From assembly GCA_947481575.1 (NCBI GenBank), contig CANKGV010000007.1, positions 1 through 64,000 of the forward strand: a stretch of DNA of 64,000 bases, in the 5' to 3' direction. This stretch comes from Alphaproteobacteria bacterium. Its GTDB lineage: Bacteria > Pseudomonadota > Alphaproteobacteria > UBA2966 > CAIVPW01. The position numbers and the translations under genes were made by a program. Within the stretch, counting starts at the first letter, position 1. The number at the start of each line of letters is the position of its first letter. The notes under the pieces were generated by a model. That model was not told the origin of the DNA. It worked only from the letters and a program-made list of their open reading frames with translations, and did no database searches. Below are positions 1 through 64,000 of this stretch, piece by piece.

Positions 1-704
1 GGGGGCGTGGCGGCGGCCGGCGCGGGCGCGGGGGGCGCAGGGCGTGGAGCGGGTGCGGGCGTAGCGGCGACCGGCGCCGGCGCGGCGGCGGCAGCGGCAG
101 CGGCAGCGGCAGCGGCAGCGGCAGCGGCAGGGACGACAAAATCGCGCGCGCGGATCCATTCGTTGGCGAAGTCGCGCAGCAACGCGCCTTCGAGCACGAC
201 GGTGGCGAGGACCGGGTCTTTGTCGCCGGGCGCACTGGCGAGCAGGACGACCTTGGCGGAGGTGACGGCGCGGTCGACCTGCGCTTCAACGTCGGCAGTG
301 GTCGCGCCGCGCGGCGGCGGTACCGAGCACGAAGTCACCACCGGCGATGGATCGGAGCAGGTCAGCGCCTGGGGCGCGGCGCTGCCGGCGCTGAGGATCG
401 CGCCGCCGAAGCCGGCCGGCTTGGACGCGCTGCCGTTGGAGCCGTGAAAGAAGACGGTCCAGGTCGTGAGGGTGTTGCCGGTAGAAGCCAGCACAAAGCG
501 GGCGACGACGATCTGGACGAATACCGTGTTGCCGGGCTGCCCGACATCCGCCAAGGCCACGCCGTAGCGCAGGAAGCACTGACGGTGACCGTCGGCATCC
601 TGCCCGCACTCGGCGCGCGGGCGGTCCTGAAACCCAACTACCCCTTGCGCAAGGGCGGGTGATGAGAGCAGAAGAGCGGCGAGCGCCGCGGGCAATGTCC
701 GCAC
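1..704 (-). CDS. Secreted Ala/Pro-rich protein of unknown function (3' end outside window)
   Basis: A GTG-initiated frame at 704 reads leftward without a stop to the window edge, giving about 234 visible codons. The first in-frame upstream codons include a TGA, so GTG 704 is the earliest possible start. The N-terminus is a convincing signal peptide: charged RT, a run rich in Leu/Ala, then SSPALA-Q at about residue 19. The mature part has paired cysteines (AECGQ, RQCFLRYG) and continues to about residue 185 (ALLRDFANEWIRARDFVVP). It then enters a long Ala/Pro linker encoded in part by a hexanucleotide repeat at 91-130. I do not recognise the family. It is divergent from gpmI. The signal peptide and uninterrupted length support a real gene; function is unknown. 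Confidence 0.7.
   Translation of the reverse strand, partial: MRTLPAALAALLLSSPALAQGVVGFQDRPRAECGQDADGHRQCFLRYGVALADVGQPGNTVFVQIVVARFVLASTGNTLTTWTVFFHGSNGSASKPAGFGGAILSAGSAAPQALTCSDPSPVVTSCSVPPPRGATTADVEAQVDRAVTSAKVVLLASAPGDKDPVLATVVLEGALLRDFANEWIRARDFVVPAAAAAAAAAAAAAAAAPAPVAATPAPAPRPAPPAPAPAAATP
91..130. repeat. Hexanucleotide tandem repeat (GCAGCG)x6.7
   Basis: Six full copies plus a partial copy of GCAGCG lie in a row. On the minus strand they encode consecutive alanines in the Ala/Pro linker of the secreted protein starting at 704. Copy-number changes would lengthen or shorten the linker in frame rather than switch the gene off. Confidence 0.9.
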
Positions 705-756
705 GACTCATTCTTATCCCGGCGTAACGGGGATAGGAATCCCCCGCGTGCCGTTT

Positions 757-774
757 CCCCGCTGCGGAGCGGGG
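757..774. other. Perfect 7-bp inverted repeat between divergent genes
   Basis: CCCCGCT, loop GCGG, AGCGGGG. It lies in the 103-bp gap between the leftward secreted-protein gene (start 704) and gpmI (start about 808). A second, weaker pair (TATCCC / GGGATA near 715-735) is nearby. There is no T-tract and the flanking genes are divergent, so this is not an obvious terminator. It could form in the gpmI leader RNA or be an operator; nothing further can be said. Confidence 0.4.
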
Positions 775-807
775 CGCCCGCCTTTGGCGAGGCGTTAACG
801 TCATGGT

Positions 808-2409
808 ATGTTTGGACAAATGAGCGCTGAGAACATGATGTCGGTGCGCCGCCGCCCGGTGGTGCTGTGCGTTTTGGACGGGTGGGGCCATCGCGATGAC
901 CCCCACGACAACGCGATTGCGGCGGCCCGGACCCCCAACTACACCCGCCTGATGCAGACCTGCCCGGTGGGATTCCTGGACACTTCGGCGGAATCCGTGG
1001 GGTTGCCGCACGGCCAGATGGGCAATTCCGAAGTGGGCCACATGAACCTGGGGGCCGGGCGCGTGGTGGAGCAACTGCTGCCGCGCATCGATACCGCCTC
1101 CGGCGCCGGGTTCACCGCGAACGCGGGGCTGCAGAAGTTCATCGCGGCGCTGAAGGAAAGCCGCGGCACGGCGCACGTAATGGGGCTCCTTTCCACCGGC
1201 GGGGTGCACTCGCACCTCGATCACTTCGCGCCGCTGGTGCAGGCGGTGGCGCGCGCCGGCATTCCGGTGCGCATGCATGCATTTACCGACGGCCGCGATA
1301 CGCCGCCCAAGAGTGCGCTGGACCAGTTCGCCGAGTTCGAGGCGCGGGTCGCCAACCTGGGCAACTTCAAGTTTGCGACGGTGATCGGGCGCTACTTCGC
1401 AATGGACCGCGACCGCCGCTGGGACCGCACCGAACGCGCGTTCCACGCCATCGCCCAAGCGGAAGGCCAAGCGGCGATCACCCCCCGCGCGGCGATCGAG
1501 GCGGCCTATGCGCGCGGCGAGACCGACGAGTTCATCCAGCCGACGGTGATCGGCCACTACCGCGGCATAAACGAGGGCGACGGGATCCTGGTGGTGAACT
1601 TCCGCTCCGACCGCGTGCGGCAAACGCTGAGCGCGCTGGTGGAGCCGGAGTTCGAGGGCTTTGCCCGCGCGATGCGCCCGAAGCTGGCAGTGGCGGCCGG
1701 CATGACGGACTATTCCGAAGCGCTGAGCGCGCGGCTGATCACGCTGTTCCCGCAGCAACCCTTGCACGGGACGTTGGGCGAGATCGTTTCGCGTGCCGGC
1801 AAGAAGCAGCTGCGCATCGCCGAGACCGAGAAGTACGCCCACGTGACGTTCTTCTTCAACGGCGGCGAAGAAACGCAGTTTGCCGGCGAGGACCGCATTC
1901 TGGTGCCGAGCCCGAAGGTCGCGACCTATGACCTGAAGCCGGAGATGTCGGCGGTGGAGATGACCGACCGGTTGGTCGCGGCGGTGGTGACCGGGACCTA
2001 CGACTTCATCCTGGTGAACTACGCCAACGCCGACATGGTGGGGCATTCCGGCATCCTGGAAGCGGCCACCAAGGCGATCGAGACCGTGGACGCGTGCTTG
2101 GGCCGCCTGGAAACCGCGGTCGTGAAGACCGGCGGCGTGCTGTTCATTACCGCCGACCACGGCAACGCCGAGATGATGCGCGACAATTCCACCGGCCAGC
2201 CGCACACCGCCCACACCACCAACCCGGTGCCGGCGATTCTCGTGAACGCGCCGGCCGAGATTACCGGCCTCGCCCATGGGTGCTTGGCCGATGTGGCGCC
2301 GACGCTGCTGCCGTTTTTGGGGCTTGAGCAACCGGCGGCGATGACTGGCAAGAACCTGTTGGTGATGAACGCCGCCGTGGCGGCGAAGCGGGCCGGACGG
2401 GCGGTGTGA
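808..2409 (+). CDS. gpmI: 2,3-bisphosphoglycerate-independent phosphoglycerate mutase
   Basis: Interconverts 3- and 2-phosphoglycerate in glycolysis/gluconeogenesis using two Mn ions and a phosphoserine intermediate. Family landmarks are intact: CVLDGWG near residue 21, the catalytic serine in GNSEVGH (about residue 74), TDGRDTPP, GRYFAMDRDRRWDR, the metal-site motif ADHGNAE, and PHTAHTTNPVP. Length (533 aa, or about 520 from an internal start) fits the family. The start is uncertain: ATGs at 808, 820, 835 and 838 are all in frame, none has a good Shine-Dalgarno, and homology really begins at SVRRRPVVLCVLDGWG. The stop overlaps the next gene by 4 nt, so the two are translationally coupled. 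Confidence 0.96.
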   Translation: MFGQMSAENMMSVRRRPVVLCVLDGWGHRDDPHDNAIAAARTPNYTRLMQTCPVGFLDTSAESVGLPHGQMGNSEVGHMNLGAGRVVEQLLPRIDTASGAGFTANAGLQKFIAALKESRGTAHVMGLLSTGGVHSHLDHFAPLVQAVARAGIPVRMHAFTDGRDTPPKSALDQFAEFEARVANLGNFKFATVIGRYFAMDRDRRWDRTERAFHAIAQAEGQAAITPRAAIEAAYARGETDEFIQPTVIGHYRGINEGDGILVVNFRSDRVRQTLSALVEPEFEGFARAMRPKLAVAAGMTDYSEALSARLITLFPQQPLHGTLGEIVSRAGKKQLRIAETEKYAHVTFFFNGGEETQFAGEDRILVPSPKVATYDLKPEMSAVEMTDRLVAAVVTGTYDFILVNYANADMVGHSGILEAATKAIETVDACLGRLETAVVKTGGVLFITADHGNAEMMRDNSTGQPHTAHTTNPVPAILVNAPAEITGLAHGCLADVAPTLLPFLGLEQPAAMTGKNLLVMNAAVAAKRAGRAV

Positions 2410-3563
2410 ACCGCACCGCCGGCAGGGCTGGGGCGTTCCTGCTAGCGGCGCTGTTCGCGACCGCCGGCAGCGCGCAGAACGCACCTGCACCGGGCGGGCC
2501 GCCGGCGGCGGAACGGCTGCTGCAGTTGGAGCAGCAGCTGGAGCTGAGCCGGCTGCGGCAACAGACCCTGGTCCAGCAGGCGCAAGACTTGGCGCGCGAA
2601 CTCAGCACGCTGCGCTCGCGGCTCGTGCTGGCGGCGAACGCCATTCAATCCCAGGAAGAACAGATCGCCGCGATCACCGCACGCTTGGAACCGCTCAAGG
2701 CCGAGGAGGCCGCGAAGGCCGGCGCGCTGGAATCGGAACAGGCGGAACTCGCCAAGGTGCTGGGCACCCTGACCCGCATCGCGCGCGAACCCGCGGCGGC
2801 GCTGATGGCGGCGCGCGGCGACGCGCTGGACCAGGTGCGGGCAAGCGTGCTGCTGGCCGCACTGGTGCCGGCGCTGGAGCAGCGCGCCGGCGTGCTGAAC
2901 CGCGACCTCGAGCAGGCGCGCGCGCGACGCCGCGAGATTGCCGCCGAGCAAGCCGCGCTAAAGACCGCAACGGCCCTACGCGAGGCGGAGCGCGCCAACT
3001 TACAGGCGCTGCTGGACCAGCGCACGACGGAGCGCACCCAGACACTGCGGGATCAGGCGACCGAGCAGGCCAACGCCGGCAAGCTGGCCGATCAAGCGTT
3101 CGATTTGCGGGCGCTGATCGAGCGGCTGGACGCCGCGGCGCCAGACGATGCACCGCCGGACGGGACGCGGCCGTTTGCCGATGCGCGCGGGCGGCTAAGC
3201 CTGCCGGTGCGCGGCACGGTGACGGGCGGCTATGGGCAGCGCGACCCGCTTGGCATCCCCGCGCAGGGCATCACGATCTCGGCACTGGCGGATGCCGCGG
3301 TGGTGGCACCGTACGATGGCAGAATTGTGTTCGCCGGGCCGTTCCGATCCTACGGGCAACTCTTGATCATTTCTCACGGCGGCGGGTACCATACGCTGAT
3401 TGCCGGGCTGTCCCGTATCGACGGTCAAGTGGGCCAATGGCTGCTGGCGGGGGAGCCGGTCGCCCAGGCCAGCCACGGCGAGAACGGAAAATCGGCGGTG
3501 TACGTAGAGCTGCGCCGCAACGGCGAGCCTATCAACCCAAGTCCGTGGTTGGCGGCTCGGTAG
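2406..3563 (+). CDS. envC: Murein hydrolase activator EnvC-like protein (degenerate M23 domain)
   Basis: Periplasmic protein with a signal peptide (LLAALFATAGSAQ, residues 12-24), long Gln/Glu/Arg/Ala-rich coiled coil at about 35-235, and a C-terminal LytM/M23 fold at about 265-380. The zinc-site residues of active M23 peptidases are missing: the HxxxD site reads QGITI and the HxH strand reads YVELRRNG. This is the usual state of EnvC, which activates cell-wall amidases during septation rather than cutting murein itself. GTG start 2406 overlaps the gpmI stop by 4 nt. The downstream neighbour is an S41 peptidase, the classic alphaproteobacterial order. Confidence 0.9.
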   Translation: MNRTAGRAGAFLLAALFATAGSAQNAPAPGGPPAAERLLQLEQQLELSRLRQQTLVQQAQDLARELSTLRSRLVLAANAIQSQEEQIAAITARLEPLKAEEAAKAGALESEQAELAKVLGTLTRIAREPAAALMAARGDALDQVRASVLLAALVPALEQRAGVLNRDLEQARARRREIAAEQAALKTATALREAERANLQALLDQRTTERTQTLRDQATEQANAGKLADQAFDLRALIERLDAAAPDDAPPDGTRPFADARGRLSLPVRGTVTGGYGQRDPLGIPAQGITISALADAAVVAPYDGRIVFAGPFRSYGQLLIISHGGGYHTLIAGLSRIDGQVGQWLLAGEPVAQASHGENGKSAVYVELRRNGEPINPSPWLAAR

Positions 3564-3574
3564 GAAGGGTGAGC

Positions 3575-4843
3575 ATGATCAGGGCAGCCATTGCCGCGGC
3601 ACTTGCAGCGGTCCTGTTCCTTACGCCGGCATCCGGCGTCAAGGCAGCAGCAGACGACAACGCCTACAAGCAGCTGAACCTGTTTGGCGACGTGTTCGAA
3701 CTCGTTCGAGCCAAGTACGTCACCGACGTGGACAGCCAAAAGCTGATCTATGCCGCCATCAGCGGCATGCTCACCGCCCTGGACCCGCACTCGGCGTTCA
3801 TGGACTCCGACTCGTACAAGTCGATGCAGGAGCAGACCTCCGGCCAGTTCGGCGGTCTCGGCATCGAAGTGCGCATGGAGGACCTCGGCGTCCGCGTGGT
3901 GCGCCCGATGGACGACACCCCTGCTTCCAAGGCCGGGATCAAGGCCAACGACATGATTACTGCGCTGGACGGCGTGTCCCTCAAGGGCACCCCGCTCAAC
4001 GAGGCGGTGGACAAGATGCGCGGCAAGATCGGCTCGCCGATCAAGCTCACGGTGGTGCGCGACGGCGTGGAAAAGCCGTTTGACGTCACCGTCAACCGCG
4101 ACGTGATCCGTCAGGCATCCGTGACTTCGCGCCCGGAAGGCACGACGGGCTACATCAAGATCACCTCGTTCACCGAGCAGACCTCGACCGGCCTCAACAA
4201 GGCCATGACGGATCTGAAGACGGCGCTGGGCGACAAGCTGGAGGGCTACATCCTGGACCTCCGCGACAACCCGGGCGGATTGCTGGATCAGTCGGTGGCG
4301 GTAGTGGAGACGTTCCTCGGCCAAGGCACCGTGGTGCTGACCCGCGGCCGCGACCCGAACAACGTGTCGCGCTACGCCGCCCGCAAGAACGATCAGTCCG
4401 CCGGCAAGCCCCTGGTGGTGCTGATCAACGGCGGCTCCGCTTCGGCCTCCGAGATCGTCGCGGGCGCCCTGCAGGACCACAAGCGCGGGATCATCATGGG
4501 CACGCAGTCGTTCGGCAAAGGCTCGGTGCAGACCATCATCCCGCTCGGCGAGTACGGCGCCATGCGCCTGACCACGTCGCGCTACTACACGCCGTCGGGC
4601 CGCTCGATCCAGGGCACGGGTATCACGCCCGACATCCTGGTGGAGCAGGGCCGTCTGGAACCGCTGAAGGCTCCGGCCGCGCAGGTCGCCAACCCGACCC
4701 CGCGCGCTGCCGCCGGCGCTGCGGCAGCAACGCCAGCACCCGCCGCGGCAACGCCCCCTCCGGCGCCGACGGACTACCAGCTCGCTCGCGCGGTGGACAT
4801 GATCCACGCGCTCGCCACCTACCAGAAGGTCGCGACCAACTAA
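3575..4843 (+). CDS. ctpA: S41 carboxyl-terminal processing peptidase (first of tandem pair)
   Basis: Periplasmic tail-specific serine protease of 422 aa. Signal peptide IRAAIAAALAAVLFLTPASG, a PDZ domain at roughly residues 75-165 (GGLGIEVRMEDLGVRV, ASKAGIKANDMI), then the protease core. The Ser/Lys dyad is intact: Ser in GGSASASEI (the S two before the last S) and Lys in SFGKGSVQT, 25 residues apart as in E. coli Tsp. The C-terminus is Ala/Pro-rich and ends with DYQLARAVDMIHAL. Start ATG 3575 is preceded by AGGAAGG; GTG 3569 is also possible. An in-frame extension upstream to 3437 overlaps envC and is rejected. Confidence 0.94.
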   Translation: MIRAAIAAALAAVLFLTPASGVKAAADDNAYKQLNLFGDVFELVRAKYVTDVDSQKLIYAAISGMLTALDPHSAFMDSDSYKSMQEQTSGQFGGLGIEVRMEDLGVRVVRPMDDTPASKAGIKANDMITALDGVSLKGTPLNEAVDKMRGKIGSPIKLTVVRDGVEKPFDVTVNRDVIRQASVTSRPEGTTGYIKITSFTEQTSTGLNKAMTDLKTALGDKLEGYILDLRDNPGGLLDQSVAVVETFLGQGTVVLTRGRDPNNVSRYAARKNDQSAGKPLVVLINGGSASASEIVAGALQDHKRGIIMGTQSFGKGSVQTIIPLGEYGAMRLTTSRYYTPSGRSIQGTGITPDILVEQGRLEPLKAPAAQVANPTPRAAAGAAAATPAPAAATPPPAPTDYQLARAVDMIHALATYQKVATN

Positions 4844-4879
4844 GACACCGCTGGGCTCGCGCCCAAGTCAGGAACGGTA

Positions 4880-6169
4880 ATGGCATACATGTGGTTCGGT
4901 GTTTCCAAGGTGCGGGTCGCGGTGGTCGGGGTGGCCGTTGCGGTGGGGTTGGGCTTTGGCGCCCAGCTTGCCCACGGCGTCGACACCAAGACCTACGGGC
5001 TGTTGAACCTGTTCGGCGACACCTATGACCGGGTGAAGCGCAGCTACGTGGAAGCCGTGCCGGACGAGAAGCTCGTGCGCGCGGCCCTGAACGGCCTGCT
5101 CGCCGCGCTTGACCCGGAGTCCACGTTCCTGACCCCCTCCGACTACAAGGCCCTGCAAGAGCACCGCGGCCACGTTTATGACAGCCTGGGTCTGGTCATC
5201 ACGATGCAGGACGGCGAGGCGCGCGTGATCGCGCCGCTGGACAACACGCCGGCAGCACGCGCGGGCCTGCAGCCCGGCGACCTGATCGTCGATATCAGCG
5301 GCACGCCGGTGTTCGGCATGACGCTGACCGAGACCATCCAATCGTTGCAGGGCGCGCCCGGCTCGACCGTTGATTTGATCTTGGTGCGCCCCGGCGTCGA
5401 CCCGTTCCTGGTGACGCTAACGCGCGAAACCGTCGCGGAACCCAAGCTCACCTATCGCTTGGTGGGTGGCGAGGGATATGTCCGCATCCCGATGTTCACC
5501 GACACGACGCCGGCCGAGCTTGCTGCCGCCATCGACAAGATGCGCGGCCAAGCCGGCGTGAACTTTGAAGGTGTGGTGCTTGATCTGCGCGACACCCCGG
5601 GCGGCCCGCTCGACGCGGCGCTCAAGGTGGCGGACGCGTTCATCGAAACCGGCAAGATGGTGGAAACCCGCGGCCGCGGCGATGCCGACGTAAAGGCCTA
5701 CACCGCCACTGCCGGCGACATCCTGAAGGGCCTCCCGGTGGTGGTCGTCGTCGACGGCGGCACCGCCTCGGTGGCGGAAGTCGTGACGGCGGCGCTACAG
5801 GACCGCAACCGCGGCATCGTCGTGGGATCGAAGACGTTCGGCAAAGGCTCGGTCCAGACGCTGGTGCCGATGGGCGACGCCGGCTACGTGCAGCTGACAA
5901 CCGCGACGTACTTCACGCCCGCGGGCAAGTCGATCAATGAGGGTGTCCTGCCCGGTACCCTCGTGGAGCAGGCGCGTCTGGTGCTGCCGCAATCGCAGTT
6001 CCCGCGCCGCACCGAAGCCACGCTGAAGGGCGCGCTGGACATTCCGGCGGGCGGCCCCGGCGGCGGCACGGCGCCAGTGGAACGCACCGACCCCAACGAT
6101 TACCAGCTAACGCGCGCGTTCGACCTGCTGCACGCGCTGTCGGTAGTGCACCAGGGCCGCACCAACTAG
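4880..6169 (+). CDS. S41 carboxyl-terminal processing peptidase (second of tandem pair)
   Basis: A 429-aa paralogue of the preceding gene, 36 bp downstream, with the same plan: hydrophobic N-terminus (VAVVGVAVAVGLGFGAQLAHG), PDZ region (SLGLVITMQDGEARVIAPLD, AARAGLQPGDLIVDI) and protease core. The dyad is kept although the serine box has changed: GGTASVAEVV supplies the Ser and TFGKGSVQT the Lys at the same 25-residue spacing. Shared YGLLNLFGDTYDRV-type N-terminal and DYQLTRAFDLLHAL C-terminal motifs show it arose by tandem duplication and then diverged. Start ATG 4880 follows AGGAACGG. Confidence 0.92.
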   Translation: MAYMWFGVSKVRVAVVGVAVAVGLGFGAQLAHGVDTKTYGLLNLFGDTYDRVKRSYVEAVPDEKLVRAALNGLLAALDPESTFLTPSDYKALQEHRGHVYDSLGLVITMQDGEARVIAPLDNTPAARAGLQPGDLIVDISGTPVFGMTLTETIQSLQGAPGSTVDLILVRPGVDPFLVTLTRETVAEPKLTYRLVGGEGYVRIPMFTDTTPAELAAAIDKMRGQAGVNFEGVVLDLRDTPGGPLDAALKVADAFIETGKMVETRGRGDADVKAYTATAGDILKGLPVVVVVDGGTASVAEVVTAALQDRNRGIVVGSKTFGKGSVQTLVPMGDAGYVQLTTATYFTPAGKSINEGVLPGTLVEQARLVLPQSQFPRRTEATLKGALDIPAGGPGGGTAPVERTDPNDYQLTRAFDLLHALSVVHQGRTN

Positions 6170-6208
6170 CGTGACCCGAACGCCCGTCTTCCACGTTCCA
6201 CGGGCCGC

Positions 6209-7762
6209 ATGAAGCTTCCCAAGCTGCCGAAGCTGCCCAAGTTCGGGCGCGGCAAGGCGAAGGCCGCTGCGGACGAGGAAGTAGACGACCTCGCTGGGCT
6301 GCTTGACGACGACGACAACGACGCTGCCGCGGCGGACGATGCCGAGGACGATGCGCCGCCGGCTCGTCCCGGCCGCCCCGCCGCGCGCTCGCCGGCCGCC
6401 GATGACGACGACGGTGACACCGGCGACGACACCGGCCTCAAAGATCCCAATGGCGACGAGCCTGACCTAGACGCAGGTGCCGACGACGACGCCCCGCCAG
6501 AGCGGGGCGGCAACGACGATGACGACGATTTCGTTCCTGACGATCCCGACGACAACGACGACGGCAACTTCGCTTCGTCGTTCGACGACGAGGACGAGGC
6601 GGCACGGCCGGCGTGGCGCAATCCAATTCTGCTTTCCTCGGTCGGTGTTGCGGTGCTGCTCGGCATCGGCCTGGCGTGGTTGGCCGCCAGCTTCGATTGG
6701 GAGGGCTACCAGCAATCAACGCAGCCGCGGATGCAGGTTGCGGCGCTACCCCCCGCCCTGCCGGCGGGCGCAGTTCCTGCGGCAGCCGTTGGGGCACCTG
6801 CGCCCGCCGCCACCCAAGGGGCCGCCACAGCGGCCACCCCCGCCGCAACCCCTCCCGCGGCCACTCCGCCGGGCGCACGCGCGCCCACCGCCACGCCTGC
6901 AATCGCCCCGGCCGCAGTTCCAGCGGCACCAGCCGCCGCCCCCGCGCAGGCCGTGGCGCTGGCCGCAGTTCCAGATCCGGCTTTGGTTGCGCCGGGTGCG
7001 GACGGGCCCCTGCCCGTCATCGCGCCGGACGGCCGGCAAGCCTGGAACGTGTACGCACGGCCCTTCACTGCCCCCGCCGGCGCATCCAAAATCGCCATCG
7101 TGGTGGGCGGACTGGGATTGAGCCAGGCCGCGACGCGCGCCGCGATTCAGCAACTGCCGGGGGTAGTAACGCTGGCCTTTGCGCCCAATGCGCCAAACTT
7201 GCAGGATTGGATCGCCGAGGCCCGCGCCGCGGGCCATGAGGTCGTGCTGCAGTTGCCGATGGAGCCGGAAGGCTTTCCTGCCAACGATCCGGGGCCGTAC
7301 ACGCTGCTCGCCAACGCCACGGCCGCCGACAACCTGGAGCGCCTCCACTGGCTGCTGTCGCGATTCACCGGATACGTGGGCGTAACCAACTATCTGGGCA
7401 CCAAGCTTTCCACCCAAGCCGATGCGTTGAAGCCGATCCTTGCCGACCTGCGGGAGCGCGGCTTGCTGTTCCTCGATTCGCGCGAGACTAACGACAGCGT
7501 GGCCGGCAAGGTTGCCGCCGAACTGAAATTGCCGCGCGTCATCAATAACCGCTTCATCGACGCCAGCGCGTCCCGTACCGGCGTGGATCAGAAGCTCGCC
7601 GAACTGGAGCGCATTGCCACCGCGACCGGCACCGCCGTTGGTATCGGGTATCCCTACCCCGTCACCATCGAACGCGTGACGGAGTGGGCCAAGTCGCTGC
7701 CCGGCAAGAACATTGTCCTCGCCCCCGTTTCCGCAGTTGCCGCCGTTGACCCGGTCAACTGA
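6209..7762 (+). CDS. Divergent polysaccharide deacetylase (YibQ/DUF610) with acidic N-terminus and TM anchor
   Basis: The C-terminal ~225 residues (from ASKIAIVVGGLGLS, about 292, to IVLAPVSAVA) match the divergent polysaccharide deacetylase family, commonly found downstream of ctpA in alphaproteobacteria. Conserved pieces include AGHEVVLQLPMEPEGFP, YVGVTNYLGTKLS, LLFLDSRET and GTAVGIGYPYP. Ahead of it lie a Lys/Pro start (KLPKLPKLPK), a very acidic stretch at 21-130 with many consecutive Asp, one membrane helix at about 139-161 (ILLSSVGVAVLLGIGLAWLA), and an Ala/Pro linker. The likely topology is cytoplasmic acidic tail and periplasmic enzyme-like domain. The biochemical activity of the family is not settled. 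Confidence 0.88.
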   Translation: MKLPKLPKLPKFGRGKAKAAADEEVDDLAGLLDDDDNDAAAADDAEDDAPPARPGRPAARSPAADDDDGDTGDDTGLKDPNGDEPDLDAGADDDAPPERGGNDDDDDFVPDDPDDNDDGNFASSFDDEDEAARPAWRNPILLSSVGVAVLLGIGLAWLAASFDWEGYQQSTQPRMQVAALPPALPAGAVPAAAVGAPAPAATQGAATAATPAATPPAATPPGARAPTATPAIAPAAVPAAPAAAPAQAVALAAVPDPALVAPGADGPLPVIAPDGRQAWNVYARPFTAPAGASKIAIVVGGLGLSQAATRAAIQQLPGVVTLAFAPNAPNLQDWIAEARAAGHEVVLQLPMEPEGFPANDPGPYTLLANATAADNLERLHWLLSRFTGYVGVTNYLGTKLSTQADALKPILADLRERGLLFLDSRETNDSVAGKVAAELKLPRVINNRFIDASASRTGVDQKLAELERIATATGTAVGIGYPYPVTIERVTEWAKSLPGKNIVLAPVSAVAAVDPVN

Positions 7763-8273
7763 CCCCCAGCGCAGTGCGCCGCCATCGCCGTTCGCCCACC
7801 TGCCGTACCGCCAGGGGGTCGGCATCATGTTGCTAAACGATCGCGGCGACGCACTCGTGGGCAAGCGCATCGACATGACGTCGGACGCCTGGCAGATGCC
7901 CCAAGGCGGCATCGACGATGGCGAACAGCCCGAGCAGGCCCTGTGGCGCGAGTTGCACGAGGAAGTTGGCACCGACAAGGCCGTTGTCATCGCCCAGGCG
8001 CGCGAGTGGCTCACCTACGAGTTCCCGCCGGACCTCCAGCCCAAGCTGTGGCGCGGACGCTATCGCGGGCAGGCGCAGCTGTGGTTCCTGTTGCGCTTCC
8101 AGGGCACTGACGCGGACCTCGACCTGGACAAGCACACCGACCGCGAATTCAGCGAAGTACAGTGGGTTGAGCCGCGCCACTTGCCCGACTTGATCGTTGG
8201 TTTCAAGCGCGAGTTGTACGAGCGCGTGCTTGCGGAGTTCGTCGATCACCTGAAGCTGCCCGTGCCGCGGTGA
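7713..8273 (+). CDS. rppH: RNA pyrophosphohydrolase (Nudix)
   Basis: Removes pyrophosphate from 5'-triphosphorylated RNA to start decay; also hydrolyses diadenosine polyphosphates. The Nudix box is perfect, running from GGIDDGEQPEQ to RELHEEVGT (G-x5-E-x7-RE-x2-EExG). The flanking family segments YRQGVGIMLLN, WQMPQGGID, EWLTYEFPPDL and KLWRGRYRGQAQLWFLLRF are also present. The ORF opens at ATG 7713 inside the end of the yibQ-type gene, but homology begins at about LPYRQGVG, and TTG 7746 is another candidate start. The stop overlaps the following permease GTG by 4 nt. Confidence 0.94.
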   Translation: MSSPPFPQLPPLTRSTDPQRSAPPSPFAHLPYRQGVGIMLLNDRGDALVGKRIDMTSDAWQMPQGGIDDGEQPEQALWRELHEEVGTDKAVVIAQAREWLTYEFPPDLQPKLWRGRYRGQAQLWFLLRFQGTDADLDLDKHTDREFSEVQWVEPRHLPDLIVGFKRELYERVLAEFVDHLKLPVPR

Positions 8274-9487
8274 GCGAGCCCGCGCCCGCACGCACGCTGG
8301 TGCGCTCGATCGGGTTCACCACCCTGGTCCTGTACGGTCTTGGCACCATCATTGGCGCCGGCATCTATGTGCTGGTCGGCGAAGTTGCCGGCGCTGCCGG
8401 AATGCGCACGCCGCTCGCCTTTGCCGTGGCGGGAGTACTCGCCGCGCTCACTGGCCTGTCCTACGCCGAACTGACCGCGCGCCATCCTGCCGCCGAGGGC
8501 ACCGTGGCGTTCGTCCAGGCGGCGTTCGGCAGGCGATGGCTTTCCCGCTTGGTCGGGGCAGCTTTGGGCGTGGTCTTGCTGACCGGCGCGGCGACCATCG
8601 CACTCGGCGGCGCAGGCTACCTGGCCGCGGCCGTGCCCGCACCGGTGCCGGTAATTGCGGCCAGTGTGGTGGTCCTGTTTACCGGGATCGCCTGCCTGCG
8701 CGTGAAGAACAGCGCCTCAACCGCGGCGATCATGAGTGCAATCGAACTAGGCGGCATTGCATTCGTTTTCGCCGTTGGCAGCCCGGCGCTGGCGCACTTG
8801 CCGGCGAACCTGCCGGCAATGATTCCCGCCGGATCGAGCGAGGCGCTCGGGCTGCTGGCGGGCACGTTCATCGCGTTCTTCGCGTTTCTGGGCTTCGAGA
8901 GCATGGCCAACATGGCCGAGGAGACGCACGACCCGGGCCACACGATGCCCCGCGCCATCCTGGCGGCGATCGCGATTTCCGCGGTGCTGTACGCCGGGGT
9001 GGCGCTGGTGACGGTATTGGACGTGCCGCTCGCGGAACTTGCCACCTCCGCCTCGCCCCTGCTGCTGGTGGTGACGCGCCACGCGCCCCAGTTCAGCACG
9101 GCCTTCCAGGCAGTTGCGGTGATCGCCACCCTCAACGGCGTATTGATCGAGATTCTGGTGGTGGCGCGTCTCGGCTATGGCATGGCCGCGCGCGGGCACC
9201 TGCCCCACTGGTTCGGCACGCTGCACGCGACCACCCACGCGCCGGTGCGAACTACGCTGGTTGTTGGCGCCATTCTGATGGCACTGGTGACGGTGGTTCC
9301 GTTCAGCCTGCTGGCGCGCGTAACCAGTGGAATAACACTGGCGATCTTCGTCGCCGTGAACCTGTCGCTGTGGACCCTGCAGCGGCGCGAACCCCGGCCG
9401 GAATTGACGACGCGGGTGCCCCATTGGGTCCCGCTGGCCGGCGCCGCAGCGTGCGGATTGCTGCTCGCGGGCAGCGTGCTTGGGTAG
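8270..9487 (+). CDS. APC-superfamily amino acid permease
   Basis: A 405-aa polytopic membrane protein of about 12 helices. The first helix carries the APC substrate/sodium-site signature GLGTIIGAGIYVLVG, and TM6 carries GTFIAFFAFLGFESMANMAEE, typical of cationic and neutral amino acid transporters. The later block ARLGYGMAARGHLPHWF is also characteristic. Substrate cannot be assigned. GTG start 8270 overlaps the rppH stop (GTGA). Slightly short for the family because the last helices are trimmed. Confidence 0.88.
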   Translation: MSEPAPARTLVRSIGFTTLVLYGLGTIIGAGIYVLVGEVAGAAGMRTPLAFAVAGVLAALTGLSYAELTARHPAAEGTVAFVQAAFGRRWLSRLVGAALGVVLLTGAATIALGGAGYLAAAVPAPVPVIAASVVVLFTGIACLRVKNSASTAAIMSAIELGGIAFVFAVGSPALAHLPANLPAMIPAGSSEALGLLAGTFIAFFAFLGFESMANMAEETHDPGHTMPRAILAAIAISAVLYAGVALVTVLDVPLAELATSASPLLLVVTRHAPQFSTAFQAVAVIATLNGVLIEILVVARLGYGMAARGHLPHWFGTLHATTHAPVRTTLVVGAILMALVTVVPFSLLARVTSGITLAIFVAVNLSLWTLQRREPRPELTTRVPHWVPLAGAAACGLLLAGSVLG

Positions 9488-9603
9488 GTTCCCCTGCGGC
9501 CAGATTTTCCCGATTTTGCAAGCGATTCGTTCGCTGGACCGGCTCCGGACGGCCCGGTATCAAGGGGCATGACTGCAGGGCACAGCGGGACGCAGACGTA
9601 GCG

Positions 9604-10797
9604 ATGGTTCGGGGGACGATCACCGGCGCCGCCTTGGCGCTATGCCTATGCGTGCCGGTCGCGCTGGCCGCCAATCCGCCCGTGGCGGCACCCGCGGTCA
9701 CCTCCGGGCTTTCGGAACACGCCTACACGCTGGGCAAAGGCGACACCCTCGACGCGATCCTGACGCGCGCCGGAGTTTCGCCACAGGACCGAGCCAACGC
9801 GATTGCGGCCATGAAGGGCCGGTTCGATCCGCACAAGCTGCAGATCGGCGACCGCATCGTGGTGACTTTGGGTGGGGGCAAGGCTGGTCCGGCGCTGGTG
9901 GCGTTGCAGCTGCAGCTGAGCAAAGGCGCCGACGTAGCGTTGCTGGCGCGGCTCAAGGGCGGCTTCGAAATTGTCGACCCGGCGACCGCCGCCGCCACCG
10001 GCGCGACCCGCAGCGGCACTGATGTGCGCATGATCGCCGGCGCAGCGGGCTATGACATCAGTGCGTCGCTGAAGGCGGCCGGGTTATCCCTGGTTGCGGT
10101 GCAAGGCGTGCGGGCGGCGCTGGGATCGGTTGCCAGTGCGCTGCCCGCCGACGCTTCGCTGCGCGTGCTGGTGCACGATGAGATCGACGCGGCGGGCTAC
10201 CGCACGCCTGCGCCGGTGAGCGTGGCGATCGCCTATGGCGGCCGTGAAGTGAACACGTATCTCTTTCCGATGACCAATGCGGCTACCGCCTATGTGGACG
10301 GGAACGGGTGCGGCGTTGTGCAGGCACGCCTCGATCCGCCCCTGCCGGAGGGCAAGCTGACCTCGCCGTGGGGCTGGCGCACCAATCCGGTGCTGAAGCG
10401 GGCGGAGTTCCACAAGGGCATCGACCTGAGCGCGCCTGCGGGTACGCCGGTGGTGGCGACCGCCGATGGCGTGGTGGAGTTTGCCGCGCGCCGGGGCAAC
10501 TACGGCCTGATCGTGAAGGTCGACCACGGCGCGAATTTCGCCACCGGGTATTCGCACCTGAAGGGATTTGCGCCTGGCATCAAAGCCGGCACCCGCGTGC
10601 AGCGCGGCCAGGTAATCGGATACGTGGGCCGTACCGGTCTCGCCACCGGCAATCACCTGTACTACGAGGTCTACGTCAACGGGGCGCAGGTTGACCCGCT
10701 AGGCGCTGCGCCCCTGGTTTCGACGTGCCTGACCGGCACGGACCTGGTGCAATTCCGCCGGTTCACATCGCCCTATCTGCTGGCCGCGCACGAATAG
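9604..10797 (+). CDS. LysM and M23-domain periplasmic protein (peptidoglycan endopeptidase family)
   Basis: A 397-aa protein: signal peptide (TGAALALCLCVPVALA), LysM-like domain at about 38-90 (YTLGKGDTLDAILTRAGV, KLQIGDRIVV), and a C-terminal M23 domain at about 255-375. The M23 HxxxD motif is present (FHKGIDLS) and so is the mid-domain His (YSHLKGF). The last motif reads NHLYYEV, where active enzymes usually have HxH, so one expected zinc ligand is Tyr. A much longer ORF in this frame starts at 8536 but runs through the permease gene; ATG 9604 just before the signal peptide is the sensible start. Confidence 0.88.
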   Translation: MVRGTITGAALALCLCVPVALAANPPVAAPAVTSGLSEHAYTLGKGDTLDAILTRAGVSPQDRANAIAAMKGRFDPHKLQIGDRIVVTLGGGKAGPALVALQLQLSKGADVALLARLKGGFEIVDPATAAATGATRSGTDVRMIAGAAGYDISASLKAAGLSLVAVQGVRAALGSVASALPADASLRVLVHDEIDAAGYRTPAPVSVAIAYGGREVNTYLFPMTNAATAYVDGNGCGVVQARLDPPLPEGKLTSPWGWRTNPVLKRAEFHKGIDLSAPAGTPVVATADGVVEFAARRGNYGLIVKVDHGANFATGYSHLKGFAPGIKAGTRVQRGQVIGYVGRTGLATGNHLYYEVYVNGAQVDPLGAAPLVSTCLTGTDLVQFRRFTSPYLLAAHE

Positions 10798-10822
10798 AAA
10801 GGGCCGCGTATGCGGCCCTTTC
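10797..10822. terminator. Bidirectional hairpin terminator between M23 gene and atpC
   Basis: An 11-bp perfect stem GAAAGGGCCGC / GCGGCCCTTTC around loop GTAT begins at the last base of the M23 stop codon. The neighbouring genes converge (M23 ends 10797 on plus, atpC ends 10848 on minus), so one hairpin can serve both. There is only a short T run within the stem. Confidence 0.8.
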
Positions 10823-10847
10823 CAAACTCAACCGATACTTGAGCGCC

Positions 10848-11249
10848 CTACCGGGCGGTCGCCAGCAACTCGCGCAGGATCGCGATGGTCGTGTTGGCGG
10901 TGTATTGCTCGCCGTCGGTCTTGGAGGCGGCTAGGCGCTCTTCCGCGGCCTTGATGCGCACGTCGAGCTTGGCCCTGTCCAGATCGGCGACCGGCACGGC
11001 TTCATCCGCCAACACAGTGCAGCGGTCGTTGGACACTTCGGCGATGCCGCCGGTGATGTAGATGCGGTCGCTGACCGTGGTGCCCTGGAAGATCTCGAGC
11101 ACGCCGGGGCGTACGGTGGAGATGACCGGGGCGTGGCCGGGCAGAACGCCGAAGTCGCCTTCGGTGCCCGGCACGACGATCATGTCGACGGCCTCGGAAC
11201 GCAACTGGCGCTCCGGCGAGACGAGATCGAACTGCACTTTGTCGGCCAT
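10848..11249 (-). CDS. atpC: F1Fo ATP synthase subunit epsilon
   Basis: Last gene of the F1 operon; 133 aa. N-terminal beta-sandwich with FDLVSPERQLRS, VPGTEGDFGVLPGHAPVIS and IYITGGIAEV, followed by a short helical C-terminal part (DRAKLDVRIKAAEERLA). It sits in the central stalk and contributes to coupling and inhibition of hydrolysis. It lies 15 bp after atpD. Confidence 0.96.
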   Translation of the reverse strand: MADKVQFDLVSPERQLRSEAVDMIVVPGTEGDFGVLPGHAPVISTVRPGVLEIFQGTTVSDRIYITGGIAEVSNDRCTVLADEAVPVADLDRAKLDVRIKAAEERLAASKTDGEQYTANTTIAILRELLATAR

Positions 11250-11264
11250 GGATCGCTGTGTGCC

Positions 11265-13594
<2,330 letters not shown>

Positions 13595-13623
13595 GGGCTG
13601 CTTTCGCTCGCTCCGCGCTGGCC

Positions 13624-15716
<2,093 letters not shown>

Positions 15717-15913
15717 CGGAACCTGTCCTGGGAGTTGCCCTGATGGACGGCGCGAAGCAAACCACTGCGCACCGTAACGAATTGAAACTCAATGATAATT
15801 TCGACAGGCACCAAGCCTGCCGGAAAGTTGGCGGATAGCTAACACATTCGACGCCAGGGGCGCAACGCTTGTCCCGGTGGTTGGGAGCTTTTGTCGCCCC
15901 TGTTTGGGGGTGC

Positions 15914-18013
15914 CTAGGCAGGCAATGGCGCCCGTGCGTCCCGGCGTTTGCGGCGGGCGATCAGTGGCGGGCATTTGCGCTCGTCGTAGTAATCGACTTG
16001 GCAGTCCAGGCACTGCAGGCATTCGTTGGGGTTGATTGCCCCAGTAGGCGAAATGGCCCCAATCGGACAATCGGCCTCGCAAATGCGGCATTCGGTGCCG
16101 CACTGCGGTTTGCGGCGCAGCCAAGTGAACATATGGACCCGCCCGAACACCGCCAGGGAGCCACCCAACGGGCACAGGAACCGGCAGTAGAACCGCTCGA
16201 CGAACAACCCGGCACCCAGGAGCACCGCGGCGTAGACGACGTACGGCCATTCGCGGGCAAAATGCGCAGTGATCACGGTCTTGAACGGCTCCACCTCGGC
16301 GGCGCTTTCCGACCAGTCGAGCGAGACGAAGGCGAGGCCGAGTGTGGCGGCCGCGGCGATGTATTTAAGCGCCCACAGGCGTTCCTGGACGCCGGACGGC
16401 ACGGTGAACTGGCGCACGCCAAGCAGCACCGCGGCCTTGTTGAGCAGCTCCTGCAATGCGCCGAACGGGCACAGCCAACCGCAGAACACCCCGCGGCCGA
16501 GCACGAACAGCGATAGCGCGACGTAGACCGACAGGATGAACAACAGCGGATCGAGCAGGAAGCTGGTCAGGGGGATGTGGCTGAACGGCGCCTGCAGGTA
16601 GGACATGACGTTCACCACTGAGAGCTGGGCGCCGGCATAGAGGCCGAGCCAACCTAGGACGAACGTGAGCACCGCGACGCGCACGCCGGTGTAGAGGCCG
16701 CGGTAGCGTACCAAGATGTTCTGGAACACGAACACCAGGGTCACCACGGTAAGAAGCGCACCCAGCACGGCGATGCGGCCGGAGCGTTCGCGCCACAACT
16801 GCACCCAGGCGGGAACGGGCACTTCCTCGACCTGGGGCAGCAGGATTAGCGCGGCCGGCAGGCGGTAGGCGACCGGCAGAGCGACGGCCATGACCTTGCC
16901 GTCCGCGGCTTTGCCGGGCACGACGACTTCCAGCGTCCACGGTTTGATCGGGTCGAGGCCGGCGGTGGGCGGCAGGAAGATCGCGGCGGCCTCGATGCGG
17001 TCGATCGGCGCGCCGGTTTCTTCTTCCGGGATCGGCACCGTGCGCAGCATGCCTTCAATGAACGGGATGACCTTGGCGTCCTGGACGATGCGCAGGGTGT
17101 CGAAGAAGAACCCGGTGGCGGTCTTGTTGTGATGGGTGTTGGCGCGGTCGAACGCGCCGTCATTGGCCATCCATACGATGAGGCCGCCGGGGCCTTGGCG
17201 GTTGGCGAGTTCGTTGTAGCGCTCGTCGCCGAGCAAGTTGACGCCGATGGTGGGCGGCGAGAGCAACCCCACGTACAGGTTCAGGAACGCCGCTGTCGTG
17301 TCGGCCGGCAACGCTTGGTCCGGCTTCGCGCCGGCGCCACCGGCCTTGGTGAATGCGGCGAGCACATCAGCGATCGGCACCTGCCGATGCACGATCGCGC
17401 CCATGGCGAGCAATTCGTCGAATGTGTGCTTGGTGAAGCTGTCGCGGTCGAGGGCGGGCTCGGTGACGACACGGCCGCCGGCGGCAAGCACGTGGGCGTT
17501 GAATACCTTGCGCGACGAACTCTGCATGCCGTCTTTCAGCAAGCGCGCAGTCACCGACGCGCCCTGCACCCAATCCGGCACCACCGAGCGCCAGTCCTGG
17601 AGCGTTGCGGCGGCGAACCCGGCAATGAAGTCGTCGAGCTTTTCGCGCTTCACGCCGCGGTCAACGATCGACTCGTGCTCTTCGATCAGCGCCGCCCCGG
17701 TGATTTTGCCCTCGACAGTCATGCCGCCGATCATGTCGAGCGGAGCGCCGGTGTAGCCGGTGGCTTTGACGATGTCGTAGGTCGAAAAGATGAACCCGGC
17801 GAGTTTGCCGCCAATGGTAACGGAGAGCGCGGGCGGCGTGCCTTCGGCGGGCGCGACCTGTTCGGCGCCGGGGAATACCTGCTGAATCATCTGCGGCGTA
17901 AGGCGCGCCGCGAGATCGGGATTATCGGCGGCAAGCGCAACGGCCGCGCCGATCACCAGGGCGATCGCAGCGGCGGCACCCGTCTGGGGCAGGCGGAGGG
18001 GGGGCAAGCGCAC
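15914..18013 (-). CDS. NosR/NirI-family membrane flavoprotein with polyferredoxin-type C-terminus (orphan)
   Basis: A 699-aa protein. Signal-like N-terminus, periplasmic FMN-binding domain at about 75-185, an additional periplasmic region to about 400, then several membrane helices. The cytoplasmic Cys motifs are GVFCGWLCPFGALQELLN and CRFLCPLGGSLAVFGR, then two 4Fe-4S sets (CGTECRICEADCPIGAI and NECLQCLDCQ). This is the NosR/NirI architecture, which passes electrons across the membrane. The expected covalent-FMN motif (SGAT-like) reads QGAS here, with Ser in place of Thr. No nosZ or nir genes are nearby, so the partner is unknown. The start is GTG 18013 with a poor Shine-Dalgarno. Confidence 0.85.
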   Translation of the reverse strand: MRLPPLRLPQTGAAAAIALVIGAAVALAADNPDLAARLTPQMIQQVFPGAEQVAPAEGTPPALSVTIGGKLAGFIFSTYDIVKATGYTGAPLDMIGGMTVEGKITGAALIEEHESIVDRGVKREKLDDFIAGFAAATLQDWRSVVPDWVQGASVTARLLKDGMQSSSRKVFNAHVLAAGGRVVTEPALDRDSFTKHTFDELLAMGAIVHRQVPIADVLAAFTKAGGAGAKPDQALPADTTAAFLNLYVGLLSPPTIGVNLLGDERYNELANRQGPGGLIVWMANDGAFDRANTHHNKTATGFFFDTLRIVQDAKVIPFIEGMLRTVPIPEEETGAPIDRIEAAAIFLPPTAGLDPIKPWTLEVVVPGKAADGKVMAVALPVAYRLPAALILLPQVEEVPVPAWVQLWRERSGRIAVLGALLTVVTLVFVFQNILVRYRGLYTGVRVAVLTFVLGWLGLYAGAQLSVVNVMSYLQAPFSHIPLTSFLLDPLLFILSVYVALSLFVLGRGVFCGWLCPFGALQELLNKAAVLLGVRQFTVPSGVQERLWALKYIAAAATLGLAFVSLDWSESAAEVEPFKTVITAHFAREWPYVVYAAVLLGAGLFVERFYCRFLCPLGGSLAVFGRVHMFTWLRRKPQCGTECRICEADCPIGAISPTGAINPNECLQCLDCQVDYYDERKCPPLIARRKRRDARAPLPA

Positions 18014-18092
18014 CGCCGGACCGTAGGGCCCACCTGCCCCCGGTTCAACCTATGACGCCAATTCGAACAACCCAGCGACGGAAGCCGCCGAG

Positions 18093-20300
18093 CTACAGGA
18101 AGCTGTAGGGATCCACGTCGACCGCAAGGTGAACGCCGCCCGGCACCGGGACCGCCCCGAGCCAGCGGCGCAGGTAGTCCTGCACATTTACGGCGCGGGT
18201 CGCTTTGACCAGCAAACGGTGACGGTGACGCCCGCGCAGGACCGCGAGGGGCGCGGGCGCCGGACCGAGCACGTGGACATCCGGCACGGCTGGCGCCGCG
18301 CGGGCAAGCGCCCGGACGAACTGGGCCACGCGGTCGGGGTCGGTGCCGGAGGCGATCAGCGCGACCATGCGGCCGAATGGCGGCAGATCGTGGTCGCGGC
18401 GTTCGGTGGCTTCGCGGGCGATGAACGCGTCGCGGTCGCCCGACAGCAGCGCCTCCATGACGGGATGTTCCGGCGCGTAGGTCTGCAGGAACACACGGCC
18501 GGGACGCTCGGCGCGGCCGGCGCGGCCGGCGACCTGGCTGAGTAGCTGGTAGGTGCGCTCGGCGGCGCGCAAGTCGCCACCGGCAAGGCCGAGGTCGGCA
18601 TCCACCACAGCGACAACGGTAAGGAGCGGGAAGTGGTGGCCCTTGGCGACGATCTGGGTACCGATCAGGACATCGACGCGATGTTCCGCCACCGCACGCA
18701 CGAGATCGGCGGCGGCGGTGGGGCCGGCGATCGTATCGCTGGCCATGACGGCGGCGCGCGCTTCGGGGAATAGGCGCGCGACTTCTTCGGCGACACGCTC
18801 CACGCCGGGCCCGCAGGCGGCAAAGCTGTTGGGCGCCGTGCAGTTCGGGCACTTTTCTGGAATCGCGGCGTGGAAGCCGCAGTGATGGCATTCGAGGCGG
18901 CCGGCATGGCGATGTTCCACCAGCCACGCCTGGCAGTTCGGGCACTCCATGCGGTGGCCGCACGAGCGGCACAGCGTGAGCGGCGCGTAGCCACGCCGGT
19001 TCAGAAACAGCATCGCCTGGCTGCCGGCGGCGAGCGCCTCGCCGACTGCCTTCACCACCGTCGGCGACAGCCAGTGGCCGCGCGGCGGCGGATCCGTGCG
19101 TAAGTCCACCGCGGAGATCGTAGGCAGTTCCGCACCGCCGAACCGGTCCGGCAACTGCAGGTGCCGGTAGCGCCCGGACTGCACGTTCACGACGGTTTCC
19201 AGCGACGGTGTCGCCGACACCAGTACAACAGGAATATGCGCAAGGCGCCCGAGCACGACGGCCATGTCGCGGGCGTTGTAGATCACACCTTCTTCCTGCT
19301 TGTAGGACCCGTCGTGCTCCTCGTCGACGACCACCAGACCGAGGTCCGCATACGGCAGGAACAACGCGGAGCGCGCACCAACCACCACCGGCGCGGTGCC
19401 ATCGGCCACCGCTCGCCACGTGGCGCGGCGACGTGCCATCGGCAGTTCGGAATGCCATTCGGCGGGCGCCACGCCGAAACGCGCGTGGAAGCGCTCCAGC
19501 CATTGCGCCGTAAGCGCGATCTCCGGGACCATGACGAGGGCCTGGCGGCCGCGCGCCAATGCTTCGGCGACCGCGGCGAAGTACACCTCCGTCTTGCCAG
19601 ACCCGGTGACACCTTCGAGCAGGGTGACGGAGAAATCCCCGGCGCCGGCCGCAGCGCGTAGTTCAGCCGCTGCCTGCCCCTGGGCACCCGACAAGGCGAG
19701 GCCCGTGTGGTGCGGGTCTGGGCGCGTGAAACCTTCCTCCGCGGCGAGACGAACCGGAACCAGCGCGCCGGCATCGGCCAGGGCGCGCACGACGCCCGCC
19801 CCGACACCCGCCGCTTCCGCAAGGTCGGCCGCCGACCGGGGCGAGCCACCGGCGGCCACTTCGAGCACCCGGCGGCGCTGCGCAGTCAGCTTGGCGGGCG
19901 GATTGGCGGCGGCCACATAGCCGACGCGGAACCGTGGTTCGCTCAGTGCCGCTGGGACACTCATGGCGAGGCGCAGGGCGGCGCCAACCGGCGACACGGT
20001 GTAGTTCGCCAGCCAGCCCAGAAACTCGCGCCGGTACCTTGGCATCGGCGGTACCGGCAGCTTGGCCGCGATGGAGCGAAGCTTCGCAGGCGGCACGTCC
20101 CCCTGCCCCGCACCCCAAACAACCCCGGCCACTTGGCGCGGACCCAGCGGCACAGAGACAAAATCCCCCGGCGCGACGGCCATTCCGGCGGGTACGCGGT
20201 AGTCGTAGGGCCCCCGCAAGGGCAACGGCAGCAGCACGCCAACCGTGCCGGCGCCTGTGGTCCCAACGGGTTGGGGTGAGGTGGCAGTGGTGCTTGCCAT
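18093..20300 (-). CDS. priA: Primosomal protein N' (PriA helicase)
   Basis: A 735-aa replication-restart 3'-5' helicase. DNA-binding N-terminus ([35 protein letters not shown]), Walker [17 protein letters not shown]-type box [23 protein letters not shown], and the zinc-binding insert with four Cys pairs ([22 protein letters not shown]). The helicase C-terminal motifs [12 protein letters not shown] and [13 protein letters not shown] follow. It loads the replisome at stalled forks. It lies 79 bp upstream of the NosR-like gene on the same strand. Confidence 0.97.
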
Positions 20301-20393
20301 CGTCTACACTGTGTCCATTGGAGCGGGGCGTAACAAGCGCACCGCACTCTCCGCTAGAGGAAATCGCGTGCACAACCTTCGTGAGAACGGACG

Positions 20394-21113
20394 GTGAGCG
20401 CGAAACTGGGCCACGCGGCCGATGACGGCGCGTTCGGGTTCTCGGACAGCGACGTGCTGGAATTCCTTGCGCGCAACCCATCGTTTCTGGCTGACCACCC
20501 CGAAATCCTGGAAGTGCTGACACCGCCATCGCTGCGCACCGGGCGCCGCGTGCTAGACATGCAGCAATTCACCATCGAGCGGTTGCAGACCACCCTGGGC
20601 AAGATGCGCGCCCACGAGGGGGATCTGTCGCTCGCGGTCCACGACAACCGGTCGAGCCTGTCGCGCGTTCATGCGGCGATCCTGGCGCTGTGCGAGCCGG
20701 GTGCGCTGGACGACCTGGTAGCGGTGATCACCGACGAGCTGCCTGCGATTCTGGAAGCGGATGCGGTGGCGATCTGCGTTGAGGGCGACGAGACCCAGTT
20801 GGGCCCCCTACCCGCCGCACCCGGTGTGTGCCTAGTGGCAACCGGCACCGCCGACGCAGTAATGGGCAAGGATGAGGTGCGGTTGGTCAACGACCCCACC
20901 GCAGCCAACACGGCGTTCGGGGTGATCGCCGCGTCCATTCAATCCAGCGCCCTGCTACGCCTGCAATTGGGGCGCCCGCGCCGCTCGGCATTTGTGGCGC
21001 TGGGCAGCCGGGACGCGGCACGCTTCGAGCCCGGCCAGGGCACCGAGTTGCTGGCGTTCTTGGGCGAGGCTTTGAGCCGGCGCCTGCGCGAATGGCTGGA
21101 CCGGGCGCCCTGA
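20394..21113 (+). CDS. DUF484 family protein
   Basis: A 239-aa cytoplasmic protein with the DUF484 start (VLEFLARNPSFLADHPEILEVL), a short coiled coil (MQQFTIERLQTTLGKMRAHE) and a GAF-like C-terminal half. DUF484 genes usually sit directly upstream of xerC in proteobacteria, as here; the two overlap by 22 nt. The role is unknown. The start is GTG 20394. Confidence 0.9.
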   Translation: MSAKLGHAADDGAFGFSDSDVLEFLARNPSFLADHPEILEVLTPPSLRTGRRVLDMQQFTIERLQTTLGKMRAHEGDLSLAVHDNRSSLSRVHAAILALCEPGALDDLVAVITDELPAILEADAVAICVEGDETQLGPLPAAPGVCLVATGTADAVMGKDEVRLVNDPTAANTAFGVIAASIQSSALLRLQLGRPRRSAFVALGSRDAARFEPGQGTELLAFLGEALSRRLREWLDRAP

Positions 21114-22060
21114 CGCCAGAGTTTGCCGGCGACGCAGCGGTCGCCGCTGCTGCCGCCGATTGGCTGGACTGGTTGCGCCGCGAACGCCGCGCCTCCCCTC
21201 ACACCGTTGCCGCCTATCGCCGGGACCTTGGCGCGTTTCTGATGTTCCTGGGCGAACATCTGGGCGGACCGGCGACGATGACCAGCCTCGCCACACTGCG
21301 CGCGAGCGATTTCCGCAGCTATCTGGTGGCGCGCCAAGGCGAAGGCTTGGTGGCCGCATCGCGGGCACGGGCGCTTTCGACCGTGCGCAGCTTCTACCGG
21401 TTCCTGGCGCGGCAGGGCGTGATCGAGAACCCGGCCCTGGCAGTGGTGCGGGCGCCGAAGTTGCCCCATGCGGTGCCGAAGCCGCTGACGGTGACCGACG
21501 CGAAGGCGGCGCTGACCATGGCCGGCGAGCCGACCGGCGAGCCGTGGATCGCAGCGCGCGACGCCGCGGTGCTGTCGCTGCTGTACGGCTGCGGCCTGCG
21601 CATCGCCGAGGCGCTATCGCTGAACCGGCGCGCGGCGCCGTTCGGGCCGACCATGATTGTCACGGGCAAAGGCAACAAGCAGCGCATGGTGCCGGTGCTG
21701 CCGGTAGTGAAGGCGGCAACGGAGGCGTACTTGCTGGCCGTGCCGTTCGCGCTAGCCGCCGACGGCCCCCTATTCGTAGGCGCCCACGGCGCGCGGTTGC
21801 GGGCCGAGATCGTGCAGGCGCGGATGCGCGCGGTACGCCGCGCTCTGGGGTTGCCCGAGACCGCGACGCCCCACGCACTGCGTCACAGCTTCGCCACCCA
21901 CCTCCTGGCGGCAGGCGGCGACCTGCGGTCGATTCAAGAGCTCCTAGGCCACGCTTCGTTGTCGACGACGCAACGTTATACCGAGGTCGACTCGGCCAGC
22001 CTGTTGCGCACGTACGACAACGCCCACCCGCGCGCACGGATGGAAAAGCGCCGCGCCTAG
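21092..22060 (+). CDS. xerC: Tyrosine recombinase XerC
   Basis: A 322-aa site-specific recombinase that resolves chromosome dimers at dif with XerD. N-terminal SAM-like core-binding domain (DWLDWLRRERRASPHTVAAY, SFYRFLARQG). The catalytic residues are present: Arg in GCGLRIAEALSL, Lys in TGKGNKQRMVPVLP, HALRHSFATHLL, GHASLSTTQRY with the nucleophilic Tyr. It overlaps the end of the DUF484 gene. Its TAG stop shares the palindrome CTAG with the stop of the convergent lpdA. Confidence 0.94.
   Translation: MAGPGALTPEFAGDAAVAAAAADWLDWLRRERRASPHTVAAYRRDLGAFLMFLGEHLGGPATMTSLATLRASDFRSYLVARQGEGLVAASRARALSTVRSFYRFLARQGVIENPALAVVRAPKLPHAVPKPLTVTDAKAALTMAGEPTGEPWIAARDAAVLSLLYGCGLRIAEALSLNRRAAPFGPTMIVTGKGNKQRMVPVLPVVKAATEAYLLAVPFALAADGPLFVGAHGARLRAEIVQARMRAVRRALGLPETATPHALRHSFATHLLAAGGDLRSIQELLGHASLSTTQRYTEVDSASLLRTYDNAHPRARMEKRRA
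22057..22060. other. Shared CTAG stop of convergent xerC and lpdA
   Basis: xerC ends with TAG at 22058-22060 and lpdA ends with TAG read from 22059-22057 on the other strand. The palindrome CTAG supplies both stops, so there is no intergenic space and no room for a terminator between the genes. Confidence 0.95.
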
Positions 22061-23469
22061 ATGTGGATGGCGCGGCCGATCGCGCCGAGTGCCGCTTCCT
22101 TCACGGCCTCGGCCAGGGTCGGGTGTGCGTGGCAGGTGCGCGCGACGTGTTCGGCGGTACCGCCGTACCCCATGGCCACCACCACTTCGTGGATCAGCGT
22201 CCCCGCCTCGGGCCCAAGAATGTGGGCGCCGAGAATCGTACCGCTGCCCTTTTCGGCCAGAATCTTCACGAAGCCATCGGTGAAGCCGTTGGCGCGGGCG
22301 CGTCCATTGGCGAGAAACGGAAACTTGCCCACCGCGTATTCGACACCGGCCGCCTTGAGCTGTTGTTCCGTCTGACCGACCGCCGCGGCTTCGGGCCACG
22401 TGTAGACGACACCGGGGACCTGGTTGTAGTCGACGTGCGCGTGCAGACCGGCGATGTTCTCGACGCAGGCAACGCCATCTTCCTCGGCCTTATGGGCAAG
22501 CATCGGACCGGGAATGCAGTCGCCAATCGCGTAGATGCCGGGGACGCTGGTGGCGAAGTGGGCATCCACTGCGATCATGCCGCGAGCGTCGGTTTTGACA
22601 CCGACCGCTTCCAGACCGACTCCTACAGTGTTGGCCTTGCGGCCAACGGCGACCAACACGACGTCGGCCTCTAGCACCTCTGCGTCGCCGCCTTCGGCAG
22701 GCTGAACCGTCAGAGCCACGGCCTCGCCGCGGACGGTCGCGCCGATGACCTTGGTGCCAAGGCGGAAGGTCAGCTTTTGCCGCCCCAGCAGGCGCTGCAG
22801 CGTGGTGGCGACCTCGTCATCCATGCCCGGCAGGATGCGCGGCAGGTATTCGACAACGGTTACCTCGGAGCCCAAGCGGGCCCATACGGAACCCAACTCC
22901 AGCCCGATGTAGCCGGCGCCGATCACGATCAAGCGCTTCGGCACGGCGGGCAACGCAAGGCCACCAGTCGAGGAGACGATCCGCACTTCATCGACCGGCA
23001 CGCCGGCAAGCGGCGTTGGGATCGAGCCGGTAGCGATGATGATGTTCTTCGCGGCGAGAGTCTGCGCGGCACCGCCATCGGCAGGCGTTACGGCGACGCT
23101 GGTGCGGCCCGCGAGCACGCCGGTGCCGCGCACATGGGCGATGTTGTGTTTCTTGAACAGGAACGCAACGCCGCGGGTGTTCTGATCAACGACCTTGTCC
23201 TTGCGCGCCTGCATGGCGGCCAGGTCGAGGGTCACGGTCCCCACGCCGACGCCGTGTTCGGCGAAGTGGGTTTGCGCCTCGGTATACAGATGCGAGGAGG
23301 TAAGCAGCGCCTTGGACGGAATGCACCCAACGTTGACGCAGGTGCCACCCAGACGCTCGCGCGCTTCGACGCACGCGACCTTCATCCCAAGCTGCGCGGC
23401 CCGAATCGCTGCGACGTAGCCGCCAGGACCGCCGCCGATGATGACGAGATCGTGGGTCTGCGCTTCCAT
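22057..23469 (-). CDS. lpdA: Dihydrolipoyl dehydrogenase (E3)
   Basis: A 470-aa FAD flavoenzyme that reoxidises dihydrolipoamide in 2-oxoacid dehydrogenase complexes. FAD motif VIIGGGPGGYVAAIRAAQLG, redox disulfide GGTCVNVGCIPSKALL, NAD-binding GAGYIGLELGSVWARLG, second FAD motif IYAIGDCIPGPMLAHKA, and the catalytic HAHPTLAEAVKEAAL. It lies 39 bp after sucD on the same strand, so it probably serves 2-oxoglutarate dehydrogenase, whose E1 and E2 genes are not between them. Confidence 0.96.
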   Translation of the reverse strand: MEAQTHDLVIIGGGPGGYVAAIRAAQLGMKVACVEARERLGGTCVNVGCIPSKALLTSSHLYTEAQTHFAEHGVGVGTVTLDLAAMQARKDKVVDQNTRGVAFLFKKHNIAHVRGTGVLAGRTSVAVTPADGGAAQTLAAKNIIIATGSIPTPLAGVPVDEVRIVSSTGGLALPAVPKRLIVIGAGYIGLELGSVWARLGSEVTVVEYLPRILPGMDDEVATTLQRLLGRQKLTFRLGTKVIGATVRGEAVALTVQPAEGGDAEVLEADVVLVAVGRKANTVGVGLEAVGVKTDARGMIAVDAHFATSVPGIYAIGDCIPGPMLAHKAEEDGVACVENIAGLHAHVDYNQVPGVVYTWPEAAAVGQTEQQLKAAGVEYAVGKFPFLANGRARANGFTDGFVKILAEKGSGTILGAHILGPEAGTLIHEVVVAMGYGGTAEHVARTCHAHPTLAEAVKEAALGAIGRAIHI

Positions 23470-23508
23470 CGTGGTCTCCGCCAGAAGAGCCGCAGGTCCG
23501 GTGTAGAA

Positions 23509-24441
23509 CTAGTTGCCGCCTTTGCCGGTCCGCGCGCGCGGACGCGTGGGCCGCGGGGGCGGAAACTTGCCGCGCAACAGATTCACCAAGGTGCTGCCGA
23601 TCGCAGCCGGTGAGTCGGCCACGGCAAATCCGGCGCTGCGCATGGCTTCCTTTTTTGCTTCCGCGGTATCCGAACCCGCGGAGATCACGGCCCCGGCGTG
23701 GCCCATACGGCGGCCGGGCGGCGCGGTGGCGCCGGCAATGAAGCCGACGATCGGCTTCTTCACACGGCTGCGGCGATAGAAGGCCGCCGCATCCGCTTCG
23801 GCAGAGCCACCGATTTCGCCGATCATGATGATCGCTTCGGTGCCGGGGTCGGCCAGGAACAACTCCAGCACTTCCAGATAGACGGTACCCGGCACGGGAT
23901 CGCCGCCGATGCCGACGCACGTGCTTTGGCCCATGCCGGCGCGGGTGGTTTGTTCCACCGCCTCGTAGGTGAGCGTACCGGAGCGGGACACGATACCGAT
24001 CTTGCCCGGCGTGTGAATCTGCGCGGGCATAATGCCGATCTTGCACTGACCCGGCGTGATGATGCCGGCGGTGTTCGGGCCCAACAGGCGTGTGCGCGAA
24101 CCCAACAGCGCGCGTTTTACGCGGATTTCGTCGAGCACCGGAATGCCTTCGGTGATGCACACGGCGAGTTCCAGGCCGGCGTCGATCGCCTCAAGAATTG
24201 CATCGGCCGCGCCGGGCGGCGGCACGTAGATCGCGCTGGCGGTGGCGCCGGTGGCTTCTACCGCTTCGGCAACCGTGTCGAATACCGGCAAGCCGAGGTG
24301 TGTCGTGCCGCCTTTGCCGGGCGTAACGCCGCCAACCACCTTGGTGTTGTAGGCAAGCGCCTGTTCCGTGTGGAACGTGCCCTGGGCGCCGGTGATGCCC
24401 TGGACGATGACGCGGGTGTCGGAATTGATGAGGACGCTCAT
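23509..24441 (-). CDS. sucD: Succinyl-CoA synthetase subunit alpha
   Basis: CoA- and phosphohistidine-bearing subunit of the TCA enzyme that makes ATP or GTP from succinyl-CoA; 310 aa. CoA-binding N-terminus ([29 protein letters not shown]), [12 protein letters not shown], and the active-site His in [11 protein letters not shown]. The ATG overlaps the sucC stop by one base (TAATG). The C-terminus carries an unusual basic, Pro/Arg-rich tail ([17 protein letters not shown]) of about 20 residues beyond the normal family end. Confidence 0.97.
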
Positions 24442-25610
24442 TATGCGTTGGCCCGGGTGGCGGCGACGATCTTTTCAGCGGCATCGGTCAGGCCGTCGGC
24501 GGAGATGATGTCCAAGCCCGATTCGGCCAGGATCTTCTTGCCCAATTCGACGTTGGTGCCTTCGAGGCGCGCCACCAGCGGCAGCTTGAGCCCGACTTCG
24601 CGGGCCGCCGCAACCACGCCGTTGGCGATCAGGTCGCAGCGGTTGATACCGGCGAAGATGTTCACGAGGATGCCCTTCACGGCCGGGTCTTCCAGGATGA
24701 TGCGGAACGCTTCGGCCACGCGCTCTTTGGGCGCGCCGCCACCGACATCGAGGAAGTTTGCGGGTTCGCCGCCATGGAACTTGATCAGGTCCATGGTTGC
24801 CATGGCGAGGCCGGCGCCGTTGACCAAGCAGCCGATGTTGCCGTCGAGCTTTACGTAATTCAGGCTGGCCGCCTGGGCGCGGATTTCTGCCGCGTTCTCT
24901 TCCGCTTCGTCGCGCATCTTGGCGACCTCAGGCTGGCGGAAGAGGGCGTTGTCGTCGATCGCCATCTTGGCGTCGAGGGCTAACACCCGGCCGTCCTTGG
25001 TGACGCATAGCGGGTTGATCTCGATCAGGGCCGCATCGAACGCGTGATAGGCTTGGTAGGCCCCCTGCATCAGCGTCACCGCGGCTTTCACTTCGTTGCC
25101 CTTGAGGCCAAGCGCAAACGCCATCTTGCGGCAATGGAATGGCTGCAGGCCGGTGGCGGGATCGACCACCACACGGATGATCTTGTCGGGGGTGTTGGCA
25201 GCGACTTCTTCGATATCCATGCCGCCGGCCACGGAGCCCACCAGCATCAGGCGGCTCACCGGGCGGTCGAGCAGAATCGAGAAGTAGAGTTCGCGGGCGA
25301 TATCGACGCCTTGCTCGACGTAGACCTTGGAGACTTTCTTCCCCGCGGCGCCGGTCTGCGGCGTCACCAGGGTCATACCCATGATTTCGCGGATCGCTTT
25401 GACCGCATCGGCGGCGGTCTTGGCGACTTTGACGCCGCCGGCCTTGCCGCGGCCACCGGCGTGCACCTGGGCTTTGACGACCCAGACCGGGCCGCCGACT
25501 TCCGCCACGGCGGCCTCGGCTTCGGACAGGTTCTGGACCAGAACGCCCTTGGGCGTTGCGACACCGCGGCGCGCGAGCAGCGCCTTGGCCTGATACTCGT
25601 GAAGGTTCAT
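24441..25610 (-). CDS. sucC: Succinyl-CoA synthetase subunit beta
   Basis: ATP-grasp subunit, 389 aa from ATG 25610 ([17 protein letters not shown]), the normal start and length; an ORF extension to 25655 is unlikely. [13 protein letters not shown] and the C-terminal [12 protein letters not shown] and [14 protein letters not shown] blocks are present. Start is preceded by GGGGAT. It forms a heterodimer or tetramer with SucD. Confidence 0.97.
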
Positions 25611-25742
25611 CGATCCCCGCGTTGCAAGCCGGAGCTGGGGCGCGCAAGCGCCCAAGCGGCGGCAGGGGCGTTTCTTATAGGCAGCGCCCGTGATGATGGC
25701 AATTGGGTGGCCCGCGCGAAGGTGACGCAGCCCGCGCGCACG

Positions 25743-28804
<3,062 letters not shown>

Positions 28805-28808
28805 CGGG

Positions 28809-29564
28809 CTACCAGGCGCCGTTGTTCAGGCGGAACCGCATAGCCCCGATGATCGGCCCTTGGTCCTTGACCTGGACCAGCGCAACGGCGCCATCTGCGC
28901 CTTCCGCGACGATGCCACCCGGCACCGGGAACCGCGTGAGCTGCCCGCGCCATTGGCCGAGGTGAACGATGCTGCGGACCACGTTGGCGTAGCCGACCTT
29001 TTGCCCGGCGTTCTCGCCGCGCTCGATGGTCACCGACGCCCACGACTTGAAGAGCACGATCCACACATCGGCGACGTTCTTGAATTCACCCGTGGCGGCG
29101 CCCACTCGCAAGAAGGCGCCATCTTCGTCGCGATCAAAGCGCACCTCGGTCGGACCCGTCATCGGGTTTTCACGCGCCGCTTGAATCGCCCCTTCGACAG
29201 CCTTCTTGTCGGCGCCGATTTGCTCGTTCGTGCCGTTGACGATCATCTGCGGCGTGTAGACCGACGATAGTCCCAGTGCCTTCGTGTAGAGCTTCTGGCG
29301 CGTGGTCGCTGCAGCTAGGCCGAACGTGTCCTTCCAACCCAGGTAGTCCCAGTAGTCCACATGGAACCCGAGGACGATGATGTTCTCGTCCTGACGGCGT
29401 TGCAGTTCCTGCAAATACGCGTCGGCCGGCGGGCACGAGTTGCAACCTTGGGATGTAAATAATTCCACGACCACGGGACGGTCGCCAGCAAGCGCGGGCG
29501 ACCAAACACCCGCGGCCACCAAGCCACCCACCGCCAACCCGAAAATCCGCAGAACCATGCGCAT
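28809..29564 (-). CDS. DUF1223 family secreted thioredoxin-like protein
   Basis: About 251 aa from ATG 29564 (or 29558). Signal peptide (VLRIFGLAVGGLVAAGVWSPALA), then the DUF1223 core VVVELFTSQGCNSCPPADAYL with a CxxC, FHVDYWDYLGWKDTF, YTPQMIVNGTNE. The family resembles thioredoxin-fold proteins of unknown substrate. Its convergent end comes 4 nt after the htpG stop. It lies 55 bp downstream of acnA and may be cotranscribed with it. Confidence 0.88.
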   Translation of the reverse strand: MRMVLRIFGLAVGGLVAAGVWSPALAGDRPVVVELFTSQGCNSCPPADAYLQELQRRQDENIIVLGFHVDYWDYLGWKDTFGLAAATTRQKLYTKALGLSSVYTPQMIVNGTNEQIGADKKAVEGAIQAARENPMTGPTEVRFDRDEDGAFLRVGAATGEFKNVADVWIVLFKSWASVTIERGENAGQKVGYANVVRSIVHLGQWRGQLTRFPVPGGIVAEGADGAVALVQVKDQGPIIGAMRFRLNNGAW

Positions 29565-29619
29565 TCCAACAATGCTGCCGAGCCCATGGCCGGCGGGCCA
29601 ATCACTTGTCGGTGACGCC

Positions 29620-32298
<2,679 letters not shown>

Positions 32299-32432
32299 CC
32301 GAATCCCCGCCGGTTACCTATTGGACCTCAAGCGATAGCAACGTCGCCGGGCCGAAACAAGGCGGCGCGGCGCCGCAACTTGGTACGGCGCGCCGGGATC
32401 GGCTAGGGTGCCCGCGCCGCGCGCTCTGCGGC

Positions 32433-33068
32433 ATGTGGCAAGCCACCGGATCCCTCCAAGTGCTGTTCAGCGGACGCAAGCTCACCTCGGTACGCGGCGG
32501 CCGCACGGTGTTCGCCGACGTCGAATTCTCTGTTGCCGCCGGCCACGCCCTCGTGCTGCGCGGCCCCAACGGCAGTGGCAAGTCCACCCTGCTACGTCTC
32601 GCCGCCGGGTTTCTGCAGCCAACCGAAGGCACGCTGGAATGGGACGGCACTCCGGTTGCGGCCGACCTGGACGGGCACCGGGCGCGGGTCGCCTACGTGG
32701 GTCACGTTGACGCGGTAAAAAGCGCGCTGACCGTGGCCGAGAACCTTGGATTCTGGGTGACCTTGAGCGGCGGCAGCGGCGCCGACACCAAGGCTGCGCT
32801 CGCCGCACTCGGGCTGGCCGAGCTGGCGGACGCGCCGGCGGCGTACCTGTCGGCGGGGCAGCGGCGGCGCCTCAACCTCGCCCGGTTGGCGGCAAGCCGA
32901 GCGCCGTTGTGGCTTCTGGATGAGCCGACCGTGTCCTTGGACGCCCCTTCGGTGGCGGCGCTCGTGCAGATCGTCGCCGAACACTGCGCCGGTGGCGGCC
33001 AGGCGATCATCGCAACGCATGACCGTTTGGACCTTCCGGCGGTAGACACCCTGACGTTCGTGCCATGA
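32433..33068 (+). CDS. ccmA: Heme exporter ATPase CcmA
   Basis: ATP-binding subunit (211 aa) of the CcmABCD complex that releases holo-CcmE for cytochrome c maturation. Walker A LRGPNGSGKSTLLRLAAG, Q-loop region AYVGHVDAVKSALTV, signature LSAGQRRRLNLARL, Walker B LWLLDEPTVSLD and switch His ATHDRLD are all present. First gene of the nine-gene ccm run; overlaps ccmB by 4 nt. Confidence 0.95.
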   Translation: MWQATGSLQVLFSGRKLTSVRGGRTVFADVEFSVAAGHALVLRGPNGSGKSTLLRLAAGFLQPTEGTLEWDGTPVAADLDGHRARVAYVGHVDAVKSALTVAENLGFWVTLSGGSGADTKAALAALGLAELADAPAAYLSAGQRRRLNLARLAASRAPLWLLDEPTVSLDAPSVAALVQIVAEHCAGGGQAIIATHDRLDLPAVDTLTFVP

Positions 33069-33730
33069 GCGCGTTTGGACAAATCGTCGGCCGAGATGTG
33101 CGACTGGCCCTGCGCCAGGGCGGCGGGTCCTATTGGGCGCTGATTTTCTTCGTGCTCACCGTGACCATGTTCCCGTTGAGCGTGGGGCCGGACATGCAGC
33201 TGCTTGGCCGCATTGCCCCGGGCATTCTTTGGGTCGCAGCGGTGCTGGCGGCGATGCTTTCCCTCGACCGCTTGTTTCAGGCCGATTACGAGGACGGCAC
33301 CTTGGAACTGCTCACGCTGGCCCCCCTGTCGCTGGAGCTGACCGTGCTGGCCAAGTGCCTGGCCCACTGGATCACCACCGGACTGCCGCTGGCGATCCTA
33401 TCGCCGCTGTTGGGCATCCTCTTGAACCTCGACGCCAGTGCCTACCCGGTGCTGGTGCTCTCGCTGCTGCTCGGCACCCCGGTGCTGAGCATGATCGGCG
33501 GAATCGGTGCTGCGCTGACGGTGGGCATCCGCCGCGGCGGCGTGTTGCTATCGCTGCTGGTCCTACCATTGTATGTGCCGACCCTCGTGTTTGGCGTGCT
33601 GGCGATCCAGGGCCACATCGACGCCACCGGCGCACGCCCACACCTGTTCCTGCTGTCGGCGGTGTTGTTGGCGGCAACCGCCCTTAGCCCTTGGGCATCC
33701 GCCGCGGCACTGCGCCTCAACATTGAGTGA
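33065..33730 (+). CDS. ccmB: Heme exporter permease CcmB
   Basis: A 221-aa integral membrane partner of CcmA with about six helices. Family motifs: GRDVRLALRQGG near the start, FFVLTVTMFPLSVGPD, LSLDRLFQADYEDGTLE and LAHWITTGLPLAILSPL. ATG overlaps the ccmA stop as ATGA. Confidence 0.95.
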   Translation: MSAFGQIVGRDVRLALRQGGGSYWALIFFVLTVTMFPLSVGPDMQLLGRIAPGILWVAAVLAAMLSLDRLFQADYEDGTLELLTLAPLSLELTVLAKCLAHWITTGLPLAILSPLLGILLNLDASAYPVLVLSLLLGTPVLSMIGGIGAALTVGIRRGGVLLSLLVLPLYVPTLVFGVLAIQGHIDATGARPHLFLLSAVLLAATALSPWASAAALRLNIE

Positions 33731-33798
33731 CGCACCGGTTGCGCCAGCGACCGGAGATGCTAAGACTTGGGCCATCTTTCTTGCCCTAGGTAACGGTC

Positions 33799-34527
33799 AT
33801 GGCCGGTCTGCACCGCTTCGCCAACCCCGGTACGTTCGTCCGCATCTCGGCCAAGGTTCTGCCGTGGCTGGCAGGGCTGACTGCGATTCTGATCGGTGTG
33901 GGGCTGTATCAGGCACTGCTCGTCGCACCGCCTGAGGCGTACCAAGGCAATGTGGCGCGCATCATGTACTTGCATGTGCCGAGCGCGTGGAACGCCATGA
34001 TGATCTACGGCGCCATGGCGGTGGCAAGCGCGACGTGGCTGATTTGGAAGCATCCGGTCGCCGACGTTGCAGCGCAAGCCTCCGCGCCAATCGGCGCCAT
34101 GTTCACCCTGACTGCCTTGCTGACCGGGTCCCTGTGGGGCAAGCCGACCTGGGGCACGTTCTGGGTGTGGGACGCGCGCATCACGTCGGTCACCATCATG
34201 CTGTTTATCTACTTCGGCTACATCGCGTTGCGCGCGGCGATCGAGGACGGCGAACGCTCGGCCAAGGCGGGCGCAATCCTAGCGCTCGTAGGTTCGGTGA
34301 ACCTGCCGATCATTCATTACTCGGTGGTGTGGTGGAACACGTTGCACCAACCGGCGAGCGTGTTGCGCGCAGGTGGGCCGGCAATTGTCGCATCGATGCT
34401 TGTGCCGCTGTTGCTGCTGGCCTGCGGATTCACCACCTATTACCTCACTTTGCTGATCTGGCGCATGCAACGCGAGATCGTCGGGCGCCGCGTGCGCTCG
34501 CTGCGCGTGTTGCAGGCGCAGGGCTAG
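33799..34527 (+). CDS. ccmC: Heme-handling protein CcmC
   Basis: A 242-aa six-helix membrane protein that loads heme onto CcmE. The tryptophan-rich WWD domain reads GSLWGKPTWGTFWVWDARI, flanked by the heme-ligand His residues in YLHVPSAWNAMMIYG and VVWWNTLHQP. Start ATG 33799 follows AGGTAACGG. It is 68 bp after ccmB. Confidence 0.96.
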   Translation: MAGLHRFANPGTFVRISAKVLPWLAGLTAILIGVGLYQALLVAPPEAYQGNVARIMYLHVPSAWNAMMIYGAMAVASATWLIWKHPVADVAAQASAPIGAMFTLTALLTGSLWGKPTWGTFWVWDARITSVTIMLFIYFGYIALRAAIEDGERSAKAGAILALVGSVNLPIIHYSVVWWNTLHQPASVLRAGGPAIVASMLVPLLLLACGFTTYYLTLLIWRMQREIVGRRVRSLRVLQAQG

Positions 34528-34576
34528 CTGGAGGGCATGGCCTCGCGCATCGCGCGGTCCAGCCTGAATCGGATTC

Positions 34577-34822
34577 ATGGACGCGATTAGCGACTACCTT
34601 GCGATGGGTGGCTTTGCCGCATACGTGTGGCCGGCCTATGTCATCACCGTGGGCGCGATGGTCGGCATGATTGTGGTCACGCTGCGCGACCTGCGCCGGG
34701 ACCGCAAAGCGTTGGCCGAACTGGAAGCGCAGAACCCGATGCGCAACGCACGGCGGGCCGCCCGCGCCACCCAGACCACCGGGATAGCCGGGCCCGAAGG
34801 AGATGACCGCATTGACCCGTAA
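34577..34822 (+). CDS. ccmD: Heme exporter protein CcmD
   Basis: An 81-aa small membrane protein: one N-terminal helix with the CcmD signature GGFAAYVWPAYVITV, then a basic cytoplasmic tail (LRDLRRDRKALAELEAQNP). It associates with CcmC and CcmE in the heme-export complex. The end overlaps the ccmE start. Confidence 0.9.
   Translation: MDAISDYLAMGGFAAYVWPAYVITVGAMVGMIVVTLRDLRRDRKALAELEAQNPMRNARRAARATQTTGIAGPEGDDRIDP
34797..34802 (+). promoter_or_regulatory. Shine-Dalgarno supporting a TTG start for ccmE
   Basis: AAGGAG abuts an ATG at 34803, too close to use, but sits 9 nt before TTG 34812, which opens the usual CcmE N-terminus TRKRQRM. Confidence 0.6.
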
Positions 34823-35246
34823 GCGCCAGCGCATGATCTACGTCGTCGCCGGCATGGTCGCGCTCGGATTCGCGACCGGGTTGGTACTGTTCTCGTTGGG
34901 CGACAACCTCGTGTTCTTCTATAGCCCAACCGACGTCCTGCAAAAGGGCGCGCCGGCGAACCGCACGTTCCGCATCGGCGGACTAGTGGAAATGGGCAGC
35001 GTTGAACATGTCGCGGCGGATCAGGTGCGCTTTGTCGTGACGGATACCGCCAACACCATGAAGGTTAGCTACCAAGGTGTCCTGCCCAGCCTGTTCCGCG
35101 AGGGCCAAGGTGTGGTGGCGGAAGGCCGCGTCGATGCGGCCGGCGTGTTCGTCGCGCAGCAAGTGCTGGCGAAACACGACGAGACTTATATGCCGCCCGA
35201 AGTGGTGGATGCCCTCAAGAAGTCCGGCGAATGGAGGGGCAATTGA
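34812..35246 (+). CDS. ccmE: Cytochrome c maturation heme chaperone CcmE
   Basis: About 144 aa. An N-terminal membrane anchor (MIYVVAGMVALGFATGLVLF) precedes a periplasmic OB-fold with FFYSPTDV, FRIGGLVEMGSVE and the covalent heme-binding His in LAKHDETYMPPEV. TTG 34812 is favoured over ATG 34803 because of ribosome-binding-site spacing and because CcmE proteins normally begin TRKR. It receives heme from CcmC and passes it to CcmF. Confidence 0.94.
   Translation: MTRKRQRMIYVVAGMVALGFATGLVLFSLGDNLVFFYSPTDVLQKGAPANRTFRIGGLVEMGSVEHVAADQVRFVVTDTANTMKVSYQGVLPSLFREGQGVVAEGRVDAAGVFVAQQVLAKHDETYMPPEVVDALKKSGEWRGN
35233..35239 (+). promoter_or_regulatory. Shine-Dalgarno supporting a TTG start for ccmF
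   Basis: GGAGGGG lies within the end of ccmE, 3-5 nt before TTG 35243. The TTG overlaps the ccmE TGA (TTGA) and opens the family N-terminus TAELGHFALLLAL. The alternative ATG 35231 would contain this site in its own coding sequence. Confidence 0.6.
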
Positions 35247-37243
35247 CGGCTGAGCTTGGCCACTTCGCCTTGCTCCTCGCACTCATGATTGCGGCGGTGC
35301 AGGCAGTGGTGCCGTTGATCGGCGCCCAGCGCGATGTTGCGCCGTGGATCGCCGTTGCGCGCCCTGCCGCCTTCGGCCAGTTCCTCATGGTTGCGGTCGC
35401 ATTCGCGGCGCTGATGCGCGCATTCCTGATTTCGGACTTCTCAGTGTCGGCGGTCTACCAGAGCTCGCACTCCCAGATGTTCTGGCTCTACAAACTCACC
35501 GGCACCTGGGGCAATCATGAGGGCTCGCTGCTCTTATGGATCCTGATCCTATCGGGGTTCGGTGCCGCGGTTGCCGCGTTCGGCACCAATCTGCCACCCG
35601 CGCTGCAGGCGCGGGTGTTGGCGGTGCAGGCGATGATCGGCGTCGGGTTTTTGTCGTTCATCGTATTCACGTCGAACCCGCTGGCGCGCGTGATACCGGT
35701 GCCGCCTGAAGGTTTGGGCCTCAACCCGCTACTGCAGGACCCGGGCCTCGCGTTCCATCCGCCGTTCCTGTACCTGGGCTACGTCGGCTTCTCGATGGCG
35801 TTCTCATTCGCGGTTGCCGCGCTTATCGAAGGCCGTGTCGACCCCGCGTGGGCCCGGTGGGTGCGGCCTTGGACGCTGGCCGCGTGGTGTTTCCTCACCA
35901 TCGGTATCACCGGCGGTTCGTGGTGGTCGTACTACGAACTCGGGTGGGGCGGCTTCTGGTTCTGGGATCCGGTCGAGAACGCATCGTTCATGCCGTGGCT
36001 CGCCGGCACCGCCCTGCTCCACTCCGCCATCGTGGTAGAGCGCCGCGACACGCTGAAGTCGTGGACCGTGCTGCTCGCGATCCTTACCTTCTCGCTCAGT
36101 CTCCTGGGTACGTTCATCGTGCGCTCCGGCGTGCTGACATCGGTACATGCGTTTGCCACCGATCCCGCGCGCGGCATGTTCATCCTTGGGTTCCTGATCG
36201 TCGTGATCGGCGGGTCCCTGACGCTCTACGCACTCCGGGCACCCGCATTGAAGTCGGGCGGGTTGTTTGCGCCGATCAGCCGCGAAGGTGCCTTGGTGCT
36301 GAACAACCTGTTGCTCGCCACCGCCTGTGCCTCCGTACTGCTTGGCACCCTGTATCCGCTGCTGCTGGACGCGCTCACTGGCGACAAAGTCACCGTAGGG
36401 CCGCCCTTTTTCGATGCGACGTTCGGCCCGCTCATGGTGCCGTTATTGGCGGCTGTCACGGTCGGGCCGATGCTGCCGTGGAAGCGCGCCGACCTGATGG
36501 GTGCAGCGCAGCGCCTGCGTTTCGTGTTCATTGCAGCAGTGTTGGTCGGCTTCGTTACCTGGATCTTCACGACCGGCATGTCGTGGCCGGCCGCTGTTGG
36601 CATCGTGCTGTCGGTGTGGCTGGTCGTCGGCTCCCTGGTGCCGCTGGCGGAGCGCGTCAAACTGTTCAGCGTGCCGTTCACCGAATCGCTACAGCGCGCG
36701 GCGGGCATGCCGCGCTCGGTGTGGGGCATGGTGATGGCGCACGCCGGCCTAGGCTTCGTTCTGCTCGGGATCACCGTCTTGCTGACGTGGCAGACTGAGC
36801 TAGGCACGGTGCTGAAGCCGGGCCAGTCCGCGAGCCTAAATGGCTACACGTTCACCTTCGAAGGCGCCGGCAACGTGCGCGGCCCGAACTACACCGCCGT
36901 CCGCGGCGTGTTCAGCGTCACCCGCGACGGGCGCCCGGTCACGACCCTGGCGCCGGAGACCCGCTCCTACGTGGGTTCGGCCATGACGACCACCGAGGCA
37001 TCGATTCGCCCGGTGTGGTTCGGCGATCTGTACGCCGCAATCGGTGAGTCGGATGGGGCCGGTGGTTTTGCCGCGCGCTTCTACTTTAAGCCATTCGTGC
37101 AGTGGATTTGGTTGGGCGCGATGGTGATGGTGGCAGGCGGATTCGTCTCGCTTTCGGACCGCCGTCATCGGGTCGGCGCGCCGGCCCGCCGCGGAGCGCC
37201 CGCGGGTGGCAAGATTCGCACTGAAGCTTCGGCGGCCGAGTAG
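35243..37243 (+). CDS. ccmF: Cytochrome c heme lyase subunit CcmF
   Basis: A ~666-aa membrane protein of the heme ligation complex with many helices. The WWD domain is GWGGFWFWDPVENASFMPWL. Conserved histidines lie in SHSQMFWLYKLTGTWGNHEGS, ATALLHSAIVVERRD-type (here GTALLHSAIVVERRD) and VRSGVLTSVHAFA. It joins heme from CcmE to apocytochrome with CcmH and CcmI. Start TTG 35243 is preferred; ATG 35231 is possible. Confidence 0.96.
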   Translation: MTAELGHFALLLALMIAAVQAVVPLIGAQRDVAPWIAVARPAAFGQFLMVAVAFAALMRAFLISDFSVSAVYQSSHSQMFWLYKLTGTWGNHEGSLLLWILILSGFGAAVAAFGTNLPPALQARVLAVQAMIGVGFLSFIVFTSNPLARVIPVPPEGLGLNPLLQDPGLAFHPPFLYLGYVGFSMAFSFAVAALIEGRVDPAWARWVRPWTLAAWCFLTIGITGGSWWSYYELGWGGFWFWDPVENASFMPWLAGTALLHSAIVVERRDTLKSWTVLLAILTFSLSLLGTFIVRSGVLTSVHAFATDPARGMFILGFLIVVIGGSLTLYALRAPALKSGGLFAPISREGALVLNNLLLATACASVLLGTLYPLLLDALTGDKVTVGPPFFDATFGPLMVPLLAAVTVGPMLPWKRADLMGAAQRLRFVFIAAVLVGFVTWIFTTGMSWPAAVGIVLSVWLVVGSLVPLAERVKLFSVPFTESLQRAAGMPRSVWGMVMAHAGLGFVLLGITVLLTWQTELGTVLKPGQSASLNGYTFTFEGAGNVRGPNYTAVRGVFSVTRDGRPVTTLAPETRSYVGSAMTTTEASIRPVWFGDLYAAIGESDGAGGFAARFYFKPFVQWIWLGAMVMVAGGFVSLSDRRHRVGAPARRGAPAGGKIRTEASAAE

Positions 37244-37802
37244 ACGCGTGCGCCCGGCGTTCCTGGTTCCGCTGATCATATTCGGCTTAGTGGCGGTCGC
37301 CCTCGGCATTGGCCTCGGGCTGCGGCCGGCGGAAATTCCGTCGGCGCTGATCGGTCAGCCGGTCCCGACCTTTGCGCTGCCTGGCGTGCCTAGCACGGCC
37401 CCGGGTTTGAGCTCCGCCGATCTCAAAGGCCAAGTGTCGATCGTCAACGTGTTCGCCTCGTGGTGCATCCCGTGTCGCGAGGAGCATCCACTGTGGATGG
37501 ATGTGGCGAAATCCGGCAGCGTTGTACTCTATGGCTTGAACTATAAGGACACGCCGGAGAATGCAGCGCAGTGGTTGCAGACCTACGGCAACCCGTTCAA
37601 GCGCGTTGGCGGCGACTTCGGTGGACGGGTGGGTATCGACTTCGGCGTTTACGGGGTTCCAGAGACGTTCGTCATCGATGGCAACGGAGTCATTCGCATG
37701 AAGCATATTGGGCCGATTGACCGCGCCGCCCTCGACAACGAGATCCTCCCCAAGGTCCGCGAGCTGCAAGCCGCGGCCCAGGCAGCGGCAAAGGCGCAGT
37801 AG
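37206..37802 (+). CDS. ccmG: Thiol:disulfide interchange protein CcmG/DsbE
   Basis: A 198-aa membrane-anchored thioredoxin. N-terminal helix (FLVPLIIFGLVAVALGIGLGL), DsbE block VNVFASWCIPCREEHP with the CxxC, YGLNYKDTPENAAQWL, and cis-Pro YGVPETFVIDGNG. It keeps apocytochrome CXXCH thiols reduced. GTG 37206 overlaps ccmF by 38 nt; GTG 37248 is an alternative that avoids the overlap. Confidence 0.94.
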   Translation: MARFALKLRRPSRRVRPAFLVPLIIFGLVAVALGIGLGLRPAEIPSALIGQPVPTFALPGVPSTAPGLSSADLKGQVSIVNVFASWCIPCREEHPLWMDVAKSGSVVLYGLNYKDTPENAAQWLQTYGNPFKRVGGDFGGRVGIDFGVYGVPETFVIDGNGVIRMKHIGPIDRAALDNEILPKVRELQAAAQAAAKAQ

Positions 37803-37809
37803 GTCCAAC

Positions 37810-38292
37810 ATGAACCGAATCCGTTCCGCGGCGCTCGCCGCGCTGATGGCGCTGGCGGCACTGACCGGCGCACCAGCGTTGGCGCAAACCACCATCGACG
37901 AGGTGCTGCCCGATCCGGCGATGGAGCAGCGCGCCATTGCGATCCACAAGCAACTGCGCTGCTTGGTGTGCCAGAACCAATCGATCCACGAGTCGAACGC
38001 CACCCTCGCTCACGATCTGCGCATGCTGGTGCGCGAGCGGTTGGCGGTCGGCGACACCGACGAACAAGCGATCCAGTACCTGGTTACTCGCTACGGCGAC
38101 TGGGTTCTGCTGAAGCCGCCCATGAAGCCGGAGACGCTGGCGTTGTGGCTTGGGCCCCCGATCATCCTGATCGTCGGCGGCGTCGGCGCATTCGTGTATT
38201 TCCGCCGTGCGCGGCGCCGTGCGCCGGAGGCTCCGCTGAGCGAAGCCGAACAGCAGAGGGCGCGGCGCATGCTCGCCGACCCGGCCGACTGA
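37810..38292 (+). CDS. ccmH: Cytochrome c maturation protein CcmH
   Basis: A 160-aa thiol oxidoreductase: signal peptide (ALAALMALAALTGAPALA), the LRCLVCQNQSIHESNA motif with redox cysteines, RYGDWVLLKPP, and a C-terminal membrane helix (ALWLGPPIILIVGGVGAFVYF). ATG 37810 at the signal peptide is chosen; upstream in-frame sequence overlaps ccmG. It is the short CcmH form with CcmI as a separate gene. Confidence 0.94.
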   Translation: MNRIRSAALAALMALAALTGAPALAQTTIDEVLPDPAMEQRAIAIHKQLRCLVCQNQSIHESNATLAHDLRMLVRERLAVGDTDEQAIQYLVTRYGDWVLLKPPMKPETLALWLGPPIILIVGGVGAFVYFRRARRRAPEAPLSEAEQQRARRMLADPAD

Positions 38293-38321
38293 CGCGGAAC
38301 TAGGGCACCAGGAGCAGTCGC

Positions 38322-39680
38322 GTGATTTGGATCCCGTTCATCGTGCTTGCAGCTCTGGCGGCGGCGTTCATCGTCGTGCCGCTGGTGCGCAAGGCGAAGC
38401 CACCGGCTGATCGCGTCGATCACGACTTGCAGGTCTATCGCGACCAACTACGCGAACTGGAACATGACGTCGCGATGGGGCTGGTCAGCCCTGCGGAGGA
38501 AGCTGCGGCGCGCCAAGAGATCGACCGGCGCGTTCTAGGCCTCTCCACCAAAGGCTATCGCCGCGCCGGTGGCGGCAAGATCCCGACATGGCGTGCGGCG
38601 CTGGCACTAGCGATCCTGATCCCGCTGATTGCCGGCACGCTGTACTTCGTATTGGGCTCGCCCGGCGTGGGCGACAAGCCGATCGCCAGCCGCACCGACC
38701 TGATCAGGCCGGTCGACGATCCCGATTTGGTTGCATTCATCAAGGATCAGGAAGCGGCGCTCAAGGCGAAGCCAGACGACGGCCAGGGTTGGGTGAACCT
38801 GGGCCGCGCGTATCTGATCAACGGCCGGTTCCAGGACGCCGTGGATGCGGTCCGCAAGGGCATCGCCGCGGGCGCCAATGGCCCGGACGAGCAAATGGAC
38901 CTGGCTGAGGCACTCGTGAATGTGGCCGGCGGCGTGATCACGCCGGCGGCGCAAGAGGCGGTGGATGCTGCACTCAAGGGCGACCCAAGCCATCCGGCAG
39001 CCCGCTACTACGTGGGCCTGGCCCGCGCGCAAGCAGGACGGACTCAGGAGGCGTTCGACATTTGGCTGAAGCTGGCCGGCGATACCCCGGCGGAAGCGCC
39101 GTGGATGCCGATGCTGAAGCGGCAGCTGGAAGGCGCGGCCAAGACCCTGAAGGTGGACCTAGCCAAGGTGATGCCGCCGCCGCCCGACGCCGGACCGTTC
39201 GCTGGCATGAACCAGGAACAGCAGGTGGCGATGATCGGCCAGATGGTCGACCGCCTCGCCGAGCGCATGGTGACCACCCCTGATGACGCCCAGGGATGGC
39301 TGCGGTTGGCGCAGTCGTACCGGGTGTTGGCGCGCTACCCTGAGGCGCTCGACGCAGTCGGCAAGGCGGTGAAGCTGCTGCCGGACGATGTGGAAACGTT
39401 GGCGGAGCAGGCCGGCATCCTGCTTGCGGCCACGCCGCCCAATGCCCCGTTCCCGGACGCCGCCAAGCCGGTGCTACAGAAGATCCTGACCCTCGACCCG
39501 GACCAGGCCGAGGCGCTGTACTACACAGGCATGGCCGAGGCCGAAGCAGGTCACACGGACGCCGCCGAGGTTGCCTGGACGCGCCTGTTGAAGCAGCTAA
39601 AGCCCGACACTGGCGCCTACGCTGAGGTCAAAGGCCGCATCGACAAGCTCCACACACCGGCACCGGCGGCGCGCCCGTAA
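38322..39680 (+). CDS. ccmI: Cytochrome c maturation protein CcmI (TPR)
   Basis: A 452-aa protein with two N-terminal membrane helices (FIVLAALAAAFIVVPLV and LALAILIPLIAGTLYFVLG) flanking a cytoplasmic leucine-zipper-like loop (VYRDQLRELEHDVAMGLV). A periplasmic TPR region follows (GWVNLGRAYLINGRFQDAVDA, GWLRLAQSYRVLARYPEALDA). It binds apocytochrome C-termini. GTG start 38322. Last gene of the ccm run. Confidence 0.92.
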   Translation: MIWIPFIVLAALAAAFIVVPLVRKAKPPADRVDHDLQVYRDQLRELEHDVAMGLVSPAEEAAARQEIDRRVLGLSTKGYRRAGGGKIPTWRAALALAILIPLIAGTLYFVLGSPGVGDKPIASRTDLIRPVDDPDLVAFIKDQEAALKAKPDDGQGWVNLGRAYLINGRFQDAVDAVRKGIAAGANGPDEQMDLAEALVNVAGGVITPAAQEAVDAALKGDPSHPAARYYVGLARAQAGRTQEAFDIWLKLAGDTPAEAPWMPMLKRQLEGAAKTLKVDLAKVMPPPPDAGPFAGMNQEQQVAMIGQMVDRLAERMVTTPDDAQGWLRLAQSYRVLARYPEALDAVGKAVKLLPDDVETLAEQAGILLAATPPNAPFPDAAKPVLQKILTLDPDQAEALYYTGMAEAEAGHTDAAEVAWTRLLKQLKPDTGAYAEVKGRIDKLHTPAPAARP

Positions 39681-39731
39681 GGGTCGGCAAGCGGCCTGCC
39701 CGCCTTGACTCCCAGGGTTCAGGGGCCAAAT

Positions 39732-40022
39732 ATGGTTAATACCATGGCCGAAGTCTCAGCAGGTTCTTTCATCCCGCCCAACGCGGTCACGCCGCCGGCG
39801 CAGCCGTTGCCGCCGCCAGGGTTGGATTCGACCGTGCGTGTGGAGCGTGCGGCCAAGCGTTCCAAGGAGAACGAGGAACAGCGCGACGAGCAGAGCCGCG
39901 CGCGGGTCGATGCCCGCCGGGCGCAGACCGACGCCAGCCGGGAACGGCGCGAGGCGGACCAAGCCGACACCGAAGCCCGTTCGGACCAGCGCCGCGGCAA
40001 CAAGCTCGATATTCGCGCCTGA
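39732..40022 (+). CDS. Small hydrophilic protein of unknown function
   Basis: A 96-aa ORF from ATG 39732, which has AGGGG about 9 nt upstream (in-frame ATGs at 39705 and 39744 are alternatives). It has no signal peptide or membrane helix. It starts with a Pro-rich segment (PPNAVTPPAQPLPPPG) and then becomes almost entirely charged, rich in Arg, Glu, Asp and Gln, probably helical (VERAAKRSKENEEQRDEQSR). I do not recognise it. The good terminator directly downstream favours a real transcription unit, possibly an extension of the ccm operon. Confidence 0.55.
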   Translation: MVNTMAEVSAGSFIPPNAVTPPAQPLPPPGLDSTVRVERAAKRSKENEEQRDEQSRARVDARRAQTDASRERREADQADTEARSDQRRGNKLDIRA

Positions 40023-40042
40023 ATCGGCGCTGGCGACCAATC

Positions 40043-40067
40043 AAGGCCCGCTTGCGCGGGCCTTTTT
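40043..40067 (+). terminator. Rho-independent terminator after the ccm region
   Basis: A 9-bp stem AAGGCCCGC / GCGGGCCTT around loop TTGC, continuing into TTTTT. It lies 21 bp after the small ORF stop and 9 bp before the end of the convergent yciB, so it closes the ccm transcript. Confidence 0.88.
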
Positions 40068-40075
40068 CGTTGGGG

Positions 40076-40693
40076 CTAGGCGCCCTCGTTCGGCGCCGCG
40101 CCCGGCGGCGGATTGCCGTGGCGCGTTAGCAACGGCACCTGGGCCAAGCTGAACGCAAATGTCAGCGGCATGATGCCGAAGACCTTGAAGTCGACCCAAA
40201 CGTCCGTACTGAAGTTGCGCCAGACGACTTCGTTCACGATGGCGAGCACAACGAAGAACGCGCCCCAACGAATGGCCAGCACCCGCCAGCCCTCGTCGGT
40301 CAGTTGAAACGCCGGTCCCAGTACGACGCGCACAAAGTTCCGGCCGATTGCCAGCCCGACAAAAATGAACGCCGCGAACAGACTGTTCACGATGGTCGGC
40401 TTGAGTTTGATGAACGTGTCGTCGTGCAGGTACAGCGTGAGCGAGCCGAACACGAGCACGACCACCGCCGTGACCATCGGCATGGCGGGGATGCGCCGCT
40501 CGCGCACCAGCGAGACGATCAGCGACAGGGTGATGGCGACCATGAATAGGCCGGTACCCCAATAGATTCCGGCGCGGGCGTTGGCGATGAAGAACACCGC
40601 CAGCGGCCCCGCCTCGATCACCAGGCGGACCAAGGCCGCGCCGCCGCTCGGCGGCGGTGCGCCCGGTGCCGACGGGGGCATCGCTTCGTTCAC
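40076..40693 (-). CDS. yciB: Inner membrane-spanning protein YciB (septation protein A)
   Basis: A 205-aa protein with about five membrane helices. Motifs typical of YciB/IspZ: VIEAGPLAVFFIANARAGIYWGTGLFM-type start, TLYLHDDTFIKLKPTIVNSLFA, LTDEGWRVLAIRWGAFF and NEVVWRNFSTDVWVDFKVFG. The family affects septation and envelope synthesis. ATG overlaps the upstream GYD gene by 4 nt. Confidence 0.93.
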   Translation of the reverse strand: MNEAMPPSAPGAPPPSGGAALVRLVIEAGPLAVFFIANARAGIYWGTGLFMVAITLSLIVSLVRERRIPAMPMVTAVVVLVFGSLTLYLHDDTFIKLKPTIVNSLFAAFIFVGLAIGRNFVRVVLGPAFQLTDEGWRVLAIRWGAFFVVLAIVNEVVWRNFSTDVWVDFKVFGIMPLTFAFSLAQVPLLTRHGNPPPGAAPNEGA

Positions 40694-40992
40694 TTACGCT
40701 TCTTCGTGGCCGCCTTGATACGGTCGCGGGCCTGCTTGATCTCAGCGCCGGAGAACGCCGGCAGGGTCAGGATGCTGCCGAAGCCTTCGGCGGCATACCA
40801 GATCGAGTAGGCCAGTACCGCTTGCGGGTCCTTGCAGTCGACGAAGTCGATAAAGTCGTATTCGCCTTGGGTGTAACCACCCGCGTCGACGGTGATACCG
40901 AGGTCCTTCATCTTTGCGACCGCGGCCTTCACCCGCTCGTCCCAGCGGCGGGTCCATTCGGGACTGATCTTTGCCAACAACACGTATTTCAT
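40690..40992 (-). CDS. GYD-domain-like small protein
   Basis: A 100-aa cytoplasmic protein with GGYTQGEYDFIDFVDCKDPQAV and the C-terminal SILTLPAFSGAEIKQ, resembling the GYD family of dimeric alpha/beta-barrel proteins. Function is unknown. ATG 40992 has a strong GGAGG site 5-6 nt upstream. It is coupled to yciB by an ATGA overlap. Confidence 0.65.
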   Translation of the reverse strand: MKYVLLAKISPEWTRRWDERVKAAVAKMKDLGITVDAGGYTQGEYDFIDFVDCKDPQAVLAYSIWYAAEGFGSILTLPAFSGAEIKQARDRIKAATKKRK

Positions 40993-41131
40993 AGGTGCCT
41001 CCGTAGCGGGGCGGCCACTCTAACCCCGTTGCCGCCGCCTACGCTCGCGAAAACCCGACTAGGATTGCTGGAGGGCGGACAGCTGCGGTGGTCCGACCCA
41101 TGCGGGGCAGTAAGCGCACCCCACAAACGAA

Positions 41132-41159
41132 GCGGGCGCCGGAATTACCCGGCGCCCGC
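41132..41159 (-). terminator. Hairpin downstream of the 21-codon ORF
   Basis: An 11-bp perfect GC-rich stem, GCGGGCGCCGG / CCGGCGCCCGC on the plus strand, around a 6-nt loop. On the minus strand it is followed by TTCGTTTGT, only weakly U-rich. It lies 23 bp beyond the stop of the small ORF at 41183. Confidence 0.6.
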
Positions 41160-41165
41160 ATTCTC

Positions 41166-41182
41166 ACTCGCCAGAGGCGAGT
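41166..41182 (-). other. Stem-loop abutting the 21-codon ORF stop
   Basis: ACTCGCC-AGA-GGCGAGT, a perfect 7-bp stem with a 3-nt loop. It begins one base after the TAA of the small minus-strand ORF. Confidence 0.6.
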
Positions 41183-41248
41183 TTACTTCTTGGTCGGCTT
41201 GCCGGCCGGTTTCGCACCGGGCTTCGGCTTGCTGGGCGCAGTGGCCAT
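41183..41248 (-). CDS. Putative 21-aa Lys/Pro/Ala-rich peptide
   Basis: ATG 41248 has GGAG about 9-12 nt upstream (CAGGAGACTACCAAC) and is followed by 20 codons and TAA. The peptide begins MATAPSKPKPG and ends GKPTKK; it is strongly basic with no hydrophobic stretch. It is flanked upstream by two stem-loops and an A+T-rich region and downstream by two hairpins. I do not recognise it. A real microprotein, a leader peptide or a chance ORF inside a small RNA are all possible. Confidence 0.45.
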   Translation of the reverse strand: MATAPSKPKPGAKPAGKPTKK

Positions 41249-41278
41249 GTTGGTAGTCTCCTGACAGGCATTGCGAAA

Positions 41279-41293
41279 CGGGTTTTTCACCCG
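41279..41293 (-). other. Stem-loop in leader of 21-codon ORF
   Basis: On the minus strand CGGGT-GAAAA-ACCCG: 5-bp stem, 5-nt loop, about 30 nt before the ATG at 41248. Confidence 0.5.
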
Positions 41294-41325
41294 GTGAACC
41301 TCGCGAATTGCGTCGCGCGGTTCAC
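41294..41325 (-). other. Long stem-loop in leader of 21-codon ORF
   Basis: GTGAACC-T-CGCG / CGCG-C-GGTTCAC: 11 base pairs with one mismatch and an 8-nt loop. It directly abuts the stem-loop at 41279-41293. Could be an mRNA leader structure or a dyad operator. Confidence 0.55.
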
Positions 41326-41454
41326 AATTCCTATCTTCTCCATTCACTTGGGGAAATCAAGAGCAAACTACCGTTTTGCAAGAAAACGAGGCCGGTTTTC
41401 GCATCATTCGATGGATTTACCCCCTCGGCTTGTCTTTGGACGCGACTTTGGGTG

Positions 41455-41487
41455 ACTCAGTCCCCGCAGTATTCACGGGGCACGAGT
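41455..41487 (-). terminator. Possible ftsY terminator
   Basis: Stem ACTC-(3x3 internal loop)-CCCCG / CGGGG-GAGT with a 9-nt loop, beginning 5 bp after the ftsY stop. No T-tract follows on the minus strand. Confidence 0.35.
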
Positions 41488-41491
41488 CCAA

Positions 41492-42439
41492 TCACGGCTC
41501 TAGGCCCACAAGCGAACGAGCGAACTCCGTAGCGCGGAATGGCTGCAGGTCATCGACCCCTTCGCCAACTCCAATGAAGTACACGGGCAAACCGAATTCT
41601 TCCGCAATCGCCACCAACATGCCGCCGCGCGCCGTGCCGTCGAGTTTGGCCATGACCAGCCCCGAGACCTCGGCGATCCCGCGGAATACTTCGACCTGCG
41701 AACGGGCGTTCTGGCCGGTGGTGGCGTCCAAGACCAGCAGCACCGCGTGCGGCGCCGTCGTGTCGAGCTTGTGCAGCACGCGTACGATCTTGGCCAACTC
41801 CGCCATCAGATCCGCCTTGTTCTGCAGGCGCCCGGCGGTGTCGATCAGCAGCACATCGGCCTTGGCCTCGCGGGCCTTTTGTAAGGCCGTGAAAGCCAAG
41901 CCGGCGGCGTCAGCGCCGGGCGCATCCGCCACTACTTCGGCACCGGCGCGCTCACCCCACACGCGCAATTGCTCGATGGCAGCGGCCCGGAACGTGTCAC
42001 CGGCCGCAATCATGACTTTGCGTCCTTCACCCCGCATGCGGGCGGCGAGCTTGCCGATCGTGGTGGTCTTGCCAGTGCCGTTCACGCCCACGACCAGCAG
42101 CACAAACGGCTTGGCGGCGGTCAGGTCCAGGGCTCGCTCGGCCGGGGCCAAGACCCCCGCGATTTCTTCGGCCAGCGCCTCGCGCAGTTCCACCGGCGTG
42201 AGCTCACGCCCCATGCGGGTGTCGCCAAGGCGCTTGGTGATACGACCCGCAACCCGCACTCCCAGGTCGGCAGCGACCAGTTGATCTTCGAGTTCTTGGA
42301 GTGTGGCGCGGTCAATCTTGCGGCCGCCCAGTAGACCGGCGATGCCACCGCCCAGGGCCCCCGCTGTCTTGCTTAGGCCGGTGCGGAGCCGCGCCAGCCA
42401 CCCCAGTGCCGGCGCAGACCCCGTCGTGCTGCCGGTCAT
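41492..42439 (-). CDS. ftsY: Signal recognition particle receptor FtsY
   Basis: A 315-aa SRP receptor GTPase with N and G domains and almost no acidic A domain, as in many alphaproteobacteria. P-loop GVNGTGKTTTIGKLAARM, DTFRAAAIEQLRVW, LLIDTAGRLQNK, and AKLDGTARGGML. ATG 42439 overlaps the mtaB stop (ATGA); the ORF extension to 42556 lies within mtaB and is rejected. It pairs with Ffh, encoded divergently at 44922. Confidence 0.96.
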   Translation of the reverse strand: MTGSTTGSAPALGWLARLRTGLSKTAGALGGGIAGLLGGRKIDRATLQELEDQLVAADLGVRVAGRITKRLGDTRMGRELTPVELREALAEEIAGVLAPAERALDLTAAKPFVLLVVGVNGTGKTTTIGKLAARMRGEGRKVMIAAGDTFRAAAIEQLRVWGERAGAEVVADAPGADAAGLAFTALQKAREAKADVLLIDTAGRLQNKADLMAELAKIVRVLHKLDTTAPHAVLLVLDATTGQNARSQVEVFRGIAEVSGLVMAKLDGTARGGMLVAIAEEFGLPVYFIGVGEGVDDLQPFRATEFARSLVGLEP

Positions 42440-43725
42440 GCCGCGCGGCCGATCAGCCGCTTGGCCTCGGCGCCCGTGTACGTTGCTGCGATTACTTGGC
42501 CGACTAGCGGGCCCGCAGCCAGCAGAACCGGCGCGTAGTCGTCGGCCCGGCCGCACGCGCCTTCTGACGTGATCTGTTCCACCAGCACGGTCGAGTGCCT
42601 GCCTATCTGCGCCGCCAGCTGCGCGGCCAGCGCCCGGTCGCCCTTGGCGCGCAGGCGCGCTGCGCGTTCCTTGCGCACCGCTGTGGGAACCTGGGGCATG
42701 CGCGCAGCAGCGGTACCTTGACGCGCCGAATACGGGAATACGTGGAGGTACGACAGCCCGCAGTCATCGACCATCGCCAGAGTGTTAGTGAATGCCTCTT
42801 CGGTTTCGGTCGGAAATCCCGCGATCAGGTCCGCACCGAACGCAACGTCTGGGCGCAAATCGCGGGCCCGGCGGCAGAATTCGATGGCGTCCACGCGGCT
42901 GTGGCGGCGTTTCATGCGCTTCAGCACCAGGTCATCGCCGGCCTGCAAGCTCAGGTGCAGGTGCGGCAGCAGGCGTGGCTCTTCGGCCAGTAGGTACCAG
43001 AGGTCGTCGTCGGCCTCCGCCGGGTCGATGGAGGTGAGGCGCAAGCGATCCAGTTCAGGCACGGCGGCCAACAGGCGCCGCACCAACTGACCGAGCCGCG
43101 GATGGCCGGGCAGATCGGCGCCATACGCAGTCACGTCGACGCCGGTCAGCACAACTTCGCGAAAGCCGTTTTCGACCAAACGCCGAACCTGGGCGACGAT
43201 CTCGCCCATCGCCACGCTGCGGGACGGCCCACGGCCCTGGGGAATGATGCAAAAGGTGCAGGAATGGTCGCAGCCGTTCTGTACCTGCACGAACGCTCGC
43301 ACCCGGCCTTCGAAGCCTTCGACCAAGTGCGATGCAGTCTCGCGGATCGACTTGATGTCGTTGACCTGGACCCGTTCGCCGCGATCGAACGAGAGCGGAT
43401 TGAGCTTTTCCGCGTTGCCGAGGACTTGGTCCACTTCCGGCATGGCCGCGAATTGGCCGGGGGTGATCTGGGCGGCGCAGCCGGTGACGACGATGCGGGT
43501 ATTCGGGCGCTCGCGGCGCAGGCGGCGGATCGCTTGGCGCGCCTGGCGCTCGGCCTCGGCAGTGACGGCGCAGGTGTTGACGATGACGGTATCGGTGAGC
43601 CCGGCACCGACCGCGTTGCGGCGCAGCACCTCGGACTCAAGCGCGTTCAGGCGGCAGCCGAAGGTAACGACTTCCGGCGCAGACCCGGCCGCACCCGGGG
43701 CGGAAACGCTAGTGTTTGTGCCCAT
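42436..43725 (-). CDS. mtaB: tRNA t6A37 methylthiotransferase MtaB
   Basis: A 429-aa radical-SAM enzyme converting t6A37 to ms2t6A37 in tRNA. N-terminal UPF0004 domain with cysteines in VTFGCRLNALES, VNTCAVTAEAE and VTGCAAQ. The radical-SAM triad is in VQNGCDHSCTFCIIPQGRG, and HLHLSLQAGDD, ADLIAGFPTET and YSARQGTAAARM follow; a C-terminal TRAM-like segment ends it. ATG 43725 lies inside the end of dapF, giving a 17-nt overlap. Confidence 0.94.
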   Translation of the reverse strand: MGTNTSVSAPGAAGSAPEVVTFGCRLNALESEVLRRNAVGAGLTDTVIVNTCAVTAEAERQARQAIRRLRRERPNTRIVVTGCAAQITPGQFAAMPEVDQVLGNAEKLNPLSFDRGERVQVNDIKSIRETASHLVEGFEGRVRAFVQVQNGCDHSCTFCIIPQGRGPSRSVAMGEIVAQVRRLVENGFREVVLTGVDVTAYGADLPGHPRLGQLVRRLLAAVPELDRLRLTSIDPAEADDDLWYLLAEEPRLLPHLHLSLQAGDDLVLKRMKRRHSRVDAIEFCRRARDLRPDVAFGADLIAGFPTETEEAFTNTLAMVDDCGLSYLHVFPYSARQGTAAARMPQVPTAVRKERAARLRAKGDRALAAQLAAQIGRHSTVLVEQITSEGACGRADDYAPVLLAAGPLVGQVIAATYTGAEAKRLIGRAA

Positions 43726-44740
43726 GGCCGTGATCGTGGCCGTGGCCGTGGTGGTCATGGTCATGATCGTGGTCATGACCATCGTCCTGCAGCGGGGCCA
43801 CGGCCGACTTAGGAGCGTGGCCAGCGCCGCCCTGGGCGCGCTGGCGTTCGTTGGTCTCTTCGGCGCGCATGCTCGCCATCAGACCGCGCACGATGTCGTG
43901 CATGTCATACGTGCCGGCATAGGCAAACGTCGCCGGGCCGGTGAGCAGGATGTGGTTGTCCTCGCGCCACAGCACGCCGAGCGCGCCGCCGGCCAGTTCG
44001 ACCACCGCCGACCGGCCCATCGCGCCGCTCCGGTTGGCTGCCACCAGGGCGGCACACGCGGCAGTGCCGCAGGCCTTGGTTTCGCCCGCGCCGCGTTCCC
44101 ATACGCGCAACTGAATTTCGTCTGGGCCGGTAATCTTGGCTAGGCTCACGTTGGTGCGTTCCGGGAACAGCGGGTGGTTTTCCAGCATGGGGCCGATCGT
44201 AGCCAGATCGACCGCCCATGGGTTCTTCACCAGAAACACAATGTGCGGGTTACCGACGTTGACCCCCACGGCACCCCACAGCAGCGGGTCGCCGTTGGGG
44301 TCGTTGGGATTGGCCACCTCAAGCTTGAGGTCGAGAGTGTCGCGCTCTTCCGATAGCGGAATGTCGCGCCAGCCGGTGCGGACCTCACCCATATCGACGG
44401 TGATCATGCCGCCGCCGCCATCGAAGGCGCCCAGCACACCGGCCTTGGTTTCGATGGTGCACTTGCTGGTCTTCCGCTCGTGCATGATCAGCTGGCCGAC
44501 GCAGCGCGAGGCGTTGCCGCAGGCGGAAATCTCGCTGCCGTCCTGGTTGAAGAGCTGCATGAAGACGTCCGCCTTGGTCGAAGGCTTCATGACTACGATC
44601 TGGTCGCAGCCGATGCCGACGTGGCGGTCGCCCACCGCGCGGACCTCGATCGGGTCCAGGTCGAGGGGAGTCTGGCGGGCGTCGAACACGACAAAGTCGT
44701 TGCCGAGGCCGTGCATCTTCATGAATACGCGATCGGTCAT
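43709..44740 (-). CDS. dapF: Diaminopimelate epimerase with histidine-rich C-terminal tail
   Basis: Interconverts LL- and meso-diaminopimelate for lysine and peptidoglycan. N-terminus FMKMHGLGNDFVVFD, first catalytic Cys in SACGNASRCVG, second in ETKACGTAACAAL. At 343 aa it is longer than the usual ~275-290. The excess is a C-terminal extension ending in alternating His/Asp/Gly (HDHDHDHDHHGHGHDHG, then HGHKH). The tail overlaps the mtaB start. Such tails usually bind Zn or Ni; here the role is unknown. The promoter appears to lie immediately upstream. Confidence 0.95.
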   Translation of the reverse strand: MTDRVFMKMHGLGNDFVVFDARQTPLDLDPIEVRAVGDRHVGIGCDQIVVMKPSTKADVFMQLFNQDGSEISACGNASRCVGQLIMHERKTSKCTIETKAGVLGAFDGGGGMITVDMGEVRTGWRDIPLSEERDTLDLKLEVANPNDPNGDPLLWGAVGVNVGNPHIVFLVKNPWAVDLATIGPMLENHPLFPERTNVSLAKITGPDEIQLRVWERGAGETKACGTAACAALVAANRSGAMGRSAVVELAGGALGVLWREDNHILLTGPATFAYAGTYDMHDIVRGLMASMRAEETNERQRAQGGAGHAPKSAVAPLQDDGHDHDHDHDHHGHGHDHGHGHKH

Positions 44741-44749
44741 GGTGGGCGT

Positions 44750-44778
44750 TATATAGGGGTGACCGGGTATCCCGTAAA
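44750..44778 (-). promoter_or_regulatory. Putative dapF promoter with very short leader
   Basis: On the minus strand TTTACG (44778-44773), 17-bp spacer, TATATA (44755-44750). Transcription would begin within a few bases of the dapF ATG at 44740, implying a leaderless or nearly leaderless mRNA. Confidence 0.45.
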
Positions 44779-44788
44779 GCGCTGCGGC

Positions 44789-44818
44789 TTGACCCTTGGG
44801 CTTGGGCGCGCCTACATT
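44789..44818 (+). promoter_or_regulatory. Putative promoter for the ffh operon
   Basis: TTGACC (44789-44794), 18-bp spacer, TACATT (44813-44818), about 100 bp before the ffh start, in the 181-bp gap divergent from dapF. Confidence 0.45.
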
Positions 44819-44921
44819 CCCGCCGATTTCGGTACGCTTTTGTGCCTGATGCCCCGAGGGGCGCCGCCAGTCCGCGAGTATTCGCGCGCTGGCGCTTCAA
44901 TCGTTTGGGAAGCCGCAACCC

Positions 44922-46289
44922 TTGTTCGACACGCTAAGCGCCCGTCTGGGTCAGGTCTTCGACAAGCTGCGCGGGCGCGGTGCGCTCAGCGAAGGCGACG
45001 TCGACGAGGCCCTGCGTGAAGTGCGGGTGGCGCTGCTGGAAGCCGACGTTGCGCTGCCGGTTGTGAAGGATTTCTTGGCGCAGGTCCGCGAGCACGCGGT
45101 TGGCCAGGAAGTGATCCGTTCGGTCGCCCCGGCGCAGATGGTCATCAAGATCGTCTACGACCATCTGGTGAGTACCCTCGGCAGCGAAGCCGCGGGCATC
45201 AACTTGGCGGCGCAACCGCCGGTGCCCGTATTGATGGTTGGCTTGCAGGGTTCCGGCAAGACCACGACCACCGCCAAGCTCGCGCTGCGTTTGCAGAACG
45301 AGAACAAGAAGAAGGTGATGATGGCGTCGCTCGACGTCCATCGCCCCGCCGCCCAGGAGCAGTTGCGTGTCCTTGGCGAGCAGGCCGGCGTTGTCACCCT
45401 GCCGGTGATCGCCGGTCAGCAGCCGGTCGACATCGCCAAGCGTGCCATGGACGCTGCCCGTCTGCGCGGGTTCGACGTGGTGCTGCTAGATACCGCCGGG
45501 CGCCTCTCGATCGACGAAGCGTTGATGGCGGAAGCTTCGCTGGTGCGCACGGCCGTTCGCCCGTCTGAAGTATTGCTGGTCGCGGATGCGCTGACCGGCC
45601 AGGACGCTGTCACTACCGCGAAGGCATTCCACGCCCGGCTCGGCGTCACCGGCATCGTGCTGACCCGCGTCGATGGCGACTCCCGCGGCGGCGCCGCGCT
45701 GTCGATGCGCGCGGTTACCGGCGTGCCGATCAAGTTCCTCGGCGCCGGTGAAAAGCTGGATGCGCTGGAGCCGTTCTACCCGGACCGCATCGCCTCCCGC
45801 ATTTTGGGGATGGGCGACATCGTCAGCCTGGTCGAAAAGGCCAAGGCAACGATCGACGAAGACGACGCGAAGAAGATGGAAGCCAAGCTGCTTGCCGGCA
45901 GCTTCGACATGGACGACTACGCCTCGCAAATCAAACAGATGCGCAAGATGGGCGGCCTCGACGGCGTGATGGCGATGTTGCCCGGCGTTGCCAAGGCCAA
46001 GGCGCAACTCGCCGCCGCCAACATCGACGACAAGCTGCTGGCGCGCCAGTTGGCGATCATCCAATCGATGACCAAGGAAGAACGCCGCAAGGTGAAGATC
46101 CTCGACGCCTCGCGCCGCCGCCGCATCGCCGAAGGCTCCGGCACCTCGGTGCCGGAAGTGAACAAGGTGCTGAAGCAGCATCGGACCATGGCCGACATGG
46201 TGAAGAAGATTGGCAAGCTGGGCCCCAAGGGATTGGCGCGCCACGGCTTGCCCGGGTTCCCCGGCACTGCCGGGTTCGGACGTAACTAG
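44922..46289 (+). CDS. ffh: Signal recognition particle protein Ffh
   Basis: A 455-aa SRP54 homologue. N domain, G domain with GLQGSGKTTTTAKLA, LDVHRPAAQEQLRVLG, LLDTAGRLSID and TRVDGDSRGGAALS. The Met-rich M domain (QIKQMRKMGGLDGVMAMLPG, MTKEERRKVKILDASRRRRIAEGSG) binds 4.5S RNA and signal sequences. The start is TTG 44922 giving the family N-terminus FDTLSARLGQVFDKLRG. It heads a + strand run with rpsP, rimM, trmD and rplS. Confidence 0.97.
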   Translation: MFDTLSARLGQVFDKLRGRGALSEGDVDEALREVRVALLEADVALPVVKDFLAQVREHAVGQEVIRSVAPAQMVIKIVYDHLVSTLGSEAAGINLAAQPPVPVLMVGLQGSGKTTTTAKLALRLQNENKKKVMMASLDVHRPAAQEQLRVLGEQAGVVTLPVIAGQQPVDIAKRAMDAARLRGFDVVLLDTAGRLSIDEALMAEASLVRTAVRPSEVLLVADALTGQDAVTTAKAFHARLGVTGIVLTRVDGDSRGGAALSMRAVTGVPIKFLGAGEKLDALEPFYPDRIASRILGMGDIVSLVEKAKATIDEDDAKKMEAKLLAGSFDMDDYASQIKQMRKMGGLDGVMAMLPGVAKAKAQLAAANIDDKLLARQLAIIQSMTKEERRKVKILDASRRRRIAEGSGTSVPEVNKVLKQHRTMADMVKKIGKLGPKGLARHGLPGFPGTAGFGRN

Positions 46290-46304
46290 GAGAAGGAAGA
46301 CGAC

Positions 46305-46676
46305 ATGGCGTTGAAGATCCGGATGTCGCGCGTCGGCGCGAAGAAGCGGCCGCAGTACCGCATCGTGGTGGCGGACGCTCGTTCGCCCCGCGACGGCAAG
46401 TTCCTGGAAAAGGTCGGGACCTACAACCCGATGCTGAAGGCAGATGACGCTGGCCGCGTGCTGCTCAACGAAGAGCGCATCAAGTACTGGCTGTCGAACG
46501 GGGCGACCCCGTCTGAGCGCGTAGCGAAGTTCCTCGGCGCGGCCAAGATCATCGCCATGCCGGAGAACCGCAAGAGCGTCCAAAAGGCCCAGCCCAAGGC
46601 GAAGGCCCAGGAGCGCGCCAAGGCCGCAGCCGATGCCGCCGCCAAGGCGTCGGCCGAGCCGCCCGCCCAGAGCTAA
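46305..46676 (+). CDS. rpsP: 30S ribosomal protein S16
   Basis: A 123-aa protein: [38 protein letters not shown] and [16 protein letters not shown] are the S16 core. A Lys/Ala/Gln-rich C-terminal extension of about 40 residues follows, common in alphaproteobacteria. Very strong Shine-Dalgarno AGGAGAAGGAAG just after ffh. Confidence 0.97.
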
Positions 46677-46694
46677 CCTCTGCCCTCTCCGGCG

Positions 46695-47201
46695 ATGACA
46701 GGGCGTGGGCGCCGGGTGTGCTTGGCTCGCATCGCCGGTTCACACGGGCTGCGCGGCGAGGTGCGCATCGACTCGTTCACGGAGGTGCCGGAGGACTTCG
46801 CGTCCTACGGCACCCTCACCGATGCGTCGGGCGCCATCGAATACAAGGTTAAAGGCCTGCGCGATGGAACGCGCGGGCTGATCGCCCGGATCGATGGCGT
46901 GAACGACCGCACCCAGGCCGACCTGATGCGCGGCACTGAGTTGTTCGTGCTGCGCGAACAGCTGCCGGAGCCGGACGAGGACGGCGAGTACTACCATGAA
47001 GACCTGATCGGCCTGCGCGTAGACCGCCCGGACGGTACCCAAGAAGGCACGGTCCATGCGGTCCACAACTTCGGCGCCGGCGACCTGCTCGAGATTGCTC
47101 GCCCGGGCACGAGTTCACGGCTTGTTCCCTTTACCGATGAAGCCGTGCCGGTCGTGGACCTAGCCGGTCGCCGGGTCGTGGTGGACTACCCCGATGACTG
47201 A
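46695..47201 (+). CDS. rimM: Ribosome maturation factor RimM
   Basis: A 168-aa 30S assembly factor that binds S19. N-terminal [21 protein letters not shown], then the PRC-barrel C-terminal domain [40 protein letters not shown]. It overlaps trmD by 8 nt. Confidence 0.95.
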
Positions 47202-47907
47202 GCCCTGGGCGGCGACCGTTCTCACGCTGTTTCCGGAGATGTTTCCGGGTCCGCTGGGCCTCTCGTTGGCCGGAACGGCCCTGGCGAACCGCCTGTGGGC
47301 ATTGGAAACGGTGGACATCCGGGCGTTCGCGAGCGATAAACACGCCACCGTCGATGATGCGCCGTTTGGTGGCGGTCCCGGCATGGTAATGCGTGCGGAC
47401 GTGCTGGCGGCAGCGTTGGATGCCGTGCAGGCGCGATCGAAGGTGAGTGTGCCGGCGATTTATCTGTCGCCCCGCGGTCCGCGTCTGGACCAGCGCCGGG
47501 TGCAATCGTTGGCGGAAGGCCCAGGCGTAACCCTGGTCTGCGGGCGGTTTGAGGGCGTCGACGAGCGCGTCCTTGCGGCCCGGGGGCTGGAGGAGTTGAG
47601 CCTCGGCGATTTTGTTTTGTCCGGCGGCGAACCCGCTGCGATCGCAACGCTAGACGCGGTCGTGCGCTTGCTACCGGGAGTGATGGGCGACGCGGCCTCG
47701 CCGGTGGAAGAAAGTTTCGAACGGGGGTTGTTGGAATACCCCCACTACACCCGGCCGCGGGTGTGGGAAGGCCGCGAAGTTCCGGAGGTCCTGCTGTCGG
47801 GCAACCACCAGCAGATTCGAAACTGGCGCCAGTCGGAAGCAGAACGGGTTACGCGCGAACGCAGGGATGATCTCTGGCGCGCTTATCAGTCGAAGGCCAA
47901 GCAGTAA
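47194..47907 (+). CDS. trmD: tRNA (guanine37-N1)-methyltransferase
   Basis: A 237-aa trefoil-knot SAM enzyme preventing +1 frameshifts by methylating G37. Motifs: [81 protein letters not shown]-type region (here [20 protein letters not shown]). Confidence 0.96.
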
Positions 47908-47918
47908 GGAACAAGTCG

Positions 47919-48308
47919 ATGAACGTCCTGGAAGAGTTCAACAAGCGCCAAACCGACAAGCTGGTGGCCGCGCGCGCCGTGCCGGAGTTCGCTCCTGGCG
48001 ACACCCTGCGCGTCAGCGTCCGCATCGTCGAAGGCGAGCGCGAGCGTACCCAGGCGTTTGAAGGCGTGTGCATCCTGCGCCGCAACCGCGGCCTGCACTC
48101 CTCGTTCGCGGTGCGCAAGATTTCGTACGGCGAAGGCGTGGAACGCAACTTCCCGCTGTACTCGCCGGCACTCGCCGGGATCGAAGTTGTCCGCCGCGGC
48201 GAAGTCCGCCGCGCCAAGCTCTATTACCTCCGCGGCCTGTCCGGCAAACGCGCCCGTATTCGCGAGAAGCAGGACAACCGCGACGAAGGCACTACCGCCC
48301 AGGAGTAA
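47919..48308 (+). CDS. rplS: 50S ribosomal protein L19
   Basis: A 129-aa protein of the 30S-50S interface. [58 protein letters not shown] and [16 protein letters not shown] are standard L19 blocks. Preceded by AAGGAA. Ends the ribosomal segment before leuC. Confidence 0.97.
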
Positions 48309-48382
48309 CCCCCGGGCCCCAGTAACCGTCGAACCCAATCGGGAGCGGTCCACAGGGGCCCGCCACCCGAGAGTTGGCCGCC

Positions 48383-49804
48383 ATGGCACAGAATCGCCCG
48401 TTGGCCCGCACGTTGTTCGACAAGATCTGGGACAGTCACGTCGTCTCTGCGGCGGCGGACGGGACCACGGTCCTGTACGTCGACCGCCATCTGGTCCACG
48501 AAGTCACCAGCCCGCAGGCGTTTGAAGGCCTGCGGCTGGCGGGGCGCAACGTACGCCGCCCCGACGCGACGCTCGCCGTCGCCGACCACAACGTCCCGAC
48601 CACCGACCGCGCCCACGGCATCAAAGATCCGGAATCGCGGATCCAGGTCCAGACGCTCGCCGACAACTGCGCCGAATTCGGCATCGAGTACTTCTCGATG
48701 GCCGATGTGCGGCAAGGGATCGTCCACATTGTCGGGCCTGAGCAGGGGATGACCCAGCCGGGCATGACCATCGTGTGCGGCGATTCCCACACCGCGACCC
48801 ATGGCGCGTTCGGCGCGCTGGCGTTCGGCATCGGCACGTCGGAAGTCGAGCACACCCTGGCGACCCAAACGCTGGTGCAGAAGCGCGCGAAGACGCTGCG
48901 CATCTCGGTCGATGGCGCCCTCGGCACCGGTGTCACGGCGAAGGATGTGATCCTCGCGATCATCGGCCGCATCGGCACCGCTGGTGCCACCGGCCACGTC
49001 ATCGAATACGCCGGCTCGGTATTCCGCGGCCTCTCCATGGCCGGCCGCATGACCGTCTGCAATATGTCGATCGAGGCGGGCGCCCGCGCCGGCCTGATCG
49101 CGCCCGACGACACGACCTTCCAGTACCTGTCCGGCCGCCCGATGGCGCCCCAGGGCGCCGCGTTCGACCGCGCCGTGTCCTATTGGCGCACCCTGCCGTC
49201 CGACGCGGATGCCAAGTTCGACCGCGACGTGTCGCTCACCGCCGCCGACATCGCACCGCAGGTCACTTGGGGTACCAGTCCCGAAGACGTGGTAGCGATC
49301 ACCGGCGCCGTGCCGGATCCGTCCAAGGAAGCGGACGCCGGCAAACGCGCCAAGATGATCCGCTCGCTGGAATACATGGACCTCAAGCCCGGCACGGCGA
49401 TGACGGCGATTCCGGTGAGCCGGGTATTCATTGGCAGTTGCACCAACGCGCGCATCGAAGACCTGCGCGCCGCCGCCGCCGTCGCCAAGGACCGCCGAGT
49501 CGCCAACGGCGTCAGCGCCATGGTGGTACCCGGGTCCGGTCTAGTGAAGGCCCAGGCGGAAGCTGAAGGCTTGGACAAGATTTTCCTGGCCGCCGGCTTC
49601 GAATGGCGCGAGCCCGGGTGCTCCATGTGCCTAGCAATGAACGCCGATCGTTTGGAGCCGGGCGAACGCTGCGCGTCCACCTCCAACCGCAACTTCGAAG
49701 GCCGCCAGGGCCGCGGCGGCCGCACCCACCTGATGGGTCCGGAAATGGCCACGGCCGCTGCCGTAACCGGCACGCTCGCCGACGTTCGCGCGCTGCGCCG
49801 CTAA
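48383..49804 (+). CDS. leuC: 3-isopropylmalate dehydratase large subunit
   Basis: A 473-aa [4Fe-4S] aconitase-family subunit of leucine synthesis. Start [21 protein letters not shown] at ATG 48383; a TTG nine bases earlier is less likely. [30 protein letters not shown], cluster cysteines in [15 protein letters not shown] and [11 protein letters not shown]. Followed after 9 nt by leuD. Confidence 0.97.
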
Positions 49805-49813
49805 GGAACCGCT

Positions 49814-50422
49814 ATGGACAAGTTCACCACCCTGAGCGGCCCCGCCGCACCGCTGGCGATGGTCAATGTCGACACCGACATGATCATCCCGAAGCAGTTC
49901 TTGAAGACGATCAAGCGCACGGGCTTAGGGGTCCATCTGTTCGAAGAAATGCGCCGCACGCCGGACGGCAAGGAAATCCCCGGCTTCGTGCTGAACCGCG
50001 ACCCGTGGCGCAACGCGAAGATCCTGATCGCCGGCCGCAACTTCGGCTGCGGGTCATCGCGCGAGCACGCGCCGTGGGCCCTGCGCGACTTCGGCATTCG
50101 CTGCATCATCGCGCCGTCGTTCGCCGACATCTTCTTCAACAACTGCTTCCTCAACGGAATGCTGCCGATCATCCTGCCCGAGGAAGAAATCGAGAAGCTG
50201 ATGAAGGACGCCGAGCGTCCTGACTCCTGGTTTACCGTCGATCTGCCCAACCAGCGCATCGTGCGGTCGAACATCGCGGTGCCGTTCACCGTCGATCCGT
50301 TCCGCAAGGATTGCTTGATCAACGGATTGGACGAGATCGGCCAGACCCTGCAGCAGGCCGCCGCTATCGGCACGTTCGAGGCGGGCCAGAAGCAAACCCA
50401 GCCCTGGTTGTACCGGGCATGA
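49814..50422 (+). CDS. leuD: 3-isopropylmalate dehydratase small subunit
   Basis: A 202-aa swivelling domain partner of Leu[23 protein letters not shown]-type start (here from [14 protein letters not shown]), [43 protein letters not shown] overlap with leuB. RBS AAGGAA. Confidence 0.97.
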
Positions 50423-51555
50423 GTGCGGCGAACTCCAAGTCCGCGTTAGGCACGATCCTGGCGCTGCCCGGCGACGGCATCGGCCCCGAAGTGGTGGCGG
50501 AAGCGCGCCGCGTCGCCGCGTGGCTGGCCGATACGCGCAGTGTCGCGTTCCAATTCATCGATGGCCTGGTGGGCGGCGCGTCCTATGAGGCGCACGGCGT
50601 CCCCCTGACCGACGAAACCATGCGCGTTGCGATGGAAGCCGATGCCGTGCTGTTGGGCGCGGTCGGCGGCCCCAAGTGGGACAAGCTGGAATTCAAGTTC
50701 AAGCCGGAGCGCGGCCTGCTGCGCCTGCGCAAGGACATGGACCTGTTCGCCAACCTGCGCCCGGCGATGGTCTACCCGGCGCTGGCCGAGGCTTCCACGT
50801 TGAAGCCCGAGATCGTCGCCGGCCTCGACATCATGATCGTCCGCGAACTCACCGGCGGGGTGTACTTCGGCGAACCGCGCGGCATCACCGACATCGGCGG
50901 CGGCAACCGCCGTGGGATCAACACCCAGGTCTACACCACCCAGGAGATTCACCGGGTGGGACGCGTCGCGTTCGACATCGCCCGTGCCCGCGGCCGCAAG
51001 GTCTGTTCGGTTGAAAAGGCCAACGTGATGGAATCGGGTCTGTTGTGGCGCGAGGAAATCACCAAGCTGCACGCGGCCGAGTTTGCCGACGTAGCCCTCA
51101 GCCACATGTACGCGGACAACTGCGCCATGCAGCTTGTGCGCAACCCCAAGCAGTTCGACGTGATCGTCACGGACAACCTGTTCGGCGACATGCTGTCGGA
51201 TGAAGCGGCACAGCTCACCGGCTCTCTCGGTATGCTGCCGTCGGCATCGCTTGGCGCCACGGACTCGTCGGGCAAGCGACGCGCCCTATACGAGCCCATC
51301 CACGGCAGCGCGCCGGATATTGCCGGTCAAGGCATGGCCAACCCGCTGGCGACGATCCTGAGCTTCGCGATGCTGCTGCGCTATTCGTTCAACCGCGCGG
51401 TGGAAGCCGATTTGGTCGAGCAGGCGGTCGGCAACGTGCTGGAGCACGGCGTGCGCACGCGCGACATTCTGCAGCCCGGCAAGACGCTCGTGTCCACCAA
51501 GGCGATGGGCGATGCGGTGCTGGCGGAGCTGGAACGCCTGACTAAGACGCGCTGA
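50419..51555 (+). CDS. leuB: 3-isopropylmalate dehydrogenase
   Basis: A 378-aa NAD-dependent enzyme that oxidatively decarboxylates 3-isopropylmalate. [74 protein letters not shown] and [16 protein letters not shown] 50419 overlaps the leuD stop by 4 nt; the earlier ORF start at 50311 is inside leuD. leuC-leuD-leuB form a coupled run; leuA is not here. Confidence 0.97.
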
Positions 51556-51646
51556 GTTCGAGCCGGCGCTGCCGCACGGACGGCCGCCGGGGACCAAGAT
51601 TGCCGCGCGTGCGCGGTTTGCGCCGTACCAACGGCAGGAGAGTGCT

Positions 51647-52678
51647 ATGGGTTATCGGGTAGTGGTCGTCGGTGCGACCGGCAACGTTGGACGCGAGATG
51701 CTGAGCGTCCTGGATGAGCGCAAGTTCGAGGTATCGGACATCGCTGCGGTCGCGTCCTCGCGCTCCGTCGGCAAGGAAGTCTCGTTCGGCGATCACACCC
51801 TCAAGGTCAAAGCGCTCGACGACTTTGACTTCAAGGGCTGGGACATCGGCCTGTTCTCGCCGGGGGCATCTGTTTCCGCGATCCACGGGCCGCGCGCCGC
51901 GGCGGCGGGGTGCGTGGTGATCGACAACACGTCCCACTTCCGCATGGACCCGGACATTCCCCTGGTGGTGCCGGAAGTGAACGCGGACGCCGTAAAGATG
52001 GTCACCAAGCGCGGCATCATCGCGAACCCGAACTGCTCCACCATCCAGATGGTAGTGGCGCTGAAGCCCCTGCACGATAAGGCCAAGATCCGCCGCATCG
52101 TCGTGTCGACGTACCAGTCCACCTCGGGCGCCGGCAACGAGGCCATGGATGAGCTGTTCAGCCAGACCAAGGGCATTTACGTCAACGACCCGATCGAGCC
52201 GAAGAAGTTCCCGAAGCAGATCGCGTTCAACGTGATTCCCCAGATCGACAAGTTTCTGGACGACGGCTACACGAAGGAAGAGTGGAAGATGGAGGTCGAG
52301 ACCAAGAAGATCTTGGACCCCAAGATTCTGGTGACCGCCACGTGCGTGCGCGTACCCACGTTCATCAGCCACGCCGAGTCGATCAATGTCGAATTCCACA
52401 GCCCAATGTCGGCCGCCGACGCTCGCGCGATTCTGCGCGAGGCCCCCGGCGTCATGGTGTTGGACGAGCACGAGCCCGGCGGCTATGCCACGCCGGTGGA
52501 CGCCGCGGGTGAATCCGCAACATTCGTGAGCCGCATCCGCGACGACCACACGGTCGAGAACGGCCTCAACCTGTGGGTGGTCGCCGACAACCTGCGCAAG
52601 GGCGCCGCTCTCAACGCAGTGCAGATCGCCGAGCTGCTGGTCAACCGCAAGTTGCTCAAGTCGCAGCGGGCCGCATAG
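51647..52678 (+). CDS. asd: Aspartate-semialdehyde dehydrogenase
   Basis: A 343-aa NADPH enzyme at the branch to lysine/DAP, threonine and methionine. VVVVGATGNVGREMLSVL, SPGASVSAIHGP, catalytic Cys in IIANPNCSTIQMVVAL, STYQSTSGAGNEAMDEL. GGCAGGAG Shine-Dalgarno before ATG 51647. It lies 91 bp after leuB. Confidence 0.97.
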   Translation: MGYRVVVVGATGNVGREMLSVLDERKFEVSDIAAVASSRSVGKEVSFGDHTLKVKALDDFDFKGWDIGLFSPGASVSAIHGPRAAAAGCVVIDNTSHFRMDPDIPLVVPEVNADAVKMVTKRGIIANPNCSTIQMVVALKPLHDKAKIRRIVVSTYQSTSGAGNEAMDELFSQTKGIYVNDPIEPKKFPKQIAFNVIPQIDKFLDDGYTKEEWKMEVETKKILDPKILVTATCVRVPTFISHAESINVEFHSPMSAADARAILREAPGVMVLDEHEPGGYATPVDAAGESATFVSRIRDDHTVENGLNLWVVADNLRKGAALNAVQIAELLVNRKLLKSQRAA

Positions 52679-52692
52679 CCGAAACGCCGGCG

Positions 52693-53916
52693 CTATTGGC
52701 CGCGCGGCGCTGCGGCCATGTGCGGCAGGATCACCTGGCGCAATAGGTAGTCGGTCAGTTTGAGACCGCCGTCCCAGTTCAGGTGCCCGACATCCCAGTA
52801 GCGGGTTGGACCGATGACGTAGTCACGATCATCAGCTCCCAGGGTCGCCGGATCTTCCAGGTCAACCAACCGGAACCGGAGCCCCGTTGACGCAAGCTGT
52901 GCCAACGCGGTGTCGGCAATCTCCTGTTAGCGGCCCGGCAGGCGTTCAGCGTAGCGGACCGGACTTGCCATGGGCAGGCGCACCAGCACGACATCGGCAC
53001 CGGCTTCGCTCAAGCGGCCGATGACCCCGCGCATGGCCTCGACCGCGTCGGCGCACAGGGCCGGGGTATTCACGAGAAGGCCGGGGACGACGGTACTGAT
53101 TCCCCAGGCGCGGAGCCCATCCACATCGGCGACGATCGCCGCCGGGACGATGAGCGGATCATGGCGGCCCAGCACAACGCGCTGCACAAAGGAAGTCTCC
53201 ACAACCTTGATCAGGTGGGCGCGGAAGTTGGACAGCTGGACCGCACCTGCAAACCGCTCTCGTATGGTCTTCGTCGGTTGCTGACCGGCGACCTGGCCGA
53301 ACGCGCGGGTCATGTGCTCGGCGATCGGGGCGCAAAAGCGCTGATCGAATTCGTAATTCCCGAACCCGTAGAGGACCAACATGCCGGGCTCGATCCGCAG
53401 GGCGGCATCGCTCAGGCGGTCGAGCAGGAAGTTGGCAACACCAGGATTGTTGTTGCCCATGGTGAAGTCGATCAGCCGAACCTGGTTGTTGGTGGCGTCG
53501 AAGAACCGTTGGCGGTTCATCCCCATGAAGAACATCGAACTGCCGAGCATGACGACTTGGGGCGAGCGCTCTTGCCACAGATTCAGGCGCAGCCCCGGGG
53601 CCTCGCGCAACAGCACGCGCCGGGACCCCGTGTCGATGCGGGGCAGGGTGAACTCCGCTTCCTCGCTGTACGACAGCAGGTACCGGCCTGTTGCAAGGAC
53701 AGGGGCATAGGGGCCGTAGGCGTGGCTCAAGATGGCTTGGCCCTCGGGGGTCGCCGGGGCCACCAGGCCGTAGCGGTCGGTCTCGTATTCGATGACCGAT
53801 AGCTTGGCCGGACCCAAGGGTATCTGCCACTGCAAGAGACGCTCGGCGGTCAGCAGCGATCCGACCGCCAGCCCGCTGAGCAGCACGAATAGGAGAATGA
53901 ACAGCCGCGGTCCCAT
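52693..53916 (-). pseudogene. SGNH-type acyltransferase/hydrolase partner of MBOAT, interrupted by in-frame TAA
   Basis: From ATG 53916 a frame of 329 codons reads a membrane anchor (LFILLFVLLSGLAVGSLLTA) and a periplasmic domain with VVMLGSSMFFMGMN, likely the serine block of an SGNH fold. A TAA at 52929-52927 interrupts it. The same frame then continues open for 77 codons to TAG at 52693. That downstream part holds YWDVGHLNWDGG, whose DxxH fits the SGNH catalytic block near the C-terminus. Separate reading of the two pieces as genes makes little sense. The gene starts 8 bp after the MBOAT stop, the usual pairing for O-acetylation of exopolysaccharide. The interruption probably inactivates it, unless it is a sequencing error or is read through. 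Confidence 0.75.
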
Positions 53917-53924
53917 GGCCCAGT

Positions 53925-55388
53925 CTAAAACTGCCAATACAGGAACGAACTAGGCCGTCCCATGAAGACGTAGGAGGCCACGAACAAAGCACAGCATGCA
54001 GCCAGCCTGCCCCATCCGTGGGCCCGCCGGGCCGCTAGGTCCATGGAATTGGGGAACCCGAATGCGATGACCGCGCTGATTGCGAGCGTAAGAACCGCTT
54101 CGCCGGACAACAGGTTGTCGAACGGCGTCAGCCACTTGCCGAACCCAAATGGCCCCGCCAAACCATGCAGCATTGGCTCCAGGCGCGCCGGCAAGACGAT
54201 CCCGTTCACGCCGGATAGTGCCGCGACGATGGCCTTCACGCCGTCCCAACTCGTCGCGCGAAACGGGATCCAGGTCAGGCTAACGAAGGTGAAGGTGAGC
54301 GCCCATCCGGCCCAGCGCGGCATACGGTACTCGGTCGCGGTCCACAGGCGGTGCACCACCATTGCCGCACCGTGGAGCGAGCCCCACAAGACAAACAGCC
54401 ACGATGCTCCGTGCCACAACCCGCCTACCAGGAAGGTGACGAACAGATTCAGGAGCGTTGCCGGCAAGGCCCCGCGACTGCCACCGAGCGGGATAAACAC
54501 ATAGTCGCGCAAGAACCGCCCCAGCGTGATGTGCCAGCGCCGCCAGAACTCTTGGATCGATACCGCGCGGTACGGTGACCGGAAGTTGGCGGGAAGTTCG
54601 ATGTTGAACATCAGCGCCGACCCCAGCGCCATGTCGATGTAGCCAGAGAAATCGAAGTACAGCTGGAAGGTGTACGCCAGGGTGGTAACCCAGGCGCTGA
54701 AGAAGGTGAGGTCTCCGTACGAGTGGTGCCCGAGATCGGCAAACACAGCGAGCGAGTCCGCCAACAGCACCTTCTTGAAGAGCCCAACGCTGATCAGGAA
54801 TAGGCCGCGAGCAATGTTTTCGAAATTCGGCCCGGTGTGCCGTACAGCGGCGAACTGGGGCATCACCTCGGCGTGGTGGACAATCGGCCCCGCGATCAGC
54901 TGCGGGAAAAACGTCACGAACAGTCCGTAGTCCAGCAGATTCGCTGACGCGACCTTGCGCTTGTAGCAGTCCACCAGGAACGCGATTTTTTGGAACGTAA
55001 AGAAGCTGATTCCCAGCGGCAGGGCCAAGTGCAGGGCCGGAAACTCGCGTCCCAATGCCGTGCCGATGTTGGCCAGAAAAAAGTCTGCGTACTTGAAGTA
55101 GCCGAGTAGCCCGACATTGAACGCCAGTCCGCCGAACAACACGGCGCGGCGGCGGGCTTCGCTGCCGGTGTGGCGGCTTGCCACGAGCCAGCGCGCGGCA
55201 GCGAAGTTCACGGTCACCGAAAACAGCAGAATCGGAATGAACCGGAGCGACCAATAGCCGTAGAAGAACAGCGACGCCACGACCAGCGCCACGGCGGCGA
55301 TCCGCGGATTCCAACCCGCCAGGGCCCAGTACAGGCAGACAACGAGAGGGAGAAAGAGCAGCAGATACTCAAAACTATTGAACAGCAC
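53925..55388 (-). CDS. MBOAT-family membrane O-acyltransferase (AlgI-like)
   Basis: A ~487-aa polytopic membrane enzyme. The AlgI/PatA-type core is clear: FFPQLIAGPIVHHAEVMPQF, YFDFSGYIDMALGSALMF, RAVSIQEFWRRWHITLGRF, RDYVFIPLGGSRG, and the catalytic His in LVGGLWHGASWLFVLWG. The best start is GTG 55388, giving the family N-terminus LFNSFEYLLLFLP with GGAG 6 nt upstream; ORF starts at 55442 and 55418 add unsupported residues. It transfers acetyl groups across the membrane to a periplasmic acceptor, normally with an SGNH partner, which here is broken. Confidence 0.92.
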   Translation of the reverse strand: MLFNSFEYLLLFLPLVVCLYWALAGWNPRIAAVALVVASLFFYGYWSLRFIPILLFSVTVNFAAARWLVASRHTGSEARRRAVLFGGLAFNVGLLGYFKYADFFLANIGTALGREFPALHLALPLGISFFTFQKIAFLVDCYKRKVASANLLDYGLFVTFFPQLIAGPIVHHAEVMPQFAAVRHTGPNFENIARGLFLISVGLFKKVLLADSLAVFADLGHHSYGDLTFFSAWVTTLAYTFQLYFDFSGYIDMALGSALMFNIELPANFRSPYRAVSIQEFWRRWHITLGRFLRDYVFIPLGGSRGALPATLLNLFVTFLVGGLWHGASWLFVLWGSLHGAAMVVHRLWTATEYRMPRWAGWALTFTFVSLTWIPFRATSWDGVKAIVAALSGVNGIVLPARLEPMLHGLAGPFGFGKWLTPFDNLLSGEAVLTLAISAVIAFGFPNSMDLAARRAHGWGRLAACCALFVASYVFMGRPSSFLYWQF

Positions 55389-55394
55389 TGCGGT

Positions 55395-55398
55395 CTCC
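55395..55398 (-). promoter_or_regulatory. Shine-Dalgarno supporting GTG 55388 for the MBOAT gene
   Basis: GGAG on the minus strand, 6 nt before the GTG. It decides the start against two upstream ATG/GTG candidates. Confidence 0.6.
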
Positions 55399-55599
55399 GT
55401 CGTCAGCTGGGCGCGCATCGCAAATGTGCGCCCCGCGGCCAAGCCGCATAGTCAGCCAACCTCAGGTTTGATAGGTGCTGAATCCCCACCCGTCAACGTT
55501 GCGGGTAGTCCGGGTGCGGGGTCAAAGCGCCAAGTCGCCATTTGACCCGTGCCCAGGGGCACCCCAAGTTACGCCATCGTCCGATGAGAGCAGGAGTCC

Positions 55600-56265
55600 A
55601 TGCGTATTCGAGTCTTTTCCGACACGGTTTGTCCGTGGTGCTACATCGGCAAGCGCCGTCTTGCGGCGGCGCTAAAGCAGCGCCCGGACGTGGCGTTTGA
55701 GTTGGTTTGGCACCCGTTCCAGCTCAACCCGGAAATGTCGCCCGGCGGCACCGACCGGATCGCCTACCTCGCCGCCAAGTTCGGCAGCCGCGCCAAGGTC
55801 GAACAGTCCGACAAGCAATTGCGCGAGCTCGGGGCCGGCGTGGGCATCGACTTCACCGGCCGCGACAACCGCATTCCTAACACCCTGGATTCGCACCGCT
55901 TGGTCATGTGGGCCCAGGAGCTCGGTAAGCAGGAACTGATGGCGGATATCCTCTACCGCCGTTACTTCACCGAAGGCCAAGACCTGGGCAACCACCTCGT
56001 GTTGACCCAGGCCGCCGGCGAAGCAGGCCTGGATGCCGCCGAGGTCTCCGACCGCCTCGCCACCGACGCCGACCTGGATGAGGTCCGCGAACTCGACGCC
56101 CAAGCCCGCCAAGCCGGCGTCAGCGGTGTCCCCACGTTCTTGTTCGACGACCGCTATGCGGTCGTCGGCGCCCACGAGCCCGAAGTACTGCTGGAAGTGG
56201 TCGATGCGGTGCTGGCCGAGGAAAAGGCAGCAAAGAAGCCCGCCGCCAAGGCGCGTGGCGCATGA
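55600..56265 (+). CDS. DsbA-family oxidoreductase (FrnE-like)
   Basis: A 221-aa cytoplasmic thioredoxin-fold protein with helical insertion. IRVFSDTVCPWCYIGKRRL (CPWC redox motif at the N-terminus), VWHPFQLNPEMSPGG, GVGIDFTGRDNRIPNTLDSHRL and cis-Pro VSGVPTFLFDDRYAVVGAHEP. No signal peptide. A Lys/Ala tail ends it. CAGGAG 4-9 nt before ATG 55600. Its stop overlaps the following pseudogene start (ATGA). Confidence 0.92.
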   Translation: MRIRVFSDTVCPWCYIGKRRLAAALKQRPDVAFELVWHPFQLNPEMSPGGTDRIAYLAAKFGSRAKVEQSDKQLRELGAGVGIDFTGRDNRIPNTLDSHRLVMWAQELGKQELMADILYRRYFTEGQDLGNHLVLTQAAGEAGLDAAEVSDRLATDADLDEVRELDAQARQAGVSGVPTFLFDDRYAVVGAHEPEVLLEVVDAVLAEEKAAKKPAAKARGA

Positions 56266-56613
56266 GCTTGGGCGTGAAGCCCGACGATAAGCGCGCAGCC
56301 AAGGCCGCGTACAAGGAACGCAAAGCCACGCCCGGCATTTACGCCGTCCGCTGCACGCCCACCGGACAGGTCTGAGTCGGCGCCACCCCCGAACTCACCG
56401 CCGTGCCGAACCCCATGTGGCTCACCCTGCGCCTCGGCAATCACCCCGATGGCCGGGCTGACCGCGGCATGGAAGGCGCACGGCGCCGAAGGCTGCGTGT
56501 TTAAGGAGCTGGAACGCATCGAACCCGAAGACGACCCCTACCTGCGGCACGCCGCCCTGAAGGCGCGGCTGGCGCACTGGCAAGGGAAACTCGCGGCGAC
56601 TGCCCTCCCCTAG
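56262..56613 (+). pseudogene. GIY-YIG nuclease-family gene, broken by a nonsense codon and a frameshift
   Basis: The frame from ATG 56262 begins with a Lys/Arg-rich segment, then ATPGIYAVRCTPTGQV, and stops at TGA 56373-56375 where the family has Trp (QVWVG). Beyond it the frame continues VGATPELTAVPNPMWLTLRLGNHPD. Then an apparent one-base insertion near 56450 shifts to the next frame. That frame reads LTAAWKAHGAEGCVFKELER and RIEPEDDPYLRHAALKARLA to TAG 56611-56613. The reassembled order matches small GIY-YIG family proteins of alphaproteobacteria as I know them. It overlaps the preceding gene by 4 nt, so it was once coupled. Confidence 0.75.
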
Positions 56614-56716
56614 AAGGCACCCTGTTTCGTGCGCCCCCACCGGGGCGCCGGACCGAGGCGCGTTCAACGCGCCACCCTTCGCTGCAGCTAGCGGTTCGGC
56701 TAGACTCCGGCCCCTC

Positions 56717-57115
56717 ATGCCGACCCCGCGCCCCCTATCGCCGCACCTGCAGGTCTACCGTTGGCAGTGGACGATGGTGCTATCCATCCTCCACCGGGTC
56801 ACCGGCATCTCGCTCGGCCTCGGCACGGTGCTGCTGGCGTGGTGGCTACTCGCTGCGGCGACCGGCCCGGGCGCGTTTGCCGTGGCCCGCGCGTTCATCG
56901 GATCCATCCCCGGGCGCTTGGTGCTGCTTAGTTTTACTTTCGCGCTGTTCTTCCACCTTGCCAACGGCGTGCGGCACCTGTTCTGGGACTTCGGGATGGG
57001 CCTGGAGCGGCACACGGCGCGGCGGTCGGGCTGGATCGCGTTTCTCGCCGCGATCGTACTAACGGTCGTCGCCTGGGAATTGGGCTACCTGATGCGCGAC
57101 GGGGCGGCCTTATGA
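56717..57115 (+). CDS. sdhC: Succinate dehydrogenase cytochrome b556 subunit
   Basis: A 132-aa three-helix membrane anchor of complex II. RPLSPHLQVYRWQWTMVLSI with SILHRVTGISLGLG (quinone-site Ser/Arg) and the heme-ligand region FFHLANGVRHLFWDFG. It binds heme b and quinone with SdhD. It overlaps sdhD by 4 nt. Confidence 0.95.
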   Translation: MPTPRPLSPHLQVYRWQWTMVLSILHRVTGISLGLGTVLLAWWLLAAATGPGAFAVARAFIGSIPGRLVLLSFTFALFFHLANGVRHLFWDFGMGLERHTARRSGWIAFLAAIVLTVVAWELGYLMRDGAAL

Positions 57116-57489
57116 GGTTCCGTTCGCCGCTGCGCACCGCTCGTGGCCTGGGGTCTGCCCGGCACGGAGTAAACGCCTGGTGGGGCCAGCGTGCCTCGGC
57201 GCTCGCACTGGTGCCGCTCAGCATTTGGCTCACGGCTTCGCTGATCTCGCTCGCCGGCGCAACCCATGCGCACTTCAGCGCCTGGGTCGGCACACCGGTC
57301 AACGCAGTGGCGATGCTGCTGCTGCTTGGGGTTGCGTTCTATCACTTGAAAGGCGGGCTGGACGTGGTGATCGAGGACTATGTCCATACCGAGTGGCGCA
57401 AGCGGATGACTCGCACCGCGTCGACCTTTGCCGTGGTTGCTGCCGCCGCGGCGTCTGGGTTCGCGGTGCTCAAACTCGCGCTGACATAG
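57112..57489 (+). CDS. sdhD: Succinate dehydrogenase membrane anchor subunit
   Basis: A 125-aa three-helix anchor. RTARGLGSARHGVNAWWGQR is the alphaproteobacterial SdhD start; AFYHLKGGLDVVIEDYVH carries the heme-ligand His and quinone-site Asp-Tyr. Followed after 3 nt by sdhA. Confidence 0.93.
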   Translation: MRFRSPLRTARGLGSARHGVNAWWGQRASALALVPLSIWLTASLISLAGATHAHFSAWVGTPVNAVAMLLLLGVAFYHLKGGLDVVIEDYVHTEWRKRMTRTASTFAVVAAAAASGFAVLKLALT

Positions 57490-57492
57490 CCC

Positions 57493-59277
57493 GTGCCGGC
57501 GTACCCGATCAACGACCACTACTACGACGCAGTCGTAGTGGGCGCCGGTGGCGCTGGCCTGCGCGCGGCCTATGGCCTGGCCCAAGCCGGCTTGCGCACG
57601 GCCTCCATCACCAAGGTATTTCCCACCCGCAGCCACACCGTCGCGGCCCAAGGCGGCATCTCTGCCGCACTCGGCAACATGGGCGAAGACGACTGGCGCT
57701 GGCACATGTACGACACGGTCAAGGGCTCCGACTGGCTCGGCGACCAGGACGCGATCGAATACATGTGCCGCGAAGGCCCCCAGGCGGTGATCGAACTCGA
57801 ACACTTCGGAGTACCGTTCTCGCGTACCGCGGATGGCCGCATCTACCAGCGCGCGTTCGGCGGCATGACCACGCACTATGGCAAAGGCCAGGCCGAGCGT
57901 ACGTGCGCCGCGGCCGACCGTACGGGTCACGCCATTCTTCACGCGCTGTACCAGCAGAGCCTGAAACACGACGCCAAGTTCTTCATCGAGTACTTCGCAC
58001 TCGACCTGATCGTGGACCGGGAAGGCGTCACGCGGGGCGTCATGGCGTGGAACCTCGAAGACGGGTCGATCCACCGTTTCCACGCGCATCTCGTCGTGCT
58101 GGCGACCGGCGGCTATGGCCGCGCCTATGGCCTCACCACCGCCGCCCACACGTGTACGGGCGACGGCGGCGGTATGGTGTTGCGCGCCGGCCTGCCCGTT
58201 CAGGATGCAGAGTTTGTTCAGTTCCACCCAACCGGGCTGTACGGCTCCGGCGTGCTGGTGTCGGAAGCCGCGCGCGGCGAAGGCGGTTATCTGATCAATT
58301 CGGCGGGCGAGCGCTTCATGGAGCGCTACGCGCCCCAGGCACGCGACCTCGCGTCCCGCGACGTAGTGAGCCGCGCAATCACTACCGAAGTGCGCGAGGG
58401 CCGGGGCGTCGGCCCCAAGCGCGACCACATCCACCTGCAAGTGAGCCACCTGGGCAAGGACGTGCTGAACCAACGTGTGCCTGGCGTGGTCGACAACGCC
58501 CGCGTGTTCGCCGGGGTGGACGCGACCCGCGATCCCATCCCGGTGCTGCCCACGTGCCACTACAACATGGGCGGCATTCCCACCAACATTCACGGCGAAG
58601 TCGTGGTGCCCGGCGGGGGCGGGCAGGAATCGGTGGTTCCCGGCCTGATGGCGGTCGGCGAAGGCGCCTGCGTCTCGGTGCACGGCGCCAACCGGCTAGG
58701 GTCGAATTCGCTATTGGACCTGATCGTATTCGGCCGCGCCGCAGCTAAACGCGCAGCGGAGATCATCCGGCCCGGCGCCCCGCACCCCGACCTAGGCCGT
58801 AGCGCCGGCGACGAATCCCTAGCGCGCCTCGACCGCTTCCGCCAAGCAAAGGGCGGCACGCCCACGGCGGCGATCCGGCACCGCATGCAGGACGCGATGC
58901 AGACCTATTGCGGGGTGTTCCGCGACACCGCCACCCTGGAACGGGGCAAGGCCGAAATCGCCAAGGTGTGGCAGCTGATGGACGACATCCGGGTCAGCGA
59001 CCGCTCACTAATTTGGAACACCGATCTCGTCGAGACACTCGAACTCGGCAACCTGTTGCCGCTCGCCGCCGCTACCATCCATGCGGCGGCGGCCCGCACC
59101 GAAAGCCGCGGCGCCCACGCACGCGAGGACTTCAAGGACCGCGACGACACCAACTGGATGAAGCACTCCCTGGCGTGGGTCGATCCGGCAGGCGCGGTGC
59201 GCATGGACTATCGGCCGGTGCACATGACGACGACCGGCGAGGTCGACGTGATCCAACCGAAGCAACGAGTCTATTGA
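57493..59277 (+). CDS. sdhA: Succinate dehydrogenase flavoprotein subunit
   Basis: A 594-aa catalytic subunit oxidising succinate to fumarate. FAD motif [20 protein letters not shown], covalent-FAD His in [38 protein letters not shown], substrate Arg/His in [14 protein letters not shown], and [22 protein letters not shown] start 57493. Its TGA shares a base with the sdhB ATG (TGATG). Confidence 0.97.
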
Positions 59278-60053
59278 TGGTTCAGTTTACGCTGCCCAAG
59301 AACTCCAAGATCGGCGCGGGCAAGACCGTGCCCGCGCCGCCCGGAGCGAAAGCGGTGCGCACGTTCCGCATTTACCGCTGGAACCCGGACGAAGGCGGCA
59401 ACCCCACGCTCGATGCGTTCGAAGTCGACACCACCGACTGTCCGATGGTCTTGGACGCGCTAATCAAGATCAAGAACGAGACCGACGCGACCCTCACCTT
59501 CCGCCGGTCGTGCCGGGAAGGCATGTGTGGCTCGTGCGCCATGAACGTCGACGGCACCAATACGCTGGCGTGCATCAAGCCGATCGCCGACGTAAGTGGC
59601 GAGATCCGGGTCTACCCCCTGCCCCATCTGCCGGTGATCAAGGACCTGGTGCCGGACCTCACGACGTTCTTCGCCCAGTACGCATCGATCCAGCCGTGGC
59701 TGCAGTCGGAAACCGCCGCGCCCATGCGGGAACGCCTGCAAAGCCCCGAAGACCGCGCGGCTTTGGACGGGAGTTGGGAGTGCATCCTATGCGCGTGCTG
59801 CTCGACCAGTTGCCCGAGCTATTGGTGGAACGGCGACCGGTTCCTCGGGCCCGCCACCTTGCTGCAGGCGCACCGCTGGCTTACCGACAGCCGCGATGAG
59901 CATACCGGCGACCGCCTGGACTACCTGGAAGACCCCCACCGGCTGTACCGGTGCCATACGATCATGAATTGCGTCGCGGCGTGCCCCAAGGGTCTGAACC
60001 CCGCAAAGGCTATCGCCGAGATCAAGAAGATGCTGCTAGAAAGGCAGTCCTGA
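59277..60053 (+). CDS. sdhB: Succinate dehydrogenase iron-sulfur subunit
   Basis: A 258-aa subunit with three clusters. 2Fe-2[19 protein letters not shown] and the later TLAC. 4Fe-4S and 3Fe-4[20 protein letters not shown] and [28 protein letters not shown] is the usual N-terminal block. ATG 59277 overlaps the sdhA stop. It carries electrons from FAD to quinone. Confidence 0.97.
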
Positions 60054-60080
60054 TTTCACGTTGCTTGGGAGTCGACCGTT

Positions 60081-60179
60081 ATGAACATGCACACTTTCAT
60101 GCTCATCGTGCTGCCGATCGTTGCGGTGGTCGCGATTCTGTACCTGAACGGCATCTACCGCGGCCTGAGCAAGAACTAG
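60081..60179 (+). CDS. Putative 32-aa single-pass membrane microprotein downstream of sdhCDAB
   Basis: ATG 60081 lies 27 bp after the sdhB stop, with GGGAG 9 nt upstream. The 32-codon frame encodes MNMHTFM, a hydrophobic segment LIVLPIVAVVAILYL, and a basic tail NGIYRGLSKN. This is a typical layout for a small inner-membrane protein with a cytoplasmic positive C-terminus. Same strand and tight spacing suggest it is the last cistron of the sdh operon. I do not recognise a family; by analogy CydX-type peptides accompany other respiratory complexes. Its stop shares CTAG with the convergent pentapeptide gene. Confidence 0.6.
   Translation: MNMHTFMLIVLPIVAVVAILYLNGIYRGLSKN
60176..60179. other. 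Shared CTAG stop of convergent microprotein and pentapeptide-repeat genes
   Basis: TAG at 60177-60179 (plus) and TAG read from 60178-60176 (minus) are both supplied by one CTAG, the same arrangement as at 22057-22060. Confidence 0.8.
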
Positions 60180-60577
60180 AACGCTTCGGTCCGGCACCCC
60201 ATCAAGCGGTGAAGGGGCTCAGGGGCGATCACTGCGCCCTTGAGCTTCGCGCCGGACACTTCAGCTCCAGCCAGGTCCGCGCCGCGCAAATCGGCGAAGC
60301 GTAGGTCGGCACCGGTCAGGTCCGTATCGCGGACCTTGGCCGCCCGCAGATTCGCGCCCTTTAGCGCCGCCTCGTCCAGTTTGGCTTCCGACAGGTCGGC
60401 CTCGCGCAAGTCGGCGTCGGTGAGATTTGCCTTGGACAGCACGGCCCGCTTCAGGTTCGCGCCGTGAAGCTTGGCGCCCGCTAAGTCCTTACCCGCCAAG
60501 CGCATTTGTTCCCCGCCGTCATCGGCAAGCCAGCGGGCGTGGTCGCGAACGGCACGATCAACTTCGCTCTGGTCCAT
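60176..60577 (-). CDS. Pentapeptide-repeat protein
   Basis: About 133 aa from ATG 60577 (GTG 60583 possible). After a short acidic N-terminus (MDQSEVDRAVRDHARWLADD) come about 18 tandem A(D/N)LxX-type pentapeptides from roughly residue 28 to 120, such as ANLTDADLREADLSEAKLDE and ADLRFADLRGADLAGAEV. These fold as a right-handed quadrilateral beta helix. No gyrase-protection or effector domain is visible; function unknown. It is the last gene of a minus-strand run following the HAD gene. Confidence 0.9.
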   Translation of the reverse strand: MDQSEVDRAVRDHARWLADDGGEQMRLAGKDLAGAKLHGANLKRAVLSKANLTDADLREADLSEAKLDEAALKGANLRAAKVRDTDLTGADLRFADLRGADLAGAEVSGAKLKGAVIAPEPLHRLMGCRTEAF

Positions 60578-60586
60578 TGCCACAGG

Positions 60587-61438
60587 CTACCACCGGAACG
60601 TCGGGATGGCAGCGGTCGGGGTGATCCCGGTACGGGCGTAGGCCGCAGTGGGATTCCCTTTGATTTCAGAGACATGGATGCCATCCATGACGAACACCGA
60701 GTCGATTCCGGCCCCAACGGCACCCCGGATGTCGGTGGACAACGAGTCCCCGACCGCGAGGATCCGGCTGGGAAGCACCCCCTCTAATAACCGGAAGCAT
60801 GCGGCGTAGGCCCCGGCGTGGGGTTTGCCGTGAAAGCAGACATTGCCGCCGATCGCCTGGTACGCCACGGCAATGGCACCAGCGCACGGAATGGAACGAT
60901 TGCCGCGCATGACCGAGATATCCGGGTTGGCGCAAATCATCGGAATCGCGCGCTGCCGTGCCGTCTGCAAGAACGGAGCGTAGGTTTCCGCGGTTTCCGT
61001 GTCGTCGTCGAACAACCCCGTATTCAAGATGAAATCGCTACCCGCAACTTCCTGTACGCGCTCGTAGTCGAGACCGTCCAACAGCCCCCAATCGCGCGCC
61101 GGCCCGAGGTGGTAGAAGCGCCGCCCGAGTGCCGCATGCCACGGGTCCACCCGCTGGGCCAGGGCGGCCCGGGTTAGCTCGCCGGAGGTCACCACGTCGT
61201 CGTAGCTGGCGGGCGGGATGCCGAACCCGGCGATCTGGGTGCGAGTCGAGGATGCCGACCGCGGCGCATTCGACAGCAGCACCAAGCGCCAGCCCGCGGC
61301 GCGCAGGCGGGCCAGACAGTCTAGGGCGCCAGGCGTGGGTTTGACGCCGTCGTGGAGCACGCCCCAGACATCGAGCAGCGCAGCGTCATAGCGGCCGGCT
61401 AGGCCTGCCAGCCCGGTCAAAACGGCGGGTTCGGTCAT
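60587..61438 (-). CDS. HAD-superfamily hydrolase, subfamily IIA (TIGR01459-like)
   Basis: A 283-aa sugar-phosphatase-like HAD enzyme. Motif I is DAALLDVWGVLHDGV, with the nucleophile Asp followed by Val-Trp; this DVWGV variant is typical of the TIGR01459 alphaproteobacterial group. Motif II VLLSNAPR, motif III Lys in FHGKPHAGAY, motif IV ILAVGDSLSTDIRGAVGAG. Substrate unknown. The start overlaps the EAL gene stop by 4 nt. Confidence 0.88.
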   Translation of the reverse strand: MTEPAVLTGLAGLAGRYDAALLDVWGVLHDGVKPTPGALDCLARLRAAGWRLVLLSNAPRSASSTRTQIAGFGIPPASYDDVVTSGELTRAALAQRVDPWHAALGRRFYHLGPARDWGLLDGLDYERVQEVAGSDFILNTGLFDDDTETAETYAPFLQTARQRAIPMICANPDISVMRGNRSIPCAGAIAVAYQAIGGNVCFHGKPHAGAYAACFRLLEGVLPSRILAVGDSLSTDIRGAVGAGIDSVFVMDGIHVSEIKGNPTAAYARTGITPTAAIPTFRW

Positions 61439-62508
61439 ACGGTGCCTTGGATCGGGCGCGGCTCGCCGAACAGGTGGCCCTGGGCGAGATCGATGTCCAT
61501 CTCCAGCAGCGCGAGAACTTGGCTTTCTTCCTCGACCTTTTCGACGATCAGCTTCACTCCGGCGCGTTTCAGGATCTCGCCCAGGTCCGCCATGTGGATG
61601 GTCATGCGGGACTGCACATCGGCGGACAGCAACTGGGCCGCCTCGATCTTCACGTAGCGGAAGCCGCGGCGAGCGATGTCGTCGAAATCGACGGTAACGA
61701 GATCGACCTTATCGAGCGAGAACGCGAAGCCCAGGCGGCGCAGCTTGGCTAGGATCGGCACGAGTTCGACCTGACCGGCCTCGGCCTGCGATACCTCGAA
61801 CATCAGCATCTCGGGCAGCTCCGGGTTCTTTTCCAAAAACTCCACGAACTGGTCGAAGAACTCCGGGTCGGCGAGCGATGCGCCGGACAGGTTGCAGAAG
61901 AACCCGGTTTCCAGCTTGGAGCGGCGCGACTTGCGAATCAGCTGGATGCAGCGGAACAGCAGCAGGTTGTCGATGGTGGTAAGCAGGCCGGCGCTGGCGG
62001 CGATGTCGACGTACTGCTCGGGCAGGATCACGCTGCCTTCTTCCGTCCGGATGCGGCTGAAGGCTTCGTAGTAGCGGGTGCGGCGCTGCGGCAGCGTAAC
62101 AATCGGCTGGAGGTAGAGGTCGACGCGGTTGTGTTCGAGACCTAGGCGGGTCACGCCGAGGATTTCCTCGTCCGATAGGTCGCCTGCCAGCGCGGCGGCA
62201 GGCGCGCGGGAAATGCCGTCTTCCGCCACCGCTTCGCGTGCCACTGAGGCGCGGTCGGTGAGCTTTTTGAGCAGGCCGCGGATAACCCGCATCTCGCCAA
62301 CAACGTCCGGCGTTTCACCTTCGCCGGTGATGCCGAGCGCGCCCTGAATTTCGGTGATCTGCGCTTTCTGGCCGGATTGCGCCTTGCGCAACTTGGCGAC
62401 TTCCGACGCGTCGGCCCGGCGGTCACGGCGGCGAGCAAGAAGCTCCCAGCCGACGACGCCGAGGAGCACGACCACGGCGGCCGACAGAACGGCCTCGACG
62501 ATGGTCAT
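61435..62508 (-). CDS. Membrane-anchored protein with degenerate EAL domain (TipF-like)
   Basis: A 357-aa protein: N-terminal helix (VEAVLSAAVVVLLGVVGWELL), coiled coil at about 30-90, then an EAL fold at about 115-350. Many c-di-GMP phosphodiesterase positions survive (YYEAFSRI, FFCNLSGASL, MFEVSQAE, RYVKIEA, LAQGHLFGEP). The metal-binding DDFG of active enzymes reads DKVD (FSLDKVDLV), so hydrolysis is doubtful. Domain layout resembles TipF, a c-di-GMP effector for flagellum placement in Caulobacter. No flagellar genes are in the window. It lies 3 bp after pyrD. Confidence 0.82.
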   Translation of the reverse strand: MTIVEAVLSAAVVVLLGVVGWELLARRRDRRADASEVAKLRKAQSGQKAQITEIQGALGITGEGETPDVVGEMRVIRGLLKKLTDRASVAREAVAEDGISRAPAAALAGDLSDEEILGVTRLGLEHNRVDLYLQPIVTLPQRRTRYYEAFSRIRTEEGSVILPEQYVDIAASAGLLTTIDNLLLFRCIQLIRKSRRSKLETGFFCNLSGASLADPEFFDQFVEFLEKNPELPEMLMFEVSQAEAGQVELVPILAKLRRLGFAFSLDKVDLVTVDFDDIARRGFRYVKIEAAQLLSADVQSRMTIHMADLGEILKRAGVKLIVEKVEEESQVLALLEMDIDLAQGHLFGEPRPIQGTV

Positions 62509-62511
62509 GCC

Positions 62512-63579
62512 CTAGGTACCTGTACCGACGGCATCGGCAACGGACTTGAAGCCATCGCGCGCCAACAAGGCCGCGAGATCAATGTGGATCTGCGGGACAA
62601 GTTCGGGACCGGCATAGACCATGGCGGTGTAAAGCTCGACCAAGTGTGCGCCGGCGCGAATCTTGGCGTAGGCATCGGCTCCGGACGATACGCCCCCGCA
62701 GCCAATCAACACCAGCCGCCCCGCCGCCAAGCGGTGGGCAATGGCGAGCAAGCGCGTAGACAGGCCCAGGAGCGGCGCGCCGCTGAGACCGCCGGGTTGG
62801 TGGCGGTTGGGCGAACGCAACTCTTCGCGCAGGCCGATGCTGGTATTGCCGACGATCAGGCCGGCGATGCCGCGGGAGATGGCGGATTCGACGATAGGCG
62901 TGAGGTCGTATTCGTCGAGGTCCGGGGCAACTTTCAGTACGAGCGGGGTTGTGGGCGATGCAGCGTCGCGCGCGGCGACGGCGCGCTGCAGCAACTCGTC
63001 GATCCGGCTGCGTTGTTGCAGGCCACGCAGACCCGGCGTGTTGGGCGACGAGACATTGAGCACCAGGAAATCCGCGAGCGGCGCCAACGCGACGATGCCG
63101 GCGACGAAATCGGCGATGGGATCGGCAGCGTCTTTATTCGGGCCGACGTTGGCGGCAACAATGCCTTTGCGGGAGCGGCTACCGAGGCGCGAGCGGGCGG
63201 CGAACAAACCGGCCCCATTGAACCCCATACGGTTGATGACCGCGCGATCTTCCGGCAGGCGGAACAAGCGCGGGCGCTGATTGCCGGACTGGGGCTTGGG
63301 GGTGACGGTGCCGACCTCAACGAAGCCGAAGCCGGTCCGCAGCATCGCATCGGGCACGCGCGCGTCCTTGTCGAACCCTGCGGCGAGACCGATGGGTGAC
63401 GGGAACTGCAGGCCGAACGCCGTGCTGGCGAGGGATGCGGGCGGCGGCGGCGCGGTCGGGCCGAAGCCCATCTCCAACCCACGGAGCGTGAGTTCGTGGG
63501 CGAGTTCCGGCTCCAGGCGCCGCAGCGCGGCAGTGGCGAGGCTATACAGGCCGGACAAGCGGCGCTCCCGTTGCGGCAT
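62512..63579 (-). CDS. pyrD: Dihydroorotate dehydrogenase (quinone), class 2
   Basis: A 355-aa FMN enzyme of pyrimidine synthesis that passes electrons to quinone. Class 2 features: N-terminal membrane-associated helices (YSLATAALRRLEPELAHEL), PIGLAAGFDKDARVP, VGTVTPKPQSGNQRPRLFRL, NRMGFNGAG, catalytic Ser in LNVSSPNTPGLRGLQ, and the C-terminal LIGCGGVSSGADAYAKIRAGA. The start overlaps the upstream SRAP gene by 38 nt. Confidence 0.95.
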   Translation of the reverse strand: MPQRERRLSGLYSLATAALRRLEPELAHELTLRGLEMGFGPTAPPPPASLASTAFGLQFPSPIGLAAGFDKDARVPDAMLRTGFGFVEVGTVTPKPQSGNQRPRLFRLPEDRAVINRMGFNGAGLFAARSRLGSRSRKGIVAANVGPNKDAADPIADFVAGIVALAPLADFLVLNVSSPNTPGLRGLQQRSRIDELLQRAVAARDAASPTTPLVLKVAPDLDEYDLTPIVESAISRGIAGLIVGNTSIGLREELRSPNRHQPGGLSGAPLLGLSTRLLAIAHRLAAGRLVLIGCGGVSSGADAYAKIRAGAHLVELYTAMVYAGPELVPQIHIDLAALLARDGFKSVADAVGTGT

Positions 63580-64000
63580 CCACCGGTTCGATCACCGATG
63601 GATCATCGTTCTGGAAAGAGTTTACCCGCTGGGACACGGCAAGCATCTGCCACGCTTCGTCGCCCCCCGGGTGCAACAAGCCGTGGAGCGCGTCGTCGTT
63701 GGCCGGTTCCTGGCCCAGCCACTGCGGCCAATCGGCCGGGGACAGAATCACCGGCATGCGGTCGTGCAGCGGGCGCACCAGATCGCTGGCGGCGGTGGTG
63801 AGGATCGTGAATGAGTGGACGGGGGGAGCGTCCTTGGCTTCGCGCCAGCGGTCCCACAAGCCGGCGAAGGCGGTCAGGCTTCGGTCCTTGGGCGTAAACA
63901 AGAATGGCTGGCGGCCGTGTTCGGTGGCGCGCCATTCGAAGTAGCCGTTGGCGGGGACAAGACAGCGGCGCTCGCGAAAGGAATCGCGGAACGACGGCGT
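63542..64000 (-). CDS. SRAP-domain protein (YedK/HMCES family), 5' end outside window
   Basis: The frame is open to the right edge of the window and ends at 63542, with about 152 codons visible. The visible part has the SRAP strand RRCLVPANGYFEWRATEHG, FLFTPKDRSLTAFAGLWDRW, HSFTILTTAAS, and the conserved His in LHDRMPVIL. The family crosslinks to abasic sites in single-stranded DNA through an N-terminal Cys2, which lies outside the window. The C-terminus overlaps pyrD. Confidence 0.9.
   Translation of the reverse strand, partial: TPSFRDSFRERRCLVPANGYFEWRATEHGRQPFLFTPKDRSLTAFAGLWDRWREAKDAPPVHSFTILTTAASDLVRPLHDRMPVILSPADWPQWLGQEPANDDALHGLLHPGGDEAWQMLAVSQRVNSFQNDDPSVIEPVDAATGAPLVRPV

Follow-up and report, generated by a model that had tools for sequence, protein, structure and literature searches.

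VcdRP of Vibrio cholerae is a 306-nt RNA that carries the 29-aa VcdP ORF and ends in a terminator, and both its peptide and its RNA act (excerpts of PMC8672173). By analogy, it would be the nearest described architecture to the small unit analysed here. As far as those excerpts go (PMC8672173), VcdRP is a stand-alone intergenic RNA of a few hundred nt with promoter, leader, ORF of 20–30 codons and Rho-independent terminator, a layout that our unit would share through its putative promoter and terminator-like hairpin, and in both the ORF and the RNA part are conserved. VcdR pairs via a run of four cytosines (same excerpts), whereas our unit is likened to it by layout, not sequence, and encodes a Lys/Pro/Ala-rich peptide. 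For that composition, the nearest characterised counterpart appears to be the tail of KPAA repeats in AlgP/PhaF. Peptides of this type are reported to bind DNA in vitro, and AlgP sits on polyphosphate granules and is required for granule spacing (excerpts of PMC9239181). The peptides of our unit are likewise Lys/Pro/Ala-rich, and KPAA occurs within three of them (genomes G003, G004 and G007), but in AlgP a repeat region of 154 aa is joined to a helical domain at the N-terminus, whereas here the whole protein is 20–28 aa; the resemblance is one of composition, and homology is not implied. We did not classify the unit with histone-H1-like KPAA proteins, as it has neither the long tail nor the N-terminal helical domain. 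The CcaF1–CcsR (CIN1) system of Alphaproteobacteria also joins a small protein gene to a 3′ RNA part and a terminator, but CcaF1 is a 71-aa DUF1127 protein (excerpts of PMC10253847), while the peptide of our unit has no Pfam match. Membership in CIN1 was rejected because DUF1127 was found neither by Pfam (three peptides) nor by NCBIfam (five peptides). CcsR RNAs carry a CCTCC motif, and the unit has no such run.

The window is the whole 64,000-nt stretch of alphaproteobacterial DNA that we analysed; named relatives of the GYD protein encoded next to the unit point to that class. The unit occupies 41360–41125 on its minus strand, inside the gap between ftsY and a GYD-domain gene, and is laid out as follows:

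41492, minus: end of ftsY, the upstream neighbor of the unit
41332–41360, minus: putative promoter-like block (TTGATT, 17 nt, AAGATA), inside an A+T-rich patch
41294–41325, minus: leader stem-loop 1, 7+5 pairs with one mismatch (folding)
41279–41293, minus: leader stem-loop 2, 5 pairs (folding)
41258–41262, minus: Shine-Dalgarno (SD) sequence AGGAG, 9 nt before the ATG
41183–41248, minus: ORF of 21 codons plus TAA, peptide MATAPSKPKPGAKPAGKPTKK (orthologues and codon-position pattern)
41166–41182, minus: 7-bp stem-loop, its first base directly after the stop codon (folding)
41125–41159, minus: terminator-like, G+C-rich hairpin of 11–12 bp, stem 41159–41132, tail TTCGTTT (TTCGTTTGTG) (terminator scan)
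40690–40992, minus: GYD-domain gene, downstream of the unit (Pfam GYD, 3.3e-10)
after the GYD gene, minus: ispZ (Pfam IspA, 2.1e-59)

An earlier note, made from the letters of this DNA, had described a unit of this kind on the minus strand of the gap, and nearly all of its layout holds. The A+T-rich patch has a G+C content of 0.42 at 41320–41419, compared to ~0.6 or above some 100 bases away on either side. The 5-bp stem-loop (41293–41279), the GGAG site, the 21-codon ORF and the 7-bp stem-loop behind the stop codon are all found, and the terminal hairpin, described as 11 bp, has 11 Watson–Crick pairs (12 with a G–T pair) and is picked up by a terminator scan. The first stem-loop is also present, although folding gives it 12 pairs instead of 11. 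The A+T-rich patch is the likely promoter region of the unit. Its promoter-like block aligns without gaps to the TTGCAA...CAAAAT block of five relatives, and when the two are compared with free end gaps, 21–22 of 36 bases agree. A simple sigma-70 scan called no promoter at the unit, the block lying below the scan threshold. Upstream, a few bases past the ftsY stop codon, a hairpin without a T-run (GACTC..CCCCG / CGGGG..GAGTC, window 41454–41488, minus) was noted by eye.

We lean, with somewhat better than even confidence, towards the view that the unit is a monocistronic mRNA encoding a microprotein that is cationic, disordered and probably binds a polyanion, and that its conserved 3′ UTR may have a function as RNA as well. 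This would be an independent small-protein gene of ~200 nt, in which the conserved promoter-like block would start the transcript, followed by a folded leader and then the AGGAG site and an ORF of 20–28 codons. The post-stop hairpin and the hairpin resembling an intrinsic terminator would end the transcript ahead of any neighbor. Translation would yield a short, disordered Lys/Pro peptide lacking acidic residues, which would work through its charge by attaching to a polyanion, be it DNA, RNA or polyphosphate, in the manner of histone-H1-like KPAA tails. Additionally, the 3′ UTR would probably have a role of its own, in transcript stability, as a protein-binding site or as the source of a 3′-derived regulatory RNA.

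The case for a gene begins with its orthologues, which the earlier note had proposed to look for. A 421-base DNA query recovers a single copy of the unit from its own genome and, among 60 other genomes, detects it in 5, which all belong to one sister genus of the same family. A covariance model of the ORF and 3′ UTR, built from the same six sequences that it recovers, finds the unit in 6 of 15 genomes of the order at E ≤ 1e-5, that is, in 6 of 8 in the family and none of 7 in the other family; the six all score E ≤ 2e-27. Two further rows (E 2e-6 and 3e-6) are not the unit, one being an unrelated gene end and the other a reverse-strand match on the terminator. The unit was not found in two members of the family, G001 and G002 (the latter 79% complete). 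The sample thus comprises six sequences, five of them from one genus. In these six genomes, promoter-like block, ORF and terminator occur together, and the ORF changes in the manner of coding sequence, in keeping with the short stand-alone unit that had been proposed. Judged by this conservation, the unit is an orthologous small gene and not a chance assembly of signals. What is new is a lineage-restricted small gene without a family match; its kind, a microprotein gene, is already known.

Among the matches inspected, wider searches returned the unit from its own family alone. A strict pattern matched 3 of 385 genomes of the class, all within that family. Model R1 reached E ≤ 0.01 in 28 of the 289 class genomes searched, of which two belong to the family; leaving aside two units and a reverse-strand match that overlaps one of them, its list holds 33 matches. 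We inspected 13 of the 33 (the remainder mostly score lower), as well as five further weak matches and 3 of 11 non-orthologous peptide matches. None of those inspected holds a homologous unit; they proved to be ends of genes, gene-internal stretches or different Lys-rich proteins. R1 gave no convincing match at four named loci with a GYD relative, and the plasmids and phages searched held no match to the unit. The terminator stem recurs weakly at four other places in these genomes, which were discarded: three are within long ORFs, and the fourth follows a gene that looks by eye like cox3. Filtering for K/P-rich ORFs downstream of ftsY is uninformative, since it failed to pick up the copies known from the sister genus.

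The orthologous ORFs encode 20–28 aa in five genomes, with varying N-terminus and length: MAKMPSKGAGKPAPKPAGGKPAAKPTKK in G004, MANMPSKGAGKPAPKPAGGKPAAKPTKK in G003, MANMPNRSAGKPAPKPAAKPAGKPTKK in G005, MAGKPAPKPAAKPAAKPTKK in G007 and MAKTPSRGAGKPAPKPAGKPAGKPTKK in G006. Start, SD and stop are retained, and by eye a GGAG site lies 7–9 nt before the ATG in all six. Of 29 minimal changes, 3, 7 and 19 fall at codon positions 1, 2 and 3 (the excess at position 3 has binomial p 0.0004), and 16 of the 29 are synonymous, versus 9.5 expected under random placement (P 0.005); both tests treat the changes in these six sequences as independent, ignoring relatedness. Indels within the ORF are in-frame (18 and 3 nt), and single-base indels occur in the 3′ UTR. 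At residues identical to the window's, synonymous differences number 4, 3 and 3 in G004, G005 and G006, versus 4.4, 6.0 and 4.1 predicted from FtsY. Since this is not clearly below the ftsY prediction, constraint on the ORF looks to be at the protein level. By these patterns of change, the ORF evolves as coding sequence and is conserved as a peptide, and the unit is probably a real lineage-specific microprotein gene. The window's peptide has six lysines, five prolines and no acidic residues. Pfam, searched with three of the six peptides (E ≤ 1), gave no family, nor did NCBIfam with five peptides (E ≤ 10), and one peptide matched no PDB sequence (E ≤ 1); polyanion binding is therefore suggested by composition. 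Among the titles and abstracts returned by literature searches, none describes the unit, and the strings GKPTKK and AKPTKK came up in a single, unrelated paper. Microproteins of ~20 residues are easily missed in annotation; here, comparison reveals one with start, stop, SD, terminator and orthologues.

Could the RNA have a second job? It may, and the main reason to think so is the 3′ UTR. The 60 bases after the stop codon are identical at 51 positions to G004 and at 47 to G005 (free-end-gap alignment). For comparison, we took the conserved gene ends of the window whose downstream 60 bases overlap no conserved gene (11 for G004, 18 for G005). These reach at most 37 of 60 for G004 and 38 for G005, with the exception of one end, at 34822, which has 45 of 60 in both; we take this end to be coding sequence missed by the filter, since the stretch has an ATG ten bases from its start, from which an ORF continues. 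Gene ends that run into a gene reach up to 54 and 53 of 60, and the neighboring ispZ terminator has 36 and 26 on the same measure. DNA identity is 78–83% across ORF and 3′ UTR versus 64–70% in the flanking genes, although the scoring schemes of the two figures differ. The terminator-like hairpin is conserved in all six genomes, and the tail TTCRTTTGTG in four. On these comparisons, a terminator by itself does not explain the conservation of the 3′ UTR; sequence is kept beyond what a terminator needs, and the 3′ UTR therefore probably has its own role. An Hfq-dependent role is possible, as an Hfq gene is present in all eight family genomes.

These observations give some weight to the idea of a dual-function RNA of the VcdRP or SgrS/SgrT type, in which the peptide acts alongside a 3′ UTR that titrates a protein or forms base pairs with other mRNAs. 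The layout and size class are those of VcdRP, with its 29-aa ORF in a 306-nt RNA (excerpts of PMC8672173), and the coding-type substitutions and in-frame indels point to a conserved, translated ORF. With respect to a separate short transcript, a terminator-like hairpin is found and the promoter is deduced from conservation alone. On the other hand, most of the conserved part lies in stems, a single-stranded seed that never varies is not seen, and Rfam has no matching family at gathering threshold, either in the window (0 matches) or in the sister-genus loci L003–L007 and at 41050–41500. Matches at loose E-values are all sub-threshold, e.g. CsrC, which scores 18 bits where 61 are required. Given how far conservation of the 3′ UTR exceeds that of neighboring gene ends, we regard a dual-function RNA as possible, if on present evidence unlikely.

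Folding bears on a further alternative, that this is a non-coding structured RNA with a fortuitous ORF. The 211-nt minus strand of the unit folds with z -5.5, and 0 of 200 shuffles are equally low; among 160 sampled 200-nt windows on both strands (20 shuffles per window), the lowest z is -4.35, the median -0.18, and only 2 are at or below -3.5. Perfect hairpins with arms of at least 11 number 3 in the 64 kb, versus 0 or 1 in each of 8 shuffles. Structure is restricted to the two UTRs, since z is -3.2 for the leader and -6.4 for the 3′ UTR (0 of 500 shuffles as low for each) and -0.25 for the ORF, which alone is unstructured. Five core pairs of the post-stop hairpin are kept in most relatives (90% of cells), and three of the five are broken in one sequence, G007. 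In the model of ORF and 3′ UTR, only 3 pairs change on both sides and most are invariant, so covariation says little for or against the 3′ UTR hairpins. A strongly folded leader and 3′ UTR flanking an unstructured ORF, together with the strong conservation of the 3′ UTR, are what a non-coding RNA might look like, but the codon-position pattern, the in-frame indels and the retention of SD, start and stop make it quite improbable.

The last alternative turns on the surroundings of the unit. It lies downstream of ftsY, on the ftsY strand, in the window's genome (G000) and in G003, G004, G005 and G006; the G007 contig, on which ftsY was not found, stops close to the unit. On contigs long enough to tell, the unit sits between ftsY and ispZ. 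An extra ORF separates ftsY from the unit in G003, G004 and G006, so the unit need not rely on ftsY read-through. Next downstream come GYD and ispZ in the window, ispZ in G005 and G007, and a convergent gene or its remnant in G003, G004 and G006. The regulated leader among the three options of the earlier note, in which translation of a leader peptide controls read-through into GYD or ispZ, draws on the same-strand position of these two genes in the window and on a hairpin that touches the stop codon with a terminator next, but no competing antiterminator is seen in the folds, the peptide is conserved as a peptide, and, with a downstream gene that changes and lies convergent on the opposite strand in three of six genomes, the attenuator reading fails and is the least probable of all. 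A microprotein mRNA remains the best fit among those options.

The 5′ leader behaves differently from the rest of the unit: its sequence is not conserved between the two genera. By eye, a CGCAA-like run ahead of the SD is nearly all that the window and sister-genus leaders have in common, and a model of the sister-genus leader does not find the window's. The window's genus has a simple two-hairpin leader, and the sister genus a covarying leader RNA of ~95 nt, present in five genomes, with an invariant GGTGCCTACC apical hairpin (GGT-GCCT-ACC) and a GGGTNACC element. Its positions are:

L003 1647–1770, minus: sister-genus leader RNA
L004 1648–1771, minus: sister-genus leader RNA
L005 1648–1772, minus: sister-genus leader RNA
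L006 1627–1746, minus: sister-genus leader RNA
L007 1340–1462, plus: sister-genus leader RNA

MAFFT misplaced one arm of this leader; a hand alignment served for a first look, and a model-fitted alignment was used afterwards. In the latter, 92.6% of cells are paired, and changes on both sides occur in 6 pairs and 9 cells, versus 2.9 and 3.1 in shuffles and 0–1 pairs when the structure is slid along; these counts lean towards the model structure, to which the alignment was fitted, and the sequences are related. The compensatory changes that the earlier note had proposed to seek are thus few in the 3′ UTR, and clear only in a leader that the window does not share. The leader model, R2, has real matches in 5 of 15 genomes of the order and none in 240 genomes of the class at E ≤ 0.01, which is weak evidence, as that set contains no known positive. 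A sixth, weak match in the window's genome (E 0.037) was rejected, as it lies inside an ORF that looks by eye like an asparagine synthase. The sister-genus leader is absent from Rfam. Going by its covariation, it is a clear structured RNA, not homologous to the window's leader, and the sister genus thus provides a covarying leader RNA new to Rfam. With peptide and 3′ UTR kept and the leader replaced between genera, the question whether the mRNA is also a regulatory RNA becomes directly testable. A bolder and more doubtful proposal is that the unit represents a new lineage-specific dual-function RNA family, in which a microprotein resembling an H1 tail would be permanently coupled to a conserved regulatory RNA at the 3′ end, whereas the control element at the 5′ end could be exchanged; the ~95-nt leader could then be a new cis-regulatory RNA class that senses a metabolite or the unit's own peptide.

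Finally, we note several features around and beyond the unit. The gene convergent to it, presumably SAM hydroxide adenosyltransferase-like, is open over 263 codons in G006 (L029 3279–4067) and seems broken into pieces in G003 and G004 (L027 1237–1749 and L026 1363–1752). Three of the eight family genomes each contain a single copy of a perfect palindrome, ACTTGAGNNCTCAAGT, which in every case lies directly behind the unit's terminator (G003 C29:1941–1956, G004 C10:88269–88284, G006 C6:33065–33080), and is a candidate for a shared terminator serving the convergent gene, or for a protein site. In another family of the same class, a Lys/Ala-rich ORF of ~50 codons (MKKTIELAAKKVAKKAAKKSAKK...), followed by a short hairpin, lies at ~1430–1580 of locus L077 (genome G275) and resembles in kind a tiny H1-like protein.
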